Below are positions 1 to 64,000 of a stretch of DNA of 64,000 bases, piece by piece. Below the pieces are notes generated by a model. It ran no database searches. It saw only the letters and a list, made by a program, of their open reading frames with translations, and was not told the origin of the DNA. Position numbers and translations under genes: made by a program. This DNA is from Natronorubrum daqingense. GTDB lineage: Archaea > Halobacteriota > Halobacteria > Halobacteriales > Natrialbaceae. The DNA is taken from positions 1,178,001-1,242,000 of the forward strand of contig NZ_CP019327.1 of the NCBI RefSeq assembly GCF_001971705.1, read 5' to 3'. Numbering within the stretch: position 1 is the stretch's first letter; each line of letters begins with the position of its first letter.

Positions 1-944
1 CGATGATCGCCGCGCGAGCGATTCAGGGGACCGGCGACACGCGAACGCCGATGTACATCAACGCCGTGGCGAACGCGCTCAACATCGGCCTCACCGTGGG
101 ACTGGCGTTCGGCCTCGGGCCGTTTCCGGAGCTATCGATCGTCGGCATCGCCGTCGCGACGGCCATCGGTGACGTGCTCGCCGCACTGACGTTTCTCGCC
201 GTCATTTACAGCTCCTGGAGCGATTTGGGATTCGTCCGGCCGTCCCAGCCCGTCATCATGAAACAATTGCTCGTGATCAGTTCGCCGCGCATCGCCGAGG
301 GGATCACCGAACTGATCGCCGAGTTCCCGTTCAACGCGATCTTGCTCGGGTTCGGTACCGGCGACGAGGTGAACGCGGCCTATCACGTCGGCAGACGGGT
401 CTACCAGCAGATCTCCTCGCCACTCGCGCGGGGATACGGCGTCGCCGCGAACGTTCTCTCCGGACAGGCCTTGGGCCGCGGCGAGTCCGAGAAGGCGTAC
501 TTCAACGGCCTCGCGACCGCCGCGCTCGCGGTTCTGACCGTCGGTGGGCTCGGTGTCGTGATCTTCGTCTTCGCCGAGACCGTCGTCCAACTGTTCTCGA
601 ACGATCCGGAAACGATCGGCTACGCCGTCGGCTTCGCGCAGGCCTACGCCATCTCGACGTTTCTCATCGCCTGCTACGTCGTCCTCGCCGGTTCGCTTCG
701 GGGCGGCAGCGAGACTCGGCCACCGTTCGTCGCGAAGGTCACCGGTGCCGTCTTCTTCTTGCTCGGCATCACCTACGTCTTCGGCGTCCAACTCGAGTAC
801 GGCGTCACCGCCGCCTACGTCGCTATCGTCGCCGACTTCGTCTGGCGAAACCTCGTGGTCGGTGCCGTCTACCTCCGAGGACACTGGCTCGAGCGGGGCC
901 TCTCGATGATGCACGAACGCGGAAGCCTCTCTAACGACGATTAA
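1..944 (+). CDS. MATE family efflux transporter, 5'-truncated by window edge
   Basis: The visible 313 residues are the C-terminal two thirds of a MATE (multidrug and toxin extrusion) exporter, a cation-coupled antiporter of the cytoplasmic membrane. About eight hydrophobic helices can be traced. The opening stretch (ARAIQGTGDTRTPMYIN) matches the usual middle of the first MATE lobe, where a GTGDT-type turn precedes the next helix, so the ATG at base 3 is an internal methionine and the true start lies upstream. The family is usually 450-500 residues. The gene ends 25 bases before the stop of the convergent Bax1-like gene. Substrate cannot be told from sequence. Confidence 0.88.
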   Translation, partial: MIAARAIQGTGDTRTPMYINAVANALNIGLTVGLAFGLGPFPELSIVGIAVATAIGDVLAALTFLAVIYSSWSDLGFVRPSQPVIMKQLLVISSPRIAEGITELIAEFPFNAILLGFGTGDEVNAAYHVGRRVYQQISSPLARGYGVAANVLSGQALGRGESEKAYFNGLATAALAVLTVGGLGVVIFVFAETVVQLFSNDPETIGYAVGFAQAYAISTFLIACYVVLAGSLRGGSETRPPFVAKVTGAVFFLLGITYVFGVQLEYGVTAAYVAIVADFVWRNLVVGAVYLRGHWLERGLSMMHERGSLSNDD

Positions 945-968
945 GCGCTCCAACGACGTTGCGGACCC

Positions 969-2513
969 TCACTCGCGCCGCTCGAGCGTGCCGCCGGCCA
1001 AGCCCTCCCACTCGACGCGGTAGCCGAGTTCCGCGAGGATCGCACTCGAGTCGGAGATGCCCACCTCCTCGAGCACATCCTCTGCGTCCGCGAGATCCAT
1101 CCCGACCTCGACGTCTTCGGCCAGCGACTCGAGCACTGACGGGCGAACGAGCGTTCTCCCGACTCGCTCGTGTTCCGGAAAGGCGACGTCCGCCAGTGCG
1201 TCCTCGCTCACGCCGTGAGCTGCGGCGAGGTCCTCGAGCGAGCGGACGTCCGCGTCGAGTCGCAACTCTGCGGGCAAGTCGGCGGCGCTCTCGGCGACGA
1301 GTTGGCGTTCGTACTCCCGAAGCACGGCCGCGACGTCTTTCATCCGAACGGTGCCCGTGTAGGGAATCGCCCGGAAATCCCGCGCCTCGATTTCCTCGCC
1401 GACGCCGAGTGACTCGTCGACGGCGACGACGAGTTCGACGTCCTCGAGTCCCTCGAGTTGGGCGAGTTTCTTCTCGACGTACTCGGGCGTCCAAAAGCCC
1501 ATAATTTCGACGTAAACGCGAAAGTCGCGGTGTGCGTAGTCGAACGCGAAATCGGGAATCATCACCCGCGTTCCCGTCGCGAGGGGTTCTGGCTCGCGCT
1601 GGAGGTCCCACTCAAGGTCGAGCGTCGAAAACCGGCCGGCGAAGTCGGCTTCCACGCCGCTGTCGAACGAGACGTCCGTCACGGGCTCCGCGTCGGGAAC
1701 GCGAACCGGATCCTCGTCGGACAGGGAGAGGGTCCGTTCGGTTCCGCGGTCGTCGATCGTGGCCTCGAGCGACCACTCCTCGGCCTTCGCGACGGTTCGC
1801 AGGAGCCGTGCGAAGCGCGTTCCGTACCGACGCGTCGCCCGAAAGAGGCGGGTCGGGCCAGTGACGACGATTTCGCGTTCGGCGATTCCGACATCGTCGT
1901 CGTCCGTCGCCGTGGAATCTGGAGTCAGCCGCTCGATTTCGTACATCAATCGCAGGCGCTTGATCGCCGAGACCAGCACCTTCGGATCGCTCGAGCGAAC
2001 CCGAATCTCGGTCGCGTCGAACAGCGCCGTCTGAGCGAGCGAGAGGTTGTACTGCGCGATGAGGTCGTCGGGTTCCCATCGGGGGTCGACGCCCGTGAGA
2101 ACCTGTCGCTCCTCGAGGTCGGCGTACAGCGCTCGTTCGAGGTCATCCGCGGAGCACTCGAGCGATTCGCTCGCACGAATGAGCGCCATCGCCCGTTCGT
2201 CTTCGGTGACGACCCCGAGCGCTTCGGCGGCCTCGAAGGCCCTCCGACGGGCACGTTCGGGATCGATCGCCGCCTCGGTCTCGACGGTCGCCTCGCGCTC
2301 GAGCAAGGCGGCCAACCCGCGGACGAGTTTGAAGTCGTCCGTCTCGCGCTCGAGCGCCTCGAGGGCGTTCTCGAGCGATGCGCGCGGTTCGCCGACGTGA
2401 CCTTGGTACGTCCCGAGGACGCGCGCGGCAAGTGGCCGGTGCTCCCGGCCGGCAAATCGGGGCCGATAGCCGCCGCCGGCCCGAGAGACGCGAAGCAGGT
2501 CCTTCGTCAGCAT
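969..2513 (-). CDS. Bax1-like nuclease (DUF790), partner of XPB helicase
   Basis: This 514-residue protein belongs to the archaeal DUF790/Bax1 family, which in other archaea binds XPB and acts as the structure-specific nuclease of a repair pair. A PD-(D/E)xK-like core is visible: Asp321 in MIPDFAF, Glu336 in VEIMGFWTPEY, and the Lys348-Lys349 pair. The N-terminal part (about 1-250) is helical and charged, as in the family, and the C-terminal 100 residues carry a helix-hairpin-like segment. In related archaea the gene commonly sits directly beside XPB. Here XPB lies on the same strand but about 5.5 kb upstream (8069-9538), with several unrelated genes between them. Confidence 0.85.
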   Translation of the reverse strand: MLTKDLLRVSRAGGGYRPRFAGREHRPLAARVLGTYQGHVGEPRASLENALEALERETDDFKLVRGLAALLEREATVETEAAIDPERARRRAFEAAEALGVVTEDERAMALIRASESLECSADDLERALYADLEERQVLTGVDPRWEPDDLIAQYNLSLAQTALFDATEIRVRSSDPKVLVSAIKRLRLMYEIERLTPDSTATDDDDVGIAEREIVVTGPTRLFRATRRYGTRFARLLRTVAKAEEWSLEATIDDRGTERTLSLSDEDPVRVPDAEPVTDVSFDSGVEADFAGRFSTLDLEWDLQREPEPLATGTRVMIPDFAFDYAHRDFRVYVEIMGFWTPEYVEKKLAQLEGLEDVELVVAVDESLGVGEEIEARDFRAIPYTGTVRMKDVAAVLREYERQLVAESAADLPAELRLDADVRSLEDLAAAHGVSEDALADVAFPEHERVGRTLVRPSVLESLAEDVEVGMDLADAEDVLEEVGISDSSAILAELGYRVEWEGLAGGTLERRE

Positions 2514-2630
2514 TCCTCTCGGTCTGCGTGTGGTATCGTCAAAAGCGACTCGTTCTCGACGACCCGGTGGTTCTCGACGGCCTTCGGTTACGTTTTCGGC
2601 TCAGCGTTGTCCCTGTGCCTGCTGTCTGGC

Positions 2631-3410
2631 TTAGAAGATCCCAGCGATGAACGCCAGCCCCATTCCCACTAGCACCGTCGCCGTCAGCACCGGCAGGTAC
2701 GGCGTGTACCGCTCGACCGTTTCCCGGTGGCGCTCGTAGCCCGCGATCAAGATCAGCGTCGGAACGAGGATTGCGACGATGACGACGAGCGAGTAGAGCA
2801 ACATCAGTTCCAGACAGTAGTCCGTTCCGGCACAGATCGCCAGAATCTGAATCGGTTCCTCGTGGGCGAATCCCAAAACGAGGGCAGTCGTCCCGAGACC
2901 CATCAGCCCCCGCTCGGCGTCTGCTTCGCTCAGGTGGCGATGCCCGCCGCCGAAAAGTCGCTCTCGAATCCGAGTCAGCACCCCCTGCTGGGAGGACTCA
3001 CTCGAGTGGCCGTGGCCGTGGTCGTGGTCGTGCTCACAGTGTGTCTCGTCGTCAGTATGCGTGTGTTTGTGATCACGGTGGCCCGCTTCGTCGGTGTGGT
3101 CGTGTCCCGTGCCGTGCCCGCCGTTCCGGTATTCGTGAATTCCAAGTAGAATAAGCACGGTTCCGGCGAGATACCGCATCAGTGGGCCTTCGGCGAACGC
3201 AGCAAAGCGACTGAACCAGAAATATGCCAGTACCAGGACGACGCTGCTAATCAGATGTCCAATCCCGAGAATGAGACCTGCAACCGTCCCGTAGAGCCAC
3301 GTCCGAGAGCGATTCAACGCGTAGGTCGCCGCGATCGGCCACCCGTGATCTGGGAGTACCCCGTGAATAAAGCCGATTGCGGCGACGCCTGCGACGAGAC
3401 CGATATCCAT
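2631..3410 (-). CDS. NicO/RcnA-like nickel-cobalt membrane transporter with His-rich loop
   Basis: The protein has about six membrane helices and a striking cytoplasmic or external loop (residues about 99-135) dominated by His, Asp and Glu. Near the N-terminus, HGVLPDH (His16, Asp21, His22) resembles the metal-binding H-x4-DH signature of nickel/cobalt permeases. Whether it imports or exports metal cannot be decided. RcnA-like exporters also have His-rich loops. I chose the ATG at 3410, which gives 259 residues; a GTG at 3434 would add eight. It is divergent from nikR, and the shared 125-base spacer carries two perfect dyads, so nickel-dependent control by NikR is the simple reading. Confidence 0.8.
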   Translation of the reverse strand: MDIGLVAGVAAIGFIHGVLPDHGWPIAATYALNRSRTWLYGTVAGLILGIGHLISSVVLVLAYFWFSRFAAFAEGPLMRYLAGTVLILLGIHEYRNGGHGTGHDHTDEAGHRDHKHTHTDDETHCEHDHDHGHGHSSESSQQGVLTRIRERLFGGGHRHLSEADAERGLMGLGTTALVLGFAHEEPIQILAICAGTDYCLELMLLYSLVVIVAILVPTLILIAGYERHRETVERYTPYLPVLTATVLVGMGLAFIAGIF

Positions 3411-3438
3411 ACCGGTTCTCGGCAGACACGGCACAAAA

Positions 3439-3487
3439 GTGCTGTTAGCACCGAATTGCGGGGACCGTAATACTCACTCTCCGTGAG
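3439..3487. promoter_or_regulatory. Two short perfect dyads between Ni transporter and nikR (candidate NikR operators)
   Basis: GTGCT-GTT-AGCAC (3439-3451) and CTCAC-N5-GTGAG (3473-3487) are perfect inverted repeats in the divergent promoter region. NikR is a ribbon-helix-helix tetramer that binds two half-sites, so either could be an operator. Neither matches the bacterial GTATGA-N16-TCATAC consensus, so this is an inference from position and symmetry. Confidence 0.4.
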
Positions 3488-3535
3488 CAAACCACAGCAC
3501 CCATTCGTTCTCCCCGCTAGTACCGGCGTAGACAG

Positions 3536-3922
3536 ATGCGTACCAGTTTCAATATCCCTGACGATTTACTCGCAGAGTTCGATCGGACGTGGCAATCCGA
3601 GGGATTCGACTCTCGCTCCCGAGCGGTTCGGGAAGCGATGCAGGAGTACATCGAGGCCCACACCGAACTCGAGACGGTCTCGGGTGACGTGACCGCTGCG
3701 CTCGCGTTCGATTACCAACACGAGCGCGTCATCCGCGACCTTCACGACGTGCAACACGATTTTCAGGACATCATCAAGACGACGAGTCACACGCACGAGG
3801 GAACCTGGTGTCTGGAAACGATTTTCTGTCGCGGCGAGGCGTCTCGAGTGCGCGAACTCGTGTATCGTCTCCGCGATTTCGACGCTGTAGGGCAGGTGAA
3901 CGTCCTGTTACTTCGGTCGTGA
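3536..3922 (+). CDS. nikR: Nickel-responsive transcriptional regulator NikR
   Basis: This 128-residue protein has an N-terminal ribbon-helix-helix DNA-binding segment (residues 1-45, MRTSFNIPDDLLAEFD) followed by an ACT-like nickel-binding domain. The nickel ligands of NikR can be aligned: His74 in DVQHDF, His85 and His87 in SHTHEG, and Cys92 in WCLET, matching His76, His87, His89 and Cys95 of the E. coli protein. Length is typical of the family. It is transcribed away from the histidine-rich metal transporter, the expected regulatory target. It starts at the first base after the promoter region, consistent with a leaderless mRNA. Confidence 0.92.
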   Translation: MRTSFNIPDDLLAEFDRTWQSEGFDSRSRAVREAMQEYIEAHTELETVSGDVTAALAFDYQHERVIRDLHDVQHDFQDIIKTTSHTHEGTWCLETIFCRGEASRVRELVYRLRDFDAVGQVNVLLLRS

Positions 3923-4114
3923 GTCCTCGAGGAGTTCTCTTCACCGGTCGATCGATGTCCGCCCGATCGATTCAACGCCGTTCGAGAGCGCTATCAGGTA
4001 AATATCGTCAGAGGGTTGGCGACGGTCTCGAGGGACGACTCGAGGTCGTCCGACGCCTGAGCGTACAAGCCCGTTCGTTATCCGCGCATCCGTCGTTTGC
4101 TGAACTATCCGACG

Positions 4115-4483
4115 ATGACCGGCAAACACACGTGGGCGATCCCGGAGGGGTACATTCCCAAGGAGAGCACCGGCCCGGAACCCGAGATGACCAGCCACGA
4201 GAGCGTCTGCGTGCTCAACGCGACCGACGAGGACGCGACCGTCGAGATCACGGTGTACTTCACCAATCGCGGTCCCATTGGACCCTACGAGAAGACGGTC
4301 CCCGCGGAGCGAACCAGACACTTCCGGCTCAACGAGTTCGAAGACCCCGAGGAGATCCCCCGGGGCGAGGACTTCGCGAGCGTCCTCGAGTCAGACGTAC
4401 CGGTCGTCTGCCAGCACACCCGCCTCGACTCGAGACAGGCCGAGAACGCCCTGCTCACGACGATCGCTCATCCGGGTGAGTAA
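4115..4483 (+). CDS. Sensory rhodopsin transducer-like (ASRT family) protein, copy 1
   Basis: This 122-residue protein matches the family of the Anabaena sensory rhodopsin transducer, a soluble beta-sandwich tetramer. Recognisable family features are the N-terminal W-x-IP-x-G block, the GPEPE(M)-x-SHE segment, CVLN, the YF-x7-GPY stretch, and the C-terminal RLDSRQAENALLTT block. No rhodopsin gene is present in the window. The family has been proposed to bind small molecules, perhaps sugars. I start at the ATG at 4115; a TTG at 4097 adds six residues. It is the first gene of a three-gene operon: its stop is two bases before the GTG of the flavoprotein gene. Confidence 0.82.
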   Translation: MTGKHTWAIPEGYIPKESTGPEPEMTSHESVCVLNATDEDATVEITVYFTNRGPIGPYEKTVPAERTRHFRLNEFEDPEEIPRGEDFASVLESDVPVVCQHTRLDSRQAENALLTTIAHPGE

Positions 4484-4485
4484 TC

Positions 4486-5802
4486 GTGGGGCAGGAATCG
4501 GCCGACGAATCGTCCGCGGAGACGTGGTCGAACTGGTCGGGAAGCGTCTCTTTCGAACCCGACGAGATACTCGAGCCGGCGGACGAGGAGGAGTTGCGGG
4601 AGATCGTCAGCGCGTGCGCCGAGGCGGGCCGGACGGTCCGCGTCGCGGGTGCCGGCCACTCTTGGACCCCCGTAGTCGAAACCGAGGACGTGGTCGTCTC
4701 ACTCGCGAACATGACCGGCGTCGTCGACCACGACGAGGACGCCAAGACGGCGACGCTGTACGCCGGTACGACGCTCGAGGAGGCCGGGACGAAGCTCCAC
4801 GATCGGGACCTCGCGTTTCCGAACCTCGGCGACGTCTCGATGCAGACCGTCGCGGGCGCGTTCGGAACGGGGACGCACGGAACGGGGCCGACGTTCGAGA
4901 ACCTCTCGGGCTCACTCGTCGGCGGACGGATGGTCACCGGAACCGGCGACGTGCGCGAGTTCGACGCCGAGAACGACCCGGACCTCCTGCGCGCAGCACA
5001 GCTATCGCTCGGCACGCTCGGCATCTTCACCGAGGTTGAACTCGATCTGCAGACGACCTACAAGATCCAGCGCCGCGAGTACTGCACGAACTGGCGGGAG
5101 TGTCGGGGCCACATCCCGACCCTGATCGAGGAGAACCGCAACTTCGACTTCTACTGGTACCCCCGCTCGGACGAGGTCAAACTGCGACTGTTGAACGCCC
5201 CGGGCGGCGGCACGGACCACAACGACCTCGCGTACGCGACGCTCGTCGAAGACCAGACGGGCTGGTGGCAAGAGACCATCCCCGAGCACGACGACATCGG
5301 CCGCGAATTCGACGAGATGGAGTACGCGCTGCCGTTCGAGGACGGCCTCGAGTGCTTCGAACGCGTGCGCGAGCGCGTTCGCGAACACTGGCGCGCCGAC
5401 GTCGGCTGGCGACTCCTCGTGCGGACCGTCGCGGCCGACGACGCCTTCCTCTCGACGGAGTACGACCGACAGACGATGACCATCTCGTGCATCCAGAACG
5501 CCGAACTCGAGCACTGGCCGTACTTCGAGGACATCGAGCCGATCTTTCGCGAGTACGAGGGCCGCCCCCACTGGGGGAAGAAACACACTCTTCGCGCGCC
5601 GGAGCTTCAGGAACTGTACCCCGAGTGGGATCGCTTTCAGGAGATCCGACGCGAACTCGATCCCGACGGCGTCTTCCTCTCTGAGTATCTCGAGGACCTG
5701 CTCGAGGCCGAGTCGGACGACCCGGCCTCGGAGCGCCAACTGGCCACGGAACGGACCGAACCTGGGAGGAGCCGAGACGAGTCCGGAGGTGACGAACCGT
5801 GA
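4486..5802 (+). CDS. FAD-linked oxidase of the sugar-1,4-lactone oxidase (ALO/GLO) type
   Basis: The 438-residue protein has the two-domain layout of VAO-family flavoproteins. The FAD-binding domain carries VRVAGAGHSW, where His58 is in the place of the His that carries covalent FAD in gulono- and arabinono-lactone oxidases. The C-terminal substrate domain ends with the family HWGKK motif (362-366). These enzymes oxidise a sugar, sugar alcohol or aldonolactone and usually reduce oxygen. The last 50 residues are a charged, probably disordered tail. It starts with GTG two bases after the first ASRT gene, and its stop overlaps the GTG of the second one, so the three should be co-translated. Substrate is unknown. 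Confidence 0.83.
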   Translation: MGQESADESSAETWSNWSGSVSFEPDEILEPADEEELREIVSACAEAGRTVRVAGAGHSWTPVVETEDVVVSLANMTGVVDHDEDAKTATLYAGTTLEEAGTKLHDRDLAFPNLGDVSMQTVAGAFGTGTHGTGPTFENLSGSLVGGRMVTGTGDVREFDAENDPDLLRAAQLSLGTLGIFTEVELDLQTTYKIQRREYCTNWRECRGHIPTLIEENRNFDFYWYPRSDEVKLRLLNAPGGGTDHNDLAYATLVEDQTGWWQETIPEHDDIGREFDEMEYALPFEDGLECFERVRERVREHWRADVGWRLLVRTVAADDAFLSTEYDRQTMTISCIQNAELEHWPYFEDIEPIFREYEGRPHWGKKHTLRAPELQELYPEWDRFQEIRRELDPDGVFLSEYLEDLLEAESDDPASERQLATERTEPGRSRDESGGDEP

Positions 5803-6191
5803 CCGACTCGAGTTCGTCCCAGCCGATCGGGAAGACCCGCTGGGAACTGGCTGGCGGGAGGGTCCCCGTCGACAGCACCGGACCGGAGCCGGAGCTGGTG
5901 AGCAACGACAAGGTGTGTCTTCTGAACGCCGGCGAGGAGATGGCGACGGTAACCTTGACGCTGTACTACGCCGACGGACGCGTCGCGGGTCCGTACCCGC
6001 TCTCTGTCGCGTCCGAACGCGTGCGTCACACGCGAATCAACGACCTCATCGACCCCTACGCGCCACCGCTGGGCGAGGCCTACGGAATCGTCCTCGAGTC
6101 GAACGTGCCGATCGTCGTCCAGTTCACCCGCCAGGATACCCGGCAGGCCGAGAACGCGACGCTCTCGACGGTCGCGTACGGGGAAGACTGA
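5799..6191 (+). CDS. Sensory rhodopsin transducer-like (ASRT family) protein, copy 2
   Basis: This 130-residue protein is a diverged paralogue of the protein at 4115-4483. It shares the STGPEPE segment, a CLLNA strand, LYYADGRVAGPY, and the C-terminal RQDTRQAENATLSTVAYG block. The first ten residues are polar and Ser-rich, unlike copy 1. The GTG start overlaps the stop of the flavoprotein gene (GTGA). Two ASRT-type subunits in one operon could form a heteromer, or could bind different ligands of the same pathway. Neither has a membrane segment or a DNA-binding domain that I can see. Confidence 0.8.
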   Translation: MTDSSSSQPIGKTRWELAGGRVPVDSTGPEPELVSNDKVCLLNAGEEMATVTLTLYYADGRVAGPYPLSVASERVRHTRINDLIDPYAPPLGEAYGIVLESNVPIVVQFTRQDTRQAENATLSTVAYGED

Positions 6192-6330
6192 GGAATTCGG
6201 TGTAAAGTCGGGCGGACGTCTCTCTTCGAACCGTTCAACGTGTGGTGGCGCGCGCAGACCCGCAATAACTCGTGAAATCGCTATTTGAACGTGGAGAAAA
6301 CATATACGTGCACAATAGCGTTTGAACGAC

Positions 6331-6936
6331 ATGAATAGGCGCGCGTTCTTCGTCGGGTGTACCCTTTCGGTGGGCGTTGCGGGCTGTCTCGACGATCTTT
6401 CGGACGACGAGGGTGGCTCGGACGAGTTACCCGGCGACATCCGGCCAGACGACGACCCGGAGAACGTCCCTGCCGAATTACACTGTGAGGGGGAGGAATT
6501 TGACCGTATTCAGTATCAGGACGACGACGATGAGTTGGTGTACGGGGACGCAGACGCGTTTGCGTTACGAGTGATGGATCTCTCGTACGACTACGGAGAA
6601 AGCGCGACTTTCGAACTCGTGAACACCTCGTCGGAAGAGCAATTAACGAGCACGAGCACGCGGTGGAATCTGCAACTGTATACGGAAAATGGATGGGAAG
6701 AGGTTCGAGGAACGACTGAAGACCGTAGACTCGAGCACACTGACGAAGAAGTCAGTCACGAACCCGGAGACGGGTTTTCTTGGACGATCGAACTGACTGA
6801 AGACGGAATCAGTGAAGCGGGACCTGTCTCCGACAGCGTTGCGGTCTGTCCGGAATTACGGGCCGGCCGATTTCGGTTTATCTATACGGGGTACGCACCC
6901 GAGGACGTTGCCGTCCAATTCGACTTCGAACGGTAA
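6331..6936 (+). CDS. Haloarchaeal Tat lipoprotein of unknown function
   Basis: The 201-residue protein begins MNRRAFFVGC and has a short hydrophobic segment ending in the lipobox VAGC, so it should be exported by Tat and lipid-anchored at Cys19. After an acidic linker (about 21-50) comes an apparent beta-rich domain with two further cysteines (CEGEE and CPEL) that might form a disulfide. The C-terminal half (ETNTSS-like strand, WTIELTEDG, GRFRFIYTG) has the look of an immunoglobulin-like fold, known in many haloarchaeal lipoproteins. I preferred the ATG at 6331 over a TTG at 6322. No enzymatic motif is visible. It stands alone, convergent with the AEC carrier. Confidence 0.65.
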   Translation: MNRRAFFVGCTLSVGVAGCLDDLSDDEGGSDELPGDIRPDDDPENVPAELHCEGEEFDRIQYQDDDDELVYGDADAFALRVMDLSYDYGESATFELVNTSSEEQLTSTSTRWNLQLYTENGWEEVRGTTEDRRLEHTDEEVSHEPGDGFSWTIELTEDGISEAGPVSDSVAVCPELRAGRFRFIYTGYAPEDVAVQFDFER

Positions 6937-7040
6937 CGGGTCCGCCGAGGGTACTCGCTCGTCTGACAACTGCCAACTGGATAGTCGGTCCGTTCCGACC
7001 TCTGCAACCCGTTGAACTCGAGCGTAACGATAGCCCGTCC

Positions 7041-7970
7041 CTACGTCAACATCGTAATCAGGACGAACAGGGTGACGATCGAAACGAGGGTCGTCGCGAA
7101 GACGTTCACCGACGCGAACTCCTCGTCGCCCTGCAACTCGGCGGCGAAGACGTACGTCGAGACCGCCGTCGGCGTCCCCAGCATGACGACTGACGCGACG
7201 AACGTCGCCGTATCGACGGCGAGCGTCGAGAAGACCAGCCACGCGAAGATCGGCATCGCGACGATCTTTATCGCCACGACCGACCCCGTCGCGCCGAAAT
7301 CGATCGCCGGCAGGTCGACCTCGAGCGACGCGCCGACGCACAGCAAGGCGAGGGGTAACGCGAGCGAGCCGACGCCGTCGAGGCCGGTCGCGACGGTTCC
7401 CGGCACGAAGACGCCGCTCGAGCCGATGGCGAGTCCGGCGAATAGCGAGAGTAACACCGGATTCAACGCGAGCCCGCGCAGTTCGTCGATGAGTTCGACG
7501 TCGGCCCCGTTGAACGTCGAGAGCACCAGAATCGTCAACGGCACCTGCACCAGCGTTACGACCCCGAGGACGACGCTCGCGATCGCCGTGACCTGCGCGC
7601 CGAAGGTCGCCGCGACCAGCGGGAGCCCGAGGTAGCCCAAATTCGAGTGATACGATTGGACGATCGCGACGCTCTGTCGGTCGCTTTCCGAGCCCTGTAT
7701 CTGGTGGACGATCCACGCGAGGCCGGCCGTCGAGAACAGGACGAGCAACAGTCCCGCGACCAGCGTCAGCGACAGCAGTTCGCCGATGTTCTGATCGTAC
7801 ACCGAGATGAAGATGAGTGCGGGCAACGCGACGTAGTACGCGACGGCGTTCAGCCAGTCGGTCCGCGTGGCGTCGAGGACTCCCGAGAGCCGAAGTCCCG
7901 TCCCGACGAGGAGGACCACGAGCAACGCCAACAACCTGAGGAGAACGTCGAGCTCACCACCGAGTTCCAT
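7041..7970 (-). CDS. AEC (auxin efflux carrier) family transporter
   Basis: The protein has 309 residues and about ten membrane helices in the five-plus-five arrangement of the AEC family. Family features include YYVALPALIF in helix 2, the YHSNLGYLGLPL stretch in the first half, and the LGTPTAVSTYVFA stretch in the second. Archaeal and bacterial members carry small organic anions such as malate or malonate; auxin itself is not implied. It is 98 bases downstream of the XPB gene on the same strand and may be read through from it, though no functional link is apparent. Confidence 0.83.
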   Translation of the reverse strand: MELGGELDVLLRLLALLVVLLVGTGLRLSGVLDATRTDWLNAVAYYVALPALIFISVYDQNIGELLSLTLVAGLLLVLFSTAGLAWIVHQIQGSESDRQSVAIVQSYHSNLGYLGLPLVAATFGAQVTAIASVVLGVVTLVQVPLTILVLSTFNGADVELIDELRGLALNPVLLSLFAGLAIGSSGVFVPGTVATGLDGVGSLALPLALLCVGASLEVDLPAIDFGATGSVVAIKIVAMPIFAWLVFSTLAVDTATFVASVVMLGTPTAVSTYVFAAELQGDEEFASVNVFATTLVSIVTLFVLITMLT

Positions 7971-8068
7971 ACCGACCTCGAGTCGCCTCGGACGGTTTTC
8001 GGGAGTGGCTGCCTATGACGGCGTCAACCATTCACACGGGCCGTAGGACGCCCGTGTCGGTCGATCCG

Positions 8069-9538
8069 TCAGGATTCGTCCCGTCGACGCTTCGAGACCC
8101 GTTCCTCGCCCGTGTCCTCGGCGACGACTTCGTAGAGGACGGCTCGAGTGCCGTCCGATTTCGGGCGGAGAATCCGCCCGAGTCGCTGGGTGAACTCCCG
8201 TTCGCTCCCGCTGCCCGAGAGCACGACCGCGACGGAGGCGTCCGGCACGTCGACGCCTTCGTCGAGGACGTTCGAGGTGGCGATCCGCGTGTACGTCCCC
8301 TCGCGAAATCGCTCGAGGATTTCGCGCCGTTCCGCGGCCCCGCTCTGGTGGGTGATCGTCGGGATCAGGAAGCGTTCGCTGACGTCGTACGCGAGGTCGT
8401 TGTGGGCGGTGAAGACGATCGTTCGCTCGTCTCGGTGCTCGTCGAGGATCCCCTCGAGGGCCTCGAGTTTGGCGTCGCTACCGTACATGATCTCTCGAGC
8501 GCGCTGGCGCGCGAGCAGGGCCTCGCGGGCTTCGGGATCGCTCCCAGAGCGTTTGACGAGTTCTTGGTAGTCAGAACCTCGTTGCATCCGAATGTCGGAA
8601 CGGGCGAGGTAGTTCGTGAAGACTTCTTGCTTACGCTCGTACTCCTCGCGTTCTTCGGGCAGCAAGTCGACCTCGAGGCGTTTCACGTCGTAGTTGGCCA
8701 GGTGGTCGCCGGCCAACTCGTCGATATCGACGCGGTGGACGAGGGGACCGACGATGTCCGCGACGACCTCGTGGGCGTTATCGGGTCGCTCGAACGTCGC
8801 CGTCAATCCGAGGCGTGCGGGTGCGGCGAGCAGCTGAGCGATTTCACGGTAGCCCTCTCCGCCGAGGTGGTGGACCTCGTCGAAGACGACGAATCCGAAT
8901 CGATCACCCACAGAATCCGCCTTCAGGTACGCCGAGTCGTACGTCGAGACCGTGATCGCTTCGAGGCGTTGCTCGCCGCCCCCGAAGCGCCCGATGGGTT
9001 GATCGAACTCCGACTCGAGTTCTCGTTGCCACTGCTCGAGTAAGTCGATGGTCGGCACGACGACGAGTGTCGGAACCGAGAGCCGTTCGATCGCTTTCAA
9101 CCCGATGACGGTCTTTCCGCTTCCCGTGGGTAACTCGAGGACTCCCGCGGGAGCCTCCGCGGGTGTTGGCTCGGTGGCCGTCTCGCCAGCACTACTGTCG
9201 TCCCATCGGTCGGTCTCGAGCCACGCCTCGAGCGCCGTCCGTTGGTACGCTCGAAGCTCGTAGGCCGATTCCAGTGGTCGAAGTGATTCGAACGCGAGCA
9301 CCTCGTCGTCGACTCGTTCGGGGGTGTCCACGGCCTCGAGAACCGCAGTTCGGAGAACGGCGTATCGTCCCGCGGGAACGCGCCAGCCGTCGGTTCGCGG
9401 ATCCGCCTCGAGAGCGGGAACGGCCTCGGCAATCGTCCCGGGCGAGACGGACGCGTCGTCGAGGCCGTCGATCCGGACCGTTCCGTCCTCGTAGCGAAGG
9501 CGAATCTGGGTTGCCTCGTCGGTCGATGGCCGCGTCAC
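8069..9538 (-). CDS. XPB/Rad25-type DNA repair helicase
   Basis: This 489-residue SF2 helicase matches archaeal XPB. A damage-recognition-like N-terminal domain (1-90) precedes the helicase core. Walker A is LPTGSGKT (136-143), motif II is DEVH (220-223), motif V lies in ATSNVLDEGVDVPDA, and motif VI is QRLGRILRP. In other archaea XPB unwinds DNA together with the Bax1 nuclease, which is encoded on the same strand about 5.5 kb downstream here. The start is a GTG at 9538; no better ATG is in frame upstream. The gene is divergent from grpE, with a 181-base spacer. Confidence 0.9.
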   Translation of the reverse strand: MTRPSTDEATQIRLRYEDGTVRIDGLDDASVSPGTIAEAVPALEADPRTDGWRVPAGRYAVLRTAVLEAVDTPERVDDEVLAFESLRPLESAYELRAYQRTALEAWLETDRWDDSSAGETATEPTPAEAPAGVLELPTGSGKTVIGLKAIERLSVPTLVVVPTIDLLEQWQRELESEFDQPIGRFGGGEQRLEAITVSTYDSAYLKADSVGDRFGFVVFDEVHHLGGEGYREIAQLLAAPARLGLTATFERPDNAHEVVADIVGPLVHRVDIDELAGDHLANYDVKRLEVDLLPEEREEYERKQEVFTNYLARSDIRMQRGSDYQELVKRSGSDPEAREALLARQRAREIMYGSDAKLEALEGILDEHRDERTIVFTAHNDLAYDVSERFLIPTITHQSGAAERREILERFREGTYTRIATSNVLDEGVDVPDASVAVVLSGSGSEREFTQRLGRILRPKSDGTRAVLYEVVAEDTGEERVSKRRRDES

Positions 9539-9690
9539 ACCGTGGTGGTAGCCATTGGGTCAGCAAAAAACAGGTGGTCCCCGAACGCTCACTCGAGGAG
9601 GCTCGAGTGGGTGGCCGTCAACGGCTGTCGACCTCGCGTACTCCGTTCGACGGCGACCGACCGATCGGGACCAGACGGCGACCTCAATCC

Positions 9691-9698
9691 TTTTATTA
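9691..9698 (+). promoter_or_regulatory. TATA-like box of grpE
   Basis: TTTTATTA lies 22-29 bases before the grpE ATG, the spacing expected for an archaeal TATA box driving a leaderless or near-leaderless transcript. Confidence 0.55.
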
Positions 9699-9719
9699 CC
9701 AGTGTTCCTTGACTGGCAC

Positions 9720-10835
9720 ATGAGCGAAGACGAGGGTACGAACACGACCGCCCAGGGAGTCTCGTCCGAGGACCATCCCGAGGACGGCGACGCCGCGACG
9801 AGGGGTGCGGAGGAATCGGACGCCGAACCTGCCCCGCCCGCCGACACCGAATCGGAGCGGACCGAGGGTGCGACCGACGCGACGGCACACACGTCTGCGA
9901 ACGATGTGGAGCCCCGGACGACGCCGGAAACGAGCGAGGACATCCAACAACTCCTCGAGCAACTCTCCGAGTACGACGAGGACGTCGCCCAGCAGGTCAA
10001 TTCGATCGTCGAGGAGGCGCGAGACCTCAACGCAACGGTCACGAACCAGCGCGAAGAACTCGAGGATCTCTCCGAGCGCGTCACCGAGCAGGCCGACACT
10101 ATCGAGGAACTCAGAGCGGAACTCGAGGCCCGCGGCGAGAAACTCGAGGAGTACGAAGCGACCGAAGAGGATCTAAAGAGCCGACTCAAGCGCAAACAGG
10201 CCGACTTTCAAAACTACAAGAAGCGGGCCAAAAAGCGCCAACAACAGATCAAGGACCGAGCGACGGAGGACCTCGTCGAACGGCTCATCGGCGTTCGAGA
10301 CAACATGAAACGCGCGCTCGAGGAGGAAAGCGACGATACTGACAGCCTGCGCGAGGGTATCGAGATGACGATGCGCGAGTTCGACCGCATCCTCGAGGAC
10401 GAGAACGTTTCAGAGATCGATCCCGACCCCGGAACCGAAAGCGACCCACAGCGCCACGAAGTCATGATGCGCGTCGACAGCGACCAGCCCGAGGGCACTA
10501 TCGCCGACGTCTACACGCCCGGCTACGAGATGGGCGATAAAGTCATCCAGAACGCACAGGTTACCGTCTCGAACGGCGAACTCGAGGATCTCGATGACGA
10601 CTCGAGTGAGGACGGCGCGGGCGAGCAATCAGACTCCGATGGCGACGATACGGCCGACTCGACTTCAGAGACGGACGGCGACACCGGCGAGGACGCTGGT
10701 GCAACGGCGGTCGACGACGCAGGCGACGGTAATAGCGGTGACGGAGACGACGCGGGCGACGGTGGAGAAGCCATCGAACTCGGTGGTGAGGTCGAAACCG
10801 ACGCGGATAGTCGGTCGGCAGCGAGCGAGGAGTAG
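9720..10835 (+). CDS. grpE: GrpE nucleotide exchange factor with long acidic tails
   Basis: GrpE releases ADP from DnaK. The core is clear: a long heptad-rich coiled coil (about 80-200, with LKRKQADFQNYKKRAKKR) and the beta-wing domain with EVMMRVDSDQPEGTI and the usual C-terminal VIQNAQVTVSNG. The protein is 371 residues long, nearly twice the usual 180-210. The extra length is an acidic N-terminal region of about 70 residues and a C-terminal tail of about 85 residues made mostly of Asp, Glu, Gly, Ser and Thr. I chose the ATG at 9720 because it follows a well-placed TATA box. dnaK follows 201 bases downstream with its own promoter. Confidence 0.93.
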   Translation: MSEDEGTNTTAQGVSSEDHPEDGDAATRGAEESDAEPAPPADTESERTEGATDATAHTSANDVEPRTTPETSEDIQQLLEQLSEYDEDVAQQVNSIVEEARDLNATVTNQREELEDLSERVTEQADTIEELRAELEARGEKLEEYEATEEDLKSRLKRKQADFQNYKKRAKKRQQQIKDRATEDLVERLIGVRDNMKRALEEESDDTDSLREGIEMTMREFDRILEDENVSEIDPDPGTESDPQRHEVMMRVDSDQPEGTIADVYTPGYEMGDKVIQNAQVTVSNGELEDLDDDSSEDGAGEQSDSDGDDTADSTSETDGDTGEDAGATAVDDAGDGNSGDGDDAGDGGEAIELGGEVETDADSRSAASEE

Positions 10836-11003
10836 TTCGATCCTTCTTCCCTCGGACGTCGGGGATCATTGACAGGTCCGCCGACGATCGTTCGGATAGT
10901 GTACTCGCATAGTGTCATCGAGATCCGCGAGAGTACGCTCGGTAGAGGGCGTGTGGCGGGGATATTCGCCATTTAATTCGACTCGAGAAAGTGCCTAGTA
11001 ACC

Positions 11004-11010
11004 TTTAAAA
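11004..11010 (+). promoter_or_regulatory. TATA-like box of dnaK
   Basis: TTTAAAA is 27-33 bases upstream of the dnaK ATG, in an otherwise GC-rich spacer. This indicates that dnaK has its own promoter besides any read-through from grpE. Confidence 0.6.
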
Positions 11011-11036
11011 CAAAGTGCGCACAATAGCCGTCCACG

Positions 11037-12971
11037 ATGGCGAGCAACAAAATTCTCGGTATTGACCTCGGAACGACGAACAGCGCGTTCGCGGTGATGG
11101 AAGGCGGCGATCCGGAGATCATCGTCAACGCGGAAGGTGAACGAACGACGCCGTCCGTCGTCGCGTTCACGGACGACGACGAGCGCCTCGTCGGCAAACC
11201 CGCGAAGAATCAGGCGATTCAAAACCCAGAAAAGACGATCGCCTCGATCAAGCGCCACATCGGCGAGGACGACTACACCGTCGAGATCGACGACGAGGAG
11301 TACACCCCCGAACAGATTTCGGCGATGATCCTCCAGAAGATCAAACGCGACGCAGAAGAGTACCTCGGCGACGAGGTCGAGAAGGCCGTCATCACGGTCC
11401 CTGCGTACTTCTCGGACCGACAGCGACAGGCGACCAAAGACGCCGGCGAAATCGCCGGGTTCGAAGTCGAACGGATCATCAACGAGCCGACGGCCGCGTC
11501 GATGGCCTACGGCCTCGACGACGACTCCGACCAGACCGTTCTGGTTTACGACCTCGGCGGCGGAACGTTCGACGTTTCGATTCTCGACCTCGGCGGCGGG
11601 GTCTACGAGGTCGTCGCGACCAACGGGGACAACGACCTCGGCGGCGACGACTGGGACGAGGCCATCATCGACTGGCTCGCGGAGGAGTTCGAAGCCGAAA
11701 ACGGCGTCGACCTCCGGGAGGACCGTCAGGCCCTCCAGCGACTCAAAGACGCCGCGGAGGAAGCGAAGATCGAACTCTCGAGTCGAAAGGAGACCGAGAT
11801 CAACCTGCCGTTCATCACGGCAACCGACGACGGCCCGATCCACCTCGAGGAATCGCTTACGCGCGCAAAGTTCGAGTCGCTCACCAGCGACCTCATCGAG
11901 CGCACCGTCGAGCCGACCGAGCAGGCGCTCGAGGACGCGGGCTACGAGAAAGACGACATCGACGAGGTGCTCCTCGTCGGTGGCTCGACGCGGATGCCAC
12001 AGGTCGGCGAGAAGGTCGAGGAGCTAACCGGCAAGGAGCCCCAGAAGAACGTCAACCCCGACGAGGCCGTTTCGCTGGGCGCGGCGATTCAGGGCGGCGT
12101 CCTCGGCGGCGAAGTCGACGACATCGTTCTGCTCGACGTGACGCCGCTCAGCCTCGGTATCGAGGTCAAGGGTGGCCTCTTCGAGCGACTCATCGAGAAG
12201 AACACGACGATTCCAACCGAAGAGTCGAAGATCTTCACCACGGCGGCGGACAACCAGACCTCCGTCCAGGTCCGGGTCTTCCAGGGTGAGCGCGAACTCG
12301 CACAGAAAAACGAGATGCTCGGCGAGTTCCACCTGAGTGGCATCCCGCCAGCCCCCGCCGGAACGCCACAGATCGAAGTCATGTTCTCCATCGACGAGAA
12401 CGGCATCGTCAACGTGAGCGCGGAGGACAAGGGCAGCGGCGAGAGCGAGGAGATCACTATCGAAGGCGGTGCCGGCCTCTCCGACGCCGAAATCGACAAG
12501 ATGCAAGAAGAAGCCGAGCAACACGCCGAAGAGGACAAGAAGAAACGCGAACGGATCGAGGCCCGAAACACGGCCGAAGCCACGATCCAGCGAGCCGAGA
12601 CGCTCCTCGAGGAGAACGACGAGGAAGTCGACGACGACCTTCGAAGCGACATCGAAGCCGCAATCGACGACCTCGAGGAAACTATCGACGACACGGATGC
12701 GGACGCCGAGGACATCGAGGCGGCGACCGAGACCCTGAGCACGGAACTACAGGAGATCGGCAAGCAGATGTACCAAGATGCCGGTGCTGCGGGCGCTGGC
12801 GCTGGAGCTGGCGGTGCTGCCGGAGCTGGAGCCGCAGGCGGCGCAGCAGGCGCAGGTCCCGGTGGTATGGGCGGTGGCCCGAACCCGGGTCCTGGCGGCG
12901 CTGCAGCGGATGGCGAGGATGAGGAGTTCGTCGACGCCGACTTCGAAGACGTTGACGAAGACGAGGACTGA
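11037..12971 (+). CDS. dnaK: Molecular chaperone DnaK (Hsp70)
   Basis: The 644-residue protein is a full Hsp70. The ATPase domain has the phosphate-1 loop [10 protein letters not shown] (7-16), the [12 protein letters not shown] phosphate-2 loop, and the adenosine motif [12 protein letters not shown]. The substrate-binding domain and helical lid follow. The C-terminus has a Gly-Ala-rich linker (about 583-622) and a very acidic end ([16 protein letters not shown]). It works with GrpE just upstream and DnaJ just downstream. A short perfect stem (GACGAAGAC / GTCTTCGTC) straddles the stop codon. Only mesophilic archaea carry this set, usually explained by old transfer from bacteria. Confidence 0.97.
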
Positions 12972-12988
12972 AAGGACGAGTCTTCGTC
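12954..12988 (+). terminator. Hairpin across the dnaK stop codon
   Basis: GACGAAGAC (12954-12962) and GTCTTCGTC (12980-12988) form a perfect 9-bp stem with a 17-base loop that contains the TGA of dnaK. It lacks a following T run, so it may stabilise or attenuate the transcript rather than end it. Confidence 0.35.
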
Positions 12989-13235
12989 TGCCAGCGAATC
13001 TTCGATTCGCACTGTTGACGAAAACGACGAAGACTGAGTCGTCTTCTTGGGCTTGGAAGACGAGCAGAGTGAGTCTTCCGTAGTTTCGAACACGAACGCG
13101 GTGAGTGTTCGAATCCGACGAGAACGAGGGTATCGAGTTACTCGTCGCTTCGAAAAGTGAGTGATGCGAACGTTTCGAAGAGGACGAAGTGATGTCTCTG
13201 CGGTCGAAGTGCAAGCGCTGCACCCGCGAGCGGTG

Positions 13236-13370
13236 CGCGGTTCGGAGCAGCGCGAGAACCGCGAGAATCCGAACGGGCGCAACGCGCCCGTGAAGGAGCG
13301 AGCGGCCTTTTAGCGTAGATTTTTGCGCCGAGTGGTTCCTCGCTTCGCGAGGAATCCTGAGGCGCAAAAA
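13236..13370 (+). other. Cluster of perfect hairpins in the 455-base dnaK-dnaJ spacer
   Basis: The spacer 12972-13426 has no convincing gene. It holds three strong inverted repeats in a row: CGCGGTTC/GAACCGCG (13236-13243 and 13256-13263), ACGGGCGC-AAC-GCGCCCGT (13273-13291), and a two-tier stem in which TTTTTGCGCC (13320-13329) pairs with GGCGCAAAAA (13361-13370) around an inner TTCCTCGC-TTC-GCGAGGAA hairpin (13336-13354). Such compact structure suggests a transcribed RNA element, or a member of an intergenic repeat family. Its T-rich and A-rich flanks would allow termination in either direction. Confidence 0.6.
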
Positions 13371-13426
13371 GGTACTGCCGGAACGTTCGTTTCAAGTGTC
13401 TCAACCGACTATCGGTCGAACAACGC

Positions 13427-14596
13427 ATGAGCGAGGACTTCTACGATGTACTCGGTGTGAGTTCTGACGCCTCCGCCGAGGAGATCAAGCAGGCGTACCG
13501 GACGAAGGCCACGGAGTATCATCCGGACGTCAGCGACGACCCCGACGCCGAGGAGAAGTTCAAGAAGATTCAGAAGGCAAAGCAAGTCCTCACGGACGAA
13601 GACAAACGATCGGCCTACGACAGAATGGGCCACGACCGCTTCGAACAAGCCGAAAAGCACGGCTTCGACGCGGGTGATGCCGGCGCTGGCGGCATGGGTG
13701 GCGGGCCGTTCGGCGGCATGGGCGGCGGTGGCGGCATGGGCGGTGGCGGACTCGGCGACATCTTCGAGCAAGTCTTCGGCGGCGGTGGCGGTGGTGGCCG
13801 CGGGCGTCGCCGGCCGCGGAAGGGGCGCGACCTTCGAACCGAACTCGAGATCGACCTCGAGGAAGCGTACGAGGGGGCCCAGAAGCAGTTTTCCGTTCAC
13901 CGACCGGAGGAGTGTGAGACCTGTTCGGGTGCGGGCCACCCGCCCGACGCGGACTCGCGAACGTGTCCGGAGTGTCAGGGTCAAGGGCAGGTAACGCAGG
14001 TCCAACAGACGCCGCTGGGTCGCGTCCAACAGACGACGACGTGCCAGCGCTGTGAGGGCGACGGAACGATCTATTCGGAGGAATGTGGCGACTGTCGAGG
14101 CGAGGGCTACGTGCGCAACGAAGCCACGTTGACCATCGACATCCCTGCGGGCATTCAGGAAGGCCAGACGCTTCGAATGGAAGGCGAAGGTGCGCCGAGC
14201 CCAGAAGGGGGTCGCCACGGCGACTTGCTCATCGACGTCCGCGTTCGCGAGCACGAGGAGTTCGAGCGCGACGGTAACGACCTACAGTATCGCCTCGCGA
14301 TTTCGTTCCCGCAGGCGACGTTCGGCGACACCGTCGAAGTGCCGACACTCGACGGGGCGGCGGAGTTCGAGATTCCGAGCGGAACGCAAAGCGGCGAAAC
14401 CTTCCGACTCGAGGGCAAGGGCATGCCGCGACTCCGTCGGCGCGGGCAGGGCGACCTCTTCGTGCAGGTGCAAATCGTCACCCCCGAGAGTCTCAACGGC
14501 GAGCAACGCGAGGCGCTCGAGGCGTTCGCCGAGGCCGGCGGCGACGAGATCGAGGTCGCGGACGGCTTCTTCGAGAAGATCAAACGGGCGTTCTAA
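13427..14596 (+). CDS. dnaJ: Molecular chaperone DnaJ (Hsp40, type I)
   Basis: All type I domains are present in 389 residues. The J domain has its HPD at 32-34, and a Gly/Met-rich linker covers about 82-125. Four CxxCxGxG zinc repeats are at 163-170, 180-187, 206-213 and 220-227. Two C-terminal beta domains with client-binding surfaces end at FEKIKRAF. It stimulates DnaK ATPase and delivers clients. It follows dnaK after a 455-base structured spacer, so it probably has separate control. Confidence 0.97.
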   Translation: MSEDFYDVLGVSSDASAEEIKQAYRTKATEYHPDVSDDPDAEEKFKKIQKAKQVLTDEDKRSAYDRMGHDRFEQAEKHGFDAGDAGAGGMGGGPFGGMGGGGGMGGGGLGDIFEQVFGGGGGGGRGRRRPRKGRDLRTELEIDLEEAYEGAQKQFSVHRPEECETCSGAGHPPDADSRTCPECQGQGQVTQVQQTPLGRVQQTTTCQRCEGDGTIYSEECGDCRGEGYVRNEATLTIDIPAGIQEGQTLRMEGEGAPSPEGGRHGDLLIDVRVREHEEFERDGNDLQYRLAISFPQATFGDTVEVPTLDGAAEFEIPSGTQSGETFRLEGKGMPRLRRRGQGDLFVQVQIVTPESLNGEQREALEAFAEAGGDEIEVADGFFEKIKRAF

Positions 14597-14695
14597 CTGT
14601 TTATTTCCTCGCTCGAGTGGAGCCAGCGGGCACAGTATCGACGTCGCGCGCCGCGAGTCGGCGCGCTTTTTTCGACCGGGTGCACAGACACGGGT

Positions 14696-15451
14696 ATGAA
14701 TGCGGCGACAGTCGACGAACTCTTGACGCGCGACCGTCGGGACGACCGGACGGCGCTCGAGGACGCGACGGGGCGGCCGTTCGACTACCACTGGGTGTGT
14801 ACGACGGCCTGGCAATCCGGAAACTTCCTTCGCCACGCGGGGGTTCGAAACGGCGTCACCGTCGGCGTCGTCGGCGACGGCCCGCTGGCCCTGCTCGCCT
14901 TCTTCGGAACGACGCTGCTCGAGGGGGCGACACGGTTCGAGCCGCCGGCCGACCTGACTGACGAGGAGGACTTTCGCGCGCTCGTCGCGCCCGTCGACGA
15001 CCTCGAGTCGGGCGAGTACGCCCTCCCCCGTGGGGCCCAGCGCGTCGGCTACGGCGCGAAACCCGAGGAGCCTGACATCCACCACTTCGACGCCGGCGTC
15101 TGGACGGAGAATCCGTCGTTCCCGCCGCTGGACGTCGATCCGGAGACGGAGATTCTGACGGACGGCGAGCGAACCGTGAGCCACGGCGAGGTGCTCGAGG
15201 CCGCCGAAGACGTCGTTTCGGCGTCCGGGCTCGAGGCGGGTGAGCGCGTCGTCGTCCGAAATCCACTTTCGGACCTCGAGACCGTCGTTGCCGGCGTCGT
15301 TGCGCCGCTGCTAGTCGGCGGGACCGTCGTTCTCACCGACGCTGAAGGGACCGAGGGGGATTCCAACGAGGCCCGTGGAGAGTACGCCGTCTCGAGTAGT
15401 CCGGTCCCCGAATCGACCCGAATCGATCCTGCCGAGGTACGGATTTCGTAA
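14696..15451 (+). CDS. Orphan adenylation-domain-like protein (truncated ANL-type fold), haloarchaeal
   Basis: This 251-residue protein resembles only part of an acyl-CoA synthetase/AMP-ligase N-domain. A segment near 170-220 (TDGERTVSHGEVLEAAEDV, then LEAGERVVVRNPLSDLETVVAGVVAPLLVGGTVVL) follows the order of the entry strand and helix region of AMP-binding enzymes. The phosphate-binding SGTTG-type loop, the YGxTE motif and the C-terminal domain are missing. It is therefore probably not a ligase by itself. Codon use looks like its neighbours, so it is not obvious decay. Function is unknown; a scaffold or ligand-binding derivative is possible. Confidence 0.5.
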   Translation: MNAATVDELLTRDRRDDRTALEDATGRPFDYHWVCTTAWQSGNFLRHAGVRNGVTVGVVGDGPLALLAFFGTTLLEGATRFEPPADLTDEEDFRALVAPVDDLESGEYALPRGAQRVGYGAKPEEPDIHHFDAGVWTENPSFPPLDVDPETEILTDGERTVSHGEVLEAAEDVVSASGLEAGERVVVRNPLSDLETVVAGVVAPLLVGGTVVLTDAEGTEGDSNEARGEYAVSSSPVPESTRIDPAEVRIS

Positions 15452-15535
15452 TCCCTCGAGTGCGTCAGTGCAGACGTGACCGGCATTCGAGTCGAAGAGC
15501 GATCCGTTTTTGGAGGGTATCCACCAATCGGCAGT

Positions 15536-16081
15536 ATGGAAAAGCTCGTCGCGTCGCTCGACGACGCACCGATTATCGACAAGGACGGCTACGAGTACTT
15601 GGTGCATCCGATCAGTAACGGCGTGCCGATGCTCGAGCCGGCTCTCTTGCGCGAGGTCGTTATCGAAGTCATGCAGACGGCCGATCTGGACGTCGACAAG
15701 ATCGTCGCTCCCGAGGCGATGGGAATTCACCTCGCAACGGCGCTCTCGCTCCAGACCGATATCCCCCTCGTCGTAATCCGCAAACGACCGTACGGTCTCG
15801 AGGGCGAGGTGTCCTTGCACCAGCAGACGGGCTACTCGGAGTCGGAGATGTACATCAACGACGTCGAGTCGGGTGATCGCGTCGTGGTCGTCGACGACAT
15901 GCTCTCGACGGGCGGCACGCTGGCGTCGATCTGCACCGCACTGGACGACATCGGGGCCGACATATCCGACATCGTCGTCGTCATGCGGAAAGTCGGTCCG
16001 TCGGCGCTCGATGAGACGCAATTCGAGGCGACGAGCCTACTCGATATCACCGTCGAAGACGGCGACGTGACCGTCCACTGA
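15536..16081 (+). CDS. hpt: Purine phosphoribosyltransferase (hypoxanthine/adenine type)
   Basis: This 181-residue type I phosphoribosyltransferase joins a purine base to PRPP to make the nucleotide. The PRPP loop is clear in [13 protein letters not shown], and the hood region has [16 protein letters not shown] and VVIRKRPYG, as in archaeal HPRT/APRT-like enzymes. The ATG at 15536 is preferred over upstream in-frame GTG codons because it agrees with family length. An NCS2 nucleobase permease is encoded 162 bases downstream on the same strand, so the two likely form a uptake-and-salvage pair. Exact base preference (hypoxanthine, guanine or adenine) cannot be read from sequence. Confidence 0.88.
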
Positions 16082-16144
16082 GTTGTTTCTCTCGGTACTC
16101 AAATCGACGCTCCATCTAACCGTTCCAGCGTTGCGAACCAGGTT

Positions 16145-16219
16145 GTTGTACACATACTTGCATACTATGGTGTGGTTAGTGGGGTAGTATGGGCGCATAT
16201 ACGAGATTTTTTGTACAAC
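16145..16219 (+). promoter_or_regulatory. Inverted GTTGTACA pair upstream of the permease
   Basis: GTTGTACA (16145-16152) and its complement TGTACAAC (16212-16219) bracket a 59-base AT-richer stretch that must contain the permease promoter. The outer copy ends 24 bases before the ATG. The symmetry suggests operators for a dimeric regulator, perhaps responding to purines; no regulator is encoded beside it. Confidence 0.4.
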
Positions 16220-16243
16220 GACTCGCAACCGAGCGAGTATACT

Positions 16244-17656
16244 ATGTCGGACAGCACGGACGGGGGCATGCAACTCGAATACGAACTCGACGACAGGCCG
16301 CCGTGGCCGAAGTCGATTCTCCTCGGCTTACAACACGTCGCGGTCATGATCGTCCCGGCGACGGCGGTCGCGTACATCGTCGCCGGCGACGTCGGCCTCG
16401 GCGGGGCGGATACGGCGTACATCGTCCAGATGGTCCTCTTGTTCTCGGGACTCGCGACGATCATCCAGGCGTACACGGTCGGTCCGATCGGCGCGAAACT
16501 GCCGCTCGTGATGGGCTCGAGTTTCACGTTCGTGGGCGCGGCGGCGACGATCGGCATCGACTACGGGATGGCAGCCGTGTTCGGCGCGATTCTCGTCAGC
16601 GGCTTCGCCGTCGAAGGCGTCATCGGTTGGCAGTTCAAACGCGTCAAACCCTTCTTCCCGCCGCTCGTCACCGGCCTCGTCGTCGTCATCATCGGCTTGT
16701 ACCTCATTCCGACGGGGATGGATTACGTCGCCGGCGGTGACGCCGCCCAGGAAGCCGGAGAGTACGGCAGTTTGCACAACCTCGGATTAGCTGCGCTCGT
16801 CTTCGCCATCTCAGTCGGCCTCAACATGTTCACGCGCGGGATCGCACGGCTGTTGAGCATTCTCGCCGGCATCTCGATTGGCTACCTCGTCGCCGTCGTC
16901 CTCGACGTACAGTTTGGCTACGACCTCATCGACTTCGGCGAGTTCAGCGAGGCCGCCGTGGTCGCCATCCCCGAACCGGCGAGATTCGGCCTCGAGTTCG
17001 AACCCGTCGCCATCCTGATGTTCGCGTTCTTGTTCCTCGTTTCGGCGATGGAAACCGTCGGCGACATGTCCGGTGTGACGGCCGCCGAGGGGCGGAATCC
17101 GACCGACCGGGAGTTCCGCGGCGCGCTGTTCAACGACGGCTTCTTGAGTTCGCTCGGCTCGCTGTTCGCCGCGTTCCCGATCACGTCGTTCTCCCAGAAC
17201 GTCGGGATCGTGACCTTCACCGGCGTAATGAGCCGACACGTCGTCGGCGTCTGCGGGGCTATCCTCGCTATTCTCGGTCTGAGTCCGCTCGTCGCCACCG
17301 TCGTCACCACCATTCCGAGCGCCGTCTTCGGCGGTGCCGTCTTGCTCATGGTCGGGATGGTCGCCGCGAGCGGCGTCAGGCTGATCGTCCTCCACACCGA
17401 ACTCAACCGACGGAATATGGTTATCGTGGCCGTCTCGATCGGTCTTGGACTCGGCGTCGCGACGACGCCCGAAGCGCTGCAGGGGTTGCCCACCTCGGCT
17501 GAAATGTTCTTCAGCGAACCCGTCATCATGGCTGCCTTCTCCGCACTGCTGCTCAACACCTTCGTCCCCGGCGAACAAAGCCCACTCTTCGACGCCCGCT
17601 CACCGGATCACTCTACCGAGTCCGAACCCGCACCTGTCGGTCCGGGCGACGACTGA
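16244..17656 (+). CDS. NCS2 family uracil/xanthine permease
   Basis: The 470-residue membrane protein has about 14 hydrophobic segments typical of NCS2 nucleobase symporters. Recognisable family stretches are GLQHVAVMIVP near the N-terminus, the SAMETVGDMSG block in helix 8, and the AFPITSFSQNVGIVTFTGVMSR block in helix 10 with its conserved Asn. It probably imports xanthine, uracil or a related base with protons or sodium. I chose the ATG at 16244; earlier in-frame starts overlap the regulatory region. It follows the phosphoribosyltransferase gene, which fits nucleobase salvage. Confidence 0.9.
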   Translation: MSDSTDGGMQLEYELDDRPPWPKSILLGLQHVAVMIVPATAVAYIVAGDVGLGGADTAYIVQMVLLFSGLATIIQAYTVGPIGAKLPLVMGSSFTFVGAAATIGIDYGMAAVFGAILVSGFAVEGVIGWQFKRVKPFFPPLVTGLVVVIIGLYLIPTGMDYVAGGDAAQEAGEYGSLHNLGLAALVFAISVGLNMFTRGIARLLSILAGISIGYLVAVVLDVQFGYDLIDFGEFSEAAVVAIPEPARFGLEFEPVAILMFAFLFLVSAMETVGDMSGVTAAEGRNPTDREFRGALFNDGFLSSLGSLFAAFPITSFSQNVGIVTFTGVMSRHVVGVCGAILAILGLSPLVATVVTTIPSAVFGGAVLLMVGMVAASGVRLIVLHTELNRRNMVIVAVSIGLGLGVATTPEALQGLPTSAEMFFSEPVIMAAFSALLLNTFVPGEQSPLFDARSPDHSTESEPAPVGPGDD

Positions 17657-17724
17657 CACGGTCGTTCCCGCCGCCTGCGTGTTCGGGGCTCACGACTATG
17701 GACTTTTCCAGCGGTGAGATACCT

Positions 17725-18249
17725 ATGCGAACCAGTGTCGACCAGATATCAGACCTCGAGGAACTGTTTCATCACAAACTCGCCCAGCAGTACACCATCG
17801 AGCAAGAACTCGTCGGAATTCTCGACGAGATGGCGACGAACGCGACCAACGACCGCCTGAGAAAGGGGCTCGCCGATCACCGAGACGAAACTCGAACGCA
17901 GGTGTCGCGTCTCGAGGACGTGTTCGCCGCGCTCGACCGGCCGGCCGAACAGCGCGAGGCACCGATCCTCGAGGGTCTCGAGCAGGATCGACGCATGCTC
18001 GAGGACGCCATCGAAGACGACGATCTGCGCAACACGAGCTATCTGAACGCGGCGATGATGACGGAACGAATCGAGATGAGCGCCTACGAGGGGCTCTCGA
18101 CGATGGCGACACAGATTGGCTACGACGACGAGATTCGAAAGCCACTCGAATCGAACTTCGACGAGGAGCAATCCGCGTACCGCGAACTGTCGGCAATGGA
18201 ATCCGCGTCGGAGCTGAAGTCGATGTGGGATCGGCTGACACCCTCCTAA
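17725..18249 (+). CDS. DUF892 (YciF-like) ferritin-like four-helix protein
   Basis: The 174-residue product is almost wholly helical. It has the repeated ELFHHKLAQQYTIEQEL and MMTERIEMSAYEGL patterns of the DUF892 family, a ferritin/rubrerythrin-like bundle seen in stress-induced bacterial YciF. Pairs of Glu and His that could bind two metals are visible in both halves. The haloarchaeal members are linked with stress but no reaction is proven. The ATG at 17725 agrees with family start; a GTG/ATG further upstream would add a short non-conserved lead. It stands alone between the permease and a Bat-type regulator. Confidence 0.72.
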   Translation: MRTSVDQISDLEELFHHKLAQQYTIEQELVGILDEMATNATNDRLRKGLADHRDETRTQVSRLEDVFAALDRPAEQREAPILEGLEQDRRMLEDAIEDDDLRNTSYLNAAMMTERIEMSAYEGLSTMATQIGYDDEIRKPLESNFDEEQSAYRELSAMESASELKSMWDRLTPS

Positions 18250-18366
18250 CGACGCACGAGGACCGGAGCAAACGCAGGTTGTGGTCTCTCGACCGAGGGT
18301 GTGTTCCTCGTGTGGGGCGTCATGAGACTGCCGTGGGCTTATTCCGGTCGATTACTTGATCGTAGT

Positions 18367-19029
18367 ATGGCAGTTATTGCAGAATTTTCAGTCCACTCGG
18401 ACGACTTTGCGCTTCACCACGCGCTGACCGCGGCTCCCGAGATGATCGTCGAAATCGAGCGAGTCGTCGCGACGATGAAAGATCGGATCATGCCGTACTT
18501 CTGGGTCACTGGTGAGACGTTGTCGGAATTCGAGCGGGCGCTCGACGAAGATAATTCGGTGAAGAACATTACCGAGGTCGACGTCGTCGAGGATGCGAAA
18601 CTCTATCGAGCGGAGTGGACTGAAAACATCGAGACAGTCATTTTTGCGTACGTCGAGATTGGAGCGACGATTTTGCAGGCGTCCGGACGAAACGACCGCT
18701 GGGAGCTTCAAATGCGTTTCGACGACCAAGAGAAGGTCGCCGATTTCCGCGAGTACTGTGACGAAAACGACGTTTCGTTCGAACTCCTGCAACTCCAAGA
18801 GCAAGAACAGCCCATGGCGAGTACACAGTACGACCTAACGCCAAAGCAACGAGAAACGCTGATCAGCGCCCTCGAGGAGGGATACTACGAGGTTCCACAG
18901 CAAGTGACGATGAGCGAGTTAGCAGCCGAAATGGGAATCTCACAACAGGCCCTATCGAAGCGATTTCACAATGCCCACAAGAATCTTATCACGAACGTGT
19001 TGACCGTTAGCGAACCCGACGAGCCGTGA
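18367..19029 (+). CDS. Bat-type HTH_10 transcriptional regulator
   Basis: The 220-residue protein has the usual haloarchaeal two-part form. The N-terminal 150 residues are an alpha-beta ligand domain that starts with AVIAEFSVHSDDFALHHAL. The C-terminal HTH_10 domain (about 160-212) has LTPKQRETLISALEEGYYEVPQ followed by SELAAEMGISQQALSKRFHNAHKNL. Such proteins regulate nearby or unlinked genes in response to unknown signals. No obvious target is adjacent: a ferritin-like gene lies upstream and a small zinc-finger gene downstream. Confidence 0.85.
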   Translation: MAVIAEFSVHSDDFALHHALTAAPEMIVEIERVVATMKDRIMPYFWVTGETLSEFERALDEDNSVKNITEVDVVEDAKLYRAEWTENIETVIFAYVEIGATILQASGRNDRWELQMRFDDQEKVADFREYCDENDVSFELLQLQEQEQPMASTQYDLTPKQRETLISALEEGYYEVPQQVTMSELAAEMGISQQALSKRFHNAHKNLITNVLTVSEPDEP

Positions 19030-19256
19030 TTTTCCGCGGGCAGTCTCCCGGTATATGAACCGTTGGTCAATACAACCGTTCGTTCCATTGGGGCGTACCC
19101 GCTACTGTGTATGTGATAAGTGAGTTCCGACAGAAACACGACGATTCGCCACCACTCGCGCTCCCTGTCACGAGGACGACTCGATCATCGAAGACAATCA
19201 TCGAAGAGGAACGAAGCAAACCGAGACTGCATTGCAGAACGTAACTTAGATACAAC

Positions 19257-19424
19257 ATGTCAGGAGACGACAACCGATCGAAGATTGCCGCAAAGTGTCG
19301 CGCGTGTGAAGCAGTTTACTCGGCGTGGCTATTGAGCGACGACTCGATTCACATCATCGGACGAAAAGACGGCTGTCGGTGCGGATCGAACGCGTTCGAA
19401 GCGCTCTCGAAACCGACACTCTAA
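19257..19424 (+). CDS. 55-residue zinc-finger microprotein
   Basis: Translation from the ATG at 19257 gives 55 residues: a lysine- and arginine-bearing N-terminus, CRAC at 14-17, a middle hydrophobic strand (WLLSDDSIHIIG), and CRC at 40-42, ending at TAA 19424. Four cysteines as C-x2-C and C-x-C resemble the many small zinc-ribbon proteins of haloarchaea. It is easily missed because it is under 60 residues. Base composition by codon position is as expected for a real gene. Function is unknown; nucleic-acid or protein binding is the usual guess. Confidence 0.68.
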   Translation: MSGDDNRSKIAAKCRACEAVYSAWLLSDDSIHIIGRKDGCRCGSNAFEALSKPTL

Positions 19425-19514
19425 CTCGGTTGTGTTCCCCAGCTACTCACCGTGGTAGTCGACGTTCCATCGAGAACCGTCGGGTACAAGGCCGTACGCG
19501 TTGAGTCAGATCGC

Positions 19515-19796
19515 ATGCAACTCGAGTGTATCTTTTTCGGTCCGTTTCGAGAAGCGATCGACGAGAAGACCGTTCACTACGAGACGGAAGCACAGACTGC
19601 CGGCGACTTGCTTCGCGAACTCGAGTCGACGTATCCCGAACTCGAGGGACGACTCGTTGCTGACGACGAAAGTGGGCTCGCCGGTGAGACCGTGGTCACG
19701 AAAAATAAGCGAAACGTGACTCACATCGACGGCCTCGAGACGGAACTCGAGGAGACCGACGTGATTCGACTCGTTCCGTCGGTGTACGGCGGGTGA
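19515..19796 (+). CDS. Ubiquitin-like MoaD/SAMP family protein
   Basis: The 93-residue protein has the beta-grasp pattern of MoaD and ends in the di-glycine VYGG. In molybdopterin synthesis the C-terminal glycine is thiocarboxylated to donate sulfur. In haloarchaea related SAMPs are also attached to lysines of other proteins. The start is the ATG at 19515, which gives the short MoaD length. Its 3' end is 33 bases from the 3' end of an aldehyde:ferredoxin oxidoreductase gene on the other strand, an enzyme that needs tungstopterin. Which role it serves cannot be decided by sequence alone. Confidence 0.85.
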   Translation: MQLECIFFGPFREAIDEKTVHYETEAQTAGDLLRELESTYPELEGRLVADDESGLAGETVVTKNKRNVTHIDGLETELEETDVIRLVPSVYGG

Positions 19797-19829
19797 ACCG
19801 TTCGGTTTGGCTCGAGAGAGACTGAACAA

Positions 19830-21506
19830 TTAGTCGTCGGACGGGAGGGCGTCGGTCGCCGACTCCATTCTCGCGTCGGGAACGGTGCCGTCGTCCGACC
19901 ACGCTCGCGCCTCGTAGTACTCGTCGATCGCCGCCTCGAGATCCGGCAGGTCGTAGGGGACCCCGTCGTCGTCGTTGTCGAATCCGCGCTGGTTGTTGAA
20001 GTGTCGTTCGCGCTCGATCGTCCGGGAACCCACGGACATGAGGTCCTCGTAGTCGGCGTCGAAGAGTTCCTCGAGTCGTTCTTCGGTCACGTAGTCGTCG
20101 CCGAAGGCACAGACGATTCCCGTATCGCGGAAGGCGTTGTGGTTCTCGCGGTCGACGAGCGTCTCCGCTTTGCCGAGCGTTCCTTCGGGATCAAGTTTGC
20201 CGGCGTACTCGGGACTGAGCATGCTCGCGTACATGTGGTCTGCGCCCCGATTCGCGACGGCATAGGAGAGTCCCTGCCCGTGGAGGACGCGACCGTCGTG
20301 GGCGGCGAACTCCATGCCTTTGACCGTGTAGTTCTCGACGCCCAGTTCTTCGTGAGCGCGGGCGACACCCTCCGCGAGCGTGTCGCCGATCCCGTCTCTG
20401 TGGGCGATTTTCTCGGTGATTTCCTGGGCGAGGTCGGCGTTACCGAACTCGTCAACGCTGTCGAGGTAAGCCGCGACCGTCACGCCCGCGGAGATGGTGT
20501 CCATGCCGAGGGTGTCACAGAGTTCGTTGCCCTTCATGACCTCGACGATGTCGCCGACGCCCTGCTGGGAGCCGAAGGCGTAGACGGTCTCGAACTCCGG
20601 CCCTTCGGTCTCGACGCCGCGTTCTTCGTCTCGAGTCGGGAGTTTACAGGCGTACGCGCAGGCCGAACAGGCTCCTTTCTTGTACTTCTTCTCCTCGACG
20701 GCGCTGCCGCCGATGTCCGCTGCATCCTCGAACTCGTACTCCCGGAAGTATCTCGTGGGCAGCGAGAAGTTCTCGTTGATGAACTCCGTGTTCCCGGTCG
20801 TCCCCTGTCTGCGCATCAGGTCGTCGGATTGGGCGGCCTCGCGATGGACGTCCATCTCCGGCGGGTTCGGAATTTCGAGTGGGTTCTCGACGTCGCCGTC
20901 GAAGGTGACGCACTTGACGTTCTTCGAACCGAGGACGGCACCCAAGCCGCCGCGGCCGAACGCCCGCGAGTCGAAGGTCATCACCGACGCGAAGCGGACG
21001 AGGTTCTCGCCCGCTGGACCGATGGCGATGCAGTGCTCGGGACCCAGGTCGCGTCCTTGCTCGACGTGCTCCGACGTTTCGGGGACGGTCGCTCCCTCGA
21101 GTTCGGGCACTTCTTCGAACTCGACGCCCTCGTCCGTGACGTGAATCGCGAGTAACTCGTCGCTCTCGCCGACGACCTCGAGGACGCTGTAGCCAGTTGC
21201 GACGAAGTTTCTCGAGAGGTAGCCGCCGGCGTTCGTCGAGACCAGTCCATCGGTCAGCGGCGAGAGGCCGGTCATGTTCATCCGCCCGGTAAAGGACATC
21301 TGTGACTGCTGGAGCGGCCCCGTCGAGAGGTACGCCCGATTCTCGGGTCCGAAGGGATCCGCGTCGAACGGAATTCGGTCGTGTGCGAGCGCCGTCGCCG
21401 TGGCTCTCCCGCCGACAGTGTCCGCGAGGAGGTCGTCAATCGCCGTCTCAGTTGCGCGTCGCTCACCGACGTCGACGGTGAGCAGTGGCCCTGTCGCGTG
21501 AAGCAT
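19830..21506 (-). CDS. Tungsten-dependent aldehyde:ferredoxin oxidoreductase (AOR family)
   Basis: The 558-residue protein matches the AOR family, which oxidises aldehydes to acids and reduces ferredoxin with a bis-tungstopterin and a [4Fe-4S] cluster. Cluster ligands are Cys280, Cys283 and Cys287 in ACSACAYAC and Cys466 in GIVCAFG, the same spacing as in the Pyrococcus enzyme. Pterin-binding features such as GRGGLGAVLGSKNVK and the N-terminal GPL-x6-TGR block are present. I chose the ATG at 21506 over a GTG at 21512. It faces a MoaD/SAMP gene, which could supply pterin sulfur. Electrons would go to the same ferredoxin pool as KorAB. Confidence 0.9.
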   Translation of the reverse strand: MLHATGPLLTVDVGERRATETAIDDLLADTVGGRATATALAHDRIPFDADPFGPENRAYLSTGPLQQSQMSFTGRMNMTGLSPLTDGLVSTNAGGYLSRNFVATGYSVLEVVGESDELLAIHVTDEGVEFEEVPELEGATVPETSEHVEQGRDLGPEHCIAIGPAGENLVRFASVMTFDSRAFGRGGLGAVLGSKNVKCVTFDGDVENPLEIPNPPEMDVHREAAQSDDLMRRQGTTGNTEFINENFSLPTRYFREYEFEDAADIGGSAVEEKKYKKGACSACAYACKLPTRDEERGVETEGPEFETVYAFGSQQGVGDIVEVMKGNELCDTLGMDTISAGVTVAAYLDSVDEFGNADLAQEITEKIAHRDGIGDTLAEGVARAHEELGVENYTVKGMEFAAHDGRVLHGQGLSYAVANRGADHMYASMLSPEYAGKLDPEGTLGKAETLVDRENHNAFRDTGIVCAFGDDYVTEERLEELFDADYEDLMSVGSRTIERERHFNNQRGFDNDDDGVPYDLPDLEAAIDEYYEARAWSDDGTVPDARMESATDALPSDD

Positions 21507-21705
21507 GTTCACACGGTTAGTGGGACAACACCTTAGTATTGTAGTGTAACTCTCCCGTGGTCCTGAGACGGTCGATCGACTGACGCGTCGCGTTTTACCG
21601 CGGTCATTGGCCGAACACGCACGAATCGGTATGACTGATAGCGAACATGACTAAAATTCTATAGGTCGAGGGCCAACACCCGACTATCGTTGGGGTCTCC
21701 CTCGC

Positions 21706-22512
21706 TCACGCATCGTCTCGTCCGCCCGTCGCCAGCCGGTGTGCGGTCGTCTTGACACGCTCGTATCGTTCGTGTGCCCACTCCCAGAGCGCCGATCCCG
21801 CCCGATCTTGCAACACCGAGTGAGTTCTCATGTGATCGTCAAAGGCCCCGAGTAACACCGTCTCGTCGACGAATCCGACCGCGTACTCCGGGACGGCACT
21901 CGACTCGTAGAGTTGAACCGACGGAGACGCCTCCAATCGTTCGAGCGTCTCGGTGTGGGTGCTCGCCAATCGCTCGTAGGCAGTTGGCGGGGCGAGAATC
22001 TCGATACGAACGTCCTTCTCGAGACCCTGCCGAAGTCCGTCTACGTACGTCGGATTGATGACGGGCAAAAATCCGCGAACGGTTTCGCCCGCTACGACCG
22101 CGGATTTGACAGTCGAAACCGGATCGAACGGGGCGTCGACGGCCGCGGATACGACTTCAGCTGTCAGTATGGTCTCGGTCGTGAGCGAAACCGAATCCGG
22201 GAAATATTCGAGGAACGGCTCGAGTGAATGGGCTCGTTCGACCGTCGAAACCGCTTTCGAAAACGTGCCGTGAATGACTTCGCCCGTGGCTGTCAGCGAG
22301 TACTCGTTCGCCGCGGGCGACCGTGACAGTATCCCGCGCTCAACGAGTGCCGAAAGGTTTCGATGAAGCGTCGACCGGGGCGCCTCGAGACGAGATTTGA
22401 GCGCTTGGATCTCCTGAGGGCCATCGGCCAGCACCGAACAGATCCGCAATCGAACGGGACTCGAAGCGAGGAATTCGACGGTCTCGAGGGCTTCTTGTGT
22501 CGATGTATCCAT
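21706..22512 (-). CDS. FilR1-like winged-helix transcriptional regulator (DUF1724)
   Basis: The protein has 268 residues from the ATG at 22512. The N-terminal winged helix (about 5-85) includes LASSPVRLRICSVLADGP and a recognition-helix region RSTLHRNLSALVERGIL. The remaining 180 residues match the middle domain seen in FilR1-type archaeal regulators (ending near GAFDDHMRTHSVLQDRAG...LWEWAHERYERVK). The gene lies between the AOR gene and a HAD phosphatase gene; it reads toward AOR, 193 bases away. Control of AOR is possible but unproven. Confidence 0.8.
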   Translation of the reverse strand: MDTSTQEALETVEFLASSPVRLRICSVLADGPQEIQALKSRLEAPRSTLHRNLSALVERGILSRSPAANEYSLTATGEVIHGTFSKAVSTVERAHSLEPFLEYFPDSVSLTTETILTAEVVSAAVDAPFDPVSTVKSAVVAGETVRGFLPVINPTYVDGLRQGLEKDVRIEILAPPTAYERLASTHTETLERLEASPSVQLYESSAVPEYAVGFVDETVLLGAFDDHMRTHSVLQDRAGSALWEWAHERYERVKTTAHRLATGGRDDA

Positions 22513-22632
22513 GCATTGGATGACAGCAGGTTGAACTTTGGATTTTCGGTTCGTACAGCAGGAGTGTCTCATACCGTGAGACTCCCTCAGGGGGGAGTCT
22601 TTTTACCTCCGTCAGTATACACGTTGGTACAG

Positions 22633-23298
22633 ATGAATTACGACGCGGTTCTGTTCGATTTCGATGGGGTCGTCGTCGAGACCCCCTCCTCACAACGCAT
22701 GTACGCTGCGCTCGGACGAACCTACGAAAAACTCGGTCGGTCGGGGCCGGCCGCCGAGACGTTCCAGGAACTCATGCAGGGCGATTTCGAGGCGATCGCG
22801 AACCGGTGTCGGACCCTCGAGATCGACACCGACGTCTTCTGCACGCAGGCTGCTCGCGAGTTGATCCAGACGCAGTTAGCCGACGTCGAACGCGGCGTGC
22901 GCTCCGTCTTCGACGACGTCCGCGTCGTTCGCTCGCTCCCGATCCCCCTCGGCGTCGTCAGCGACAATCATCCGACCGTCGTGACGAAACTACTCGACCG
23001 ATTCGGCCTCCGATCGGTCTTCGAAACCGTCTACGGCTGTCCGCTGACGCCGGATGGACTCGCTCGACGAAAACCCAACCCGACGAACATCGAGACCGCG
23101 ATGGAGACGCTCGAGGCCGACTCGGCGGTGTACGTCGGCGACCGCGGAGTCGACGTGGAGGCGGCCGCTAACGCGGGCATCGACTCGGTGTTGCTCTCTC
23201 GAGAGAGCGACTGTCCCCACCCGGAGGACACCTTCACTGTCGACCCGACCTATCACTGCTCGTCGCTCACCGAATTGCCGGCGCTACTCGAGTCCTAA
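22633..23298 (+). CDS. HAD superfamily hydrolase (phosphatase-like)
   Basis: This 221-residue protein has the catalytic DxD near the N-terminus (FDFDGVV, Asp9 and Asp11), a helical cap, the motif II Ser in VVSDNH, the Lys of motif III in RRKPNP, and motif IV in VYVGDRGVD. All four HAD motifs are thus intact. It should hydrolyse a small phosphate ester, as phosphoglycolate-phosphatase-like HADs do; the true substrate is unknown. The ATG at 22633 is used. It is divergent from the FilR1-like regulator, with 120 bases between their starts. Confidence 0.82.
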   Translation: MNYDAVLFDFDGVVVETPSSQRMYAALGRTYEKLGRSGPAAETFQELMQGDFEAIANRCRTLEIDTDVFCTQAARELIQTQLADVERGVRSVFDDVRVVRSLPIPLGVVSDNHPTVVTKLLDRFGLRSVFETVYGCPLTPDGLARRKPNPTNIETAMETLEADSAVYVGDRGVDVEAAANAGIDSVLLSRESDCPHPEDTFTVDPTYHCSSLTELPALLES

Positions 23299-23439
23299 CC
23301 ACGTTCTCGAAGCGAGTGCTCGACAGACTGCTGTGTCAAACGTGTACGATTTCGTCCTCTCACCACCTCCGATTCTCGCGCGATATCAGCTCCCACCTAA
23401 CCGAAAGAAATACTGGTTGTTGATTTGAACCATCGACTG

Positions 23440-24360
23440 ATGTGGTTTGATCCCGCTGTGGTCGAAGCTGTCCGTGACGGTATTCCTCACTGGTTGGGGG
23501 TCGTCATGGTCGTCCTCTCGTATTTCGGTAGCATCTACCTGATCGCCCCCTCGATCATCGGTGCCTACTGGGCCAATCGCGACCTCGTCGCGCCGTGGCT
23601 CGGCGGCGTGATCGGCTGTTACGGCCTGATGTCGATCACCAAATCGTACTACGGTTCGAGTCGGCCGATTATCGGACCGCCAGTTAATGCGGACGCGCTT
23701 CCCGGCTGGTTCTACCCGCTGTACGAACACGCCGCACACATCTCGACGACGAGTTTTCCCAGCGGACACGCGCTGGCAGTCACGATCGTCGTCGGCATGC
23801 TCGTCGTCGAACTCCCGGTGAGCACGATCTGGAAACGCGCCGTCGCCGGTCTCCTCGCAATCGGTTGGGTCGGATTCACTCGAGTCGGACTGGCGGTTCA
23901 TTATCCGGGCGACGTCGTCGGTGGCATCGCCTACGCGCTCGCCTTCCTCGTCGTGTTTTATGCGGCCCGACGACTCGTGAGCCAGCGGCTGTCGATCGAC
24001 GAGACGACGGTCGCCCTCGCGGTCGGTTTCGTCGTCGCCCTGATCGCCGTCGTCTACGTGGGGAGTCGAAACTCACACATCGCCTTCGGCGGCGGGTTCG
24101 GGGCGCTCCTCGCCTGGCAGTTTGCACCCCAGATCGCGACGCGAATGCGCGGGACCATCTGGGAGACGGTGGCCCCCGTCGTCGGCCTCGCCATCGTCCT
24201 GTGTACGTGGTACGTCGCCGAGATGGAACTGGGAAACGAGGCACTCCTCGCCGCACTCTCCGCACTGTTCATGGCCGCCATCGTTCTCGTCCCGTGGATC
24301 ACACCAACACAGAAGCTGTGGTCGACGGCGAAGCGTCGCGGCCGAGCACTCGCCGAGTAA
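23440..24360 (+). CDS. PAP2 family membrane phosphatase
   Basis: The 306-residue protein has about eight membrane helices. Three acid-phosphatase motifs can be seen: KSYYGSSRP, SFPSGHALAV and GLAVHYPGDVVGG, with the catalytic His in the second and third. Such enzymes remove phosphate from lipid phosphates, or prenyl diphosphates, on the outer face of the membrane. The ATG at 23440 is preferred over a TTG at 23425. A lipid or polyprenyl carrier substrate is likely in a haloarchaeon, but not shown. Confidence 0.85.
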   Translation: MWFDPAVVEAVRDGIPHWLGVVMVVLSYFGSIYLIAPSIIGAYWANRDLVAPWLGGVIGCYGLMSITKSYYGSSRPIIGPPVNADALPGWFYPLYEHAAHISTTSFPSGHALAVTIVVGMLVVELPVSTIWKRAVAGLLAIGWVGFTRVGLAVHYPGDVVGGIAYALAFLVVFYAARRLVSQRLSIDETTVALAVGFVVALIAVVYVGSRNSHIAFGGGFGALLAWQFAPQIATRMRGTIWETVAPVVGLAIVLCTWYVAEMELGNEALLAALSALFMAAIVLVPWITPTQKLWSTAKRRGRALAE

Positions 24361-24507
24361 CCTCCGAACCTGATTGGGACTTTCCTTTTGAGTTCCGCCA
24401 CTCGAGTGACTTCGTCTCGAGTTCGAAGCCCGACCGACGAACTTGGGAGTCCGATTCCGTCCGTTCCGCCGCAAACGCTTTTGGAGTCAGCACCCCTCTT
24501 TCCAATC

Positions 24508-25092
24508 ATGTACGTTCGGGACGCGAAAAACAGAGAGGAGGCCTGGCTACTCGAGCACATCGAGACGATGGGGCTCGACGATACGGCGTTTCGCTCACGC
24601 GATTACGTCGTCGCCGTCGACGAGACCTCCGGTGAAACGGCCGGATTCGGTCGCATTCGCGTTCACAAGCCCGAGGGCGACGAGAACAGCTGTGAGCTGA
24701 CCAGCATCGGCGTCCCAGCTGGCTGGCGCGGACAGGGAATCGGTGCACACGTCGTCGAACGACTGGTCGAGTACGCCGGAGATCAGGGATTCGATACCGT
24801 CTACTCGCTCACGAGTGAGGGCGGCTACCTCGCGCAGTTTGGCTTCCGGCGGATCGAGGAAGACGCGCTGCCGGGTCCGCTCCAGGATCGACTCGAGGCC
24901 AAACGCGAGACGATCGATCCCGGCGCTTCGTCCTACGCGATCGACGTGGATCGCTTCCGGATGCCAGATCGACTTCGCGAGGCGTTCAAACGCGCGCCGG
25001 CGGAACGCGAGACGATCGCGAACGAGGAGTCGGCCGAGGATTTCGGGATCGATCCCGATTCGGCGACCTACAAGTACGACACCGGTGACTAA
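24508..25092 (+). CDS. GNAT family N-acetyltransferase
   Basis: The 194-residue product holds a GNAT acetyl-CoA site: IGVPAGWRGQGIGAHVVERL contains the (R/Q)-x-x-G-x-(G/A) pyrophosphate loop as RGQGIG. A later segment (VYSLTSEGGYLAQFGFRRIEED) fits the usual strand-turn that closes the fold. The 60-residue C-terminal extension (MPDRLREAFKRAP and following) is not part of the core and is found in N-acetylglutamate-synthase-like proteins. Substrate is unknown. It stands upstream of the methylmalonyl-CoA mutase gene without clear linkage. Confidence 0.75.
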   Translation: MYVRDAKNREEAWLLEHIETMGLDDTAFRSRDYVVAVDETSGETAGFGRIRVHKPEGDENSCELTSIGVPAGWRGQGIGAHVVERLVEYAGDQGFDTVYSLTSEGGYLAQFGFRRIEEDALPGPLQDRLEAKRETIDPGASSYAIDVDRFRMPDRLREAFKRAPAERETIANEESAEDFGIDPDSATYKYDTGD

Positions 25093-25274
25093 GGCAGGGC
25101 GAGCCGGTTGCGTCGATTCGGTTTCGGTGGCGCTGAATCGGTTGGATCTCACGCGATCGGTGACTGTGGTGATTCTGTCGTGCCAGCACTCACCCGTCGC
25201 GATCGGTGGAACTCGAGACGAGAGTGGCCGCGTTCATGAAGCTTCAAGCCCCACCCCGTCCTCGAGTAACGATA

Positions 25275-26957
25275 ATGTTCGATCCTGACGATCTCGAGGA
25301 AATCCGCGCTGGGAAAGCGGAGTGGCACGAGGAGGAAGTCGAGCCGACGGTGGATCGGTTCGGCGAACGAAAAGAGACGTTTACGACGGATACGGGGGGT
25401 CAAACGGTCGATCGACTGTACACGCCAGCGGATATTTCGGACGTGGATTACCAGGAGGATCTGGGCTACCCCGGAGAGCCACCCTACACGCGCGGCGTGT
25501 ATTCGACGGGGTATCGTGGTCGCCTCTGGACGATGCGTCAGTACGCCGGATTCTCGACGCCTGAGGATACCAACGAGCGCTATCACTACCTGCTCGATCA
25601 GGGCCAGACGGGGCTTTCGATGGCGTTCGACTTGCCGACGCAGATGGGCCACGACTCCGACGCGAGCATGTCGGCCGGTGAGATCGGAAAGGCCGGCGTG
25701 GCGATCGACTCACTCGCTGACATGGAGACCGTCTTCGACGGCATCCCACTCGACGAAGTGTCGACCTCGATGACGATCAACGCGCCTGCGTCGGTCTTAC
25801 TCGCGATGTACATCGCCGTGGGTGACCAGCAGGGCGTCGACCGCGAGCAACTGCGCGGAACGATTCAAAACGACATTCTCAAGGAGTACATCGCTCGAAA
25901 CACCTACATCTACCCGCCGGAGTCGTCGATGCGGATCATCACCGATATCTTCGAATTCTGTGCCTCGGAGACGCCAAAGTTCAACACGATTTCGATTTCG
26001 GGCTACCACATCCGAGAGGCGGGATCGACGGCTGCACAGGAACTCGCGTTCACGCTCGGTGACGGTATCGAGTACGTCGAGACGGCGATCGAAGCCGGCC
26101 TCGATGTCGACGACTTCGCGCCCCAGCTCTCCTTTTTCTTCAACGGGCACAACAACATCTTCGAGGAGGTTGCGAAGTTCCGCGCCGCTCGCCGAATGTG
26201 GCACGACATCATCGACGAGCGCTTCGACGCGAACGACCCCAAATCGAAACAGCTCAAGTTCCACACCCAGACGGCGGGGTCGATGCTCACTGCCCAACAA
26301 ATCGAGAACAACGTCGTCCGCGTCGCCTATCAGGCACTCGCCGCCGTCCTCGGGGGCACGCAGAGTCTCCACACCAACGGCAAGGACGAGGCCCTCGCGC
26401 TGCCGACCGAGGAATCCGTCCGAACGGCCCTGCGAACCCAACAAATCCTCGCCCACGAGTCCGGGGCTGCGGACACGATCGACCCGCTCGCCGGCAGCTA
26501 CTACGTCGAATCGCTCACCGACGACGTCGAGGAAGAAGCCTACGAGATCCTCGAGGAAGTCGACGAACGCGGCGGCATGCGCGAAGCGATCGAACAACAG
26601 TGGGTCCAGCGCCAGATCCAGGACACGTCCTTCGATCGCCAGAAGGAAATCGACTCGAACGACCGCATCATCGTCGGCGTCAACGAGTTCGAAGTCGACG
26701 AAGACCCCGAGATGGACGTCCAGGAGATCACCGAAGAAGACCAGCAACGACAGATCGACAGCCTCGAGTCGACCCGCGCGGACCGAGACGACGACGCTGT
26801 CGAGGCCAAACTCGACGCACTCCGAGAGGCGGCCCAAGGTGAGGACAACCTGATGCCGTACATCATCGACGCCGTGAAAGTGTACGCGACAGTCGGGGAG
26901 ATCTGTAACGTGCTCCGAGACGAGTTCGGTGAGTATCAACCGGGAAGCGCGGTCTGA
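25275..26957 (+). CDS. Methylmalonyl-CoA mutase, large (catalytic) subunit
   Basis: The 560-residue protein contains only the TIM-barrel catalytic domain of methylmalonyl-CoA mutase, as usual in archaea; the B12-binding domain (DxHxxG) is absent and must come from a separate small subunit that is not in this window. Conserved stretches include [46 protein letters not shown] and the [16 protein letters not shown] region. It interconverts methylmalonyl-CoA and succinyl-CoA. The ATG at 25275 gives the family start. The epimerase gene follows after 108 bases on the same strand, so these act in one pathway (propionyl-CoA metabolism or the methylaspartate cycle). Confidence 0.93.
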
Positions 26958-26976
26958 GACTGTTCGCCATTCGTCT

Positions 26977-27007
26977 TTCGACTTTCGCCGTTCGACTTTC
27001 GTTTTTT
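26977..27007 (+). terminator. Direct repeat and T run between mutase and epimerase genes
   Basis: TTCGACTTTCG occurs twice (26977-26987 and 26991-27001), directly followed by six Ts (27002-27007). A pyrimidine-rich T run just after a gene is the usual archaeal termination signal. It would weaken or uncouple epimerase transcription from the mutase. Confidence 0.45.
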
Positions 27008-27065
27008 CGAGTCCGGCCTGGTGAAACCACATCAATATTTGTGTTCGACATCGAACCCTCGAGCG

Positions 27066-27449
27066 ATGCACTTCGAGCACGCCGGAATCGCGACCGAGGA
27101 CGCACAGGAACTCGCGGAACTGTACTCGGACCTCTTCGGACTGGCGGTCGCACACGAAGAGGAGTTCGACGGCATGCGCGTCGTCTTCCTCGAGTGTGGC
27201 GACGGCTACTTCGAACTCCTCGAGCCGTTCGAAGACGGCACCATCGCGCAGTATCTCGAGGCGAATGGGTCTGGTATTCACCATCTCGCGCTCGCAACGG
27301 AGGACATCGAAGCCGCCCTCGAGACGGCGCGCGAACACGACGTTTCGCTGATCGACGAGGAACCGCGCCCCGGTGCGTGGGGCCACTCGGTCGCGTTCCT
27401 TCACCCGAAGGATACTGGCGGCATCCTCCTCGAGTTAGTCGAACACTGA
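27066..27449 (+). CDS. mce: Methylmalonyl-CoA epimerase
   Basis: The 127-residue protein is a vicinal-oxygen-chelate fold with two beta-alpha-beta3 repeats. Metal ligands typical of the epimerase are visible: His5 in HAGIA, the Glu near FELLEP, His in IHHLAL, and the Glu in GILLELVEH. It converts the R and S forms of methylmalonyl-CoA before the mutase step. The length is normal. The ATG at 27066 follows an AT-rich segment (CAATATTTG) that may be a promoter. Confidence 0.92.
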   Translation: MHFEHAGIATEDAQELAELYSDLFGLAVAHEEEFDGMRVVFLECGDGYFELLEPFEDGTIAQYLEANGSGIHHLALATEDIEAALETAREHDVSLIDEEPRPGAWGHSVAFLHPKDTGGILLELVEH

Positions 27450-27527
27450 CGCTCGCACCAGTGGAGAGGAAAACGAGTGCTACTTTCTGCCGACAGGACG
27501 TAGCCAAGCCGAGATTCGGCGTCCGAG

Positions 27528-27911
27528 TTACCGACTCGAGTCGCCGTCTCCGTCTCGATCGATACTGATTCGATGTGGCTCGGGTCGCTCTTGCTCACCA
27601 CTATTGCCGCCGCCGACGGGAATCTTCGTTCGCAAGTCTGCGGCGAACGATTGAACCTGATCGACGACAGTCTGAACTTCCTCTTCGAACTGCTCGACGG
27701 ATCGTTCGACGTAGTGGACTCGTTGAGCGGGTATCCGACGGACGATGTCGTGCCCTTCCTCGTCCTCGTCGGTCTTGATGATCCAGTGATCTTGGAAGTA
27801 TGCGATGTGTTCGTTCGGAACCGTCTTGTTGACGGTGCCCTCGTCGGGTTCGTCGTAGACGATCGTTGCCTCACCGAGGTCTCGCTCGAGTTCGAGGTCA
27901 TCGTCGACCAT
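27528..27911 (-). CDS. Haloarchaeal conserved hypothetical protein
   Basis: The 127-residue acidic protein has a beta-rich first half (MVDDDLELERDLGEATIVYDEP, then HIAYFQDHWIIKTDEDEEG), a short helical segment with heptad spacing (VERSVEQFEEEVQTVVDQVQSFAADL, about 67-92), and a polar tail. There is no signal peptide or catalytic motif. The pattern of small beta-domain and helix occurs in many single-copy haloarchaeal proteins that I cannot name. It faces the epimerase gene, 79 bases from its 3' end. Confidence 0.6.
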   Translation of the reverse strand: MVDDDLELERDLGEATIVYDEPDEGTVNKTVPNEHIAYFQDHWIIKTDEDEEGHDIVRRIPAQRVHYVERSVEQFEEEVQTVVDQVQSFAADLRTKIPVGGGNSGEQERPEPHRISIDRDGDGDSSR

Positions 27912-28015
27912 ATCGGGTGCTAGAGTATCCTATCCGCGTAGCTACTGTGCTTGCGAATCAGTGTGGTTCAGTTCACCATGATACGCACACGAGGACGATT
28001 CGACGACGGTCGAAC

Positions 28016-28693
28016 TCACCCGAAATTCTCGATCAGCGCGTCGTCAGCGTCGCCGCCGGCGTCTTCGATCGTCTCCGAGACGAACGTCACGAACGATTCG
28101 AAGCCAAAGGCGTAGAGTTGCCCGTCCTCGAGGTGAGTCTCGATTGCGTCGGCGAGTCCGTCGCTCTCGCCGTCCTCGAGAACGGTAACGGCCGCGCCCG
28201 CGTCCTCGAGGGCGTCCAGTCGGTCGGTGTGGGCCGGCGCGTCGTCCTGGTAGATCACGGTCGCGTCGTGACCCGACTCGTGGGCTGCTTCGGCGATGGA
28301 AACGGCAGGGCCGACGCCGGGGCCGCCCGCGACGGCGACGACGTCCTGGTCTCCGTCGTAGGTGATCGTGCCGAAGGGACCCTCGATGTGGACGATTTCG
28401 CCGCCCTCGAAGTCGGCGAGCCAGGGCGACAGTTCGCCGTCGGGGTCGATTCCGACCGTGATTTCGAACGTCTCCGTTACCGACGGCGAGGAGAGCGTGT
28501 AGTGGCGCATGACGACGTCGTCTTCCTCGAGGTCGGCTGCCGTCTGATCGTCTTCGCCGGGGACGGCCCGGAGCAAGACGAACTGGCCGGGGAGCGCCTC
28601 GAACTCCTCGGGTGCCTCGAGTTCGAGTGCAATGGTTCCGTTCCCAACGTCGCGAATCGCTTCGACCGTCACCGGTGTCCCGTCGATTGCCAT
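28016..28693 (-). CDS. Ferredoxin/NAD(P) reductase-like flavoprotein (FNR family)
   Basis: This 225-residue protein has the FNR two-domain order. The N-terminal flavin-binding beta-barrel has the RHYTLSSPS motif (R-x-Y-(S/T)), and the C-terminal nucleotide-binding domain has VAVAGGPGVGPAVS. The usual final aromatic tail is a short NFG. It could move electrons between ferredoxin, flavin and NAD(P)H. The start is the ATG at 28693. It is divergent from korAB (spacer 321 bases), whose product reduces ferredoxin, so a shared electron pool is a sensible idea. Confidence 0.75.
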   Translation of the reverse strand: MAIDGTPVTVEAIRDVGNGTIALELEAPEEFEALPGQFVLLRAVPGEDDQTAADLEEDDVVMRHYTLSSPSVTETFEITVGIDPDGELSPWLADFEGGEIVHIEGPFGTITYDGDQDVVAVAGGPGVGPAVSIAEAAHESGHDATVIYQDDAPAHTDRLDALEDAGAAVTVLEDGESDGLADAIETHLEDGQLYAFGFESFVTFVSETIEDAGGDADDALIENFG

Positions 28694-29014
28694 GTCCGAT
28701 CGTTTGGTGCCCCGTCGAAAAGGCGTTCCGTTACCCGTCGTCCTCGAGGGTGTAAATAGACAGTCGTCGGGTCTCTCGATTCGTTCAATTCGAGGCAAAT
28801 ATTGACGAACGTATGAGGTGGGTCTCCAAGATACGGAGTAGCAGGCCTGGATTGGCGATCTTTGCCAGAATTCGATATGTGTGGTTTCTCCCAGGAAGAC
28901 TGTAACGATTAATAGAAACTGACCTCGGTAGCCGAACATATCATCGACTGTTGTCGAAGTGTGGTTGGGTTTTCAGAAGCCTTTTCATTTACTGGGGGCA
29001 AGGTTCGGCATAAC
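28694..29014. promoter_or_regulatory. Divergent spacer, flavoprotein versus korAB
   Basis: No gene is apparent in these 321 bases. The korA side has an AT-richer patch (CCTTTTCATTTACTGG, 28980-28995) about 20-35 bases before the ATG, the likely TATA region. A second AT-rich patch (AACGATTAATAGAAACTG) lies near 28905-28922. Confidence 0.4.
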
Positions 29015-30772
29015 ATGGCTGAGGATCTCAACTGGGCGGTTGGAGGCGAGGCCGGGGACGGTATCGACTCCACGGGAAAAATCTTCGCTCAGGCACTTTC
29101 CCGAGCCGGACGGCACGTATTCACGTCGAAAGATTTCGCGTCGCGAATCCGCGGCGGCTACACAGCGTACAAGATTCGAACGTCGGTCGAAGACGTCCAA
29201 AGCGTCGTGGATCGACTGGACATTCTCGTCGCGTTGACACAGCGAACTATCGACGAAAATCTCGACGAACTACACGACGGTAGTGCCGTCATCTACGACG
29301 GCGAACGCTCGTGGGAAGCCGAGATCCCAGATGAAGTTGAAGCAGTCGACGTTCCACTTAAATCGATCGCAGAGGATGCTGGCGGTGCGATCATGCGCAA
29401 TATCGTCGCCCTCGGTGCTGCGTGTGAAATCACCGGCTTCGACGTCGAATACCTCGACGAGGCCCTCGAGAAACGCTTCGGTGGCAAGGGCTCGAAGATC
29501 GTCGAGAACAACAAGGAAGCCGCACGCCTCGGTCAGGAGTACGTCCAGGAGCACTACGATTTGGACCACCTCGGCTACAACGTCGAGACGACGGACAACG
29601 ACTACGTCCTGCTCAACGGTGACGAGGCGATCGGGATGGGTGCCATCGCTGCCGGCTGTCGCTTCTATGCAGGCTACCCGATCACGCCCGCGACGAACGT
29701 CATGGAGTACCTGACGGGACGGATCGAAGACTACGGCGGTCACGTCGTCCAGGCCGAAGACGAACTGTCGGCGATCAACATGGCGCTCGGTGGTGCCCGT
29801 GCCGGTGCCCGCTCGATGACTGCGACCTCCGGCCCCGGGATCGACCTGATGACCGAGACGTTCGGACTCATCGCGACGAGCGAGACGCCACTCGTCATCG
29901 TCGACGTCATGCGCTCTGGCCCCTCGACCGGGATGCCGACGAAACAAGAACAGGGCGACCTCAACATGACACTCTACGGTGGTCACGGCGAAATTCCGCG
30001 CTTCGTCGTCGCCCCGACGACGATTGCCGAGTGTTTCTGGAAGACCGTCGAGGCGTTCAACTACGCCGAGAAGTACCAGACGCCAGTGTACGTGGTCTCC
30101 GACCTCGCACTCGCCGTCACCGAACAAACCTTCGAGCCGGACGTGTTCGACATGGACGACGTCGAAATCGACCGCGGAAAACTCGTCGATGACGACGAAG
30201 TCGACGAGTGGCTCGACGCACAGGGACGCTTCCGCGCCCACGCCGTCACCGACGACGGCATCAGTCCGCGCGCGAAACCCGGCACGGTCGACGGCGCACA
30301 CATGTCGACCGGCCTCGAGCACGACGAACTCGGTCGCCGGACGGAAGAGGAAGACGAGCGCGTCCAGCAAGTCGACAAACGCTACCGCAAAGTCGAAACT
30401 GCACAGAACGAAGAGGACTGGGATTACCGCGAATTCGGCGACGAGGACGCCGACAACCTCGTCATCTCGTGGGGGTCGAACGAAGGTGCACTTATCGAAG
30501 CGCTCGACTATCTCGAGGACGACGGCGTCGACGTGCGCGTCATTTCGGTTCCCTACATCTTCCCGCGGCCTGATCTCAGCGACGAGATCGAGGCTGCCGA
30601 GGAGACGATCGTCGTCGAGTGTAACGCGACCGGACAGTTCGCCGACGTGATCGAACACGACGCCCTTACCCGCGTCAAGCGCATCAACAAGTACACCGGC
30701 GTCCGCTTCAAGGCGGACGAACTCGCCGAACAGATTGTCGACCAACTCTCCGAGGAGGTACCAGCACAATGA
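29015..30772 (+). CDS. korA: 2-oxoacid:ferredoxin oxidoreductase alpha subunit (KorA type)
   Basis: The 585-residue protein fuses the gamma domain (about 1-190; GEAGDGIDSTGKIFAQALSR, SRIRGGYTAYKIR) to the alpha, pyrimidine-binding part (about 205-420; GCRFYAGYPITPATNVMEYL, QAEDELSAINMALGG). Together with the beta subunit it decarboxylates a 2-oxoacid to an acyl-CoA and reduces ferredoxin, replacing a NAD-linked dehydrogenase in haloarchaea. The name Kor (2-oxoglutarate) rather than Por (pyruvate) rests on remembered resemblance of the N-terminus to haloarchaeal KorA. The stop overlaps the ATG of korB (ATGA). Confidence 0.88.
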   Translation: MAEDLNWAVGGEAGDGIDSTGKIFAQALSRAGRHVFTSKDFASRIRGGYTAYKIRTSVEDVQSVVDRLDILVALTQRTIDENLDELHDGSAVIYDGERSWEAEIPDEVEAVDVPLKSIAEDAGGAIMRNIVALGAACEITGFDVEYLDEALEKRFGGKGSKIVENNKEAARLGQEYVQEHYDLDHLGYNVETTDNDYVLLNGDEAIGMGAIAAGCRFYAGYPITPATNVMEYLTGRIEDYGGHVVQAEDELSAINMALGGARAGARSMTATSGPGIDLMTETFGLIATSETPLVIVDVMRSGPSTGMPTKQEQGDLNMTLYGGHGEIPRFVVAPTTIAECFWKTVEAFNYAEKYQTPVYVVSDLALAVTEQTFEPDVFDMDDVEIDRGKLVDDDEVDEWLDAQGRFRAHAVTDDGISPRAKPGTVDGAHMSTGLEHDELGRRTEEEDERVQQVDKRYRKVETAQNEEDWDYREFGDEDADNLVISWGSNEGALIEALDYLEDDGVDVRVISVPYIFPRPDLSDEIEAAEETIVVECNATGQFADVIEHDALTRVKRINKYTGVRFKADELAEQIVDQLSEEVPAQ

Positions 30773-31632
30773 GCTCCGACGTACGATTCACCGACTTCAA
30801 ATCCGACAAACAGCCCACGTGGTGTCCCGGTTGCGGCGACTTCGGGACGATGAACGGTATGATGAAAGGCCTCGCCGAGACCGGCAACGATCCGGACAAC
30901 ACGTTCGTGGTCGCCGGCATCGGCTGTTCCGGAAAGATCGGGACCTACATGCACAGCTACGCGCTGCACGGGGTTCACGGTCGCGCGCTGCCGGTCGGCA
31001 CGGGCGTCAAGATGGCTCGACCCGACATCGAAGTGATGGTCGCCGGCGGTGACGGTGACGGCTACTCGATCGGTGCCGGCCACTTCGTCCACGCCGTCCG
31101 CCGGAACGTCGACATGTCCTACGTCGTCATGGACAACCGAATCTACGGTCTCACCAAGGGCCAAGCCTCGCCGACCTCGCGCTCGGACTTCGAGACCTCG
31201 ACGACGCCAGAAGGACCGAAACAGCCGCCAGTCAACCCGCTCGCACTTGCACTGGCCTCGGGCGCGTCCTTTATCGCCCAGTCGTTCGCCTCCGACGCGC
31301 TTCGACACCAGGAGATCATCGAGGAAGCCATTGAACACGACGGTTTCGGCTTCGTCAACGTCTTCAGCCCGTGTGTCACGTTCAACGACGTCGACACCTA
31401 CGACTACTTCCGCGACAGCTTAGTCGACCTGCAAGAAGAGGGTCACGATCCAAACGACTACGAGGCTGCCAAAGAGGTCATCCTCGACAGCGACAAGGAG
31501 TACCAAGGCGTGATGTACCAGGACGACGAGTCCGTTCCGTATCACGAACAACACGGCGTCACCGAGGACATGTCCGAAATCCCTGACGGCGCGCCGGAAG
31601 ACGCGATGGACCTCGTCCGCGAGTTCTACTGA
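30769..31632 (+). CDS. korB: 2-oxoacid:ferredoxin oxidoreductase beta subunit (KorB type)
   Basis: The 287-residue protein binds thiamine diphosphate and the [4Fe-4S] cluster. WCPGCGDFG (residues about 18-26) gives cluster cysteines, and a further Cys is at GIGCSGKIG. The ThDP motif runs from GGDGDGYSIGAGHF to VVMDNRIYGLTKGQASPTS. The fourth cysteine of the cluster is likely the one in VFSPCVTFND. It overlaps korA by four bases, so the two are co-translated. No separate ferredoxin-domain delta subunit is present, as usual for halophiles. Confidence 0.9.
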   Translation: MSSDVRFTDFKSDKQPTWCPGCGDFGTMNGMMKGLAETGNDPDNTFVVAGIGCSGKIGTYMHSYALHGVHGRALPVGTGVKMARPDIEVMVAGGDGDGYSIGAGHFVHAVRRNVDMSYVVMDNRIYGLTKGQASPTSRSDFETSTTPEGPKQPPVNPLALALASGASFIAQSFASDALRHQEIIEEAIEHDGFGFVNVFSPCVTFNDVDTYDYFRDSLVDLQEEGHDPNDYEAAKEVILDSDKEYQGVMYQDDESVPYHEQHGVTEDMSEIPDGAPEDAMDLVREFY

Positions 31633-31790
31633 CGACCGCCCGCAGTTTTTGACCGCCGCGTTTTGAACACCACAGCCACCAGCGAAGCGCCTGTGTCCGG
31701 TACCGCTTTTTCGAAACCGATGCTCGAGAGCTGCATGCGCCTTCGTCTCTATCCATCCGACGGCGTTTCGCACGCCGCCTCGAGGACGCC

Positions 31791-32042
31791 GTGATGTCGG
31801 TCTCGAAATTTCAGCAACGGCCCGGTCCGACGCCTCGCGAGGAGCATGAGCGAGCCACCAGCGTCGACTCGCGTCACCGTCTCGATGCTGGCCGCGAAGT
31901 TAGACACCGTCCACGCGACCGGTCGACGACGACCGACGTCAGGCCGCTCACCGCAAAACAGCGGGAAGCCCTCGAGTTGGCGTACGAACTGGGGTACTAT
32001 CGACGCCCCCGGGCGGTCCGACTCGGGACGGTAGCAACGTAA
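31791..32042 (+). pseudogene. Degraded HTH_10 (Bat-type) regulator remnant
   Basis: In one frame the end of this stretch reads DVRPLTAKQREALELAYELGYY followed by RRPRAVRLGTVAT and a stop. This is the first half of an HTH_10 domain, cut off exactly where the recognition helices should follow. In the +1 frame, from the ATG at 31846, a plausible N-terminus (MSEPPASTRVTVSMLAAKL) is seen. The two halves are out of frame, so this looks like a shortened, frameshifted regulator. The bases downstream to 32296 hold nothing that resumes the domain. Confidence 0.5.
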
Positions 32043-32296
32043 GTGACGATTTCGGAGTCGGGCACGTCACAGCGCTTGCAAGGCGCAGAATCGAGACTGA
32101 TAAACGCCGTCTTCGGGACGTCCGCCCGCGAGTCCTGAGTCGGTAACGGACGCTGGATTTCCCCGTTCACCGTCCGGTCACCGTTCTCCGTTCACTCGCC
32201 GCGTCACGGTCGTTCGTCGCTCGAGTACACACTGGTCGTCCCGTTCGATCGCCGCATTTGGGACAGATACCGACCGTAACGGGGTGCGTCGGATCC

Positions 32297-32518
32297 CTAT
32301 TCGCTACTGTACGAGGCGTCGTACCATCGGTACAGTGGTGTAAATACGGCGAAGACGAGAATTGCACCGATAGCGACACCAATCCACTCTGCGTATGGCA
32401 TCTCGAGACCGGCGAAGGACTCTCCGAGCGTCCCTCCGGCGATCATCATCGCGTAAATCACCGCAAGACCGAGGATGATTCGTGTGATAAAATTGTCCTC
32501 GACAGGATTTTGACCCAT
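32297..32518 (-). CDS. Small two-helix membrane protein
   Basis: Starting at the ATG at 32518, the 73-residue product has a short polar N-terminus (MGQNPVEDNFITR) and two membrane helices (about 14-30 and 44-63) separated by a short acidic loop (ESFAGLEMPYAEW). Its C-terminus is short and charged. Many haloarchaea carry such small membrane proteins, but none that I can name a function for. The 32043-32296 stretch beyond its stop holds no other supported gene. Confidence 0.62.
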   Translation of the reverse strand: MGQNPVEDNFITRIILGLAVIYAMMIAGGTLGESFAGLEMPYAEWIGVAIGAILVFAVFTPLYRWYDASYSSE

Positions 32519-32913
32519 GTTGCAACGTAGTCGGCGAGGTTCTATAGTTTCTCTGGTGACATAACTCGTGTTCAGTTCGTCCGGCCACTTTTCGTCGCTC
32601 GAGGAAGCCGTCGAATACCAGCGCGTAACCGCCAACCCGGGGCGAGTGCTGGTCGCATGTTCGTCGCTGTTATCCGCCAGTTGGTTTTCGTTTTCTGTTT
32701 TGGGTTCTCGCTCACGCTACTCGGGGCGCGCTCGTATCGAATCGTGCTAGCTCCGTTCGACCGACTCTTCAGCGACTGATGGCGCACACCATCTAGTGAA
32801 CTCGCACCTCCGACGATTGAGGAGAGGACAAGTCCCCTCTCACAACAGTTGTGAAGGAAACAAGTCCGAATATCGACTGGATAGTAACGGACGCACTCGC
32901 GAACCGTCTCCGT

Positions 32914-34599
32914 ATGGCAGAATGGCAGCGACGATCGGTGCTAGCAGGGGGCGTGGTGCTTTCGATTGGCGGACTCGCGTCGGTCGGTGCCGGGTCCGAC
33001 GGAGACGATACGCAGGACCTCCCGGATCCGGACGTTGACCCCAACCCGGAACTAGACGAAGACTGGCCCTCCTCCGATGGCGGCCCCGATCAATCTAGGT
33101 CTATCCAGGCGACCCGCGAGTTCGACGGCGACGCCCTCGAGGCAGCCTGGAGCGTCGACCACGACGGCAGCGTCGCCGTCGCCGACGACACGGTCTATAC
33201 GACGTCGGAGGAGTCTGTCCTCGCGCTCGAGGCGGCGGACGGGTCGGTCGTCTGGGAGACCGACGACCTCGACGTAAGCGGTCCGTCGGTCGCCGATGAC
33301 ACCGTCTATCTCAGCGACAGCGAAGTCGTCGCGCTCGACAGGGCTGACGGACGCGTGCGCTGGACCACCGACTTCGAAAACGGTGACGCGGGCAGTCAAA
33401 CGGTCGCGTACGACGCTGTCTTCGTCGTTGCTGACGGAACGCTGTACGCCCTCGAGACGGAGGACGGATCGATCCGCTGGGGCCTCGAGTCGATCCAAGA
33501 CGAGGATGGAGACGAACAGGCGTTCATCCGAGACGTCGCTGCGGCGAACGGCGTCGTCTACGCCGTCGCCGAGGGATACCGGGGCGTCGCGCTCGATCCG
33601 GAAACGGGCGAGGAAGTCTGGCAAACCGGAATCTACGGCGGTCAGGAGATTTATCCAAACCCGACTCGTGCGACGTCGACGGGTGCCCTCCTCGGGGGCG
33701 CGTACTACAATCGCGAAATCATCGATGCTGAGACGGGGGAGTCGTTCGAATACGGTCACATCGACTCGGAGTACGTCGATCCCGTTTTAGACGAGGAGAT
33801 GTCCGTACACGGAGGCCAACACGCCCTCGTCGGTCGATCCTACGGTATCGACGACGAGTATAGCTGGGGAATTAGCATCCACTCAACTCAGCGAGTCTCG
33901 ACCGTGATCACCGAGGAAACCGTCTACGTCTACGTGATGGAGGGCGATGGGTACCCGGACGCGGAGTACAGCACGGAACTTGTCGCTCTAGATCGGTACG
34001 ACGGGACCGAACAGTGGGTGCTCTCTGCCGACGACTCGCCCGTTGGCCCGATTCGAGCCCTCAGCGACGACACGATTTACGTTGATCACGACGGCGAACT
34101 CGTGGCACTCCGCGAGGAGCTCAACGAGGACGACCAGTCCGACGGTGAGGATGGAGACGGTAGTGAAGGCGATCAGCCCGACGAAGATGAAAGCAGTGAC
34201 GAGGACGATCGATCCGACGAGGAATCGGAGGACGGCGACTCCGACGGCAGCGACGACGAAACTGAGACCGAGGATGGCGACGATGAAACCGAGGAGGAAG
34301 GCGGCGACGGCGAAGGAACCGACAGCGACGATGACGATGCTGATACCGACACCGACGACAGCGACGACACCGACGCTGACGACGCGGATACCGACGAGGC
34401 CGACGACGCGGACGGAGAAGACGAGGTAGATGACGAAAACGAAACCGGTGACGAAGCCGACGGCGGGAATGGTGGGGACGAGAACGGCGACGCTGACGAC
34501 GGTACGCCCGGATTCACGACAGGAACCGGTATCGCGGGCGGCGCGCTTGGCCTCGAGTGGCTGCGCCGGCAGGCTGGTACGGACGACCCGGAGGAATAA
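32914..34599 (+). CDS. Exported PQQ-type beta-propeller protein with acidic stalk
   Basis: The 561-residue protein starts with a Tat-like signal (WQRRSVLAGGVVLSIGG). Residues about 75-420 show repeated beta-propeller blades of the PQQ-like type: VVWETDDLDV, VRWTTDFENG, IRWGLES, EEVWQTG and EQWVLS, each after a D-x-x-(T/D)G strand turn. A long Asp/Glu/Gly stretch follows (about 428-535). The end has TPGFTTGTGIAGG, a glycine-rich hydrophobic patch and a RR pair, which resembles a degenerate PGF-type C-terminal sorting signal. It is probably a surface protein on an acidic stalk. PQQ binding itself is unlikely to be implied. A GTG at 32851 is a less likely start. Confidence 0.75.
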   Translation: MAEWQRRSVLAGGVVLSIGGLASVGAGSDGDDTQDLPDPDVDPNPELDEDWPSSDGGPDQSRSIQATREFDGDALEAAWSVDHDGSVAVADDTVYTTSEESVLALEAADGSVVWETDDLDVSGPSVADDTVYLSDSEVVALDRADGRVRWTTDFENGDAGSQTVAYDAVFVVADGTLYALETEDGSIRWGLESIQDEDGDEQAFIRDVAAANGVVYAVAEGYRGVALDPETGEEVWQTGIYGGQEIYPNPTRATSTGALLGGAYYNREIIDAETGESFEYGHIDSEYVDPVLDEEMSVHGGQHALVGRSYGIDDEYSWGISIHSTQRVSTVITEETVYVYVMEGDGYPDAEYSTELVALDRYDGTEQWVLSADDSPVGPIRALSDDTIYVDHDGELVALREELNEDDQSDGEDGDGSEGDQPDEDESSDEDDRSDEESEDGDSDGSDDETETEDGDDETEEEGGDGEGTDSDDDDADTDTDDSDDTDADDADTDEADDADGEDEVDDENETGDEADGGNGGDENGDADDGTPGFTTGTGIAGGALGLEWLRRQAGTDDPEE

Positions 34600-34770
34600 C
34601 GAGGTCCTGGCCGCGGCGAATCCGAGCGAAGGCGTTGCTTCGTAGCTCGCGGCCTCGTCGACGCATCGTTAGCAGGTGCGTGTAATTCGTGATACTCATC
34701 GTCAGCATGTACCGAACTGTCAGCGTGTTCGCTGAACTCGAGTCCAAATGAGGGAGTTACCGAGGGCACG

Positions 34771-35172
34771 TTATATCGTGTCAACTGCTGACCTGATTTC
34801 TCCGTTCTCTGTCACCTCAACTTGATAGAAGTCCGGTCCACCGACGCTCCCTTCGTACGCCGTCTCTCCATCGATACATATCTCGAACGAACAAGACTCC
34901 GCATCTTCCTCGCGCTGAACGCCGAATTCTTCTTCCGAGTCGATTTTGAACCGTTCCGTTCGACAGTCAGTCTCGAGAGCAACCGTCTCGTCAAAATCAC
35001 TATCGACGTCCACTTCGACCATGGTCGTACCCTCCGCGCGCGAATAATCCTCGTCGAAGTCGTCTGAGTCACCTTCTGACCCAGTATCGCTCGTTCCTTC
35101 GCTCAAATTGTCGACGCAACCTGGGACTCCGACCAACGAGACACTCCCGAGCAACACTCCTCGCCGATTCAT
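34771..35172 (-). CDS. Small Tat lipoprotein, acidic
   Basis: From the ATG at 35172 this 133-residue protein begins MNRRGVLLG and has a lipobox GVPGC, so it should be Tat-exported and anchored at Cys19. An acidic linker follows, then a small beta-rich domain with two cysteines (ETDCRTERF and DAESCSFEIC, the latter with three Cys in all) that may form disulfides on the outside. I do not recognise the family. It lies tail-to-tail with the propeller protein gene. Confidence 0.6.
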   Translation of the reverse strand: MNRRGVLLGSVSLVGVPGCVDNLSEGTSDTGSEGDSDDFDEDYSRAEGTTMVEVDVDSDFDETVALETDCRTERFKIDSEEEFGVQREEDAESCSFEICIDGETAYEGSVGGPDFYQVEVTENGEIRSAVDTI

Positions 35173-35315
35173 ACCCCACTCAACACGACGAACCTGTAAA
35201 TGCTTTGTCGACATGAGGTCTCAAGCAGTAACTTGTCAACTTAGATAGTGGTAGCAAAACACGAAATCCAATCTGAGCCCGCCGTTCGTTCAGTTCCTCT
35301 GCACGACGGCTACTG

Positions 35316-36401
35316 TCAGCTTTCGATCGGGCTCTCGTCGGCGGGCACCGCTTCGCCGACCGAGGAGGCGAGGGCGCTATCTCGGCGTCTCAGCGCACCG
35401 ACGGCGTCTGCCGTGTTGCCGGCGAGGGTTTCGAACGCTCGAGCGCTCGCGCCGTCGCCCAACGCGACGGGTGATCCTTCGTCGCCGTCGACCCGGATGT
35501 CCTGATCGATGGGGAGCGCGCCGAGGAACGGCACGTCGTACTCCCGGGCGAGTTCGTCGCCGCCGCCGTTGCCGAAGAGGTCGTGATGGTCGCCACAACT
35601 CGTACACTCGAAGGTTCGCATGTTTTCGACGATCCCGAGGACGGGGATGCCGTGGGAGCCGAACATCGAGAGGTTGCGCCGCGCGTCGTCGATCGCGACG
35701 CGTTGTGGCGTCGTCACGACCACCGCGCCGGTGACGTCGACGGTTTGACAGAGCGTGAGTTGGGCGTCGCCGGTCCCCGGCGGCAAGTCGACGACGAGGT
35801 AGTCCAGTGGTGCCCACTCGGTTTCGGTCAACAGCCGCTGGAGCAGGCTGTCGACCATCGGCCCCCGAAGGACCGCAGCCTCGTCTTCCGGGACGAGCTG
35901 TCCGATGCTGAGGACCTTCACGCCCTCGTGTTCGGGCGGGACGATACGCTCGTCGTCGGTTAGGGTGGGAGCGCCCTCGACGCCGAGGACGCGGGGCACG
36001 TTCGGCCCGTAGACGTCGCCGTCTAAGATTCCGACGCGGGCGCCTCTGTCGGCGAGTGCCGTCGCGAGGTTGACGGCGACGGTCGTCTTTCCGACGCCGC
36101 CTTTCCCCGAACTGACCGCGATGACGTTTTTCACGTCGGGGGTCGGCCCCTCGTGTCGTGTCGATTCCGGCGCGAGCGACAGTTCGAGGTCGCGCTCGAG
36201 GCCTGCGTCCTCGAGTTCGTCGCGGATCGCGGTGGCGATCCAGCGCTCGTCGGGGGCGTGTGGTGCGTGGAGTGCGACCTCGACGTTGGTCGTCTCGCCG
36301 TCGAGGTGGATGTCGGTCACGACGCCGAGACTGACGATGTCTTCGCCGAGTTTCGGGTCGTCGATGCGTGCGAGCGTTTCGTAGAGTGCTGATTCGTTCA
36401 T
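35316..36401 (-). CDS. Mrp/NBP35-type iron-sulfur cluster carrier ATPase
   Basis: The 361-residue protein has an N-terminal MIP18-like (DUF59) domain (1-80), and a P-loop ATPase with GKGGVGKTT at 99-107, the deviant Walker of this family. A CxxC (Cys266, Cys269, in FECTSCGDHH) could hold a bridging [4Fe-4S] cluster in the dimer. Mrp proteins deliver clusters to target proteins in the cytoplasm. Here it is the last gene of the minus-strand block with the Fe-S and NrfD subunits and starts two bases after the small membrane gene, so it may load clusters into those exported proteins before Tat export. The start is the ATG at 36401. Confidence 0.88.
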   Translation of the reverse strand: MNESALYETLARIDDPKLGEDIVSLGVVTDIHLDGETTNVEVALHAPHAPDERWIATAIRDELEDAGLERDLELSLAPESTRHEGPTPDVKNVIAVSSGKGGVGKTTVAVNLATALADRGARVGILDGDVYGPNVPRVLGVEGAPTLTDDERIVPPEHEGVKVLSIGQLVPEDEAAVLRGPMVDSLLQRLLTETEWAPLDYLVVDLPPGTGDAQLTLCQTVDVTGAVVVTTPQRVAIDDARRNLSMFGSHGIPVLGIVENMRTFECTSCGDHHDLFGNGGGDELAREYDVPFLGALPIDQDIRVDGDEGSPVALGDGASARAFETLAGNTADAVGALRRRDSALASSVGEAVPADESPIES

Positions 36402-36403
36402 CG

Positions 36404-36616
36404 TTAGAAGTTCATGAGGACGCCGATGGCGGCGCCAGCGATCGCCGTCCCGATGATCAGGACGATGATCGAGCCGAGTATTGCGCCGAGTCCGATGAAC
36501 GCCGTTCGGAAGTCCCTCGGTTTTCCGAGGAACCAGCCGGCGAGCATCACGTACACGGGAACCAGGACGACGCCGAAGACGACGAACAGGCCGATGTGGA
36601 CGAGCGAGTGCGTCAT
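36404..36616 (-). CDS. Small two-helix membrane protein in the Fe-S/NrfD block
   Basis: The 70-residue product has two membrane helices (about 5-27 and 42-66) joined by a charged loop (GKPRDFRTA), and a glycine- and alanine-rich second helix (GSIIVLIIGTAIAGAAIG). It sits between the NrfD-like gene (three bases upstream) and mrp (two bases downstream), so it is part of the operon. It could be an assembly or accessory subunit of the membrane complex. I find no known family for it from sequence alone. Confidence 0.7.
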   Translation of the reverse strand: MTHSLVHIGLFVVFGVVLVPVYVMLAGWFLGKPRDFRTAFIGLGAILGSIIVLIIGTAIAGAAIGVLMNF

Positions 36617-36619
36617 GGG

Positions 36620-37912
36620 TTAGATCTCCTCCGGGTCGAGTTCGACCATCGGGATGATCTTGGTCGCCAGTGCGATCAACAGCGCTGCGATAACGACGGT
36701 GCTCACAACGACCACCCATTCGATCGCGGTGGGGCTGTAGGATCCTGTCGGATACAGGTTCGCCAGCGGCGGCGTTGTCGGGTACAACAGCCCCTCGACG
36801 ACGAAGATCAGCTTCTTGATCCAGATCGCGATCGACACCGAGATGGCACCGGCGACGACCGCCGGCAGGCTGTACGCGCTCGGTCGGACGATGGTCGCCA
36901 GCATGTAGAGTGCGGGAATCGTGATTCCGGCGACCGCCACCCAGAACAGCGGCATAGTGAGCAGCGTCTCGGTCAACGCTTCGTCTTGCACCGGTGCCGC
37001 GTAGACGCCTGAGAGGGTGTCGTGCAACAAGAACCAAAGGACGGCCATCGAGAGCACCGTGAGCGCCTTCGTGAGCCCGCGGAACACCGCGTCGTCGATG
37101 AACTCCCAGTCGTAGGCGTATCGGAACGCGGCCCCGACGACGATGACGAACGCGATCGCAGACGCGAGCGACTCGAACAACATCGCAGGGCCGGTCGCCG
37201 CACCGAACCAGCCGGGCTGTGCGCCGACTAAGCTGAACAGCCACGGAACGACTCCGCCGCTCAAAAGCGGCACCAGCGCGAGAATCGCGATCGCGAGCCA
37301 GTAGGCCATCTGCTCCGCCTTTTCGTCTTCTTCCGGACGGTATCCGAGCAACAACAGGCCGTAGACGGGTCGAAGGTATCGCGGAACGCGGTCCATCAGC
37401 GCGTAGAGTTCCGCCCGCATCGTCAGCGTGAGGTACGTCATCGAGAGTACCAGGTACAGCGAGACGACGGCGACGTCCCACGCCAGCGGCGAGTGGTGGA
37501 CCGTCTGTGGCCACATGATCATCGTGTTGATCAACCGATCCGGGCCACCCAGATCGAAGACGATGTTGGCAGCCGCCATCGGCAGCGCGACCAGCGTGAC
37601 GATCTCACCGATGCGAGCGATCGGCTCGAACTGGTCCATCTTGAACACGCGGACGGCCGCGGAGACCGCGATTCCGCCGTGAGCGATCCCGACCCACCAG
37701 ATGAAGCTCCCGATGTACATTCCCCACGGGACGCCGCCGCCGGTACCCCAGTCGCCGAGACCCGTCATGATGAGTCCGTTTCGAAGCTGCGTGATCCAGG
37801 CCTCGAGGAACAAGAGCATTCCCAGGCCGAGGAGCACGAGCAGGGCCAGGAACTTCCACGTCGTCGTGTGGAGGGGCCTGAGAACCCGTTCTACCGGCAC
37901 GTCGTCAGTCAT
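36620..37912 (-). CDS. NrfD/PsrC-like quinone-binding membrane subunit
   Basis: The 430-residue protein has eight to ten membrane helices and matches the NrfD/PsrC/HmeB superfamily. These form the membrane anchors that exchange electrons with the quinone pool beside a ferredoxin-type subunit. Family-like stretches are GTGGGVPWGMYIGSFIWWVGIAHGG near the N-terminus and GGPDRLINTMIMWPQTVHHSPLAWDV. The ATG at 37912 overlaps the end of the Fe-S protein gene by eight bases, so the two are co-translated. In known systems a molybdenum catalytic subunit completes the complex; none is encoded here. Confidence 0.85.
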   Translation of the reverse strand: MTDDVPVERVLRPLHTTTWKFLALLVLLGLGMLLFLEAWITQLRNGLIMTGLGDWGTGGGVPWGMYIGSFIWWVGIAHGGIAVSAAVRVFKMDQFEPIARIGEIVTLVALPMAAANIVFDLGGPDRLINTMIMWPQTVHHSPLAWDVAVVSLYLVLSMTYLTLTMRAELYALMDRVPRYLRPVYGLLLLGYRPEEDEKAEQMAYWLAIAILALVPLLSGGVVPWLFSLVGAQPGWFGAATGPAMLFESLASAIAFVIVVGAAFRYAYDWEFIDDAVFRGLTKALTVLSMAVLWFLLHDTLSGVYAAPVQDEALTETLLTMPLFWVAVAGITIPALYMLATIVRPSAYSLPAVVAGAISVSIAIWIKKLIFVVEGLLYPTTPPLANLYPTGSYSPTAIEWVVVVSTVVIAALLIALATKIIPMVELDPEEI

Positions 37913-39164
37913 CCGCCTCACCTCCTGCCCACCGCGCGTCGATCTCTTCTCGTCTGTGTTCGGTCATGTCCATCTCCTCGTAGGAAACCGGCCCCTCCAC
38001 GGGCGTCGCGGAACTCGAGGGTTCGGGGCCGACGTACGTGATGTTCGGTTCGTTTCCGGCCTCGTCGAGGAGTTCGAACGTGTTGGAGTCCGACTTCTCC
38101 TCGAGGTGTCGTTGTGGCGCGTCATCCGGGTCGGTGATGTCGCCGAAGTGGATCGCGTCGGCCGGACAGGCGTCTTCGCAGGCGGTCGTTCCGACGAGGT
38201 CGGGGTCGTCGGAGTCCTGCCGGTGGACGCAGAACGTACACTTCCCCATGACGCCTTCCGGCGGGTTGCCGGCGACGGTGTCGCCGTGTTGGTCCGTTCG
38301 CGACTCGTCGAAGCCTCCCGCTTCGTCGGTTGGCTCCGCCCACTGGAAGTAGTTCACGCCGTAGGGACAGGCGACCTCACAGTAACGACAGCCGATACAC
38401 GTGTCGTAATCCGTGAGGACGAGTCCGTCGTCTTCTCGCTTGTACCGCGCCTGCGTCGGGCAGACGTACGTACAGGTCGGCCGCGTGCAGTGTTGACACG
38501 GTCGCGTCATCGAGTCGTCGTGGTCGTCGTCCCACTCGGCGTCCTCGTCCTCGGCCCAGCGGAAGACGTACGTCCAGTGGACCGCGGCGGAGGTGTTGTT
38601 CTCCTCTTTACAGGCTTCGGAGCACTGGAGGCAGGCGATACAGTTCTCGACGTCGATGGTCATCCCCAGTTGCCCGTTCGACTCCTCCGTCGTCGCCATC
38701 GTCTGCTCGTCCTCCCCGAGACAGCCGGCGAGTCCTGCCGTCGCCGTGGCCGCTGCGCCTGCACCGAGGGCCTTGAGCATCGACCGACGACTCTGTTCGT
38801 GATCGTCGGGAACTCGCGGAATCGAGGCGGCGGACTCGAGTGTCGTCTTCGTCGGTCGCTCGTCGACGCCGAACTCGGCTTCGACGCGGTCTCCGTGTCG
38901 TCGCTGGAACGCTTCCTTCGAGAGGTCGCCGTCGGCGATTCGATAGGCGTCTCGAGCGAGTCGCTTCCCGAGTTCGGTGTCGAAGTCGGTCTCGGCGAGG
39001 ACCTCTTCGGCCCACTCCTCCCACTCCGGCCCGGACAACGCTGGCGGTGGGCCGAACTGGGCGGGTTGCTCTTCGCCGTCCGGAACGGGAGTGTTCGTGG
39101 GGACATCTCCGCCGCCACAGCCACAGCCCTCACCGTCGGTACTCCCGCCGCAGCCGTTCACCAT
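37905..39164 (-). CDS. Tat-exported four-[4Fe-4S] ferredoxin protein with N-terminal extension
   Basis: Numbered from the ATG at 39164, this 419-residue protein has an unusual layout. First comes a 120-residue region with a Cys-Gly cluster (GCGCGG, Cys14 and Cys16), of the kind seen in the haloarchaeal ferredoxin N-terminal family. Then follows an internal Tat-like signal (SRRSMLKALG at 125-134 and lipobox LAGC at Cys148). The electron-transfer domain has four motifs: Cys175/178/181/185, Cys223/226/231/235, Cys256/259/262/266 and Cys309/312/329/333, as in DmsB/NrfC. The RR after 120 residues is odd for export. A GTG at 39173 is the alternative start. Confidence 0.85.
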   Translation of the reverse strand: MVNGCGGSTDGEGCGCGGGDVPTNTPVPDGEEQPAQFGPPPALSGPEWEEWAEEVLAETDFDTELGKRLARDAYRIADGDLSKEAFQRRHGDRVEAEFGVDERPTKTTLESAASIPRVPDDHEQSRRSMLKALGAGAAATATAGLAGCLGEDEQTMATTEESNGQLGMTIDVENCIACLQCSEACKEENNTSAAVHWTYVFRWAEDEDAEWDDDHDDSMTRPCQHCTRPTCTYVCPTQARYKREDDGLVLTDYDTCIGCRYCEVACPYGVNYFQWAEPTDEAGGFDESRTDQHGDTVAGNPPEGVMGKCTFCVHRQDSDDPDLVGTTACEDACPADAIHFGDITDPDDAPQRHLEEKSDSNTFELLDEAGNEPNITYVGPEPSSSATPVEGPVSYEEMDMTEHRREEIDARWAGGEADD

Positions 39165-39551
39165 CGACACCACCTTGCAGATCGAATCGGTCGCCGTGCG
39201 ATACCTCGACGCGAACGCGAGTGTGTACGTCTCATCTGTCGAATGATTTTGGAGACGAGACGGCTCGTCGCGGTGATCGGTCGCGGTGGGCTGTGCCCCA
39301 ACCGAGTACGATCAGCGGTTGCCTCCATTCGGATAGTCACCTACCTAGTCGTCGACCCCCTACCTCGGTGAGTCCACTTCTCAATATTACAGACCTTTTT
39401 ATACCCTGTCTATCGCGACGACCGTCTCCGGACTCACTGCCGTTTCAGTCGTTCTAGGGCCCGTCTTTCTCATCGTCGGTCGCCTCCTCCCGAGTCAAAT
39501 TGGTAACATAACTGAAACCTCAACATAAATACTCGGTGGCCGTCGGTCCGA
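39165..39551 (-). promoter_or_regulatory. Spacer upstream of the Fe-S protein gene with a strong TATA box
   Basis: In these 387 bases I see no supported gene. On the minus strand TATAAAAA occurs at 39396-39403, a good TATA box, but 232 bases before the ATG at 39164. Either the transcript has a long leader or a second, nearer promoter exists. The first leader bases hold an ATG at about 39325 opening a basic reading frame that I regard as non-coding. Confidence 0.45.
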
Positions 39552-40424
39552 CTACGCGTCGGGTTGGTCGCCAACGGACAGTTCGAACTCGTCTCGCGGT
39601 TTGCCCGTACAGGTCAGGATGTAGCCGTCTTCGACCGTCTCGTCGTCCAGTTCGTCGACGTTGTTTTCGGTCATTTCGACGAGTTCAGACCCGTCGCCGT
39701 CGACGCGGGACGTACACTGTCCACAGTTACCGGACCGACACTGGTAGGGCAACTCGAGTCCCTCATCCTCACCCGCTTCGAGCAAGTTCTCGTCTTCGGG
39801 CACCTCGACGGTTTGACTCTCGCCGTCCTCGAGCAGGTACTCGATTTCGTAGGACGCACCCTCGTCTTCGTCGTCGACGTGTGCGCCGACCTCGAGTTCG
39901 AACGCTCCGCGTGGTTCGCCGGTGCACGTCAAGACGTATCCGTCTTCGATCGCGTCGTCGTCTAGTTCGTCCACGTCGTTGTTCGTCATCTCGACGAGTT
40001 CCGAGCCGTCACCGTCGATACGGGACATACACTGTCCGCAGAAGCCTTCCCGACACTGATATGGAAGTTCCCAGTCCTCCGCTTCGCCAGCTTCGAGGAG
40101 ATTCTCGTCTTCGGGGACCTCGATCGTCCCGCCGTCGTCGTCCTCGAGGAGGTAGGCAATTTCGAAGGGGCCCTCGTCTTCATCTTCGTCCTCGGTGTCG
40201 CCGTTGTCCTCGTCTTCGTCGCCGTTTTCTTCTTCATCGTCGTCCTGTCGTTGTGCCGGTTGGTCACCGAATTCGAACAGACCGACACAGCCGGCTAACG
40301 CGACCGAACTGCCACTCCCCACTGCTGCGAGGAGCCGTCGGCGCTGGACGACAGAGAGATTCTTCGGAAGCTCGATACGGTTCTCACACGGTCCATCCTC
40401 ACCGGAACAGCCATCGTCGCTCAT
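39552..40424 (-). CDS. Lipid-anchored tandem [2Fe-2S] ferredoxin
   Basis: The 290-residue protein has a Tat motif (QRRRLLAAVG, residues 27-36) and lipobox LAGC (Cys46), then an acidic linker (52-85), then two plant-type ferredoxin domains. Cluster ligands are Cys124, Cys129, Cys132 and Cys167 in domain 1 and Cys229, Cys234, Cys237 and Cys272 in domain 2. The domains align without gaps over about 94 residues and are roughly three quarters identical by eye, so the duplication is fairly recent or under strong constraint. It should be outside the cell, anchored in the membrane. It lies upstream of the four-cluster and NrfD genes on the same strand. Confidence 0.87.
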   Translation of the reverse strand: MSDDGCSGEDGPCENRIELPKNLSVVQRRRLLAAVGSGSSVALAGCVGLFEFGDQPAQRQDDDEEENGDEDEDNGDTEDEDEDEGPFEIAYLLEDDDGGTIEVPEDENLLEAGEAEDWELPYQCREGFCGQCMSRIDGDGSELVEMTNNDVDELDDDAIEDGYVLTCTGEPRGAFELEVGAHVDDEDEGASYEIEYLLEDGESQTVEVPEDENLLEAGEDEGLELPYQCRSGNCGQCTSRVDGDGSELVEMTENNVDELDDETVEDGYILTCTGKPRDEFELSVGDQPDA

Positions 40425-40472
40425 ACTTCAACCGAGGACACACGCCGCGCTGAGCGTTCGTCTCAAGTATGA
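40421..40472 (-). promoter_or_regulatory. Inverted repeat over the start of the tandem ferredoxin gene
   Basis: TCATACTT (40421-40428, which contains the start codon on the minus strand) and AAGTATGA (40465-40472) form a perfect 8-bp inverted pair with 36 bases between. The element covers the leader of the ferredoxin gene. It might be an operator or an RNA stem around the start codon. A minus-strand ATAAAAAG lies just upstream at about 40477-40484 and may be the TATA box. Confidence 0.4.
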
Positions 40473-40850
40473 AGGGCTTTTTATCGCCGGCCGTTCCTCG
40501 CCGCTGATCGCCAGTTCCACCGGGTACAAAAGATTCCGTGAGAGGACCCACGCTGGGCAGTCGTGTCGACCTGAGTGAACTCCAGCTGACGCCACCGACC
40601 CAGCACGTGTCAGTACGCTCGAGACTCCGATCAACGCGAGCCTGGATACTACAGCGGTTTTTCCACCGACTCGCCGCCCACACTCGCGAGACACGATCCA
40701 TCCCCGACGCGGGAAAGGATCGCGTCGCTCTTCGCTCGAGCGCCGAGCCTCGATAGAGTCTTGGAGTCAGTCAGATCGACGGGGAGAGACGAGTCCCCAG
40801 CCGGAGTGACTGGGAAAATGGCAGGAGTCGGACGTACCGTTACGTGGCAG
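40473..40850. other. Spacer between the ferredoxin gene and its upstream regulator gene
   Basis: Apart from the AT-rich box at its left end, I see no gene, repeat or RNA in this stretch. Both flanking genes are on the minus strand, so it forms the upstream region of the ferredoxin gene. Confidence 0.4.
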
Positions 40851-41495
40851 TTACAACGACTGCTGTTCGAACAGCGACGTGACGAGCTTCGATTGTACGG
40901 CGCTCAGTCGCTGGGAGACCGCCGACGGCGAGACGCCTAGGCGGTCTGCAAGCTCGTCGAGATTGGCCTCCCGAGGCGTTTCGAAGTAACCGGCTTCGAC
41001 GGCGACGCAAACCGCTTCGCGTTGCTTGTCGGTGACGCCGTCCACGTCGATCTCGAGGGACGATTCCGCGTTCCCCCCGCCTGCGTGACTGATTCGTCGA
41101 AGTTGAACCGTCGCGCCGGTTTCGCGCAGTTCCTCGACGAGCGATGTGAGCACATCGTTCGAGGGAGTCATGACGACGATGTCCATCGCGCCAGCTTCGT
41201 AGCGTTCGATCGAGGTCGTACACTCGTGTGCGTGAAAGATCGGACAGATACACCGACCTGACACGTCGTTGACTAGGTACTGTTGACCTCCGGTCTCGGG
41301 ATCAGTGACGGCGGACCGACATTCGACGTCGGTCTCTCGAGTCTCGTCCGTGGGGACGAGGTTTCGCGTTACGTCATCGCTGCGCGGTCCCGACTCGAGG
41401 ATCGAACAGTTCGCGGCCGGATGCGGTTCGATCGTGAATTCAGCACGGAGCGACGACGATTCGTCGAGCGCTCCGTTCGTTCCAGATACTGCCAT
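40851..41495 (-). CDS. NarO/DmsR-like HTH_10 regulator with Cys-rich region
   Basis: The 214-residue protein joins a Cys-bearing N-terminal region (Cys30, Cys59, Cys82, Cys84 and Cys92, the last three in GRCICPIFHAHEC) to a middle domain and a C-terminal HTH_10 (VTDKQREAVCVAVEAGYF, then DELADRLGVSPSAVSQRLSAV). This resembles NarO and DmsR of halophiles, whose cysteines are needed to sense low oxygen or redox and which control nitrate and DMSO respiration. It is the gene just upstream of the exported ferredoxin/NrfD block, on the same strand. Control of that block by redox is the obvious guess. Confidence 0.8.
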   Translation of the reverse strand: MAVSGTNGALDESSSLRAEFTIEPHPAANCSILESGPRSDDVTRNLVPTDETRETDVECRSAVTDPETGGQQYLVNDVSGRCICPIFHAHECTTSIERYEAGAMDIVVMTPSNDVLTSLVEELRETGATVQLRRISHAGGGNAESSLEIDVDGVTDKQREAVCVAVEAGYFETPREANLDELADRLGVSPSAVSQRLSAVQSKLVTSLFEQQSL

Positions 41496-41620
41496 CTCGA
41501 GTTAGTATTGGAATCTGATCAGTATATACTGACGGCAGAATAGCCAGACCGTGGGAATGTACTGTTGGATATGATACAATACGGATTCGTGACGAGTCGC
41601 GTGAGGTGATTTCTCGATGC

Positions 41621-42277
41621 CTACGCGGGGTGTTCGACCGACTCCATCAGCGTCTCCGCGTGCTCCGATTCCTCCTCTAAGTCGGCCGGATAGCTGCTGA
41701 GCAAGACGAGCACGTCGTCGTCGTGACTGAAGGACGTCACGCCGATGTCCACGTCGACCTGCTGGCCGGCGATTTCGGTCTCTCCCTCGAATCGATCGAC
41801 GTCGCGGCTGTCGTCGAGGATATCGAGCGAGAACGAGTCCGCGTGGGAGACGTTGTCGAAATCCGCGTGCTCGCTGTCGACCTCGCCCATGAACTCCTCG
41901 AGCAACTCGTCGTTGTCCATGTCATCGATCGGATTGAGCGAGTAACCCAGTACCGAGACGTCCGGAATCGAGACGGCGGCGAAGAAACACGCTTCCTCCT
42001 CGATTCCCTGGTAATCGATCTCTTTCGAGTAGACCGAACTCCAAATCGTCGCCTCGATATCGCGCTCGACGCCGACGTCGACCGTTTCCTCCATCGATTG
42101 CTCGTCGATCTCGTACTCGTCGTACTCCGTTTCCTCGAGTGCGTCGTCGGTCGGTCTGACTTGCTCTGCGGAGAGTTCCAGCGGTCCGTCGCCGCGCACG
42201 AAATCGAGACAGCCCGCAGTGAGTGCTAACCCACCAGTCGCCCCGGCCGCGAGAAGTGCTCGTCGAGAGTAGTTCAT
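41621..42277 (-). CDS. Haloarchaeal Tat lipoprotein (DUF6517-like)
   Basis: From the ATG at 42277 the 218-residue product starts MNYSRRALLAAGATGG with lipobox LTAGC and so is a Tat lipoprotein, anchored at Cys22. The mature part is acidic with predicted alternating strands and helices (EATIWSSVYSKEIDY, ACFFAAVSIPDVSVLGYSLNP, QQVDVDIGVTSFSHDDDVLVLLSSYP). This is the pattern of a family of haloarchaeal lipoproteins whose function is unknown; the family name is recalled, not checked. It is divergent from the aminotransferase gene. Confidence 0.6.
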   Translation of the reverse strand: MNYSRRALLAAGATGGLALTAGCLDFVRGDGPLELSAEQVRPTDDALEETEYDEYEIDEQSMEETVDVGVERDIEATIWSSVYSKEIDYQGIEEEACFFAAVSIPDVSVLGYSLNPIDDMDNDELLEEFMGEVDSEHADFDNVSHADSFSLDILDDSRDVDRFEGETEIAGQQVDVDIGVTSFSHDDDVLVLLSSYPADLEEESEHAETLMESVEHPA

Positions 42278-42421
42278 AGACATCACATTCGGCAGAAACG
42301 GTATATGAGTTGTGGAACGTTCAGCGGGGAAGACAAGACAGTCACGGCGATAGTCGTCGTCGCGTTCGCAGGCGGGTTCAGACACATCAAGAGTTATCGG
42401 GGTCCACACCACCCTCTAGGT

Positions 42422-43543
42422 ATGACCGAGTTCGCACGACGAGTCGAGCAGGTGTCGATCAGCGGTATCCGAGAGGTCTTCGAGGCGGCAGGCGACGACG
42501 CGATCAACCTCGGTATCGGCCAACCGGACTTTCCGACGCCGGCACACGCCCGTCGCGGAGCGATCGAGGCGATCGAATCCGGCCAGAGCGACGCCTACAC
42601 CTCGAACAAGGGGACGCGTTCGCTCCGAGAAGCTATCGCCGCGAAGTACGACCGAGCCTACGGTCTCGAGGTCGATCCGGAAGACATCATCGCAACATCG
42701 GGCGGCAGCGAAGCGCTCCACCTCGTACTGCAGGCCCACGTCGATCCGGGTGAGGAAGTCATCTTCCCCGACCCAGGATTCGTCTCTTACGACGCGTTGA
42801 CCCACATCGCCAACGGAACGCCGAAACCAGTCGGTCTCCGCGAGGATCTCACGCTCGATCCGGCAGCGGTCGAAGACGCGATCACCGACGACACCGCGGC
42901 GTTCGTCGTCAACAGTCCGGCCAACCCGACGGGTGCCGTCCAGAGCGAGGAAGACATGCGCGAGTTCGCCCGCATCGCGGACGAACACGACGTGCTCTGT
43001 GTCTCCGACGAGGTGTACGAACACATCGTCTTCGACGGCGAGCACCACCCGCCACTCGAGTTCGCCAAGTCGGACAACGTGGTCACCGTCAGCGCCTGCT
43101 CGAAGACGTACTCGATGACGGGCTGGCGACTCGGCTGGGTCGTTGGCGCAAACCCGCGTATCGAACGCATGCTGCGCGTCCACCAGTACGGCCAAGCGTG
43201 TGCCTCCGCGCCCGCACAGTACGCCGCCGAAGCCGCACTGACCGGGCCACAGGAGCCGGTCGACGAGATGGTCGCGGCCTTCGAAGACCGACGGGACGTC
43301 GTCCTCGACGGTCTCGAGGACGCCGGCCTCGAGGTTCCCAAACCCGAGGGGGCGTTTTACGCGATGCCGAACGTCCCCGAGGGATGGTGCGAGGAAGTGC
43401 TCGAGCGCGACGTCATCGTCGTCCCCGGTGACGCCTTCGGCGCGAACGGCGAGGGCTACGCTCGCCTCTCCTACGCGACGGGAATGGAGGAGTTGAAAGA
43501 CGCCCTCGAGATCATCGACGCGGCGACGCAGGCGGTTCGATAG
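42422..43543 (+). CDS. Class I/II PLP-dependent aminotransferase (aspartate type)
   Basis: The 373-residue enzyme has the class I fold. The Schiff-base lysine is Lys228 in SACSKTYSMTGWRLGW. Upstream, NPANPTG (Asn near 168) and SDEVYE supply PLP contacts, and the C-terminal ARLSYA gives the substrate-carboxylate arginine. The length is typical of aspartate/aromatic aminotransferases in archaea; the precise amino donor is uncertain. The ATG at 42422 follows an AT-richer box (AAGAGTTATCG) in leaderless style. No operon partner is evident. Confidence 0.9.
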   Translation: MTEFARRVEQVSISGIREVFEAAGDDAINLGIGQPDFPTPAHARRGAIEAIESGQSDAYTSNKGTRSLREAIAAKYDRAYGLEVDPEDIIATSGGSEALHLVLQAHVDPGEEVIFPDPGFVSYDALTHIANGTPKPVGLREDLTLDPAAVEDAITDDTAAFVVNSPANPTGAVQSEEDMREFARIADEHDVLCVSDEVYEHIVFDGEHHPPLEFAKSDNVVTVSACSKTYSMTGWRLGWVVGANPRIERMLRVHQYGQACASAPAQYAAEAALTGPQEPVDEMVAAFEDRRDVVLDGLEDAGLEVPKPEGAFYAMPNVPEGWCEEVLERDVIVVPGDAFGANGEGYARLSYATGMEELKDALEIIDAATQAVR

Positions 43544-43594
43544 CGTCGCACCTGGGCGTCCCGTCGGTTCGACGCTTCGAATCGAGTTACGATC

Positions 43595-44155
43595 TCAGGT
43601 CGCTTCGAACTGCTCGAGAATCGTCTCGCAAAAGGCGTCGAGATCGTCCGGGTTTCGGCTGGTGATCAGCCCGTCGTCGGTGACGACCTCCTCGTCGACC
43701 CACTCGCCGCCGGCGTTGCGAACGTCGGTCTGGAGGCTGTGATAGGAGGTGAGCGTCCGACCGTCGACGACGCCCGCTTCGACCAGCGTCCAGGGGCCGT
43801 GACAGATCACGGCGGTGGGCTTTCCGTCCTCGACGTGTGCCCGGAGGAGGTCGACCCCGGCCTCGCGCGTCCGGAGCGTGTCGGCTCCGACGGTGCCGCC
43901 GGGAACGATTACCCCGTCGTAGTCTTCGGCCGAAACGTCCTCGAACGTCGTCTCGATTTCGTACGCGTCACTCTCCTCGAGGTCGTTAGTGACCGTCTGG
44001 CCCTCGCCGGTTTCGTGGCCGACGACGTCGACCGTCGCGCCGGCGTCTTCGACGGCTTGCTTCGGTTCGGTGAACTCGACTTCTTCCGTCCCTTCTTGTG
44101 CGAGGAAGATCGCGACGTCGACGCCCTCGAGGTCGTGATTAGTTGAGTTGCTCAT
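43595..44155 (-). CDS. DJ-1/PfpI family protein
   Basis: This 186-residue protein has the DJ-1/PfpI fold. The nucleophilic cysteine is Cys118 in AVICHGPW, with the conserved acid Glu near the N-terminus (LAQEGTEEVEF). The ending EGVITSRNPDDL-like stretch and the YHSLQTDVRNAGG block match PfpI-type proteins. Members act as glyoxalase III-like deglycases or stress proteins; exact activity is unproven. The ATG at 44155 is used. It is divergent from the quinone oxidoreductase gene. Confidence 0.85.
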   Translation of the reverse strand: MSNSTNHDLEGVDVAIFLAQEGTEEVEFTEPKQAVEDAGATVDVVGHETGEGQTVTNDLEESDAYEIETTFEDVSAEDYDGVIVPGGTVGADTLRTREAGVDLLRAHVEDGKPTAVICHGPWTLVEAGVVDGRTLTSYHSLQTDVRNAGGEWVDEEVVTDDGLITSRNPDDLDAFCETILEQFEAT

Positions 44156-44293
44156 CACCGACTCCTGCACCCAGCGGACGGACAAACGTTGGACTTGCTG
44201 GTGCAGTCAGCGAGTCCAGCGAATCTTCTTCGACTCGCCGAGCGACGCAGACACTGTACGCTTATGGCGTTCTAGCGGATGGTTTCACACGAT

Positions 44294-45259
44294 ATGCGCG
44301 CTGTCCGTCTTCACGAGCACGGCGATACCGACGTACTGCAGGTCGAAGACATCGAGCGACCGACGCCCGACGAGGACGAACTCCTCCTCGAGGTGGCCGC
44401 GGCCGGGGTCAACCCCGTCGACACCTACTTTCGAGACGGCTCGTACGAGCCGGTCTCGCTGCCGTTCACGCCCGGCGTCGACGTTTCGGGCGTCGTGGCC
44501 GAGGTCGGCGAGGGAGTCGAGGGGTTCGAGGAGGGCGAGCGCGTCTTCGGCACCGGAATCGGAAACAGCGGCTCACAGGGAGCGTATGCCGAATACGCGA
44601 CGATTCCCACCGATAGGGTCGTTCAACTCCCGGACGACGCCGACCTCACCGAAGCGGGAGCCGCGGGCGTCGCAACCGTCACCGCCTGGCGGGCCCTGAT
44701 CGACCACGCCGACCTCGATCCGGCCGAGCGCTGTCTGATCCACGGCGGTTCCGGGGGCGTCGGACACGCCGCCGTCCAGATCGCCGACGCGGTCAGCGCT
44801 CGAGTGATCACGACCGCTTCCGAGGCCTACCACGACGACCTCGCCTCCCTCGGCGCTGAGACCGTCCTCGACTACGGCCGAGACGACTTAGCGGACGCCG
44901 TGCTCGAGGAAAGCGACGGCGGCGTCGACGCAATCTTGGACCACCGGCTGGACGACTATCTCCAGTTCGACGCGGACGTCGCTGCGACCGGCTGTCGCGT
45001 CGTCGGGATCGGCGAGAACAGCCCCGACCCCGGCTTCACGAACGACGGCGCGGCCCGTTCGAAGGACGTCAGCTACCAGTTCATGAGCATGTTCAACACA
45101 CCTGACCTTCGGGTCCCGCTGGGCGGCATCGCCCACCTCATGGCGAGCGACGCGCTCTCGATCGAACTCGCGCGAACGTACGACCTCGAGGAGGCAGGGC
45201 AGGCACAGAAGGATGTTATGACCGAGAGCGTCCTCGGAAAGGTCGTCATCGAGCCCTAA
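44294..45259 (+). CDS. Quinone oxidoreductase-like zinc-free MDR dehydrogenase
   Basis: The 321-residue protein belongs to the medium-chain reductase superfamily. It lacks the zinc-site cysteines, and the cofactor domain has the glycine-rich GGSGGVGHAAVQIA turn. The N-terminal GroES-like domain has GVNPVDTYFRDG and the PFTPGVDVSGVV stretch that is usual for NADPH:quinone reductases. It would reduce quinones or enones with NAD(P)H. The ATG at 44294 is the family-consistent start. It is followed by a gene-free lower-GC stretch. Confidence 0.87.
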   Translation: MRAVRLHEHGDTDVLQVEDIERPTPDEDELLLEVAAAGVNPVDTYFRDGSYEPVSLPFTPGVDVSGVVAEVGEGVEGFEEGERVFGTGIGNSGSQGAYAEYATIPTDRVVQLPDDADLTEAGAAGVATVTAWRALIDHADLDPAERCLIHGGSGGVGHAAVQIADAVSARVITTASEAYHDDLASLGAETVLDYGRDDLADAVLEESDGGVDAILDHRLDDYLQFDADVAATGCRVVGIGENSPDPGFTNDGAARSKDVSYQFMSMFNTPDLRVPLGGIAHLMASDALSIELARTYDLEEAGQAQKDVMTESVLGKVVIEP

Positions 45260-45635
45260 CACCAGATACATACACGATTTCGATAGTTCGTTCGAGTAGT
45301 CGCGCTCGGAACTGTTTGTAGGGACGTGTCTCTCGATTGTGAAACAATTAGTACATCTTTCAGTGGGACTCCAGCAGAACTGCTGTGCTTGTAGAACTCG
45401 TCTTCAATTGCTTACAGTAGGTTCCCTGCCCTGTATCTGCTTTCTACCGCCTGTAGCGCTGTAGCGCTGAATCCAGCAACACAGCCGTTGAAATGGGATC
45501 GATCTCAACACTTGGCTGGCCGCCTCGACTCCGTTACCTTCTCACCCTTTGCCTCCCGGCGTTAGGATTCGTTTTCCGATTCCTGTATTCCCCGAGAGGG
45601 GAACAACTAAGTTTGTGTATTGTCTCCTACCCATT
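45260..45635. other. Gene-poor, lower-GC stretch
   Basis: I see no supported gene in these 376 bases. The local base composition is visibly poorer in GC than the flanks. A short direct repeat CTGTAGCG occurs twice in a row near 45454-45470. The only long open frames on either strand are interrupted, so decayed sequence is possible but I cannot identify a source. Confidence 0.45.
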
Positions 45636-45740
45636 ATGGAAAGCAAGCTATACACTATGTCAATGGTGGCCGACATAGTGAATCGGTTACGAAAGCACCC
45701 AGACGATTCTCGAAGAGAAGCGAAACGGGGGATACTATGA
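45636..45740 (+). CDS. Possible 34-residue leader protein coupled to the membrane protein gene
   Basis: An ATG at 45636 opens a 34-residue frame (MESKLYTMSMVADIV and a basic tail with HPDDSRREAKRG) that ends at TGA 45738-45740, overlapping the ATG of the next gene (ATGA). The arrangement would couple translation of the two. Composition is amphipathic and basic. The evidence is only this arrangement; the frame may be accidental. Confidence 0.35.
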   Translation: MESKLYTMSMVADIVNRLRKHPDDSRREAKRGIL

Positions 45741-46138
45741 GTGAACTCCCCACAAATATCGAACAGCAAAAACGGAACGGGTATCTCATGCTCGCGGGTG
45801 CTGGGCTACTCATCGTTGGTGGTGCCGTCGTTGTCGGGCTTTCGTCACTTCCGCCAGTAAGCTATCTGGGCGTGTTCGTTCCAGTTAGCATACTCGTGTT
45901 CTTTGGATACAGAGCGGTATCTGCGGGTCGAAGCCAGAAGGCCCTCGGCGACGAACGAACCGCAAAGCTGCACGGAAAAGTCGGCGTTAATTCGTTCTGG
46001 ATGCTCTTGTTCGTAATACTAGCTGATGGGCAACTTACTGTCGTCCCACCCGAAGGTGCGAGTACGGCATATATCTTTGCCGGACTTTTCTTCTACGGGG
46101 CGTATTTTGTATACTACAGATATATCGAGAGAGCATGA
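45737..46138 (+). CDS. DUF2178-like four-helix membrane protein
   Basis: From the ATG at 45737, the 133-residue protein has four membrane helices: about 18-38, 44-62, 88-101 and 108-126. The polar middle (SAGRSQKALGDERTAKLHGKVGVNSFW) has the DERT-type pattern of DUF2178 membrane proteins. Such proteins commonly pair with a small HTH regulator. Here the stop overlaps the ATG of the next gene (ATGA), a Xre-type regulator. Function is unknown. The local GC content is below the window average. Confidence 0.68.
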   Translation: MSELPTNIEQQKRNGYLMLAGAGLLIVGGAVVVGLSSLPPVSYLGVFVPVSILVFFGYRAVSAGRSQKALGDERTAKLHGKVGVNSFWMLLFVILADGQLTVVPPEGASTAYIFAGLFFYGAYFVYYRYIERA

Positions 46139-46326
46139 AAAATGAACTGAAGGTCTACCGAGCAACGCAAGACATTACGCAGGAAGAACTTGCCAAAGAG
46201 GTGGGTGTTACCCGTCAAACGATCAACGCCATCGAAACGGAGCGGTACGACCCCTCGCTCGAGCTTGCGTTCGAGCTTGCGGCATATTTCGACTGTACGG
46301 TAGAAGATTTGTTCACACCAGAATAG
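46135..46326 (+). CDS. Small XRE-type helix-turn-helix regulator
   Basis: The 63-residue protein is nearly all HTH. TQEELAKEVGVTRQTINAIE holds helices 2 and 3 of a Cro/C1-type domain, followed by the YDPSLELAFELAAYFDCTVEDLF tail, as in the YozG/YvaN group of bacterial regulators. It overlaps the upstream membrane protein gene by four bases, and the pair probably forms an auto-regulated unit. It may have been acquired by transfer, given the lower GC. Confidence 0.86.
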   Translation: MKNELKVYRATQDITQEELAKEVGVTRQTINAIETERYDPSLELAFELAAYFDCTVEDLFTPE

Positions 46327-46561
46327 AAAGACCGCCAGACAGGCACTGTTACTCGGGAATCCTAGTTCAGAATCGATCGATAAGGAGGCGTCTGTAGAAC
46401 TTTTTCGAATGTGCGGGTGATCAACGCTATTACTGTCCATCGTTGACGAAGCCCCTGCCAGCGTTTCAAGTGCCACTCCCCGAGATTGACCGGGCTCCCA
46501 CACTGTCGCGAAGGGCCGACGCATCCACACCGCTATGCCGATTGCGAGCCTCAGATCTCCC

Positions 46562-46819
46562 ATGGGAGAGTCTGTCAAACTTAATCGCGTCGAGACGGTC
46601 CTCGAGGACCTCGAGTATCCGATCTCACGGGAGGAGGCTATCGACGGGTGCGAAGACGTGACGCTGGTACTTTCCGAAGGTGAGGAGAACCTCGGCGAGA
46701 TTGTCGCCGAGTCCAGCGGCGACCACTTCGAGTCGATGGACGACCTCGAGAACGAGGTGTTCAACCTCCTGCCGCGCCACGCCGTGGGCGAGCCCTATCA
46801 GTCCGAAGGCGAGGGCTGA
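46562..46819 (+). CDS. Haloarchaeal DUF5789-like small protein
   Basis: From the ATG at 46562 the 85-residue protein is highly acidic: KLNRVETVLEDLEYPISREEA, DVTLVLSEGEENLGEIV, and an end PRHAVGEPYQSEGEG. This end and pattern agree with a widely kept haloarchaeal family (DUF5789 as I recall it). No enzyme motif is present; no structure-based function is known to me. It is convergent with the F420 enzyme gene. Confidence 0.72.
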   Translation: MGESVKLNRVETVLEDLEYPISREEAIDGCEDVTLVLSEGEENLGEIVAESSGDHFESMDDLENEVFNLLPRHAVGEPYQSEGEG

Positions 46820-46885
46820 GCCGCGGTCGCTGTGGACCGTCGGGATCGGACAAACGGATTCGAGTCAAATCGCGGTCGCGCCGGC

Positions 46886-47965
46886 CTACACGAGGTCTGC
46901 AACCGCTTCCATCGTCGTCTCCTTTTCCTCGTCGCTCAACTCGTTGACGAACCCGAGACGGACGGCGTCGACGCCGTCGATCTCCGCGTAGGATTCGACC
47001 CACTCGCGAACCTCCTCGGGCGTTCCCGCGGGGGCCAGTTCGTCGAGCAGATCATCGGGCAACGCCGCGGCCATGGCGTCCGTGTCGCGATCCTGCCAGG
47101 CCGCTCGGATCTCCTCGACGATGTCCGAGTAGCCCTGCTTTGCGACCGAGTTGCCGTAGTAGGGACCGTACGCGCCGAGCATGAACGCGATCGTTCCCCG
47201 CGCCTTCTCGCGGGCGACCTCGCGGTCTTCGCTCGCGACGCCGCGAACGATCGGGGCGACGCGCAGGTCCTCGAGCGTCTTGTCGCCGAGTTCGGCCCCC
47301 CGTTCGAGGTCCTCGAGTCTCGTCTCGAGGCCGTCTTCGGTGAACAGTTGTGGTGCCCAGCCGTCGCCGAAGCGGCCGGCCATCTCGGTCGCCTTCGGGC
47401 CGAGGGTTCCGAGGTCGATTTCAGGCGGGTTCTCGGGAATCTCGCGCTCGTAGTTGAGTCCGGCGATGTCGAAAATTTCGCCCTCGTACGCCGGCGAGCC
47501 GTTCTCGTAGACGGCGCGGATGACCTCGATGGTCTCGCGTGTCCGTCGCAGCGGTCGATCGAACTCGAGACCGTGCCACCGTTCGGTGATCGCGGGCGAA
47601 CTCGGACCGAGGCCGAGCCGGAATCTGCCGTCGGAGGCCTCGTGCAAGGCGAGTGCAGTCTGTGCGAGCATCGCCGGCGACCGTCCATACGGTGAGATGA
47701 CGTCGTTCGTGATCCCCAACTCGTCGGTGCGGTCGGCCGCGAGCGTCAGTACCGGGACGATGTTCCAGCCCGTCGTCTCGCCAACGGTGATCCGATCGAA
47801 GCCGAGTTCCTCTGCCTGAACGGCGCGTTCGGCCACCCCTTGCGGGCGTTCGTAGTCGTTCAGTCGCACCAGCAGGTCTAGTTCGGCGTTCACCGGTCTG
47901 CCCTCCGCGTCTCTCGAATCGCTCGAGTGTGTGCCATCATCACCTACCGCGTCAGCCACTCCCAT
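46886..47965 (-). CDS. LLM-class F420-dependent oxidoreductase (Mer-like)
   Basis: The 359-residue protein matches the luciferase-like TIM barrel of F420 enzymes. Typical stretches are RAVQAEELGFDRITVGETTG, ITNDVISPYGRSPAMLAQTALAL, GRFRLGLGPSSP and PIVRGVASEDREVAREKARG. The substrate is unknown; one recalled haloarchaeal subfamily fits the pattern well. The ATG at 47965 adds a 25-residue polar lead; a GTG at 47893 would start nearer to the first strand and may be the real start. Confidence 0.8.
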   Translation of the reverse strand: MGVADAVGDDGTHSSDSRDAEGRPVNAELDLLVRLNDYERPQGVAERAVQAEELGFDRITVGETTGWNIVPVLTLAADRTDELGITNDVISPYGRSPAMLAQTALALHEASDGRFRLGLGPSSPAITERWHGLEFDRPLRRTRETIEVIRAVYENGSPAYEGEIFDIAGLNYEREIPENPPEIDLGTLGPKATEMAGRFGDGWAPQLFTEDGLETRLEDLERGAELGDKTLEDLRVAPIVRGVASEDREVAREKARGTIAFMLGAYGPYYGNSVAKQGYSDIVEEIRAAWQDRDTDAMAAALPDDLLDELAPAGTPEEVREWVESYAEIDGVDAVRLGFVNELSDEEKETTMEAVADLV

Positions 47966-48036
47966 AAACTTCAGCGTTCACGATAGCTGAACCGAGCGCC
48001 GCGACTGAACGATCACCTCACGAACGGACGGTTATC

Positions 48037-48360
48037 TCAGGCGTCGAAATCGCTGTTCTGAACTGTCACACAGATTTGGCGTGCCGCCTCGAGGTGTTCG
48101 TCTGCCTCCTCGTGGCCGGTCTCGTCGACTTCCGCGAGCAGTGTCTCGATCTTCCCAACGCGTTCGTCGACGACGGAGCGTTCGAGATCGGTCGTTGCGA
48201 CGTCTCGAGCGATTGCGTCGGCTTCCCCGAGCCAGCGGGAGGCGTCCCGATCGACCGGCAACTCGGCGGTAGCTGCGAGGTGTCGGTGGAGGTACTCGAG
48301 GTTCGCCTCGAGTGGTTCGTCGGGGTCGGGTACCCGTTGCGGTGTCGTGTCGTCGGTCAC
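48037..48360 (-). CDS. Haloarchaeal hypothetical helical protein
   Basis: The 107-residue protein is acidic and almost entirely helical: LEANLEYLHRHLAATAELP, ASRWLGEADAIARDVA, VDERVGKIETLLAEVDE and EADEHLEAARQICVTVQNS. It has no signal peptide or membrane helix. It begins 39 bases after the stop of the HtpX-like gene on the same strand and may be co-transcribed with it. No function can be given. Confidence 0.6.
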   Translation of the reverse strand: MTDDTTPQRVPDPDEPLEANLEYLHRHLAATAELPVDRDASRWLGEADAIARDVATTDLERSVVDERVGKIETLLAEVDETGHEEADEHLEAARQICVTVQNSDFDA

Positions 48361-48399
48361 GTTCGACGAGACGGTCTCGAGATCCGTAGCGTTTGAGAT

Positions 48400-49632
48400 C
48401 TATTGCTGCTCGGCGGTAACTGTTCGCGACTCGGTTGCATCGGCCGCGTTCCGAAGTCGCTCGATTCGCGAGTCCGTCGACGGGTGGGTTCCGAGGACGC
48501 CGCGGACGACGAACCGGGCCGCCCCGTCGAAATAGCGCTTTTCCTGCCACGGCGGCGGGACGATGCCGAATGCGGCCGTCGAGCGTTCCGCGCGCATGTC
48601 CGTGTCTGGCCGCCTCGAGCGATCGCCGTCGAGTTTCTCAAGGGCGCTCGCCAGCGCGGCCGGATTCCCGGTGACGCTCGCCGCCGCGGCGTCGGCGACG
48701 TACTCGCGGTAGCGGGCGACGATGGCGACCGAGACGCGACTCGAGACGTAGACCGGGGCGACGACGACGAGGATGATGGGGTGATTGAACCGCGTGAGGA
48801 CCATGGACGCCTTCGTCGCTGGAAATAGGAGACCCGTCAGAACCGCCGCATCGCGATTGCTGAGGTGTGCGAGTTCGTGGGCTAGTACGGCGTCCAATTC
48901 GTGGTCATCGAGGGTCTCGAGCAAGCCACGGGACACGACGATCACGGATTGCTCCGCTCGATAGCCGACGGTTGCAGCCTGTGGCGTTCGGGTAGTCCCG
49001 ACGCGAACCTCCGGCGTGGGAACGTCGGCCTGTCGCGCCAACCGTCGAACGCGAGCCCGCAGTTCGGGTTCGCGCTCGTCGTCCTCGATGACGCCGTAGG
49101 CTTCCTCGAGATCGGATCGAACGGCACCGTCTTGGCGGAGTTCCGTTTCGACGAGTCGGTAGGTCTGCCAGCCGACGAACCCGAGGCCAACGACGACGCC
49201 GATGTAGGCGGCCGAAATCTCGAGAACGTCGACGATCAGGGTGTAGAGCAAGATGAACGAGAGGGCACCGCCGCCGGCGAGTCCGAGGTACTTCGGCGGA
49301 ACAACCTGCGTCGGATTCCAGAAGAGGCCACCGAGTCCGGCGGCGGCGTCCGAGACGCCGTCGTGAGCGAGTCGCTCGGAGAGCGCGCCGGGGGAAACGA
49401 GTCTGGCGAGAACGGTCGCGGTGAGCCACCACCCGAGGAGGAAGCCGGAAGCGACGAGGACGAGCACGAGCACCATTCCAGCCATTTCCGGGACGCCTTC
49501 CACGAAGGCGAACGAGATGAGCGACGCGAGAACGATCTCGACGACGAAAAGGACGAGCACGCCGACGAGACCGAGGAGACTGGCGACACCCATTCGAATC
49601 CAGAGGCCAGTTCGGAGGTTGACGAGACTCAT
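48400..49632 (-). CDS. HtpX-like M48 zinc metalloprotease
   Basis: The 410-residue membrane protease has four membrane helices in its N-terminal part (about 12-45, 52-78, 121-140, 142-158) and the zinc motif HELAH (His252 to His256). The third ligand is probably the Glu in the EYVADAAAASVTG block. HtpX-like enzymes cut misfolded membrane proteins. The C-terminal region (FVVRGVLGTHPSTDSRIERL) is the usual family end. The downstream 107-residue gene may be in the same operon. Confidence 0.88.
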   Translation of the reverse strand: MSLVNLRTGLWIRMGVASLLGLVGVLVLFVVEIVLASLISFAFVEGVPEMAGMVLVLVLVASGFLLGWWLTATVLARLVSPGALSERLAHDGVSDAAAGLGGLFWNPTQVVPPKYLGLAGGGALSFILLYTLIVDVLEISAAYIGVVVGLGFVGWQTYRLVETELRQDGAVRSDLEEAYGVIEDDEREPELRARVRRLARQADVPTPEVRVGTTRTPQAATVGYRAEQSVIVVSRGLLETLDDHELDAVLAHELAHLSNRDAAVLTGLLFPATKASMVLTRFNHPIILVVVAPVYVSSRVSVAIVARYREYVADAAAASVTGNPAALASALEKLDGDRSRRPDTDMRAERSTAAFGIVPPPWQEKRYFDGAARFVVRGVLGTHPSTDSRIERLRNAADATESRTVTAEQQ

Positions 49633-49833
49633 CGCTGATCCACCGCCGAACGCGACGTCGATTGCACCGACTCGAGTGAGCGGGCACCCAGCAGTATCGA
49701 TTGCACAGGTGAGAATCCGTTGGTCGTGTCAGATCAAAATACCTCGGGTTCGTGATGGGTTGGCTGGGTCGCCGTTCGATACTGCGGCGAATCTGCCACT
49801 CCCTTTTTCACGGTCCTCCGAGCAATAACGGGT

Positions 49834-50187
49834 ATGACCCACGGATTAGACCCGACGGAGGAGTACGACGGGTCGATCACCGTCCGGCTGTTAGACGACG
49901 AACGGGGGACGGAGACTCACCGATGTTCGTCGTACGAAGGGGCCATCGAACTCGTAAAGACCCACGAGCGACGCGTCACTGTCGCGAAAATCGTCGACCG
50001 TGAGGGAGCGGTCGTCTTCACCTCCGCCGACGCCGACATCGACGAGTGGGAACGCGTCTGGAATCGAGAGAAACGCCGACTTTCCGTCCACGTCGAGGAA
50101 CGCGAGTGTCCCTACGACAGCATCTCCTGCTTTGCCGACGATCTCTGCGTGCAGTGTAAAATCGACACGGTTCAGGAACAGTACTGA
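49834..50187 (+). CDS. Haloarchaeal hypothetical with Cys-rich C-terminus
   Basis: The 117-residue protein has a beta-alpha-beta N-terminal part (YDGSITVRLLDDERG, EGAIELVKTHERRVTVAKIVDREG) and a C-terminal region with four cysteines (ECPYDSISCFADDLCVQC). The last four Cys could bind zinc or form disulfides. The pattern (small intracellular protein with a terminal Cys box) is common in haloarchaea, but I do not recognise the family. It faces the ThDP enzyme gene, 15 bases from its stop. Confidence 0.62.
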   Translation: MTHGLDPTEEYDGSITVRLLDDERGTETHRCSSYEGAIELVKTHERRVTVAKIVDREGAVVFTSADADIDEWERVWNREKRRLSVHVEERECPYDSISCFADDLCVQCKIDTVQEQY

Positions 50188-50202
50188 ACTGAGACGCTCG
50201 AG

Positions 50203-51894
50203 TCAGTCGTGGACTAACACGTCGAGGACGTCGACGCCCTCGTTCGCCAGCGCGTTCTCGAGCGCCCCCGCAATTTCGTCGGGCGTTTCGACGAGTTCAG
50301 CCCGTGCGCCGTGGCTCTCGGCGTTCTTCACGAGGTCGACCGGCGGGTCGAAGTCCATTCCGACGAACTCGTAGTCCCCTTCCTCGCCCCCGAGCAAGTC
50401 GAGCGTGTTGTTCTTGAGGATACGGTAGTTGCGATTGTCGGAGATGACGACCGTGAGGTCGACGTCGTGGCGGGCCGCGCTGTAGATCGAGTGAGGATAG
50501 TACTGGTAGGAACCGTCCCCGATGAAGCCGACCACGTCCCGCGGTTCGTCTCGCTGGCCTTCCGCGATGGCCGCACCGACGGCGGCTGGAAGCCCGTAGC
50601 CGAGTCCGCCACCCTTGTTGGAGATGTACTGCTCCGGCGCGAGGTCCCAGCGCGTCAACATGGCGTACTTCGAGGTGATTCCCTCGTCGACGATGGCGCA
50701 GTCGCCCGCCACCTGCTCCATCGTATCGACGAGTTCGGCCTTCGAGGCCCGCGGATCGTCTTCGGCGTCTCCCTCGCCCATACCAGCCATCTTCGCGTCG
50801 ACCATCTCTTTGATCGCGGCGACGTCCTCGAGCCGGCCCTCGACGGTCTCCGGCGAAATCCGTCCCTGAACGCGCTCGATGAGTTCCTGCAGGACGAGGC
50901 CGGGGTCGCCGATGACGGCCGCGTCGGCGGGTTGGTTCTTCCCGACCTGCCAGTCGTCGTCGCTGATGTGGATGCACGTCGTCTCGCTGTCGACGAGGGC
51001 TCCCTCGTGGCGGGTCAGCGTCGTGTTGGTCGAACAGCCGACGAAGACGAGCGTGTCGGTGTCCATCAGCATCGACGCGAGCCCTTCACTCGGCGGGATG
51101 TAGGAGACCCACTGGTCGTGATCCGTCGGAAAGTCGACCTCCGCGGAGAGGATTTCTCCGTGGACGCGCGCCCCGGTCGCCTCCGCGAGTTCGACGGCCG
51201 CGGCGACGGCGTCGCCACCGGAGCGAGCGACGTGGTCTCCGACGACCATCACCGGCTCGTCGGCCTCGGCCAGGTGATCGGCCGTTCGCTCGAGTTGGGC
51301 CGGATCGCCGCTTCCGGCGTTCGGAATCGCGCCGAGGCGTTCGGGCTCGTCGTCCGTTTCGGCCAGCATGACGTCGAGGGGAAGCCCGAGGAAGACGGGA
51401 CCCGTCGGGGGCGTCATCGCGACGCGAAAGGCCCGTCGGAGCATCGTCGGCAGCGCGTCGACGTCGAGGACCTCGTCGGACCACTTACAGAACTGCTCTG
51501 CCATCTCGGCTAACTGACCCGAAAGGATGGGCTCTTCGTGGCGGAAATCGGTGCTGTGGTTGCCCGCCGTGACGACAAGCGGCGCGCCGGCGACTTTGGC
51601 CGCGTACACGTTCCCGAGTCCGTGTGCGAGCCCGGGAGCGATGTGAAGGTTCGCGACGCCGACCGGTCGCACCGAGTCGTCGTGGTGTGAGTGATAGCGC
51701 CGCGTCTGTGCGTAGCCCGAAGCCATCCCCACGGCGATGTCCTCGTGGAGCCCGAGGATGTACTCGAGATCGCTTTTGCCGATCGATTCGACGATCGGTA
51801 GCTCCGTCGTCCCCGGGTTTCCGAAGACGTAGTCGACGTCGTACGCCTCGAGTGCGTCAGCGAAGAGATCAGCGCCGGTGTAGTCGTCTGTCAT
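50203..51894 (-). CDS. Thiamine-diphosphate enzyme of the acetolactate synthase/benzoylformate decarboxylase type
   Basis: The 563-residue enzyme has the three-domain order of this superfamily. The N-terminal domain has FGNPGTTELP with the ThDP-activating Glu31. The C-terminal domain has the ThDP motif GDGSYQYYPHSIYSAARHD ... NRNYRILKNN. The middle domain (about 195-330) contains a Rossmann-like VVGDHVARSGGDAV and VFVGCSTN. It could act as an acetolactate synthase-like or 2-oxoacid decarboxylase enzyme; the reaction is uncertain. It starts at the ATG at 51894, divergent from the UbiA-type gene. Confidence 0.85.
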   Translation of the reverse strand: MTDDYTGADLFADALEAYDVDYVFGNPGTTELPIVESIGKSDLEYILGLHEDIAVGMASGYAQTRRYHSHHDDSVRPVGVANLHIAPGLAHGLGNVYAAKVAGAPLVVTAGNHSTDFRHEEPILSGQLAEMAEQFCKWSDEVLDVDALPTMLRRAFRVAMTPPTGPVFLGLPLDVMLAETDDEPERLGAIPNAGSGDPAQLERTADHLAEADEPVMVVGDHVARSGGDAVAAAVELAEATGARVHGEILSAEVDFPTDHDQWVSYIPPSEGLASMLMDTDTLVFVGCSTNTTLTRHEGALVDSETTCIHISDDDWQVGKNQPADAAVIGDPGLVLQELIERVQGRISPETVEGRLEDVAAIKEMVDAKMAGMGEGDAEDDPRASKAELVDTMEQVAGDCAIVDEGITSKYAMLTRWDLAPEQYISNKGGGLGYGLPAAVGAAIAEGQRDEPRDVVGFIGDGSYQYYPHSIYSAARHDVDLTVVISDNRNYRILKNNTLDLLGGEEGDYEFVGMDFDPPVDLVKNAESHGARAELVETPDEIAGALENALANEGVDVLDVLVHD

Positions 51895-52015
51895 GGCTGT
51901 GCGTGGCACGGGACGGTACATCAACCTGTGTGTTTCGGCGTCCGACGCTGGTTGTTCGGCTGTCCCCTCCCAGCCGGGGCTGGGTATTATACGCCAGTTC
52001 GGTGTCACTCGAGGC

Positions 52016-52876
52016 ATGGCCGTCGTGAGAGACGGGACCGGCACCGTTGCGATCGTTCGGGCCTACTGGTCGCAGGTCCATCCCGTGTTTATGCTCCCAC
52101 CGCTCGCAGCGTCGCTCTTCGGCGTTATTCTCGCGGGCACGCTCGAGGTCGGACTCGCCGCGACTCACCTCGGTGCCATCTTCGCCGCGGTGTACACCGC
52201 CCACGTCAAGGACGGCTACGTGGACTTTCACGTTCGCGGCGAAGACGACGATCACCCGCTGACCGAACGCGGTTGTCGGATCGGCCTCGTTCTCTCGACG
52301 AGCACGTTCGCAGCGTGTTGTCTGGCGCTCTTCGCGTTCGTCGATTGGATCGCCGTGGCGCTCACGGTACCGACGTGGATCATCGCGTACTTCCACGCGC
52401 CACAACTCGACACGAACCCGCTGTCGGCGACGACCGGCTACCCGCTCGGGATCGCGCTCTCGTTGCTGGGGGGTTTCTACGTGCAAGCCGGGACGCTCGC
52501 CCTCGTCCCCGTTGGCTTCGCGCTCGTCTTCCTCGTCTTGCTCTCGGGGATCAAGGTGATCGACGACGCACAGGACTACGAGTACGATCGGTCGATCCGG
52601 AAACGAACCGTCGCCGTCGCTCTCGGTCGACAGCGCGCGGACGGCGTCGCCTACAGCCTGCTGATTTCGGCGTTGCTCCTCGTCGTCGGATTCGCCGCCG
52701 CTCGAGTGTTCCCGCCGTCGGCGATGCTCGCCGCGCTCGCCTTCGCAGCGGTCGCCGTCTTCGCCCGACGAGCGTCGCCCGACATCGCGACGATGTTGCT
52801 CATTCGGGGCTCGTACGTCTTCCTGGCCGTACTCGTCTTCGCCGTCTGGTTCGAGCCGCTGGCTGGACTCCTCTGA
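52016..52876 (+). CDS. UbiA-type membrane prenyltransferase-like protein
   Basis: The 286-residue protein has eight to nine membrane helices. Two aspartate-rich stretches in the usual positions, KDGYVDFHVRGEDDDHP and IKVIDDAQDYEYDR, can bind Mg-diphosphate as in UbiA proteins, but the typical first NDxxDxxxD is altered (KDGYVD), so the activity may be changed. UbiA enzymes join a prenyl chain to an acceptor such as a quinone ring or glycerol phosphate. The ATG at 52016 follows a TATA-like box (GGTATTATACG, 51983-51993), about 25 bases upstream. Confidence 0.76.
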   Translation: MAVVRDGTGTVAIVRAYWSQVHPVFMLPPLAASLFGVILAGTLEVGLAATHLGAIFAAVYTAHVKDGYVDFHVRGEDDDHPLTERGCRIGLVLSTSTFAACCLALFAFVDWIAVALTVPTWIIAYFHAPQLDTNPLSATTGYPLGIALSLLGGFYVQAGTLALVPVGFALVFLVLLSGIKVIDDAQDYEYDRSIRKRTVAVALGRQRADGVAYSLLISALLLVVGFAAARVFPPSAMLAALAFAAVAVFARRASPDIATMLLIRGSYVFLAVLVFAVWFEPLAGLL

Positions 52877-52964
52877 CTCGAGTCGGAACCCTCACTGGGA
52901 CAATGACGTGATCAACGAAACTGCGAACGCAGAAACGCGTGTGTATGCCGGGAATTGCGGACTC

Positions 52965-53234
52965 TCAGACCGTGAAGTAGCCGAGTTGCCAGAGGACCAA
53001 TCCGACCACCCAGAGCGTCACGCTGGCGAGCCCTAATCCGGCGAAGAGGTATCCGAACCACGATCGATCCATTGCATTCGAGAGTTTGACGCCGCTGTAG
53101 GCGGCGACGATTCCAACGATTGGGAGCAAGAACAGCGAGACGACTGCCGAAATGATCGCACCCCACAGGTGGGCTCTGTGCGTTTCGCGTGCCCGATCGA
53201 TGTCTTCCATCAACGTCGGTGCCTGGTTTTCCAT
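52965..53234 (-). CDS. Small two-helix membrane protein under a palindromic operator
   Basis: The 89-residue protein has a charged N-terminus (MENQAPTLMEDIDRARETHRAH), then two membrane helices (about 23-46 and 61-84) with a polar link (SGVKLSNAMDRSWFG). It starts at the ATG at 53234 and is preceded, 32 bases upstream, by a nearly perfect palindrome. I do not recognise the family. An exported or transport-linked function is possible but not shown. Confidence 0.65.
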   Translation of the reverse strand: MENQAPTLMEDIDRARETHRAHLWGAIISAVVSLFLLPIVGIVAAYSGVKLSNAMDRSWFGYLFAGLGLASVTLWVVGLVLWQLGYFTV

Positions 53235-53266
53235 CGGTCACTAGAGGCTTGGGAACCACGGCTATT

Positions 53267-53288
53267 AAACTGACTGGTTAGTCAGTTT
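53267..53288. promoter_or_regulatory. TetR-type palindrome upstream of the small membrane gene
   Basis: AAACTGACT (53267-53275), GGTT, AGTCAGTTT (53280-53288) is a 9-bp perfect inverted repeat with a 4-base centre. ACTGACT-N4-AGTCAGT is the form of many TetR/AcrR operators. It overlaps the region where the promoter of the gene at 52965-53234 must be. No TetR gene is adjacent. Confidence 0.55.
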
Positions 53289-53418
53289 TTGCTCGAACTG
53301 CTCTGCTGAAATGTTCATATGGAGACAACTTATTCGTAGTTTTGATGAATGCAGAGCGAAGTTGCATACGAGTTTTCGCTTGATGTGGGAAGGGAGTTGG
53401 GTGGCCAGTACAGGTCAA

Positions 53419-53742
53419 CTATTGCTCAGGTTCCATATTCAGATAGGTATGTACTCCCCGAACAACTGCCCCAATTCCGACGAGAGCAAGAATCACCACG
53501 GTGAGGAGACTCCACTCCCACACAAGTAGCAACCCGGAAAGGGCCACCGAAAGGATACCAATCCCTGTAATTACGATTGGGTACGCTCTTGGGTTGATAA
53601 CAATACTGAGGAAGCCAACACCAACGACAAAAGCGAAGATGGTCGCTATGGGGTATCCAAGGTACCCTCCGATACCAGACAGTCCCAAAACGACAACTCC
53701 CATAATAATCCACGGGTATTGCCACCGATCTAATCCGACCAT
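53419..53742 (-). CDS. Four-helix membrane protein, lower GC
   Basis: The 107-residue protein is nearly all hydrophobic: helices at about 10-28, 30-48, 50-71 and 75-95, with few charges except at both ends (MVGLDRWQYPW and YLNMEPEQ). Codon use is poorer in GC than neighbours, and the flanking bases are AT-rich, which suggests a recent arrival or lower selection. No family is recognised. It is an isolated gene. Confidence 0.6.
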   Translation of the reverse strand: MVGLDRWQYPWIIMGVVVLGLSGIGGYLGYPIATIFAFVVGVGFLSIVINPRAYPIVITGIGILSVALSGLLLVWEWSLLTVVILALVGIGAVVRGVHTYLNMEPEQ

Positions 53743-53954
53743 GTTTTATCTTTTACCAATCAGCTCCCATATATTTTCTCTCTCATGTTTAGTTCGTACG
53801 TGTAGTGAGCAGGTGGTTCATCGGCTTTAGCATGAAACAAAATAGGGTCGCTGGATTGTGCTCATCTTCTGTATCCAACAAACCGTTTATATCAATCATT
53901 GAGCGCTCAATTGAGTTGCTCGAGCCCGCGTTCTCGAAGGTATCAATCAACTCG

Positions 53955-53980
53955 CGTTACGGTCACGAACGGCCGTAACG
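53955..53980 (+). promoter_or_regulatory. Inverted repeat ahead of the deacetylase gene
   Basis: CGTTACGG (53955-53962) and CCGTAACG (53973-53980) are perfect 8-bp arms with a 10-base centre, 39 bases before the ATG. A second, 12-base palindrome TTGAGCGCTCAA lies at 53899-53910. These look like operators of a dimeric regulator. The regulator is unknown. Confidence 0.45.
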
Positions 53981-54019
53981 AACCTCTTTACCGCGGGTTG
54001 TGGAATCGTTTGCTGAACC

Positions 54020-54919
54020 ATGGGTACAGTTGACGTTGCAATCGGCGTCGACGCGGACTGCGTCGCCGGCTGGCTCGGATCCTACGGCGGAGAAGACTCC
54101 CCCGCGGACCTCTCTCGAGGCCTCGCGGCCGGAAACGAAGGCATCCCGCGGATGCTCGCCCTGTTCGACGAGCAAGATATCGAGACGTCGTGGTACGTCC
54201 CTGGGCACACCATCGATACCTTTCGGGACGAAATCGAAGCCGTCGCGGCGGACGGTCACGAACTCGGGGTCCACGGCTACTCCCACGAGAACCCGACCGA
54301 CCTCGAGCGAGAACAAGAAGACGAGATTCTCGAGGTCTCGATCGACCTCATCGAGGACGTGACGGGCTCGGAGCCGGTCGGCCACCGCGCGAGCTGGTGG
54401 GAGTTCAGCGAGAACACGCCGGATCTCGTCGAGAAACACGGCTTTCTCTACGACAGCAGCCTGATGGAACGGATGTTCGAACCCGGCTGGATGCGAAAGG
54501 GCGACAGCTGGGAGAAAATCGACTACGACAAGGACCCACAGACGTGGATGGAGCCCTACCAGTACGGCGAGGAGACCGACATCGTCGAGATTCCGATCAG
54601 CTGGTACCGTGACGACATCCCGCCGATGTTATTCATCAAACAGCCCATCTACCACGCGGGGTACAAGGACCCGGAGATGATGTACGAGCAGTACTACAAA
54701 CGCCAGTTCGACTACCTCTACAACCGACGCGGCGCGGGTGTCTACACGTTCACGATCCACCCCGATATCCACGGTCTCCCACACATGATCCCGCTGTTCG
54801 AGGAGTTCATCCAGTACGTCAAGAGCCACGAGAACGCGCGCTTCGTCACTCTCGAGACCGTCGCCGAGACGTTCAAAGACGATCCGTCGGTCTACGAAAG
54901 CGAGAGCCAGTATATCTGA
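54020..54919 (+). CDS. Polysaccharide deacetylase family protein (allantoinase/PgdA-like)
   Basis: The 299-residue enzyme has the NodB-type fold. The metal site is visible in VAIGVDADC (first Asp) and GHELGVHGYSHENP (His-x3-His). A further region (FLYDSSLM, then VEIPISWYRDD) matches the family. Homologues include peptidoglycan deacetylase-like and allantoinase-like proteins; the substrate here may be an N-acyl or ureido compound rather than a polysaccharide. It has no signal peptide, so it acts in the cytoplasm. The 5' region has two palindromes. Confidence 0.82.
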   Translation: MGTVDVAIGVDADCVAGWLGSYGGEDSPADLSRGLAAGNEGIPRMLALFDEQDIETSWYVPGHTIDTFRDEIEAVAADGHELGVHGYSHENPTDLEREQEDEILEVSIDLIEDVTGSEPVGHRASWWEFSENTPDLVEKHGFLYDSSLMERMFEPGWMRKGDSWEKIDYDKDPQTWMEPYQYGEETDIVEIPISWYRDDIPPMLFIKQPIYHAGYKDPEMMYEQYYKRQFDYLYNRRGAGVYTFTIHPDIHGLPHMIPLFEEFIQYVKSHENARFVTLETVAETFKDDPSVYESESQYI

Positions 54920-54934
54920 GCGTCCGCCGCCCAG

Positions 54935-55912
54935 TCACGCGTCCGCCTCGAACGCCGCCCGAATCGACTCGAGGTCGTCGACGGCCTCGAGCGCGAGTGC
55001 GAGTCGAAGCCTCGCCTGCCGCGGCGACCGATCCTCGCCGAAAATAGCCCCGTACTCGCGGAGGCGCTCACCACCGCCGTCGCCCCCGTATGCTGGCGTG
55101 ACTCGTCCCTCGAGACACCGCGACGTAACGACGACGGGAACCCCCGACTCGACCGCGTCGCGGACGCCTTCGGCGAGTCCCGGCGTTGCGTTCCCGAGTC
55201 CGGTTCCTTCGACGACGAGACCCTCGGCCCCGCGCTCGAGGGCGGCCTCGAGTAGCTCACCCGTGACGCCGGTTCCGCTCTTGATCGTGTAGACTGATCG
55301 CTCGAGCGACGTTGCATCGATCGGGTCCGTCTCGGATCGGGGCGGTCGATGGATCGCCACGCCGTCTCGGTCGACGTGCGCAACCGGCCCCGAATCCGTC
55401 GATTGGAACGCGTCGAGTGCGGAGGTGTGCGTCTTCGTCACGTATCGCGCGCTGTGGATCTCCTCGTCGAACGCGACGAACGTCCCGCCGGCGTCGCGCT
55501 CGAGGAACGCACGACCGGCCCGAACCGCCGTCAGGAGGTTACTCGGTCCGTCGGGGCTCACCTCGTCGGGTCGTCGCTGCGCCCCCGTCAGAAACACCGG
55601 CGTCTCTGGCTGTGCCGTGACGTCGACGTAGTACGCCGTCTCCTCCATCGTGTCCGTCCCGTGGGTGATGACGACGATATCGACCGCCGAATCGTCGTCG
55701 AGTTCTCGGACGCGCTCGCCGATTGCCTCGAGCGTCTCGCCGTCCATCTCGAAACTCGGCACCTGTGCGACGTCTTCGATCGTCACCTCCGTGTGGGACT
55801 CGAGTTCAGGGACGGCCTCGAGCAGTTCCTCGCCCGTTTGCGTCGGCTTCGGGCCGCCGTCCGATTCGGTGCTCGCGATGGTACCGCCCGTGGTGAGTAC
55901 GGTCGTGTTCAT
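54935..55912 (-). CDS. L-asparaginase (type I/II-like)
   Basis: The 325-residue protein has both asparaginase active-site motifs: TTGGTIAST (catalytic Thr11) and VITHGTDTMEETAY (with Thr86 and Asp87, plus a later Lys in GIKSGTG-type position). It deaminates asparagine to aspartate and ammonia. The ATG at 55912 is used, because upstream residues are not conserved. It ends 15 bases from the end of the convergent deacetylase gene, so no operon is implied. Confidence 0.9.
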   Translation of the reverse strand: MNTTVLTTGGTIASTESDGGPKPTQTGEELLEAVPELESHTEVTIEDVAQVPSFEMDGETLEAIGERVRELDDDSAVDIVVITHGTDTMEETAYYVDVTAQPETPVFLTGAQRRPDEVSPDGPSNLLTAVRAGRAFLERDAGGTFVAFDEEIHSARYVTKTHTSALDAFQSTDSGPVAHVDRDGVAIHRPPRSETDPIDATSLERSVYTIKSGTGVTGELLEAALERGAEGLVVEGTGLGNATPGLAEGVRDAVESGVPVVVTSRCLEGRVTPAYGGDGGGERLREYGAIFGEDRSPRQARLRLALALEAVDDLESIRAAFEADA

Positions 55913-55970
55913 ACCGACGCCTCCGACGCTGGCGGCCGAAAAGGTACGCCCTGTCCGCACTCTCACGACG

Positions 55971-56217
55971 GTGTCCGATGACGAAACTGAGGAGATCCTC
56001 ACACAGTTAGGTACTGATCGAAATACAGCGGATATATCTATACCTCAAGCAGTTCGGAACCGACCAGACGACTGCCGACGAAGCTGAAACCATCGAATAC
56101 CTTCATTCTCACACTGAAGAAATCGACCTCGTGGGAGAGATCGAACAGTGGCGCGACGATCTCATCCAGTACAGACTGGACGAACTAACCGACGATTCGT
56201 CTAACCCGAATGATTAA
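55971..56217 (+). pseudogene. Frameshifted gene fragment
   Basis: A GTG at 55971 opens a frame reading VSDDETEEILTQLGTDRNTA, which resembles the start of haloarchaeal winged-helix proteins, but it ends at 56087. The +1 frame is open from 56011 to TAA 56217 and continues as an acidic helical protein (IQRIYLYLKQFGTDQT, then ETIEYLHSHTEEIDLVGEIEQWRDDL). The two parts look like fragments joined by a frameshift or deletion. The 3' end overlaps the next small gene. Confidence 0.4.
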
Positions 56218-56383
56218 CCGCAGTCGTGACGATACAACAACCATGGCGACCACGGAAAGTTCAGAGTCCCAGACCCCACTCGATGAAGTGATGGGGGATA
56301 TCCGGGGTGAACTCGTCCGGCGGGTACCAGCGGCTGACCGGGACGCAAATCGAGATATCTACGACGCGCTCGAAAACGAGTAA
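56210..56383 (+). CDS. Possible 57-residue acidic small protein
   Basis: An ATG at 56210 overlaps the stop of the upstream fragment and opens a 57-residue frame (MINRSRDDTTTMATTES, then PLDEVMGDIRGELVRR and VPAADRDANRDIYDALENE) ending at TAA 56383. A second ATG at 56243 would give 46 residues. The second half looks like a real helical protein, with a mixed charge pattern. No family is known to me. Confidence 0.4.
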   Translation: MINRSRDDTTTMATTESSESQTPLDEVMGDIRGELVRRVPAADRDANRDIYDALENE

Positions 56384-56580
56384 CGCGCTTCGACTCTACT
56401 GTTATCAGTTCGTGCTGACGATCTTGATTACCGATACTGAGTACACACAGTGTACACAACGGATAAACACCATTTGACCAACTTCGACCTTCGCGATCAC
56501 TGCAGATGCGGAGTGAGTATCGCGTTCACCATCTACCTATTGGGAAAAATATATTACAGGATAACCTAAATCGTCATTTA

Positions 56581-56850
56581 ATGGAGCCTATTGCTTTCCT
56601 TGGTCTGACAATCTTATACGTATCAATACACGTGATACTGTCGGTTCTTGTGCTAAAAGACGCAGAACAACGAGGAATCGAAAACTCGGTAATGTGGGCT
56701 ACAATTATTATTATTCTCTCTGGGGTCGGACTCGTTATCTACCTCATCAGACGAACTATGCCTGAAAGTGAAGCTGAGGCCCCCGGAGATGCAGAATTCC
56801 CACTCCCCGGAACAGAGCCTTCTGATGACTCATCCCCCACAGACGAGTGA
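56581..56850 (+). CDS. Small membrane protein, PLDc_N-like
   Basis: The 89-residue protein has two membrane helices (about 5-24 and 35-56) and an acidic tail. The loop LKDAEQRGIENSVMWATI resembles the DA-x-x-R(G)-x-N-x-x-W pattern of the PLD nuclease N-terminal domain family. Local GC is low. Start ATG at 56581. Function is unknown. Confidence 0.58.
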   Translation: MEPIAFLGLTILYVSIHVILSVLVLKDAEQRGIENSVMWATIIIILSGVGLVIYLIRRTMPESEAEAPGDAEFPLPGTEPSDDSSPTDE

Positions 56851-56936
56851 CCGGGTTATTGACTATTCGTCATGTGAGTTCCCTGTACTGACCGACAGAA
56901 CCACCGAAGACGTAGAGTTAGTTTGTTAAAATATTG

Positions 56937-58115
56937 TCAGTTCGTGCTGACGATCTTGATCACATCTCCCTCCTCGAGTTCGTACTCGTCGCTCACTTCC
57001 CGACTCGACTTTGCGTCGACGGCGTGGAGGTAACCGTCGCCGATATCGGAGTGGACGGCGTAGGCAAGGTCGACGGGCGTCGAGCCGTCGGGGAGGAGGA
57101 AGGCGTCGGGGAGGACGTTCCCGCTGCCGTCGGACCACTTCGCGGCGTCTTCGACGGGGTACGCAGTGAGATACTCGAGTAACTCGTAGACCGCGTAGTT
57201 CAGCGCCGACTGGACGCCCGTGCCGTCCCACTCGGCCATCGTCTCTGCGAGTCCCTCGAGGGCCTCGCGCTGGGCGTCGCTGACGCCGTCGCCGATTTCG
57301 AGGCGTTCGTCGCCGGGATCGTAGTCGACGAGGTCGTTGTCGGCGGCTCGCCGGAGGGCGAGTTCACCTTCTGCGGTGGTCGGAATCACGGGTTTATCGA
57401 GCTCGAGCAATTTCTCGACGTTCTCATGTGGGGCGACGTCGATCTTGTTCGCGGCGACGACGATCGGTTTGGTGCGTTCGCGGACCAGTCGAGCGAGTTC
57501 CTCGCGGTGGTCGTCCTCCCACTGGATCGGATCGTCGGGATACTCGAGTTCGCGCAGGACTTTCGCGATCTGCGTCGGCGAGGCGCCGAACCCCGAGAGC
57601 ATGTCCGCGAGAACCTCGTCGATGTCGAAATCTGGCGAGCGGGACTTTCGTTCGACGGATTCCCAGTTGTCCTCGACGATGCCCGCCAGCCAGAGGTCCA
57701 TCTCCTCCTCGACGAAGTCGATGTCCTCGAGCGGGTCGTGCTCCCCGATGTCGACGGGTTCGCCCTTCTCGTTCGTCCCGCCGGAGGCGTCGATGACGTT
57801 GACGATGACGTCTGCGTTGGTCAGTTCGTCGAGGAACTGGTTGCCGAGTCCCTTCCCCTCGTGGGCTCCCGGGACGAGCCCGGCCACGTCGAGGAGTTCG
57901 ATCGGAACGTAACGCTTGCCGCCCTCGCAGTTGTCGGCGTTACAGCGTTCCTCGCGCTCGAGGCAGGGGCACTCGGTTCGAACGTAGCTGACGCCCCGGT
58001 TGGCGTCGATGGTCGTAAACGGGTAGTTCGCGACGTCCACCTCGGCCATCGTCGCCGCAGTGTAAACCGTTGACTTGCCGGCGTTTGGCTTTCCGGCAAG
58101 CGCAATCGAAAGCAT
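56937..58115 (-). CDS. ychF: YchF/Obg-like GTP- or ATP-binding protein with TGS domain
   Basis: The 392-residue protein has a P-loop GKPNAGKST (8-16), a G2 Thr in YPFTTID, G3 in LLDVAGLVPGAHEGKGLGNQF, and a G4 NKID, so the fold is Obg-like. The C-terminal TGS domain ends with EYELEEGDVIKIVS. YchF proteins in other organisms bind ATP and interact with ribosomes. The ATG at 58115 gives a good N-terminus (MLSIALAGKPN). A cysteine group (CPCLEREERCNADNC) after the P-loop is typical of the archaeal form. Confidence 0.92.
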   Translation of the reverse strand: MLSIALAGKPNAGKSTVYTAATMAEVDVANYPFTTIDANRGVSYVRTECPCLEREERCNADNCEGGKRYVPIELLDVAGLVPGAHEGKGLGNQFLDELTNADVIVNVIDASGGTNEKGEPVDIGEHDPLEDIDFVEEEMDLWLAGIVEDNWESVERKSRSPDFDIDEVLADMLSGFGASPTQIAKVLRELEYPDDPIQWEDDHREELARLVRERTKPIVVAANKIDVAPHENVEKLLELDKPVIPTTAEGELALRRAADNDLVDYDPGDERLEIGDGVSDAQREALEGLAETMAEWDGTGVQSALNYAVYELLEYLTAYPVEDAAKWSDGSGNVLPDAFLLPDGSTPVDLAYAVHSDIGDGYLHAVDAKSSREVSDEYELEEGDVIKIVSTN

Positions 58116-58271
58116 GCCTCCCCGTAGCATCGTCGCTTCAAATTGTCTTTCGATTCCTGTACCCCACAGTGACGATTCGCCGGACGTGTTCTGATTGCCT
58201 GTATCGAGTCGAGCGCGAGCCTTTCACCTGAAGGCTTCAGTCTCTCGTGGCGGGCCCGTGAAGGTCCGCCC

Positions 58272-58682
58272 ATGCAGTACGACAACTTCATCGGCGAGGT
58301 TCAACACCGCGCCCAACTCGACTCTCGAGAGGCCGCACTGAGCGTCAGCCGCGCGACGTTGACCACGCTCTCCGAACGAATCCAGCCCGGCGAAGCCGAG
58401 AATCTTGGTGCACAACTTCCCGAAGAACTCGGCCGATTCCTCGAAGAAGTTGACGACGTCGAGCAGTTCGCCTTCGACGAGTTCGTCGACCGCGTTGCCG
58501 ACCGCGAAGAAATCGGTAACGACGACCCGGCCGACGCCGCGTTTCACGCCCAGGTCGTCCTCGACGTCGTCGAGGAAGCGGTCAGCGTGGGCGCGCTCGA
58601 GGATGTCAAAACGCAACTCCCCATGGACGAGGGGTACGACGAGCTATTCGAGATTGCAGAGAGCGAAGGGAGTCCGGCGTAA
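58272..58682 (+). CDS. DUF2267 family protein
   Basis: The 136-residue protein is wholly helical: MQYDNFIGEVQHRAQLDSREAAL, VSRATLTTLSERIQPGEAENLGAQLP, and EEFVDRVADREEIGN-like third and fourth helices. The pattern (YDxFIxxVxxRAxLxxxxxA) is that of DUF2267, a small helical domain of unknown role seen also in bacteria, often near stress proteins. The ATG at 58272 begins immediately after a GC-rich stem (GGCGG ... CCGCC at about 58249-58270). Confidence 0.8.
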   Translation: MQYDNFIGEVQHRAQLDSREAALSVSRATLTTLSERIQPGEAENLGAQLPEELGRFLEEVDDVEQFAFDEFVDRVADREEIGNDDPADAAFHAQVVLDVVEEAVSVGALEDVKTQLPMDEGYDELFEIAESEGSPA

Positions 58683-58825
58683 CACAGCAATTCGAGCAGC
58701 GTCCGTTTTCGATAGTCCGTTTCGTCCGTTCTCGCGACCATGCTGGTCGCGCCCCGAGAGAACTCGAGGGAGCCTCGAGAATTGCCCCGAAGTCTTCGAC
58801 TGGATCGGTTCTGCGTCGTCCTTGC

Positions 58826-59557
58826 TCACAACTCGAGTGCCATCATCACCTCGTCGGCGTAGTGGCCGTTGAGTTTGTAGTGGTCCTCGCGGACGGCTTC
58901 GGTTTCCCAGTCGTGGGCTTCGAGGAACGCGATGGCCTCCTCGTTGCTCGAGGGAACGCTCTGGTAGACGCGTTCGTAGCCGTTCGCGCCGGCCCACTCG
59001 AGTCCGCGCGCGAGCAGATGCGAGCCGATTCCGTACCCTTGGTACTCGTCTAAGACGCCGACGGTGAGTTCGGCCGTGTGTGAGAGCTTTTCGAGTTCCG
59101 GCGCGTAGAGGTGGACCCAGCCGACGACCTCGTCCTCGACGGTCGCGACGAAGAACATCCGGGACTCGAGTTCGTTGTGCCGAAGCAGCGTCTCCTGGTG
59201 GTCGATTTCGTCGGCGACGCTCTCGGCTTCGATGTAGGTTTTCTCCTCTGCGACCTGCCGAATCGCGCCGACGATTCCCGCGAGGTCTTCCTGTCTCGCC
59301 GGCCGGATGTGGAATTCGAGGTCGTCGGAGACGTACTCTTCTTCGGCACCGGCGGCCATCGTTACCCGAAGCGTTCCGTCCTCGCGCTCGAGTCGCCCGT
59401 CGCGTTTGAGGATGGCGACGTGATGTCTGAATCCGCTCGGATCGATGGAGAGGTCCTCCTGGACGGTATCGGGTTCGACGGCACCGTGGCGTTCGACGTA
59501 CTCGTAGATGCGCTTACGGTCGTCGTGGCCAAACTCGAGGGGTTCACTGGATGACAT
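58826..59557 (-). CDS. Winged helix-GNAT fusion protein
   Basis: The 243-residue protein joins an N-terminal winged-helix domain (about 10-75: KRIYEYVERHGAVEPDTVQEDL, FRHHVAILKRDGRLERED) to a GNAT acetyltransferase (about 83-243). The acetyl-CoA loop is YQGYGIGSHLL. The DNA-binding half suggests it acetylates a DNA-bound protein or responds to acetyl-CoA as a regulator. The ATG at 59557 follows a short AT-rich stretch. It overlaps no other gene; DUF2267 lies downstream in the opposite sense. Confidence 0.8.
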   Translation of the reverse strand: MSSSEPLEFGHDDRKRIYEYVERHGAVEPDTVQEDLSIDPSGFRHHVAILKRDGRLEREDGTLRVTMAAGAEEEYVSDDLEFHIRPARQEDLAGIVGAIRQVAEEKTYIEAESVADEIDHQETLLRHNELESRMFFVATVEDEVVGWVHLYAPELEKLSHTAELTVGVLDEYQGYGIGSHLLARGLEWAGANGYERVYQSVPSSNEEAIAFLEAHDWETEAVREDHYKLNGHYADEVMMALEL

Positions 59558-59810
59558 GGTATTAGGTACCACCCAACAATACTTAATTCTTGGCTGGCTG
59601 CAGTTCGTTCACCGGTCATTTGAGAGTAATCTGGGACTTGGATCGACGAGACCGTCGCCGTCGCGTCTCGGTCGTCGCTTAATGAATCAACAGTTGAAGC
59701 AGGAGTGGCTTCCGTCCACAGTCATCAGATCAGCGTGCGTGAGACGGCGGGATGTATTCGGCCACCAGTGATCCCACCTCGAGTGCGTCCCGTCGTTTCG
59801 CGTCGCTACA

Positions 59811-60266
59811 ATGGTCGGAACGGAACTGCTGGTTGCTGGCTGTTCGCTCGCCTTCGCAGTAGTGAGCGGACTCGTTCTCCACGAGTGGCTCCACGCACTC
59901 GTGCTTCGCCTCGCCCGAATCGACTACACGATCACGTACGGCCCGGATCGAAAGCGGGGTGCCATCAAGATGTTCACCAGTTGCCCGTGGGCATCGGTCA
60001 CTCCCTATCCGAGCGGTCGGGAACCTGCCTGGAAGCTTCGGATTGCTGCACTCTCTCCGCTCTTGCTCGTCGTTCCCGTTCTCGGGATTGCTAGACTCGA
60101 GTCTCTCTCGTTTGATTCTCCGATTGTGACGGCGATAACGATCGGCTGGCTCGCGTGTTCGATCCCCAGTCCACAGGATTTCTCGGTCGCATTCTATGCA
60201 CACGAAATCCTCGAGTCGACAGTTACTCGCGAACCGGATTCACCTCACCACTCCCACGCTGACTGA
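59811..60266 (+). CDS. Minimal membrane zincin (DUF3267-like)
   Basis: The 151-residue protein has four membrane helices (about 5-22, 28-38, 75-96, 108-124) and a HEWLH motif (His24 to His28) at the end of the first helix, the zinc signature of membrane proteases. The third ligand is not obvious; ISLAALSPLL-like and PSPQDFS stretches fit DUF3267 proteins, which share this minimal architecture. Protease activity is inferred only. The ATG at 59811 gives the family start. Confidence 0.72.
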   Translation: MVGTELLVAGCSLAFAVVSGLVLHEWLHALVLRLARIDYTITYGPDRKRGAIKMFTSCPWASVTPYPSGREPAWKLRIAALSPLLLVVPVLGIARLESLSFDSPIVTAITIGWLACSIPSPQDFSVAFYAHEILESTVTREPDSPHHSHAD

Positions 60267-60287
60267 TCGGTGTCGTGGCGACCCACC

Positions 60288-60346
60288 CGTCGTTCGCGTC
60301 GTTCGCATTGTTCGCATTGTGTCGTCGTTCGCGTCGTTCGCATTGT
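60288..60346. repeat. Direct repeat of 24 bases between convergent genes
   Basis: The 24-base unit beginning CGTCGTTCGCG and ending TCGCATTGT occurs identically at 60288-60311 and 60323-60346, and itself contains CGTCGTTCG-type subrepeats. It fills the 88-base gap between two tail-to-tail genes. It may be a slippage-made repeat. Confidence 0.6.
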
Positions 60347-60354
60347 GTGTGCGT

Positions 60355-60936
60355 TTAGTCGGTCTCCCCAGTGTGCCACATCGTGTACGTGTGTACGCCT
60401 GTGAGGAGCGCAAACGCCGCGAGAATGACCGCCGTAACGCTACTCCACGGAACTGACACCGTGCCGCTGGCGACGACGACGGTCGCAACTCCACAACAGC
60501 CGACGGTGCCCGCGTAGCGAAACGGCCACGGATTATCCGAACTCGAGTCCTCGAGTCCCGTGAGATACGGATCGAACTGCTCGAGTGGCGGGTTCGTCCT
60601 GATCGTCCCTCGGTCCTTGTCGTAGTCGATGATTCCACGCGCATCCAGCTTCGGTAAGTGCGATTGATACAGCGAGATGTAGACGCGCTGGCGCTGATCC
60701 GAGTGGAGATTCGCCACGGTCGTCTCGTGTTCCCAGGCGGCGACCTGTTCGGCGAGATCGCTCAACACGACCGGTTCGTCGCTTCGCCGAAGATATCGAA
60801 GCACGTCACGACGCCGTTGTGTCTGGAGAATGTGATAGATATCGTCGGGCTCGAGAGAAGTCTCGTCCTCACCCCCAGAATCGTCTCCTTCGGCGTGTGT
60901 GACACTCCCGTGTCCTTCGGCTGCTGTGGGGGTCAT
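60355..60936 (-). CDS. DUF7344-type winged-helix protein with two membrane helices
   Basis: The 193-residue protein has a winged-helix domain of the haloarchaeal DUF7344 type (about 30-120: IYHILQTQRRRDVLRYL, VLSDLAEQVAAWE, YISLYQSHLPKLDARGIIDYD), then two C-terminal membrane helices (about 145-162 and 166-183). A membrane-tethered regulator is the simple interpretation. The ATG at 60936 is preferred over a TTG at 60942. Confidence 0.8.
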   Translation of the reverse strand: MTPTAAEGHGSVTHAEGDDSGGEDETSLEPDDIYHILQTQRRRDVLRYLRRSDEPVVLSDLAEQVAAWEHETTVANLHSDQRQRVYISLYQSHLPKLDARGIIDYDKDRGTIRTNPPLEQFDPYLTGLEDSSSDNPWPFRYAGTVGCCGVATVVVASGTVSVPWSSVTAVILAAFALLTGVHTYTMWHTGETD

Positions 60937-61427
60937 TATCAATGTACACTCACTGACGAGTATGAATAACTATCCCATTTGATCACCGACGCCAGCGGTG
61001 AGACTCGAGTTAATTTACCAGTGTGGGCCAATGGACGGGGTAGGACGTGGCCCACGAACGGTTACGTGACGGTCACACAGCCACGAGTGACCGTCGTGAA
61101 TTGAGCACGAGTGATCCACCGGCGCGTTCAAACACTCGGTAGGTAATCACAACGTCGGCGTCTGCCGACACTCGACTTTCGCTTCGCCAAATAATAAAGC
61201 TATCTACTGCGGCATACATGCTACAAATAGAGATATATGTGGGCAAATGTCCACGCCCATTTGAGATAGCGAACAAGTGGTCGATAATCTACCCCGCCGG
61301 GAGTGAAAAGTACCCAGCCGTCCGACTCGAGGTGTAGACGCTTGACGTCGCTGCTCGCTTTCGGTTCGTTCGAACCGGCGGAACTCGGAGTGACGGTACC
61401 GAAAACTGCGCTCGTTGCACCTCGTGG
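60937..61427. other. Spacer with AT-rich patch and one possible small ORF
   Basis: The 491 bases between two minus-strand genes have no certain gene. An AT-rich patch (ATATATC, AAATAATAAAG) near 61188-61240 could hold a promoter for the minus strand. The one coding candidate is listed separately. Confidence 0.4.
61073..61219 (-). CDS. Possible 48-residue small protein
   Basis: An ATG at 61219 opens a 48-residue frame (MYAAVDSFIIWRSESRV, then VVITYRVFERAGGSLVLNSRR) ending at 61073. A TATA-like stretch lies about 15-25 bases upstream on the minus strand. Codon composition is mixed, and the protein has no recognised family. It may be a remnant. Confidence 0.3.
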   Translation of the reverse strand: MYAAVDSFIIWRSESRVSADADVVITYRVFERAGGSLVLNSRRSLVAV

Positions 61428-62120
61428 TCAGGGGTCGATCGGTGTCGGTTGCATTCCGTCGGTCAACTCGGCGCTCACTAACGCCGCGTGACAGCGCCGG
61501 AGCCGTTCGGAAAGTGCCTGATGAGAGACGTCGAGTTCGCTCGCCAGTTCTTTGAGCGTAATCTCTCGTGGAATGTCGAAATAGCCGAGATCGTACGCCG
61601 TACAGATCGTTTCGTACTGCGTTTGGGTCAACGGCGTTCGTGCACTTTCGAAATCGTCGATACCGGTCAGTCGAGTCACCTCGACGGCGTACTCGTACTG
61701 TTCGAACAGTGCATAACACTCCGACAGCGCACCGCGGTCGTGAAAGAGGAGTTTCACGGACCACGTCCCGTTTTGACCACAGGCCGTCAAAATCGCACCC
61801 GCGTTCTCTGCGACGATTTGCTCGAATACCTTCAGTTCATCACCGAACTCGAGTCTGAACAGCCACTGCTCGCGCTCCTCGAGTCCGTCGCTCGTCTCGG
61901 TGTGTTGGTTACTCCCCGTCAAACTCGCGATGACCGTGAGCGACGGATCCGCCTCCAGTGCGTCCCGAACGCGGCGACGGTTCGGCCCCGACACCCAGAC
62001 GAGGGGCGGTGAATCGCCGATCATCCCGCCGATCTGACACTCGAACGTCGGCACTCGATCGAACGTTTGGGCCGCTCCGAGTCGATCCGCAGGTATCTCG
62101 AGTTCGACGACTGTCGTCAT
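61428..62120 (-). CDS. Bat-type HTH_10 transcriptional regulator
   Basis: From the ATG at 62120 the 230-residue protein has an alpha-beta N-terminal domain (MTTVVELEIPADRLGAAQTF) and a middle domain with FRLEFGDELKVFEQIVAENAGAIL. The C-terminal HTH_10 has LTQTQYETICTAYDLGYFDIPR, then LASELDVSHQALSERLRRCH. It is of the same type as the protein at 18367-19029, but from a different branch. The catalase gene lies upstream on the same strand, so it may respond to or regulate oxidative stress. Confidence 0.84.
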   Translation of the reverse strand: MTTVVELEIPADRLGAAQTFDRVPTFECQIGGMIGDSPPLVWVSGPNRRRVRDALEADPSLTVIASLTGSNQHTETSDGLEEREQWLFRLEFGDELKVFEQIVAENAGAILTACGQNGTWSVKLLFHDRGALSECYALFEQYEYAVEVTRLTGIDDFESARTPLTQTQYETICTAYDLGYFDIPREITLKELASELDVSHQALSERLRRCHAALVSAELTDGMQPTPIDP

Positions 62121-62512
62121 GATCGAAACCCACCACGATAACCTATAGACGCGTTGGGTTTCCGGTAGCCTTTCCCGCCACCCAATTACCGTGACTCTCA
62201 ACTCGCTGTGAGTGTATATTCCCACAACAGCAGACTCGAATTAGGTGGGTCTCAGCGTTGTATCGACGTCTTCTGGCTGAATTCACCGAAAGGCTATAAT
62301 ATCAATGCCCGCATACGTTTATCTGGCCGAGCTTGGGACTTGGCTCACAGGGAATACAGGGAAGCGGTGTTGGTTTTCTCCACGACGATACGCTGACACG
62401 CGAGGTGAGCGCTCGGTGGGGCCAAACTCGCTGCTCGAGCGCGCTGTCCAGTCCAACCGAATGGGAGGGTACCGAGACGAAACAGAACGCGGTGAGTATT
62501 CGCGCGCCGAGC
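62121..62512. other. Spacer between catalase and regulator genes
   Basis: No supported gene occurs in these 392 bases. An AT-rich patch with GGCTATAATATCAATG (62291-62306) might contain a promoter. Both flanking genes are on the minus strand. Confidence 0.4.
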
Positions 62513-64000
62513 TTACGCCGGGACCTCCTCCGGACTCCGCCCCCAGTGGCGATGCTGGGCAATCGCATCGACGAAGGCCTCGGCGAAGGCGTCGAGATCG
62601 TTGCCGTCGCGACTCGTCACGACGCCCTCGGACGTGACGGTGCCATCACCGTCGCCCGCAATGTCGATATCCGGCAACTCGACTTCCTCGAGTAACTCGG
62701 TGCCCGCACCGAGCGCGGCGATCGGTTTGTAGTGCTTGAACGCCTCGGCGACGAAGTGTTTCGGGTCGCCCTGCTGGGTTAGCGTGTCGACGCTCTCGCT
62801 GCCGCCAGGGATGACAACCGCGTCGAAGGAAACCGAAGCCGCCGCGACGTGATGTTGATCGGCCTCGACCGTCTCGCCGTTCGCCCCGGACTTCTCGCCG
62901 AGGTACTTCGAGATGATCTTGACTCGTGCACCCTCGTCTTCGAGGGCGGACTCGAGTTCGCTCACGTGATCGTCTTCGAATCCGTCGTCGAGGAGGATGG
63001 CGATCTTGCGCGTCTCGATCGTGTCCGGCGTCCGGTTTTCCATACTCAGCGACGGATCCTCTCTGTCGTGGTCGGGCATTTCGTCGCCCGGCGAGTCCGG
63101 TGGCTCGACGCCGATTCCCTCGGCGACGCGCGTCGCGAACTCGTGGTCGACGTTGTTGAACAGGTCGTAAACCATCCGCTCGCGGATCTCCATGCGGTCA
63201 ACCTTCCCGAGTTCGAAGTGAGCGGCGTCGACGATGTTCTGTTTCTCGGGCTCGCTCATGCTGTTCCAGAACAGTCGGGCCTGATCGAAGTGCTCCTGGA
63301 AGCTCTCGCTGCGGTTGCGGATCTTCTTCCCGTCGATTTTTTCGTTGTAGTGTTCGTAGCCGCCTTCTTCTTCGGGGACCTCCTGTGGATCGTCGTCGCC
63401 GATCGAGTTCGGCTTGTAGGACGCTTTCCCCTCGTTGATCTCCTGGCGCATGAAGCCGGCGCGCTGGTTGTTGTGGCGCTCGGCGAGTGGCCGATTGATC
63501 GGAATTTCGTCCCAATTTGCGCTGCCGAAGCGGTTGAGCTGGGTGTCCTGATAGGAGAACAGCCGCCCCTGGAGGAGCGGATCGTTCGAGAAGTCGATCC
63601 CGGGGACGACGTTGCCGGGGTGGAACGCGACCTGTTCGGTCTCGGCGAAGAAGTTATCGGGCGTTTCGTTGAGCACTAATTTCCCGATCGGTCGGACCGG
63701 AACTTCCGTCTCGGGAACGATCTTGGTCGGATCGAGGACGTCGAAGTCGAACTCCTCGGCTTGCTCTTCGTCGAAGAGCTGGACGCCGAGTTCCCACTCG
63801 GGGTCGTACCCCTCCTCGATGACGTCGTAGAGTCCCTTCCGATTGAAATCCGAGTCCTTGCCCCAGAGCTTCGTCGTCTCGTCCCAGACGAGCTGGTGAG
63901 TGCCGAGTTTCGGCGTCCAGTGGAACTTGACGAACACCGACTCGCCGTCGTCGTTGATCAGCCGGAAGGTGTGGACGCCAAAGCCCTGCATCATCCGATA
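62513..64000 (-). CDS. Large-subunit catalase (KatE-like), 5' end beyond the window
   Basis: The last 493 or so residues of a clade II heme catalase are visible. The proximal heme Tyr is in RLFSYQDTQLNRFG. Substrate-channel and lid regions (NFFAETEQVAFHPGNVVPGIDFSNDP) are typical. The C-terminal 170 residues are a DJ-1/PfpI-like domain (RKIAILLDDGFEDDHV, VVIPGGSES, ALGAGTELLEEV) in which the nucleophile Cys is replaced (GAGTE), as in other large catalases. It breaks hydrogen peroxide to water and oxygen. The true start and the N-terminal heme-domain part lie to the right of the window. Confidence 0.93.
   Translation of the reverse strand, partial: YRMMQGFGVHTFRLINDDGESVFVKFHWTPKLGTHQLVWDETTKLWGKDSDFNRKGLYDVIEEGYDPEWELGVQLFDEEQAEEFDFDVLDPTKIVPETEVPVRPIGKLVLNETPDNFFAETEQVAFHPGNVVPGIDFSNDPLLQGRLFSYQDTQLNRFGSANWDEIPINRPLAERHNNQRAGFMRQEINEGKASYKPNSIGDDDPQEVPEEEGGYEHYNEKIDGKKIRNRSESFQEHFDQARLFWNSMSEPEKQNIVDAAHFELGKVDRMEIRERMVYDLFNNVDHEFATRVAEGIGVEPPDSPGDEMPDHDREDPSLSMENRTPDTIETRKIAILLDDGFEDDHVSELESALEDEGARVKIISKYLGEKSGANGETVEADQHHVAAASVSFDAVVIPGGSESVDTLTQQGDPKHFVAEAFKHYKPIAALGAGTELLEEVELPDIDIAGDGDGTVTSEGVVTSRDGNDLDAFAEAFVDAIAQHRHWGRSPEEVPA

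Follow-up and report, generated by a model that had tools for sequence, protein, structure and literature searches.

The locus examined here raises the question of what an NrfD-type quinone-site subunit might do in a gene cluster that has no catalytic subunit nearby. The window (the whole 64,000-nt stretch of DNA analysed) spans C1:1178001-1242000 of a haloarchaeal genome (G000) of 3.84 Mb that is 99.94% complete. All the genes that the preliminary description had placed on its minus strand (regulator, ferredoxin, iron-sulfur protein, NrfD, small membrane protein and Mrp) were found to be present, Mrp falling just beyond the range which that description covered (36404-41495). As judged from open reading frames and profile matches, the order of transcription is REG, FER, FES, NrfD, sm, Mrp. 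The features are as follows:

40851-41495, minus strand: REG, a regulator with HTH_10 and DmsR_N domains and the motif CX(n)CXCX7C (PF04967, 68.7 bits; PF24277, 28.9 bits)
40461-40484, minus strand: promoter-like element ATAAAAAG-N10-TTGAGA upstream of FER
39552-40424, minus strand: FER, a Tat lipoprotein with two tandem plant-type [2Fe-2S] domains (two Fer2 stretches)
39379-39402, minus strand: promoter-like element ATAAAAAG-N10-TTGAGA upstream of FES
37905-39164, minus strand, ATG start: FES, with a Ferredoxin_N domain, an internal Tat motif and four [4Fe-4S] motifs (PF16947, 85.2 bits, and Fer4 families)
36620-37912, minus strand: NrfD, an NrfD/ActC-like quinone-site membrane subunit (PF03916, 92.5 bits)
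36404-36616, minus strand: sm, a small membrane protein of 70 aa with two hydrophobic helices
35316-36401, minus strand: Mrp, an Mrp/ApbC-type P-loop NTPase with a FeS_assembly_P domain (PF10609, 309 bits; PF01883, 34.9 bits)

FES and NrfD overlap by 8 bp, and NrfD, sm and Mrp follow one another at intervals of 2-3 bp (2 bp from sm to Mrp); FES-NrfD-sm-Mrp is a tight operon. REG lies 426 bp from FER, and FER 387 bp from FES, each of the two being a unit of its own. FER and FES have a promoter-like element in common: the pattern ATAAAAAG-N10-TTGAGA occurs at two sites in the whole window, one before each of these genes, where 0.03 would be expected, a figure that overstates the significance because the pattern was derived from its own two sites. 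Shortly past the end of Mrp, positions 32851-34599 encode a Tat-type protein that appears to contain PQQ-like repeats and has a long tail rich in Asp and Glu.

All the features that define the NarO/DmsR group are found in REG, namely the HTH_10 domain, the DmsR_N domain (scoring above its cut-off of 27 bits) and the Cys motif, which we take to be the mark of NarO-type low-oxygen regulators; REG is probably such a regulator. FER carries an RRR Tat motif, a lipobox Cys at position 46 and eight Cys ligands arranged twice as C-x4-C-x2-C...C, its two Fer2 domains being identical to each other at 69 of 96 aligned positions. The twin Arg, the lipobox Cys and all eight ligand Cys are invariant among 10 homologues. 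FES contains 16 Cys in four CxxC-type sets, and its best family models (NCBIfam) are DsrO, QrcC and ArrB; the Pfam profile search found no molybdopterin domain in it. Its Tat motif is internal, with the RR at position 129 of a 422-aa reading, behind the N-terminal Ferredoxin_N domain. Three Cys precede both, and similar Cys-rich tails were seen in two of the other loci (L054 and L100).

The PDB matches of NrfD are confined to chains of the subunit C type of alternative complex III (ACIII). Relative to ActC of R. marinus, and numbering from a 433-aa reading, NrfD keeps the quinone-site residues Ser164 and Asp169 and has Asp123 in place of His139, Leu228 in place of Asp253 and Lys370 in place of the gate residue Arg395. 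An Asp at the position of the protonating His of ActC is also found in Wolinella PsrC, QrcD and HybB (PMC8076601). The small protein sm matched no Pfam family; its homologues occupy the same place in the operons of relatives. Mrp likewise follows NrfD and sm in most of the paralogous operons described below, and is probably an Fe-S cluster carrier for the complex.

We propose, with a probability of about 0.6, that the operon would constitute a stand-alone menaquinone oxidoreductase module, with FER as its extracytoplasmic carrier and REG as a low-oxygen switch, and that it would have branched off from a haloarchaeal "mini complex III" (FES-NrfD-sm-Mrp) in which Asp replaces His at the quinone protonation site. 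NrfD would provide the quinone site, at the outer face; after Tat export, FES would relay electrons through its four [4Fe-4S] clusters; and the lipid-anchored FER would carry them outside the cytoplasm, in place of the halocyanin or cytochrome c of sister modules. Mrp would load the Fe-S clusters, and the NarO/DmsR-type regulator would turn the genes on at low oxygen. Complex formation, the role of FER as redox partner and the regulation are what we infer, the place of FER in the complex being the weakest step.

The preliminary description had noted the lack of a catalytic subunit among the neighbouring genes, which is borne out, and no unpaired one was found elsewhere in the genome. A genome-wide profile search returned two PF00384 genes, one for a 998-aa enzyme of the DmsA type, which has a DmsB and a DmsC of its own, the other for a 714-aa soluble enzyme of the NasA type. 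The genome contains no unpaired candidate for a molybdoenzyme partner of the window NrfD, and a distant enzyme of this kind was rejected as partner since both genes are accounted for. The catalytic molybdenum subunit that characterizes complex iron-sulfur molybdoenzymes (CISM) of the Psr, Dms or Ttr type is thus missing. The accompanying premise, that a molybdoenzyme completes the known NrfD systems, is not supported: NrfABCD, Hyd-2, DsrMKJOP and ACIII are not completed in this way (PMC8076601), ActB is devoid of molybdenum (PMC10100899), and bare FES-NrfD-sm-Mrp operons are common in haloarchaea.

One such operon lies elsewhere in the host genome, with the order HTH regulator-FES-NrfD-sm-sm-Mrp (L005, G000:C1:945000-962000, at 6202-11330). 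The genome also has an unlinked second NrfD (C1:2128225-2129556, L004) and an unlinked second FES (C1:1601720-1603273, L009), both of the paralogous type. The window operon has the features of the FES-NrfD-sm-Mrp module, namely a Ferredoxin_N-type FES, a long NrfD, the small transmembrane protein and Mrp in this order. A phylogeny of 27 NrfD proteins places that of the window with those of two other genomes, G253 and G045 (support 98/97), and this group joins four molybdenum-linked proteins (97/93), the paralogous operons all falling outside the clade. In G253 and G045, FES-NrfD-sm stands opposite a divergent Tat lipoprotein, which contains a domain of the haem subunit of ethylbenzene dehydrogenase (EB_dh); no such lipoprotein was found in the host genome. 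In the four molybdenum-linked genomes (G029, G128, G212 and G285), a PhsA/ArrA-like molybdoenzyme is encoded directly upstream of FES-NrfD. The position equivalent to ActC His139 is occupied by His in all paralogous operons and in a Chloroflexi relative, by Asp in the window and the molybdenum-linked proteins, and by Ser in the EB_dh-linked pair.

Some further details of these relatives were noted. Beside FES-NrfD, L054 (3978-6657, in G253) and L055 (10380-13203, in G045) encode, along with the EB_dh lipoprotein, a weakly glutamyl-tRNA-reductase-like protein. Loci L056 (4044-13377), L058 and L059 combine the PhsA/ArrA-like molybdoenzyme, FES, NrfD and sm with a delta-type chaperone, an HdrA-like Fe-S protein of 703 aa and Mrp. 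Genes resembling 2-oxoacid:ferredoxin oxidoreductases occur near FES-NrfD in the window (28961-31632), in G253 (L054, 10019-12639) and in G045 (L055, 4744-7358), which suggests an inherited position.

The Chloroflexi relative has FES-NrfD-sm followed by a cytochrome c lipoprotein, and each of the three genomes sampled from g57, a genus without cytochrome b, has halocyanin genes immediately upstream of FES and on its strand (L101, 7939-8999; L102, 5179-5742; L112, 10253-10798). These halocyanin genes in three sister operons and the Chloroflexi cytochrome c support the notion of a module with a changeable carrier. On these sequence comparisons, the simplest account would be that FES-NrfD recurs as a self-contained core, whose outside partner can be a halocyanin, a cytochrome c, an EB_dh lipoprotein, a molybdoenzyme or FER.

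Full-length tandem relatives of FER proved rare among 292 genomes of the class, and within the family (125 genomes) the sole other carrier is G282. Altogether, 9 of 10 genomes, representing four families and two kinds of NrfD, have FER no more than 5.5 kb away from FES and NrfD; the exception is G282, where it stands alone. Eight genomes from three other families carry a cassette in which FER and FES are accompanied by CoxG, a sulfonate-type ABC binding protein, a Tat lipoprotein with two repeats and an NrfD of a different, shorter kind. This cassette, including the NYVVTDD-containing lipoprotein, for which no Pfam family was matched, and the ABC transporter, is conserved in L061, L062, L063, L065 and L096-L099. 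The exact combination seen in the window, FER with FES-NrfD-sm-Mrp, was found in no other genome sampled (292 of the class, 125 of the family). Conservation of the ferredoxin with the remaining genes is therefore partial: FER is missing from the two closest operons, those of G253 and G045, where the EB_dh lipoprotein is found instead, and it is met again beside FES and NrfD in three further families. The latter recurrence supports the anchored ferredoxin as the likely redox partner on the outside.

This distribution bears on how FER is to be read. Conceivably, FER is a mere neighbour serving something else, and FES-NrfD-sm-Mrp acts like its paralogue, passing electrons from menaquinol to halocyanin. 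The separate transcription unit 387 bp from FES, the absence of FER from the two closest operons and the isolated homologue in G282 would all fit; yet the association of FER with FES and NrfD in eight further genomes of three other families, the promoter-like element common to both genes and the replacement by Asp of the quinone-site His of the paralogous operons make this improbable. Still less credence can be given to the idea that a molybdoenzyme encoded elsewhere uses the module as its membrane anchor. Its close phylogenetic neighbours do have a PhsA/ArrA-like subunit directly upstream of FES-NrfD, but the want of an unpaired PF00384 gene in the genome largely refutes it.

Another reading, along the lines of the preliminary description, is an outward chain in which NrfD and FES would oxidise menaquinol and FER would hand the electrons to an external acceptor (a sulfur compound, a mineral or a partner cell) or to a separate exported reductase. 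Tat proteins on the outer face, the lipid anchor, the anaerobic-type regulator and the sulfonate-type ABC binding protein and CoxG that adjoin FER, FES and NrfD elsewhere are in line with it. However, no surface conduit gene was found among the window ORFs at 35-42 kb, and no result favours extracellular electron transfer specifically. The potential of plant-type [2Fe-2S] centres is usually far lower than that of menaquinone, so that an outward chain would need to be driven by the proton motive force. Wolinella Psr provides a precedent for such outward flow (PMC8076601). Overall, we regard the outward chain as rather unlikely, and the menaquinone oxidoreductase module with FER as its carrier remains the preferred reading. 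Within it, the usual potential of plant-type centres tips the balance slightly towards flow from the low-potential ferredoxin into the menaquinone pool, Qrc-like and energy-conserving, over flow from menaquinol to ferredoxin.

Known systems resemble the window operon in part. QrcABCD, the cytochrome c3:menaquinone oxidoreductase, resembles it in the QrcC match of FES, in an Asp at the TMH2 protonation site (compare QrcD Asp120; PMC8076601) and in the proposed use of a low-potential carrier that exchanges electrons with menaquinone via NrfD at the outer face; it differs in that the operon lacks the multihaem cytochrome QrcA as well as QrcB, and has a ferredoxin instead of cytochrome c3. ACIII (ActABCDEF) shares the ActC type of NrfD with its quinone-site Ser and Asp, a four-cluster protein resembling the Fe-S domain of ActB, and the replacement of bc1, a function that we propose for the sister module. 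Unlike ACIII, the operon has no MopB-like ActB domain fused to the Fe-S domain, neither PF00384 gene belonging to it; no multihaem ActA, monohaem ActE or second NrfD (ActF) was found among the ORFs around it, and its carrier is a [2Fe-2S] lipoprotein. Among NCBIfam models, FES and NrfD match DsrO and DsrP best, both under the cut-offs, and the Lys at the gate Arg position is shared with DsrP; in contrast to DsrMKJOP, DsrM, DsrK and DsrJ are absent from the surrounding ORFs. Haloarchaeal DmsABC/PsrABC molybdoenzymes share the families of the B and C subunits and a DmsR/NarO-like regulator, but the window lacks the A subunit and its NrfD is long and ActC-like rather than of the short PsrC/DmsC type.

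The paralogous operon, which may serve aerobic respiration via halocyanin, is relevant to a broader problem. About a third of haloarchaea are without bc1 (PMC8305020), and how electrons pass from quinone to halocyanin in these organisms is described as unresolved (PMC3403918, PMC8305020); for natronoarchaea, one study reports no complex III and no alternative homologues (PMC6176080). No literature linking NrfD modules to complex III in haloarchaea was found. A search for bc1 cytochrome b (PF13631) was negative in the host genome and positive in the control, Haloferax volcanii; haem-copper oxidases are present in the host. Across 292 haloarchaeal genomes, and with a threshold for the paralogous NrfD (E 1e-130) set before the results were seen, 29 had both cytochrome b and the paralogous NrfD, 194 cytochrome b alone, 67 NrfD alone and 2 neither (G052, under the family cut-off, was scored as lacking cytochrome b). 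Hence the paralogous core occurs in 67 of the 69 genomes without cytochrome b versus 29 of the 223 with it (Fisher's test, 5e-40 when genomes are counted without regard to kinship and 1.5e-8 by genus, with 20/21 versus 14/56). PF13631 may also match a nitrate-reductase-linked cytochrome b, which would weaken this contrast, not create it. A haem-copper oxidase is likewise missing from the two genomes with neither component (G007 and G093); G128 has the module and no such oxidase and is a small counter-example. Within a single genus (g38), the module was found in 5/5 sampled genomes without cytochrome b and in 1/2 with it.

This complementary distribution and the halocyanin genes upstream of FES in g57 make the paralogous FES-NrfD-sm-Mrp a strong candidate for the role of the missing complex III. 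The wider proposal, in which the module would be the menaquinol:halocyanin oxidoreductase of bc1-less haloarchaea and the window operon its anaerobic paralogue, with the anchored tandem [2Fe-2S] ferredoxin replacing halocyanin, strikes us as evenly poised. The window shows that an NrfD module need not include a catalytic subunit, and the near-universal occurrence of the module among the cytochrome-b-less genomes sampled bears on the question of what replaces complex III. In the window, the same core would have acquired a lipid-anchored ferredoxin as its partner, a carrier that would be of a type new to NrfD systems.
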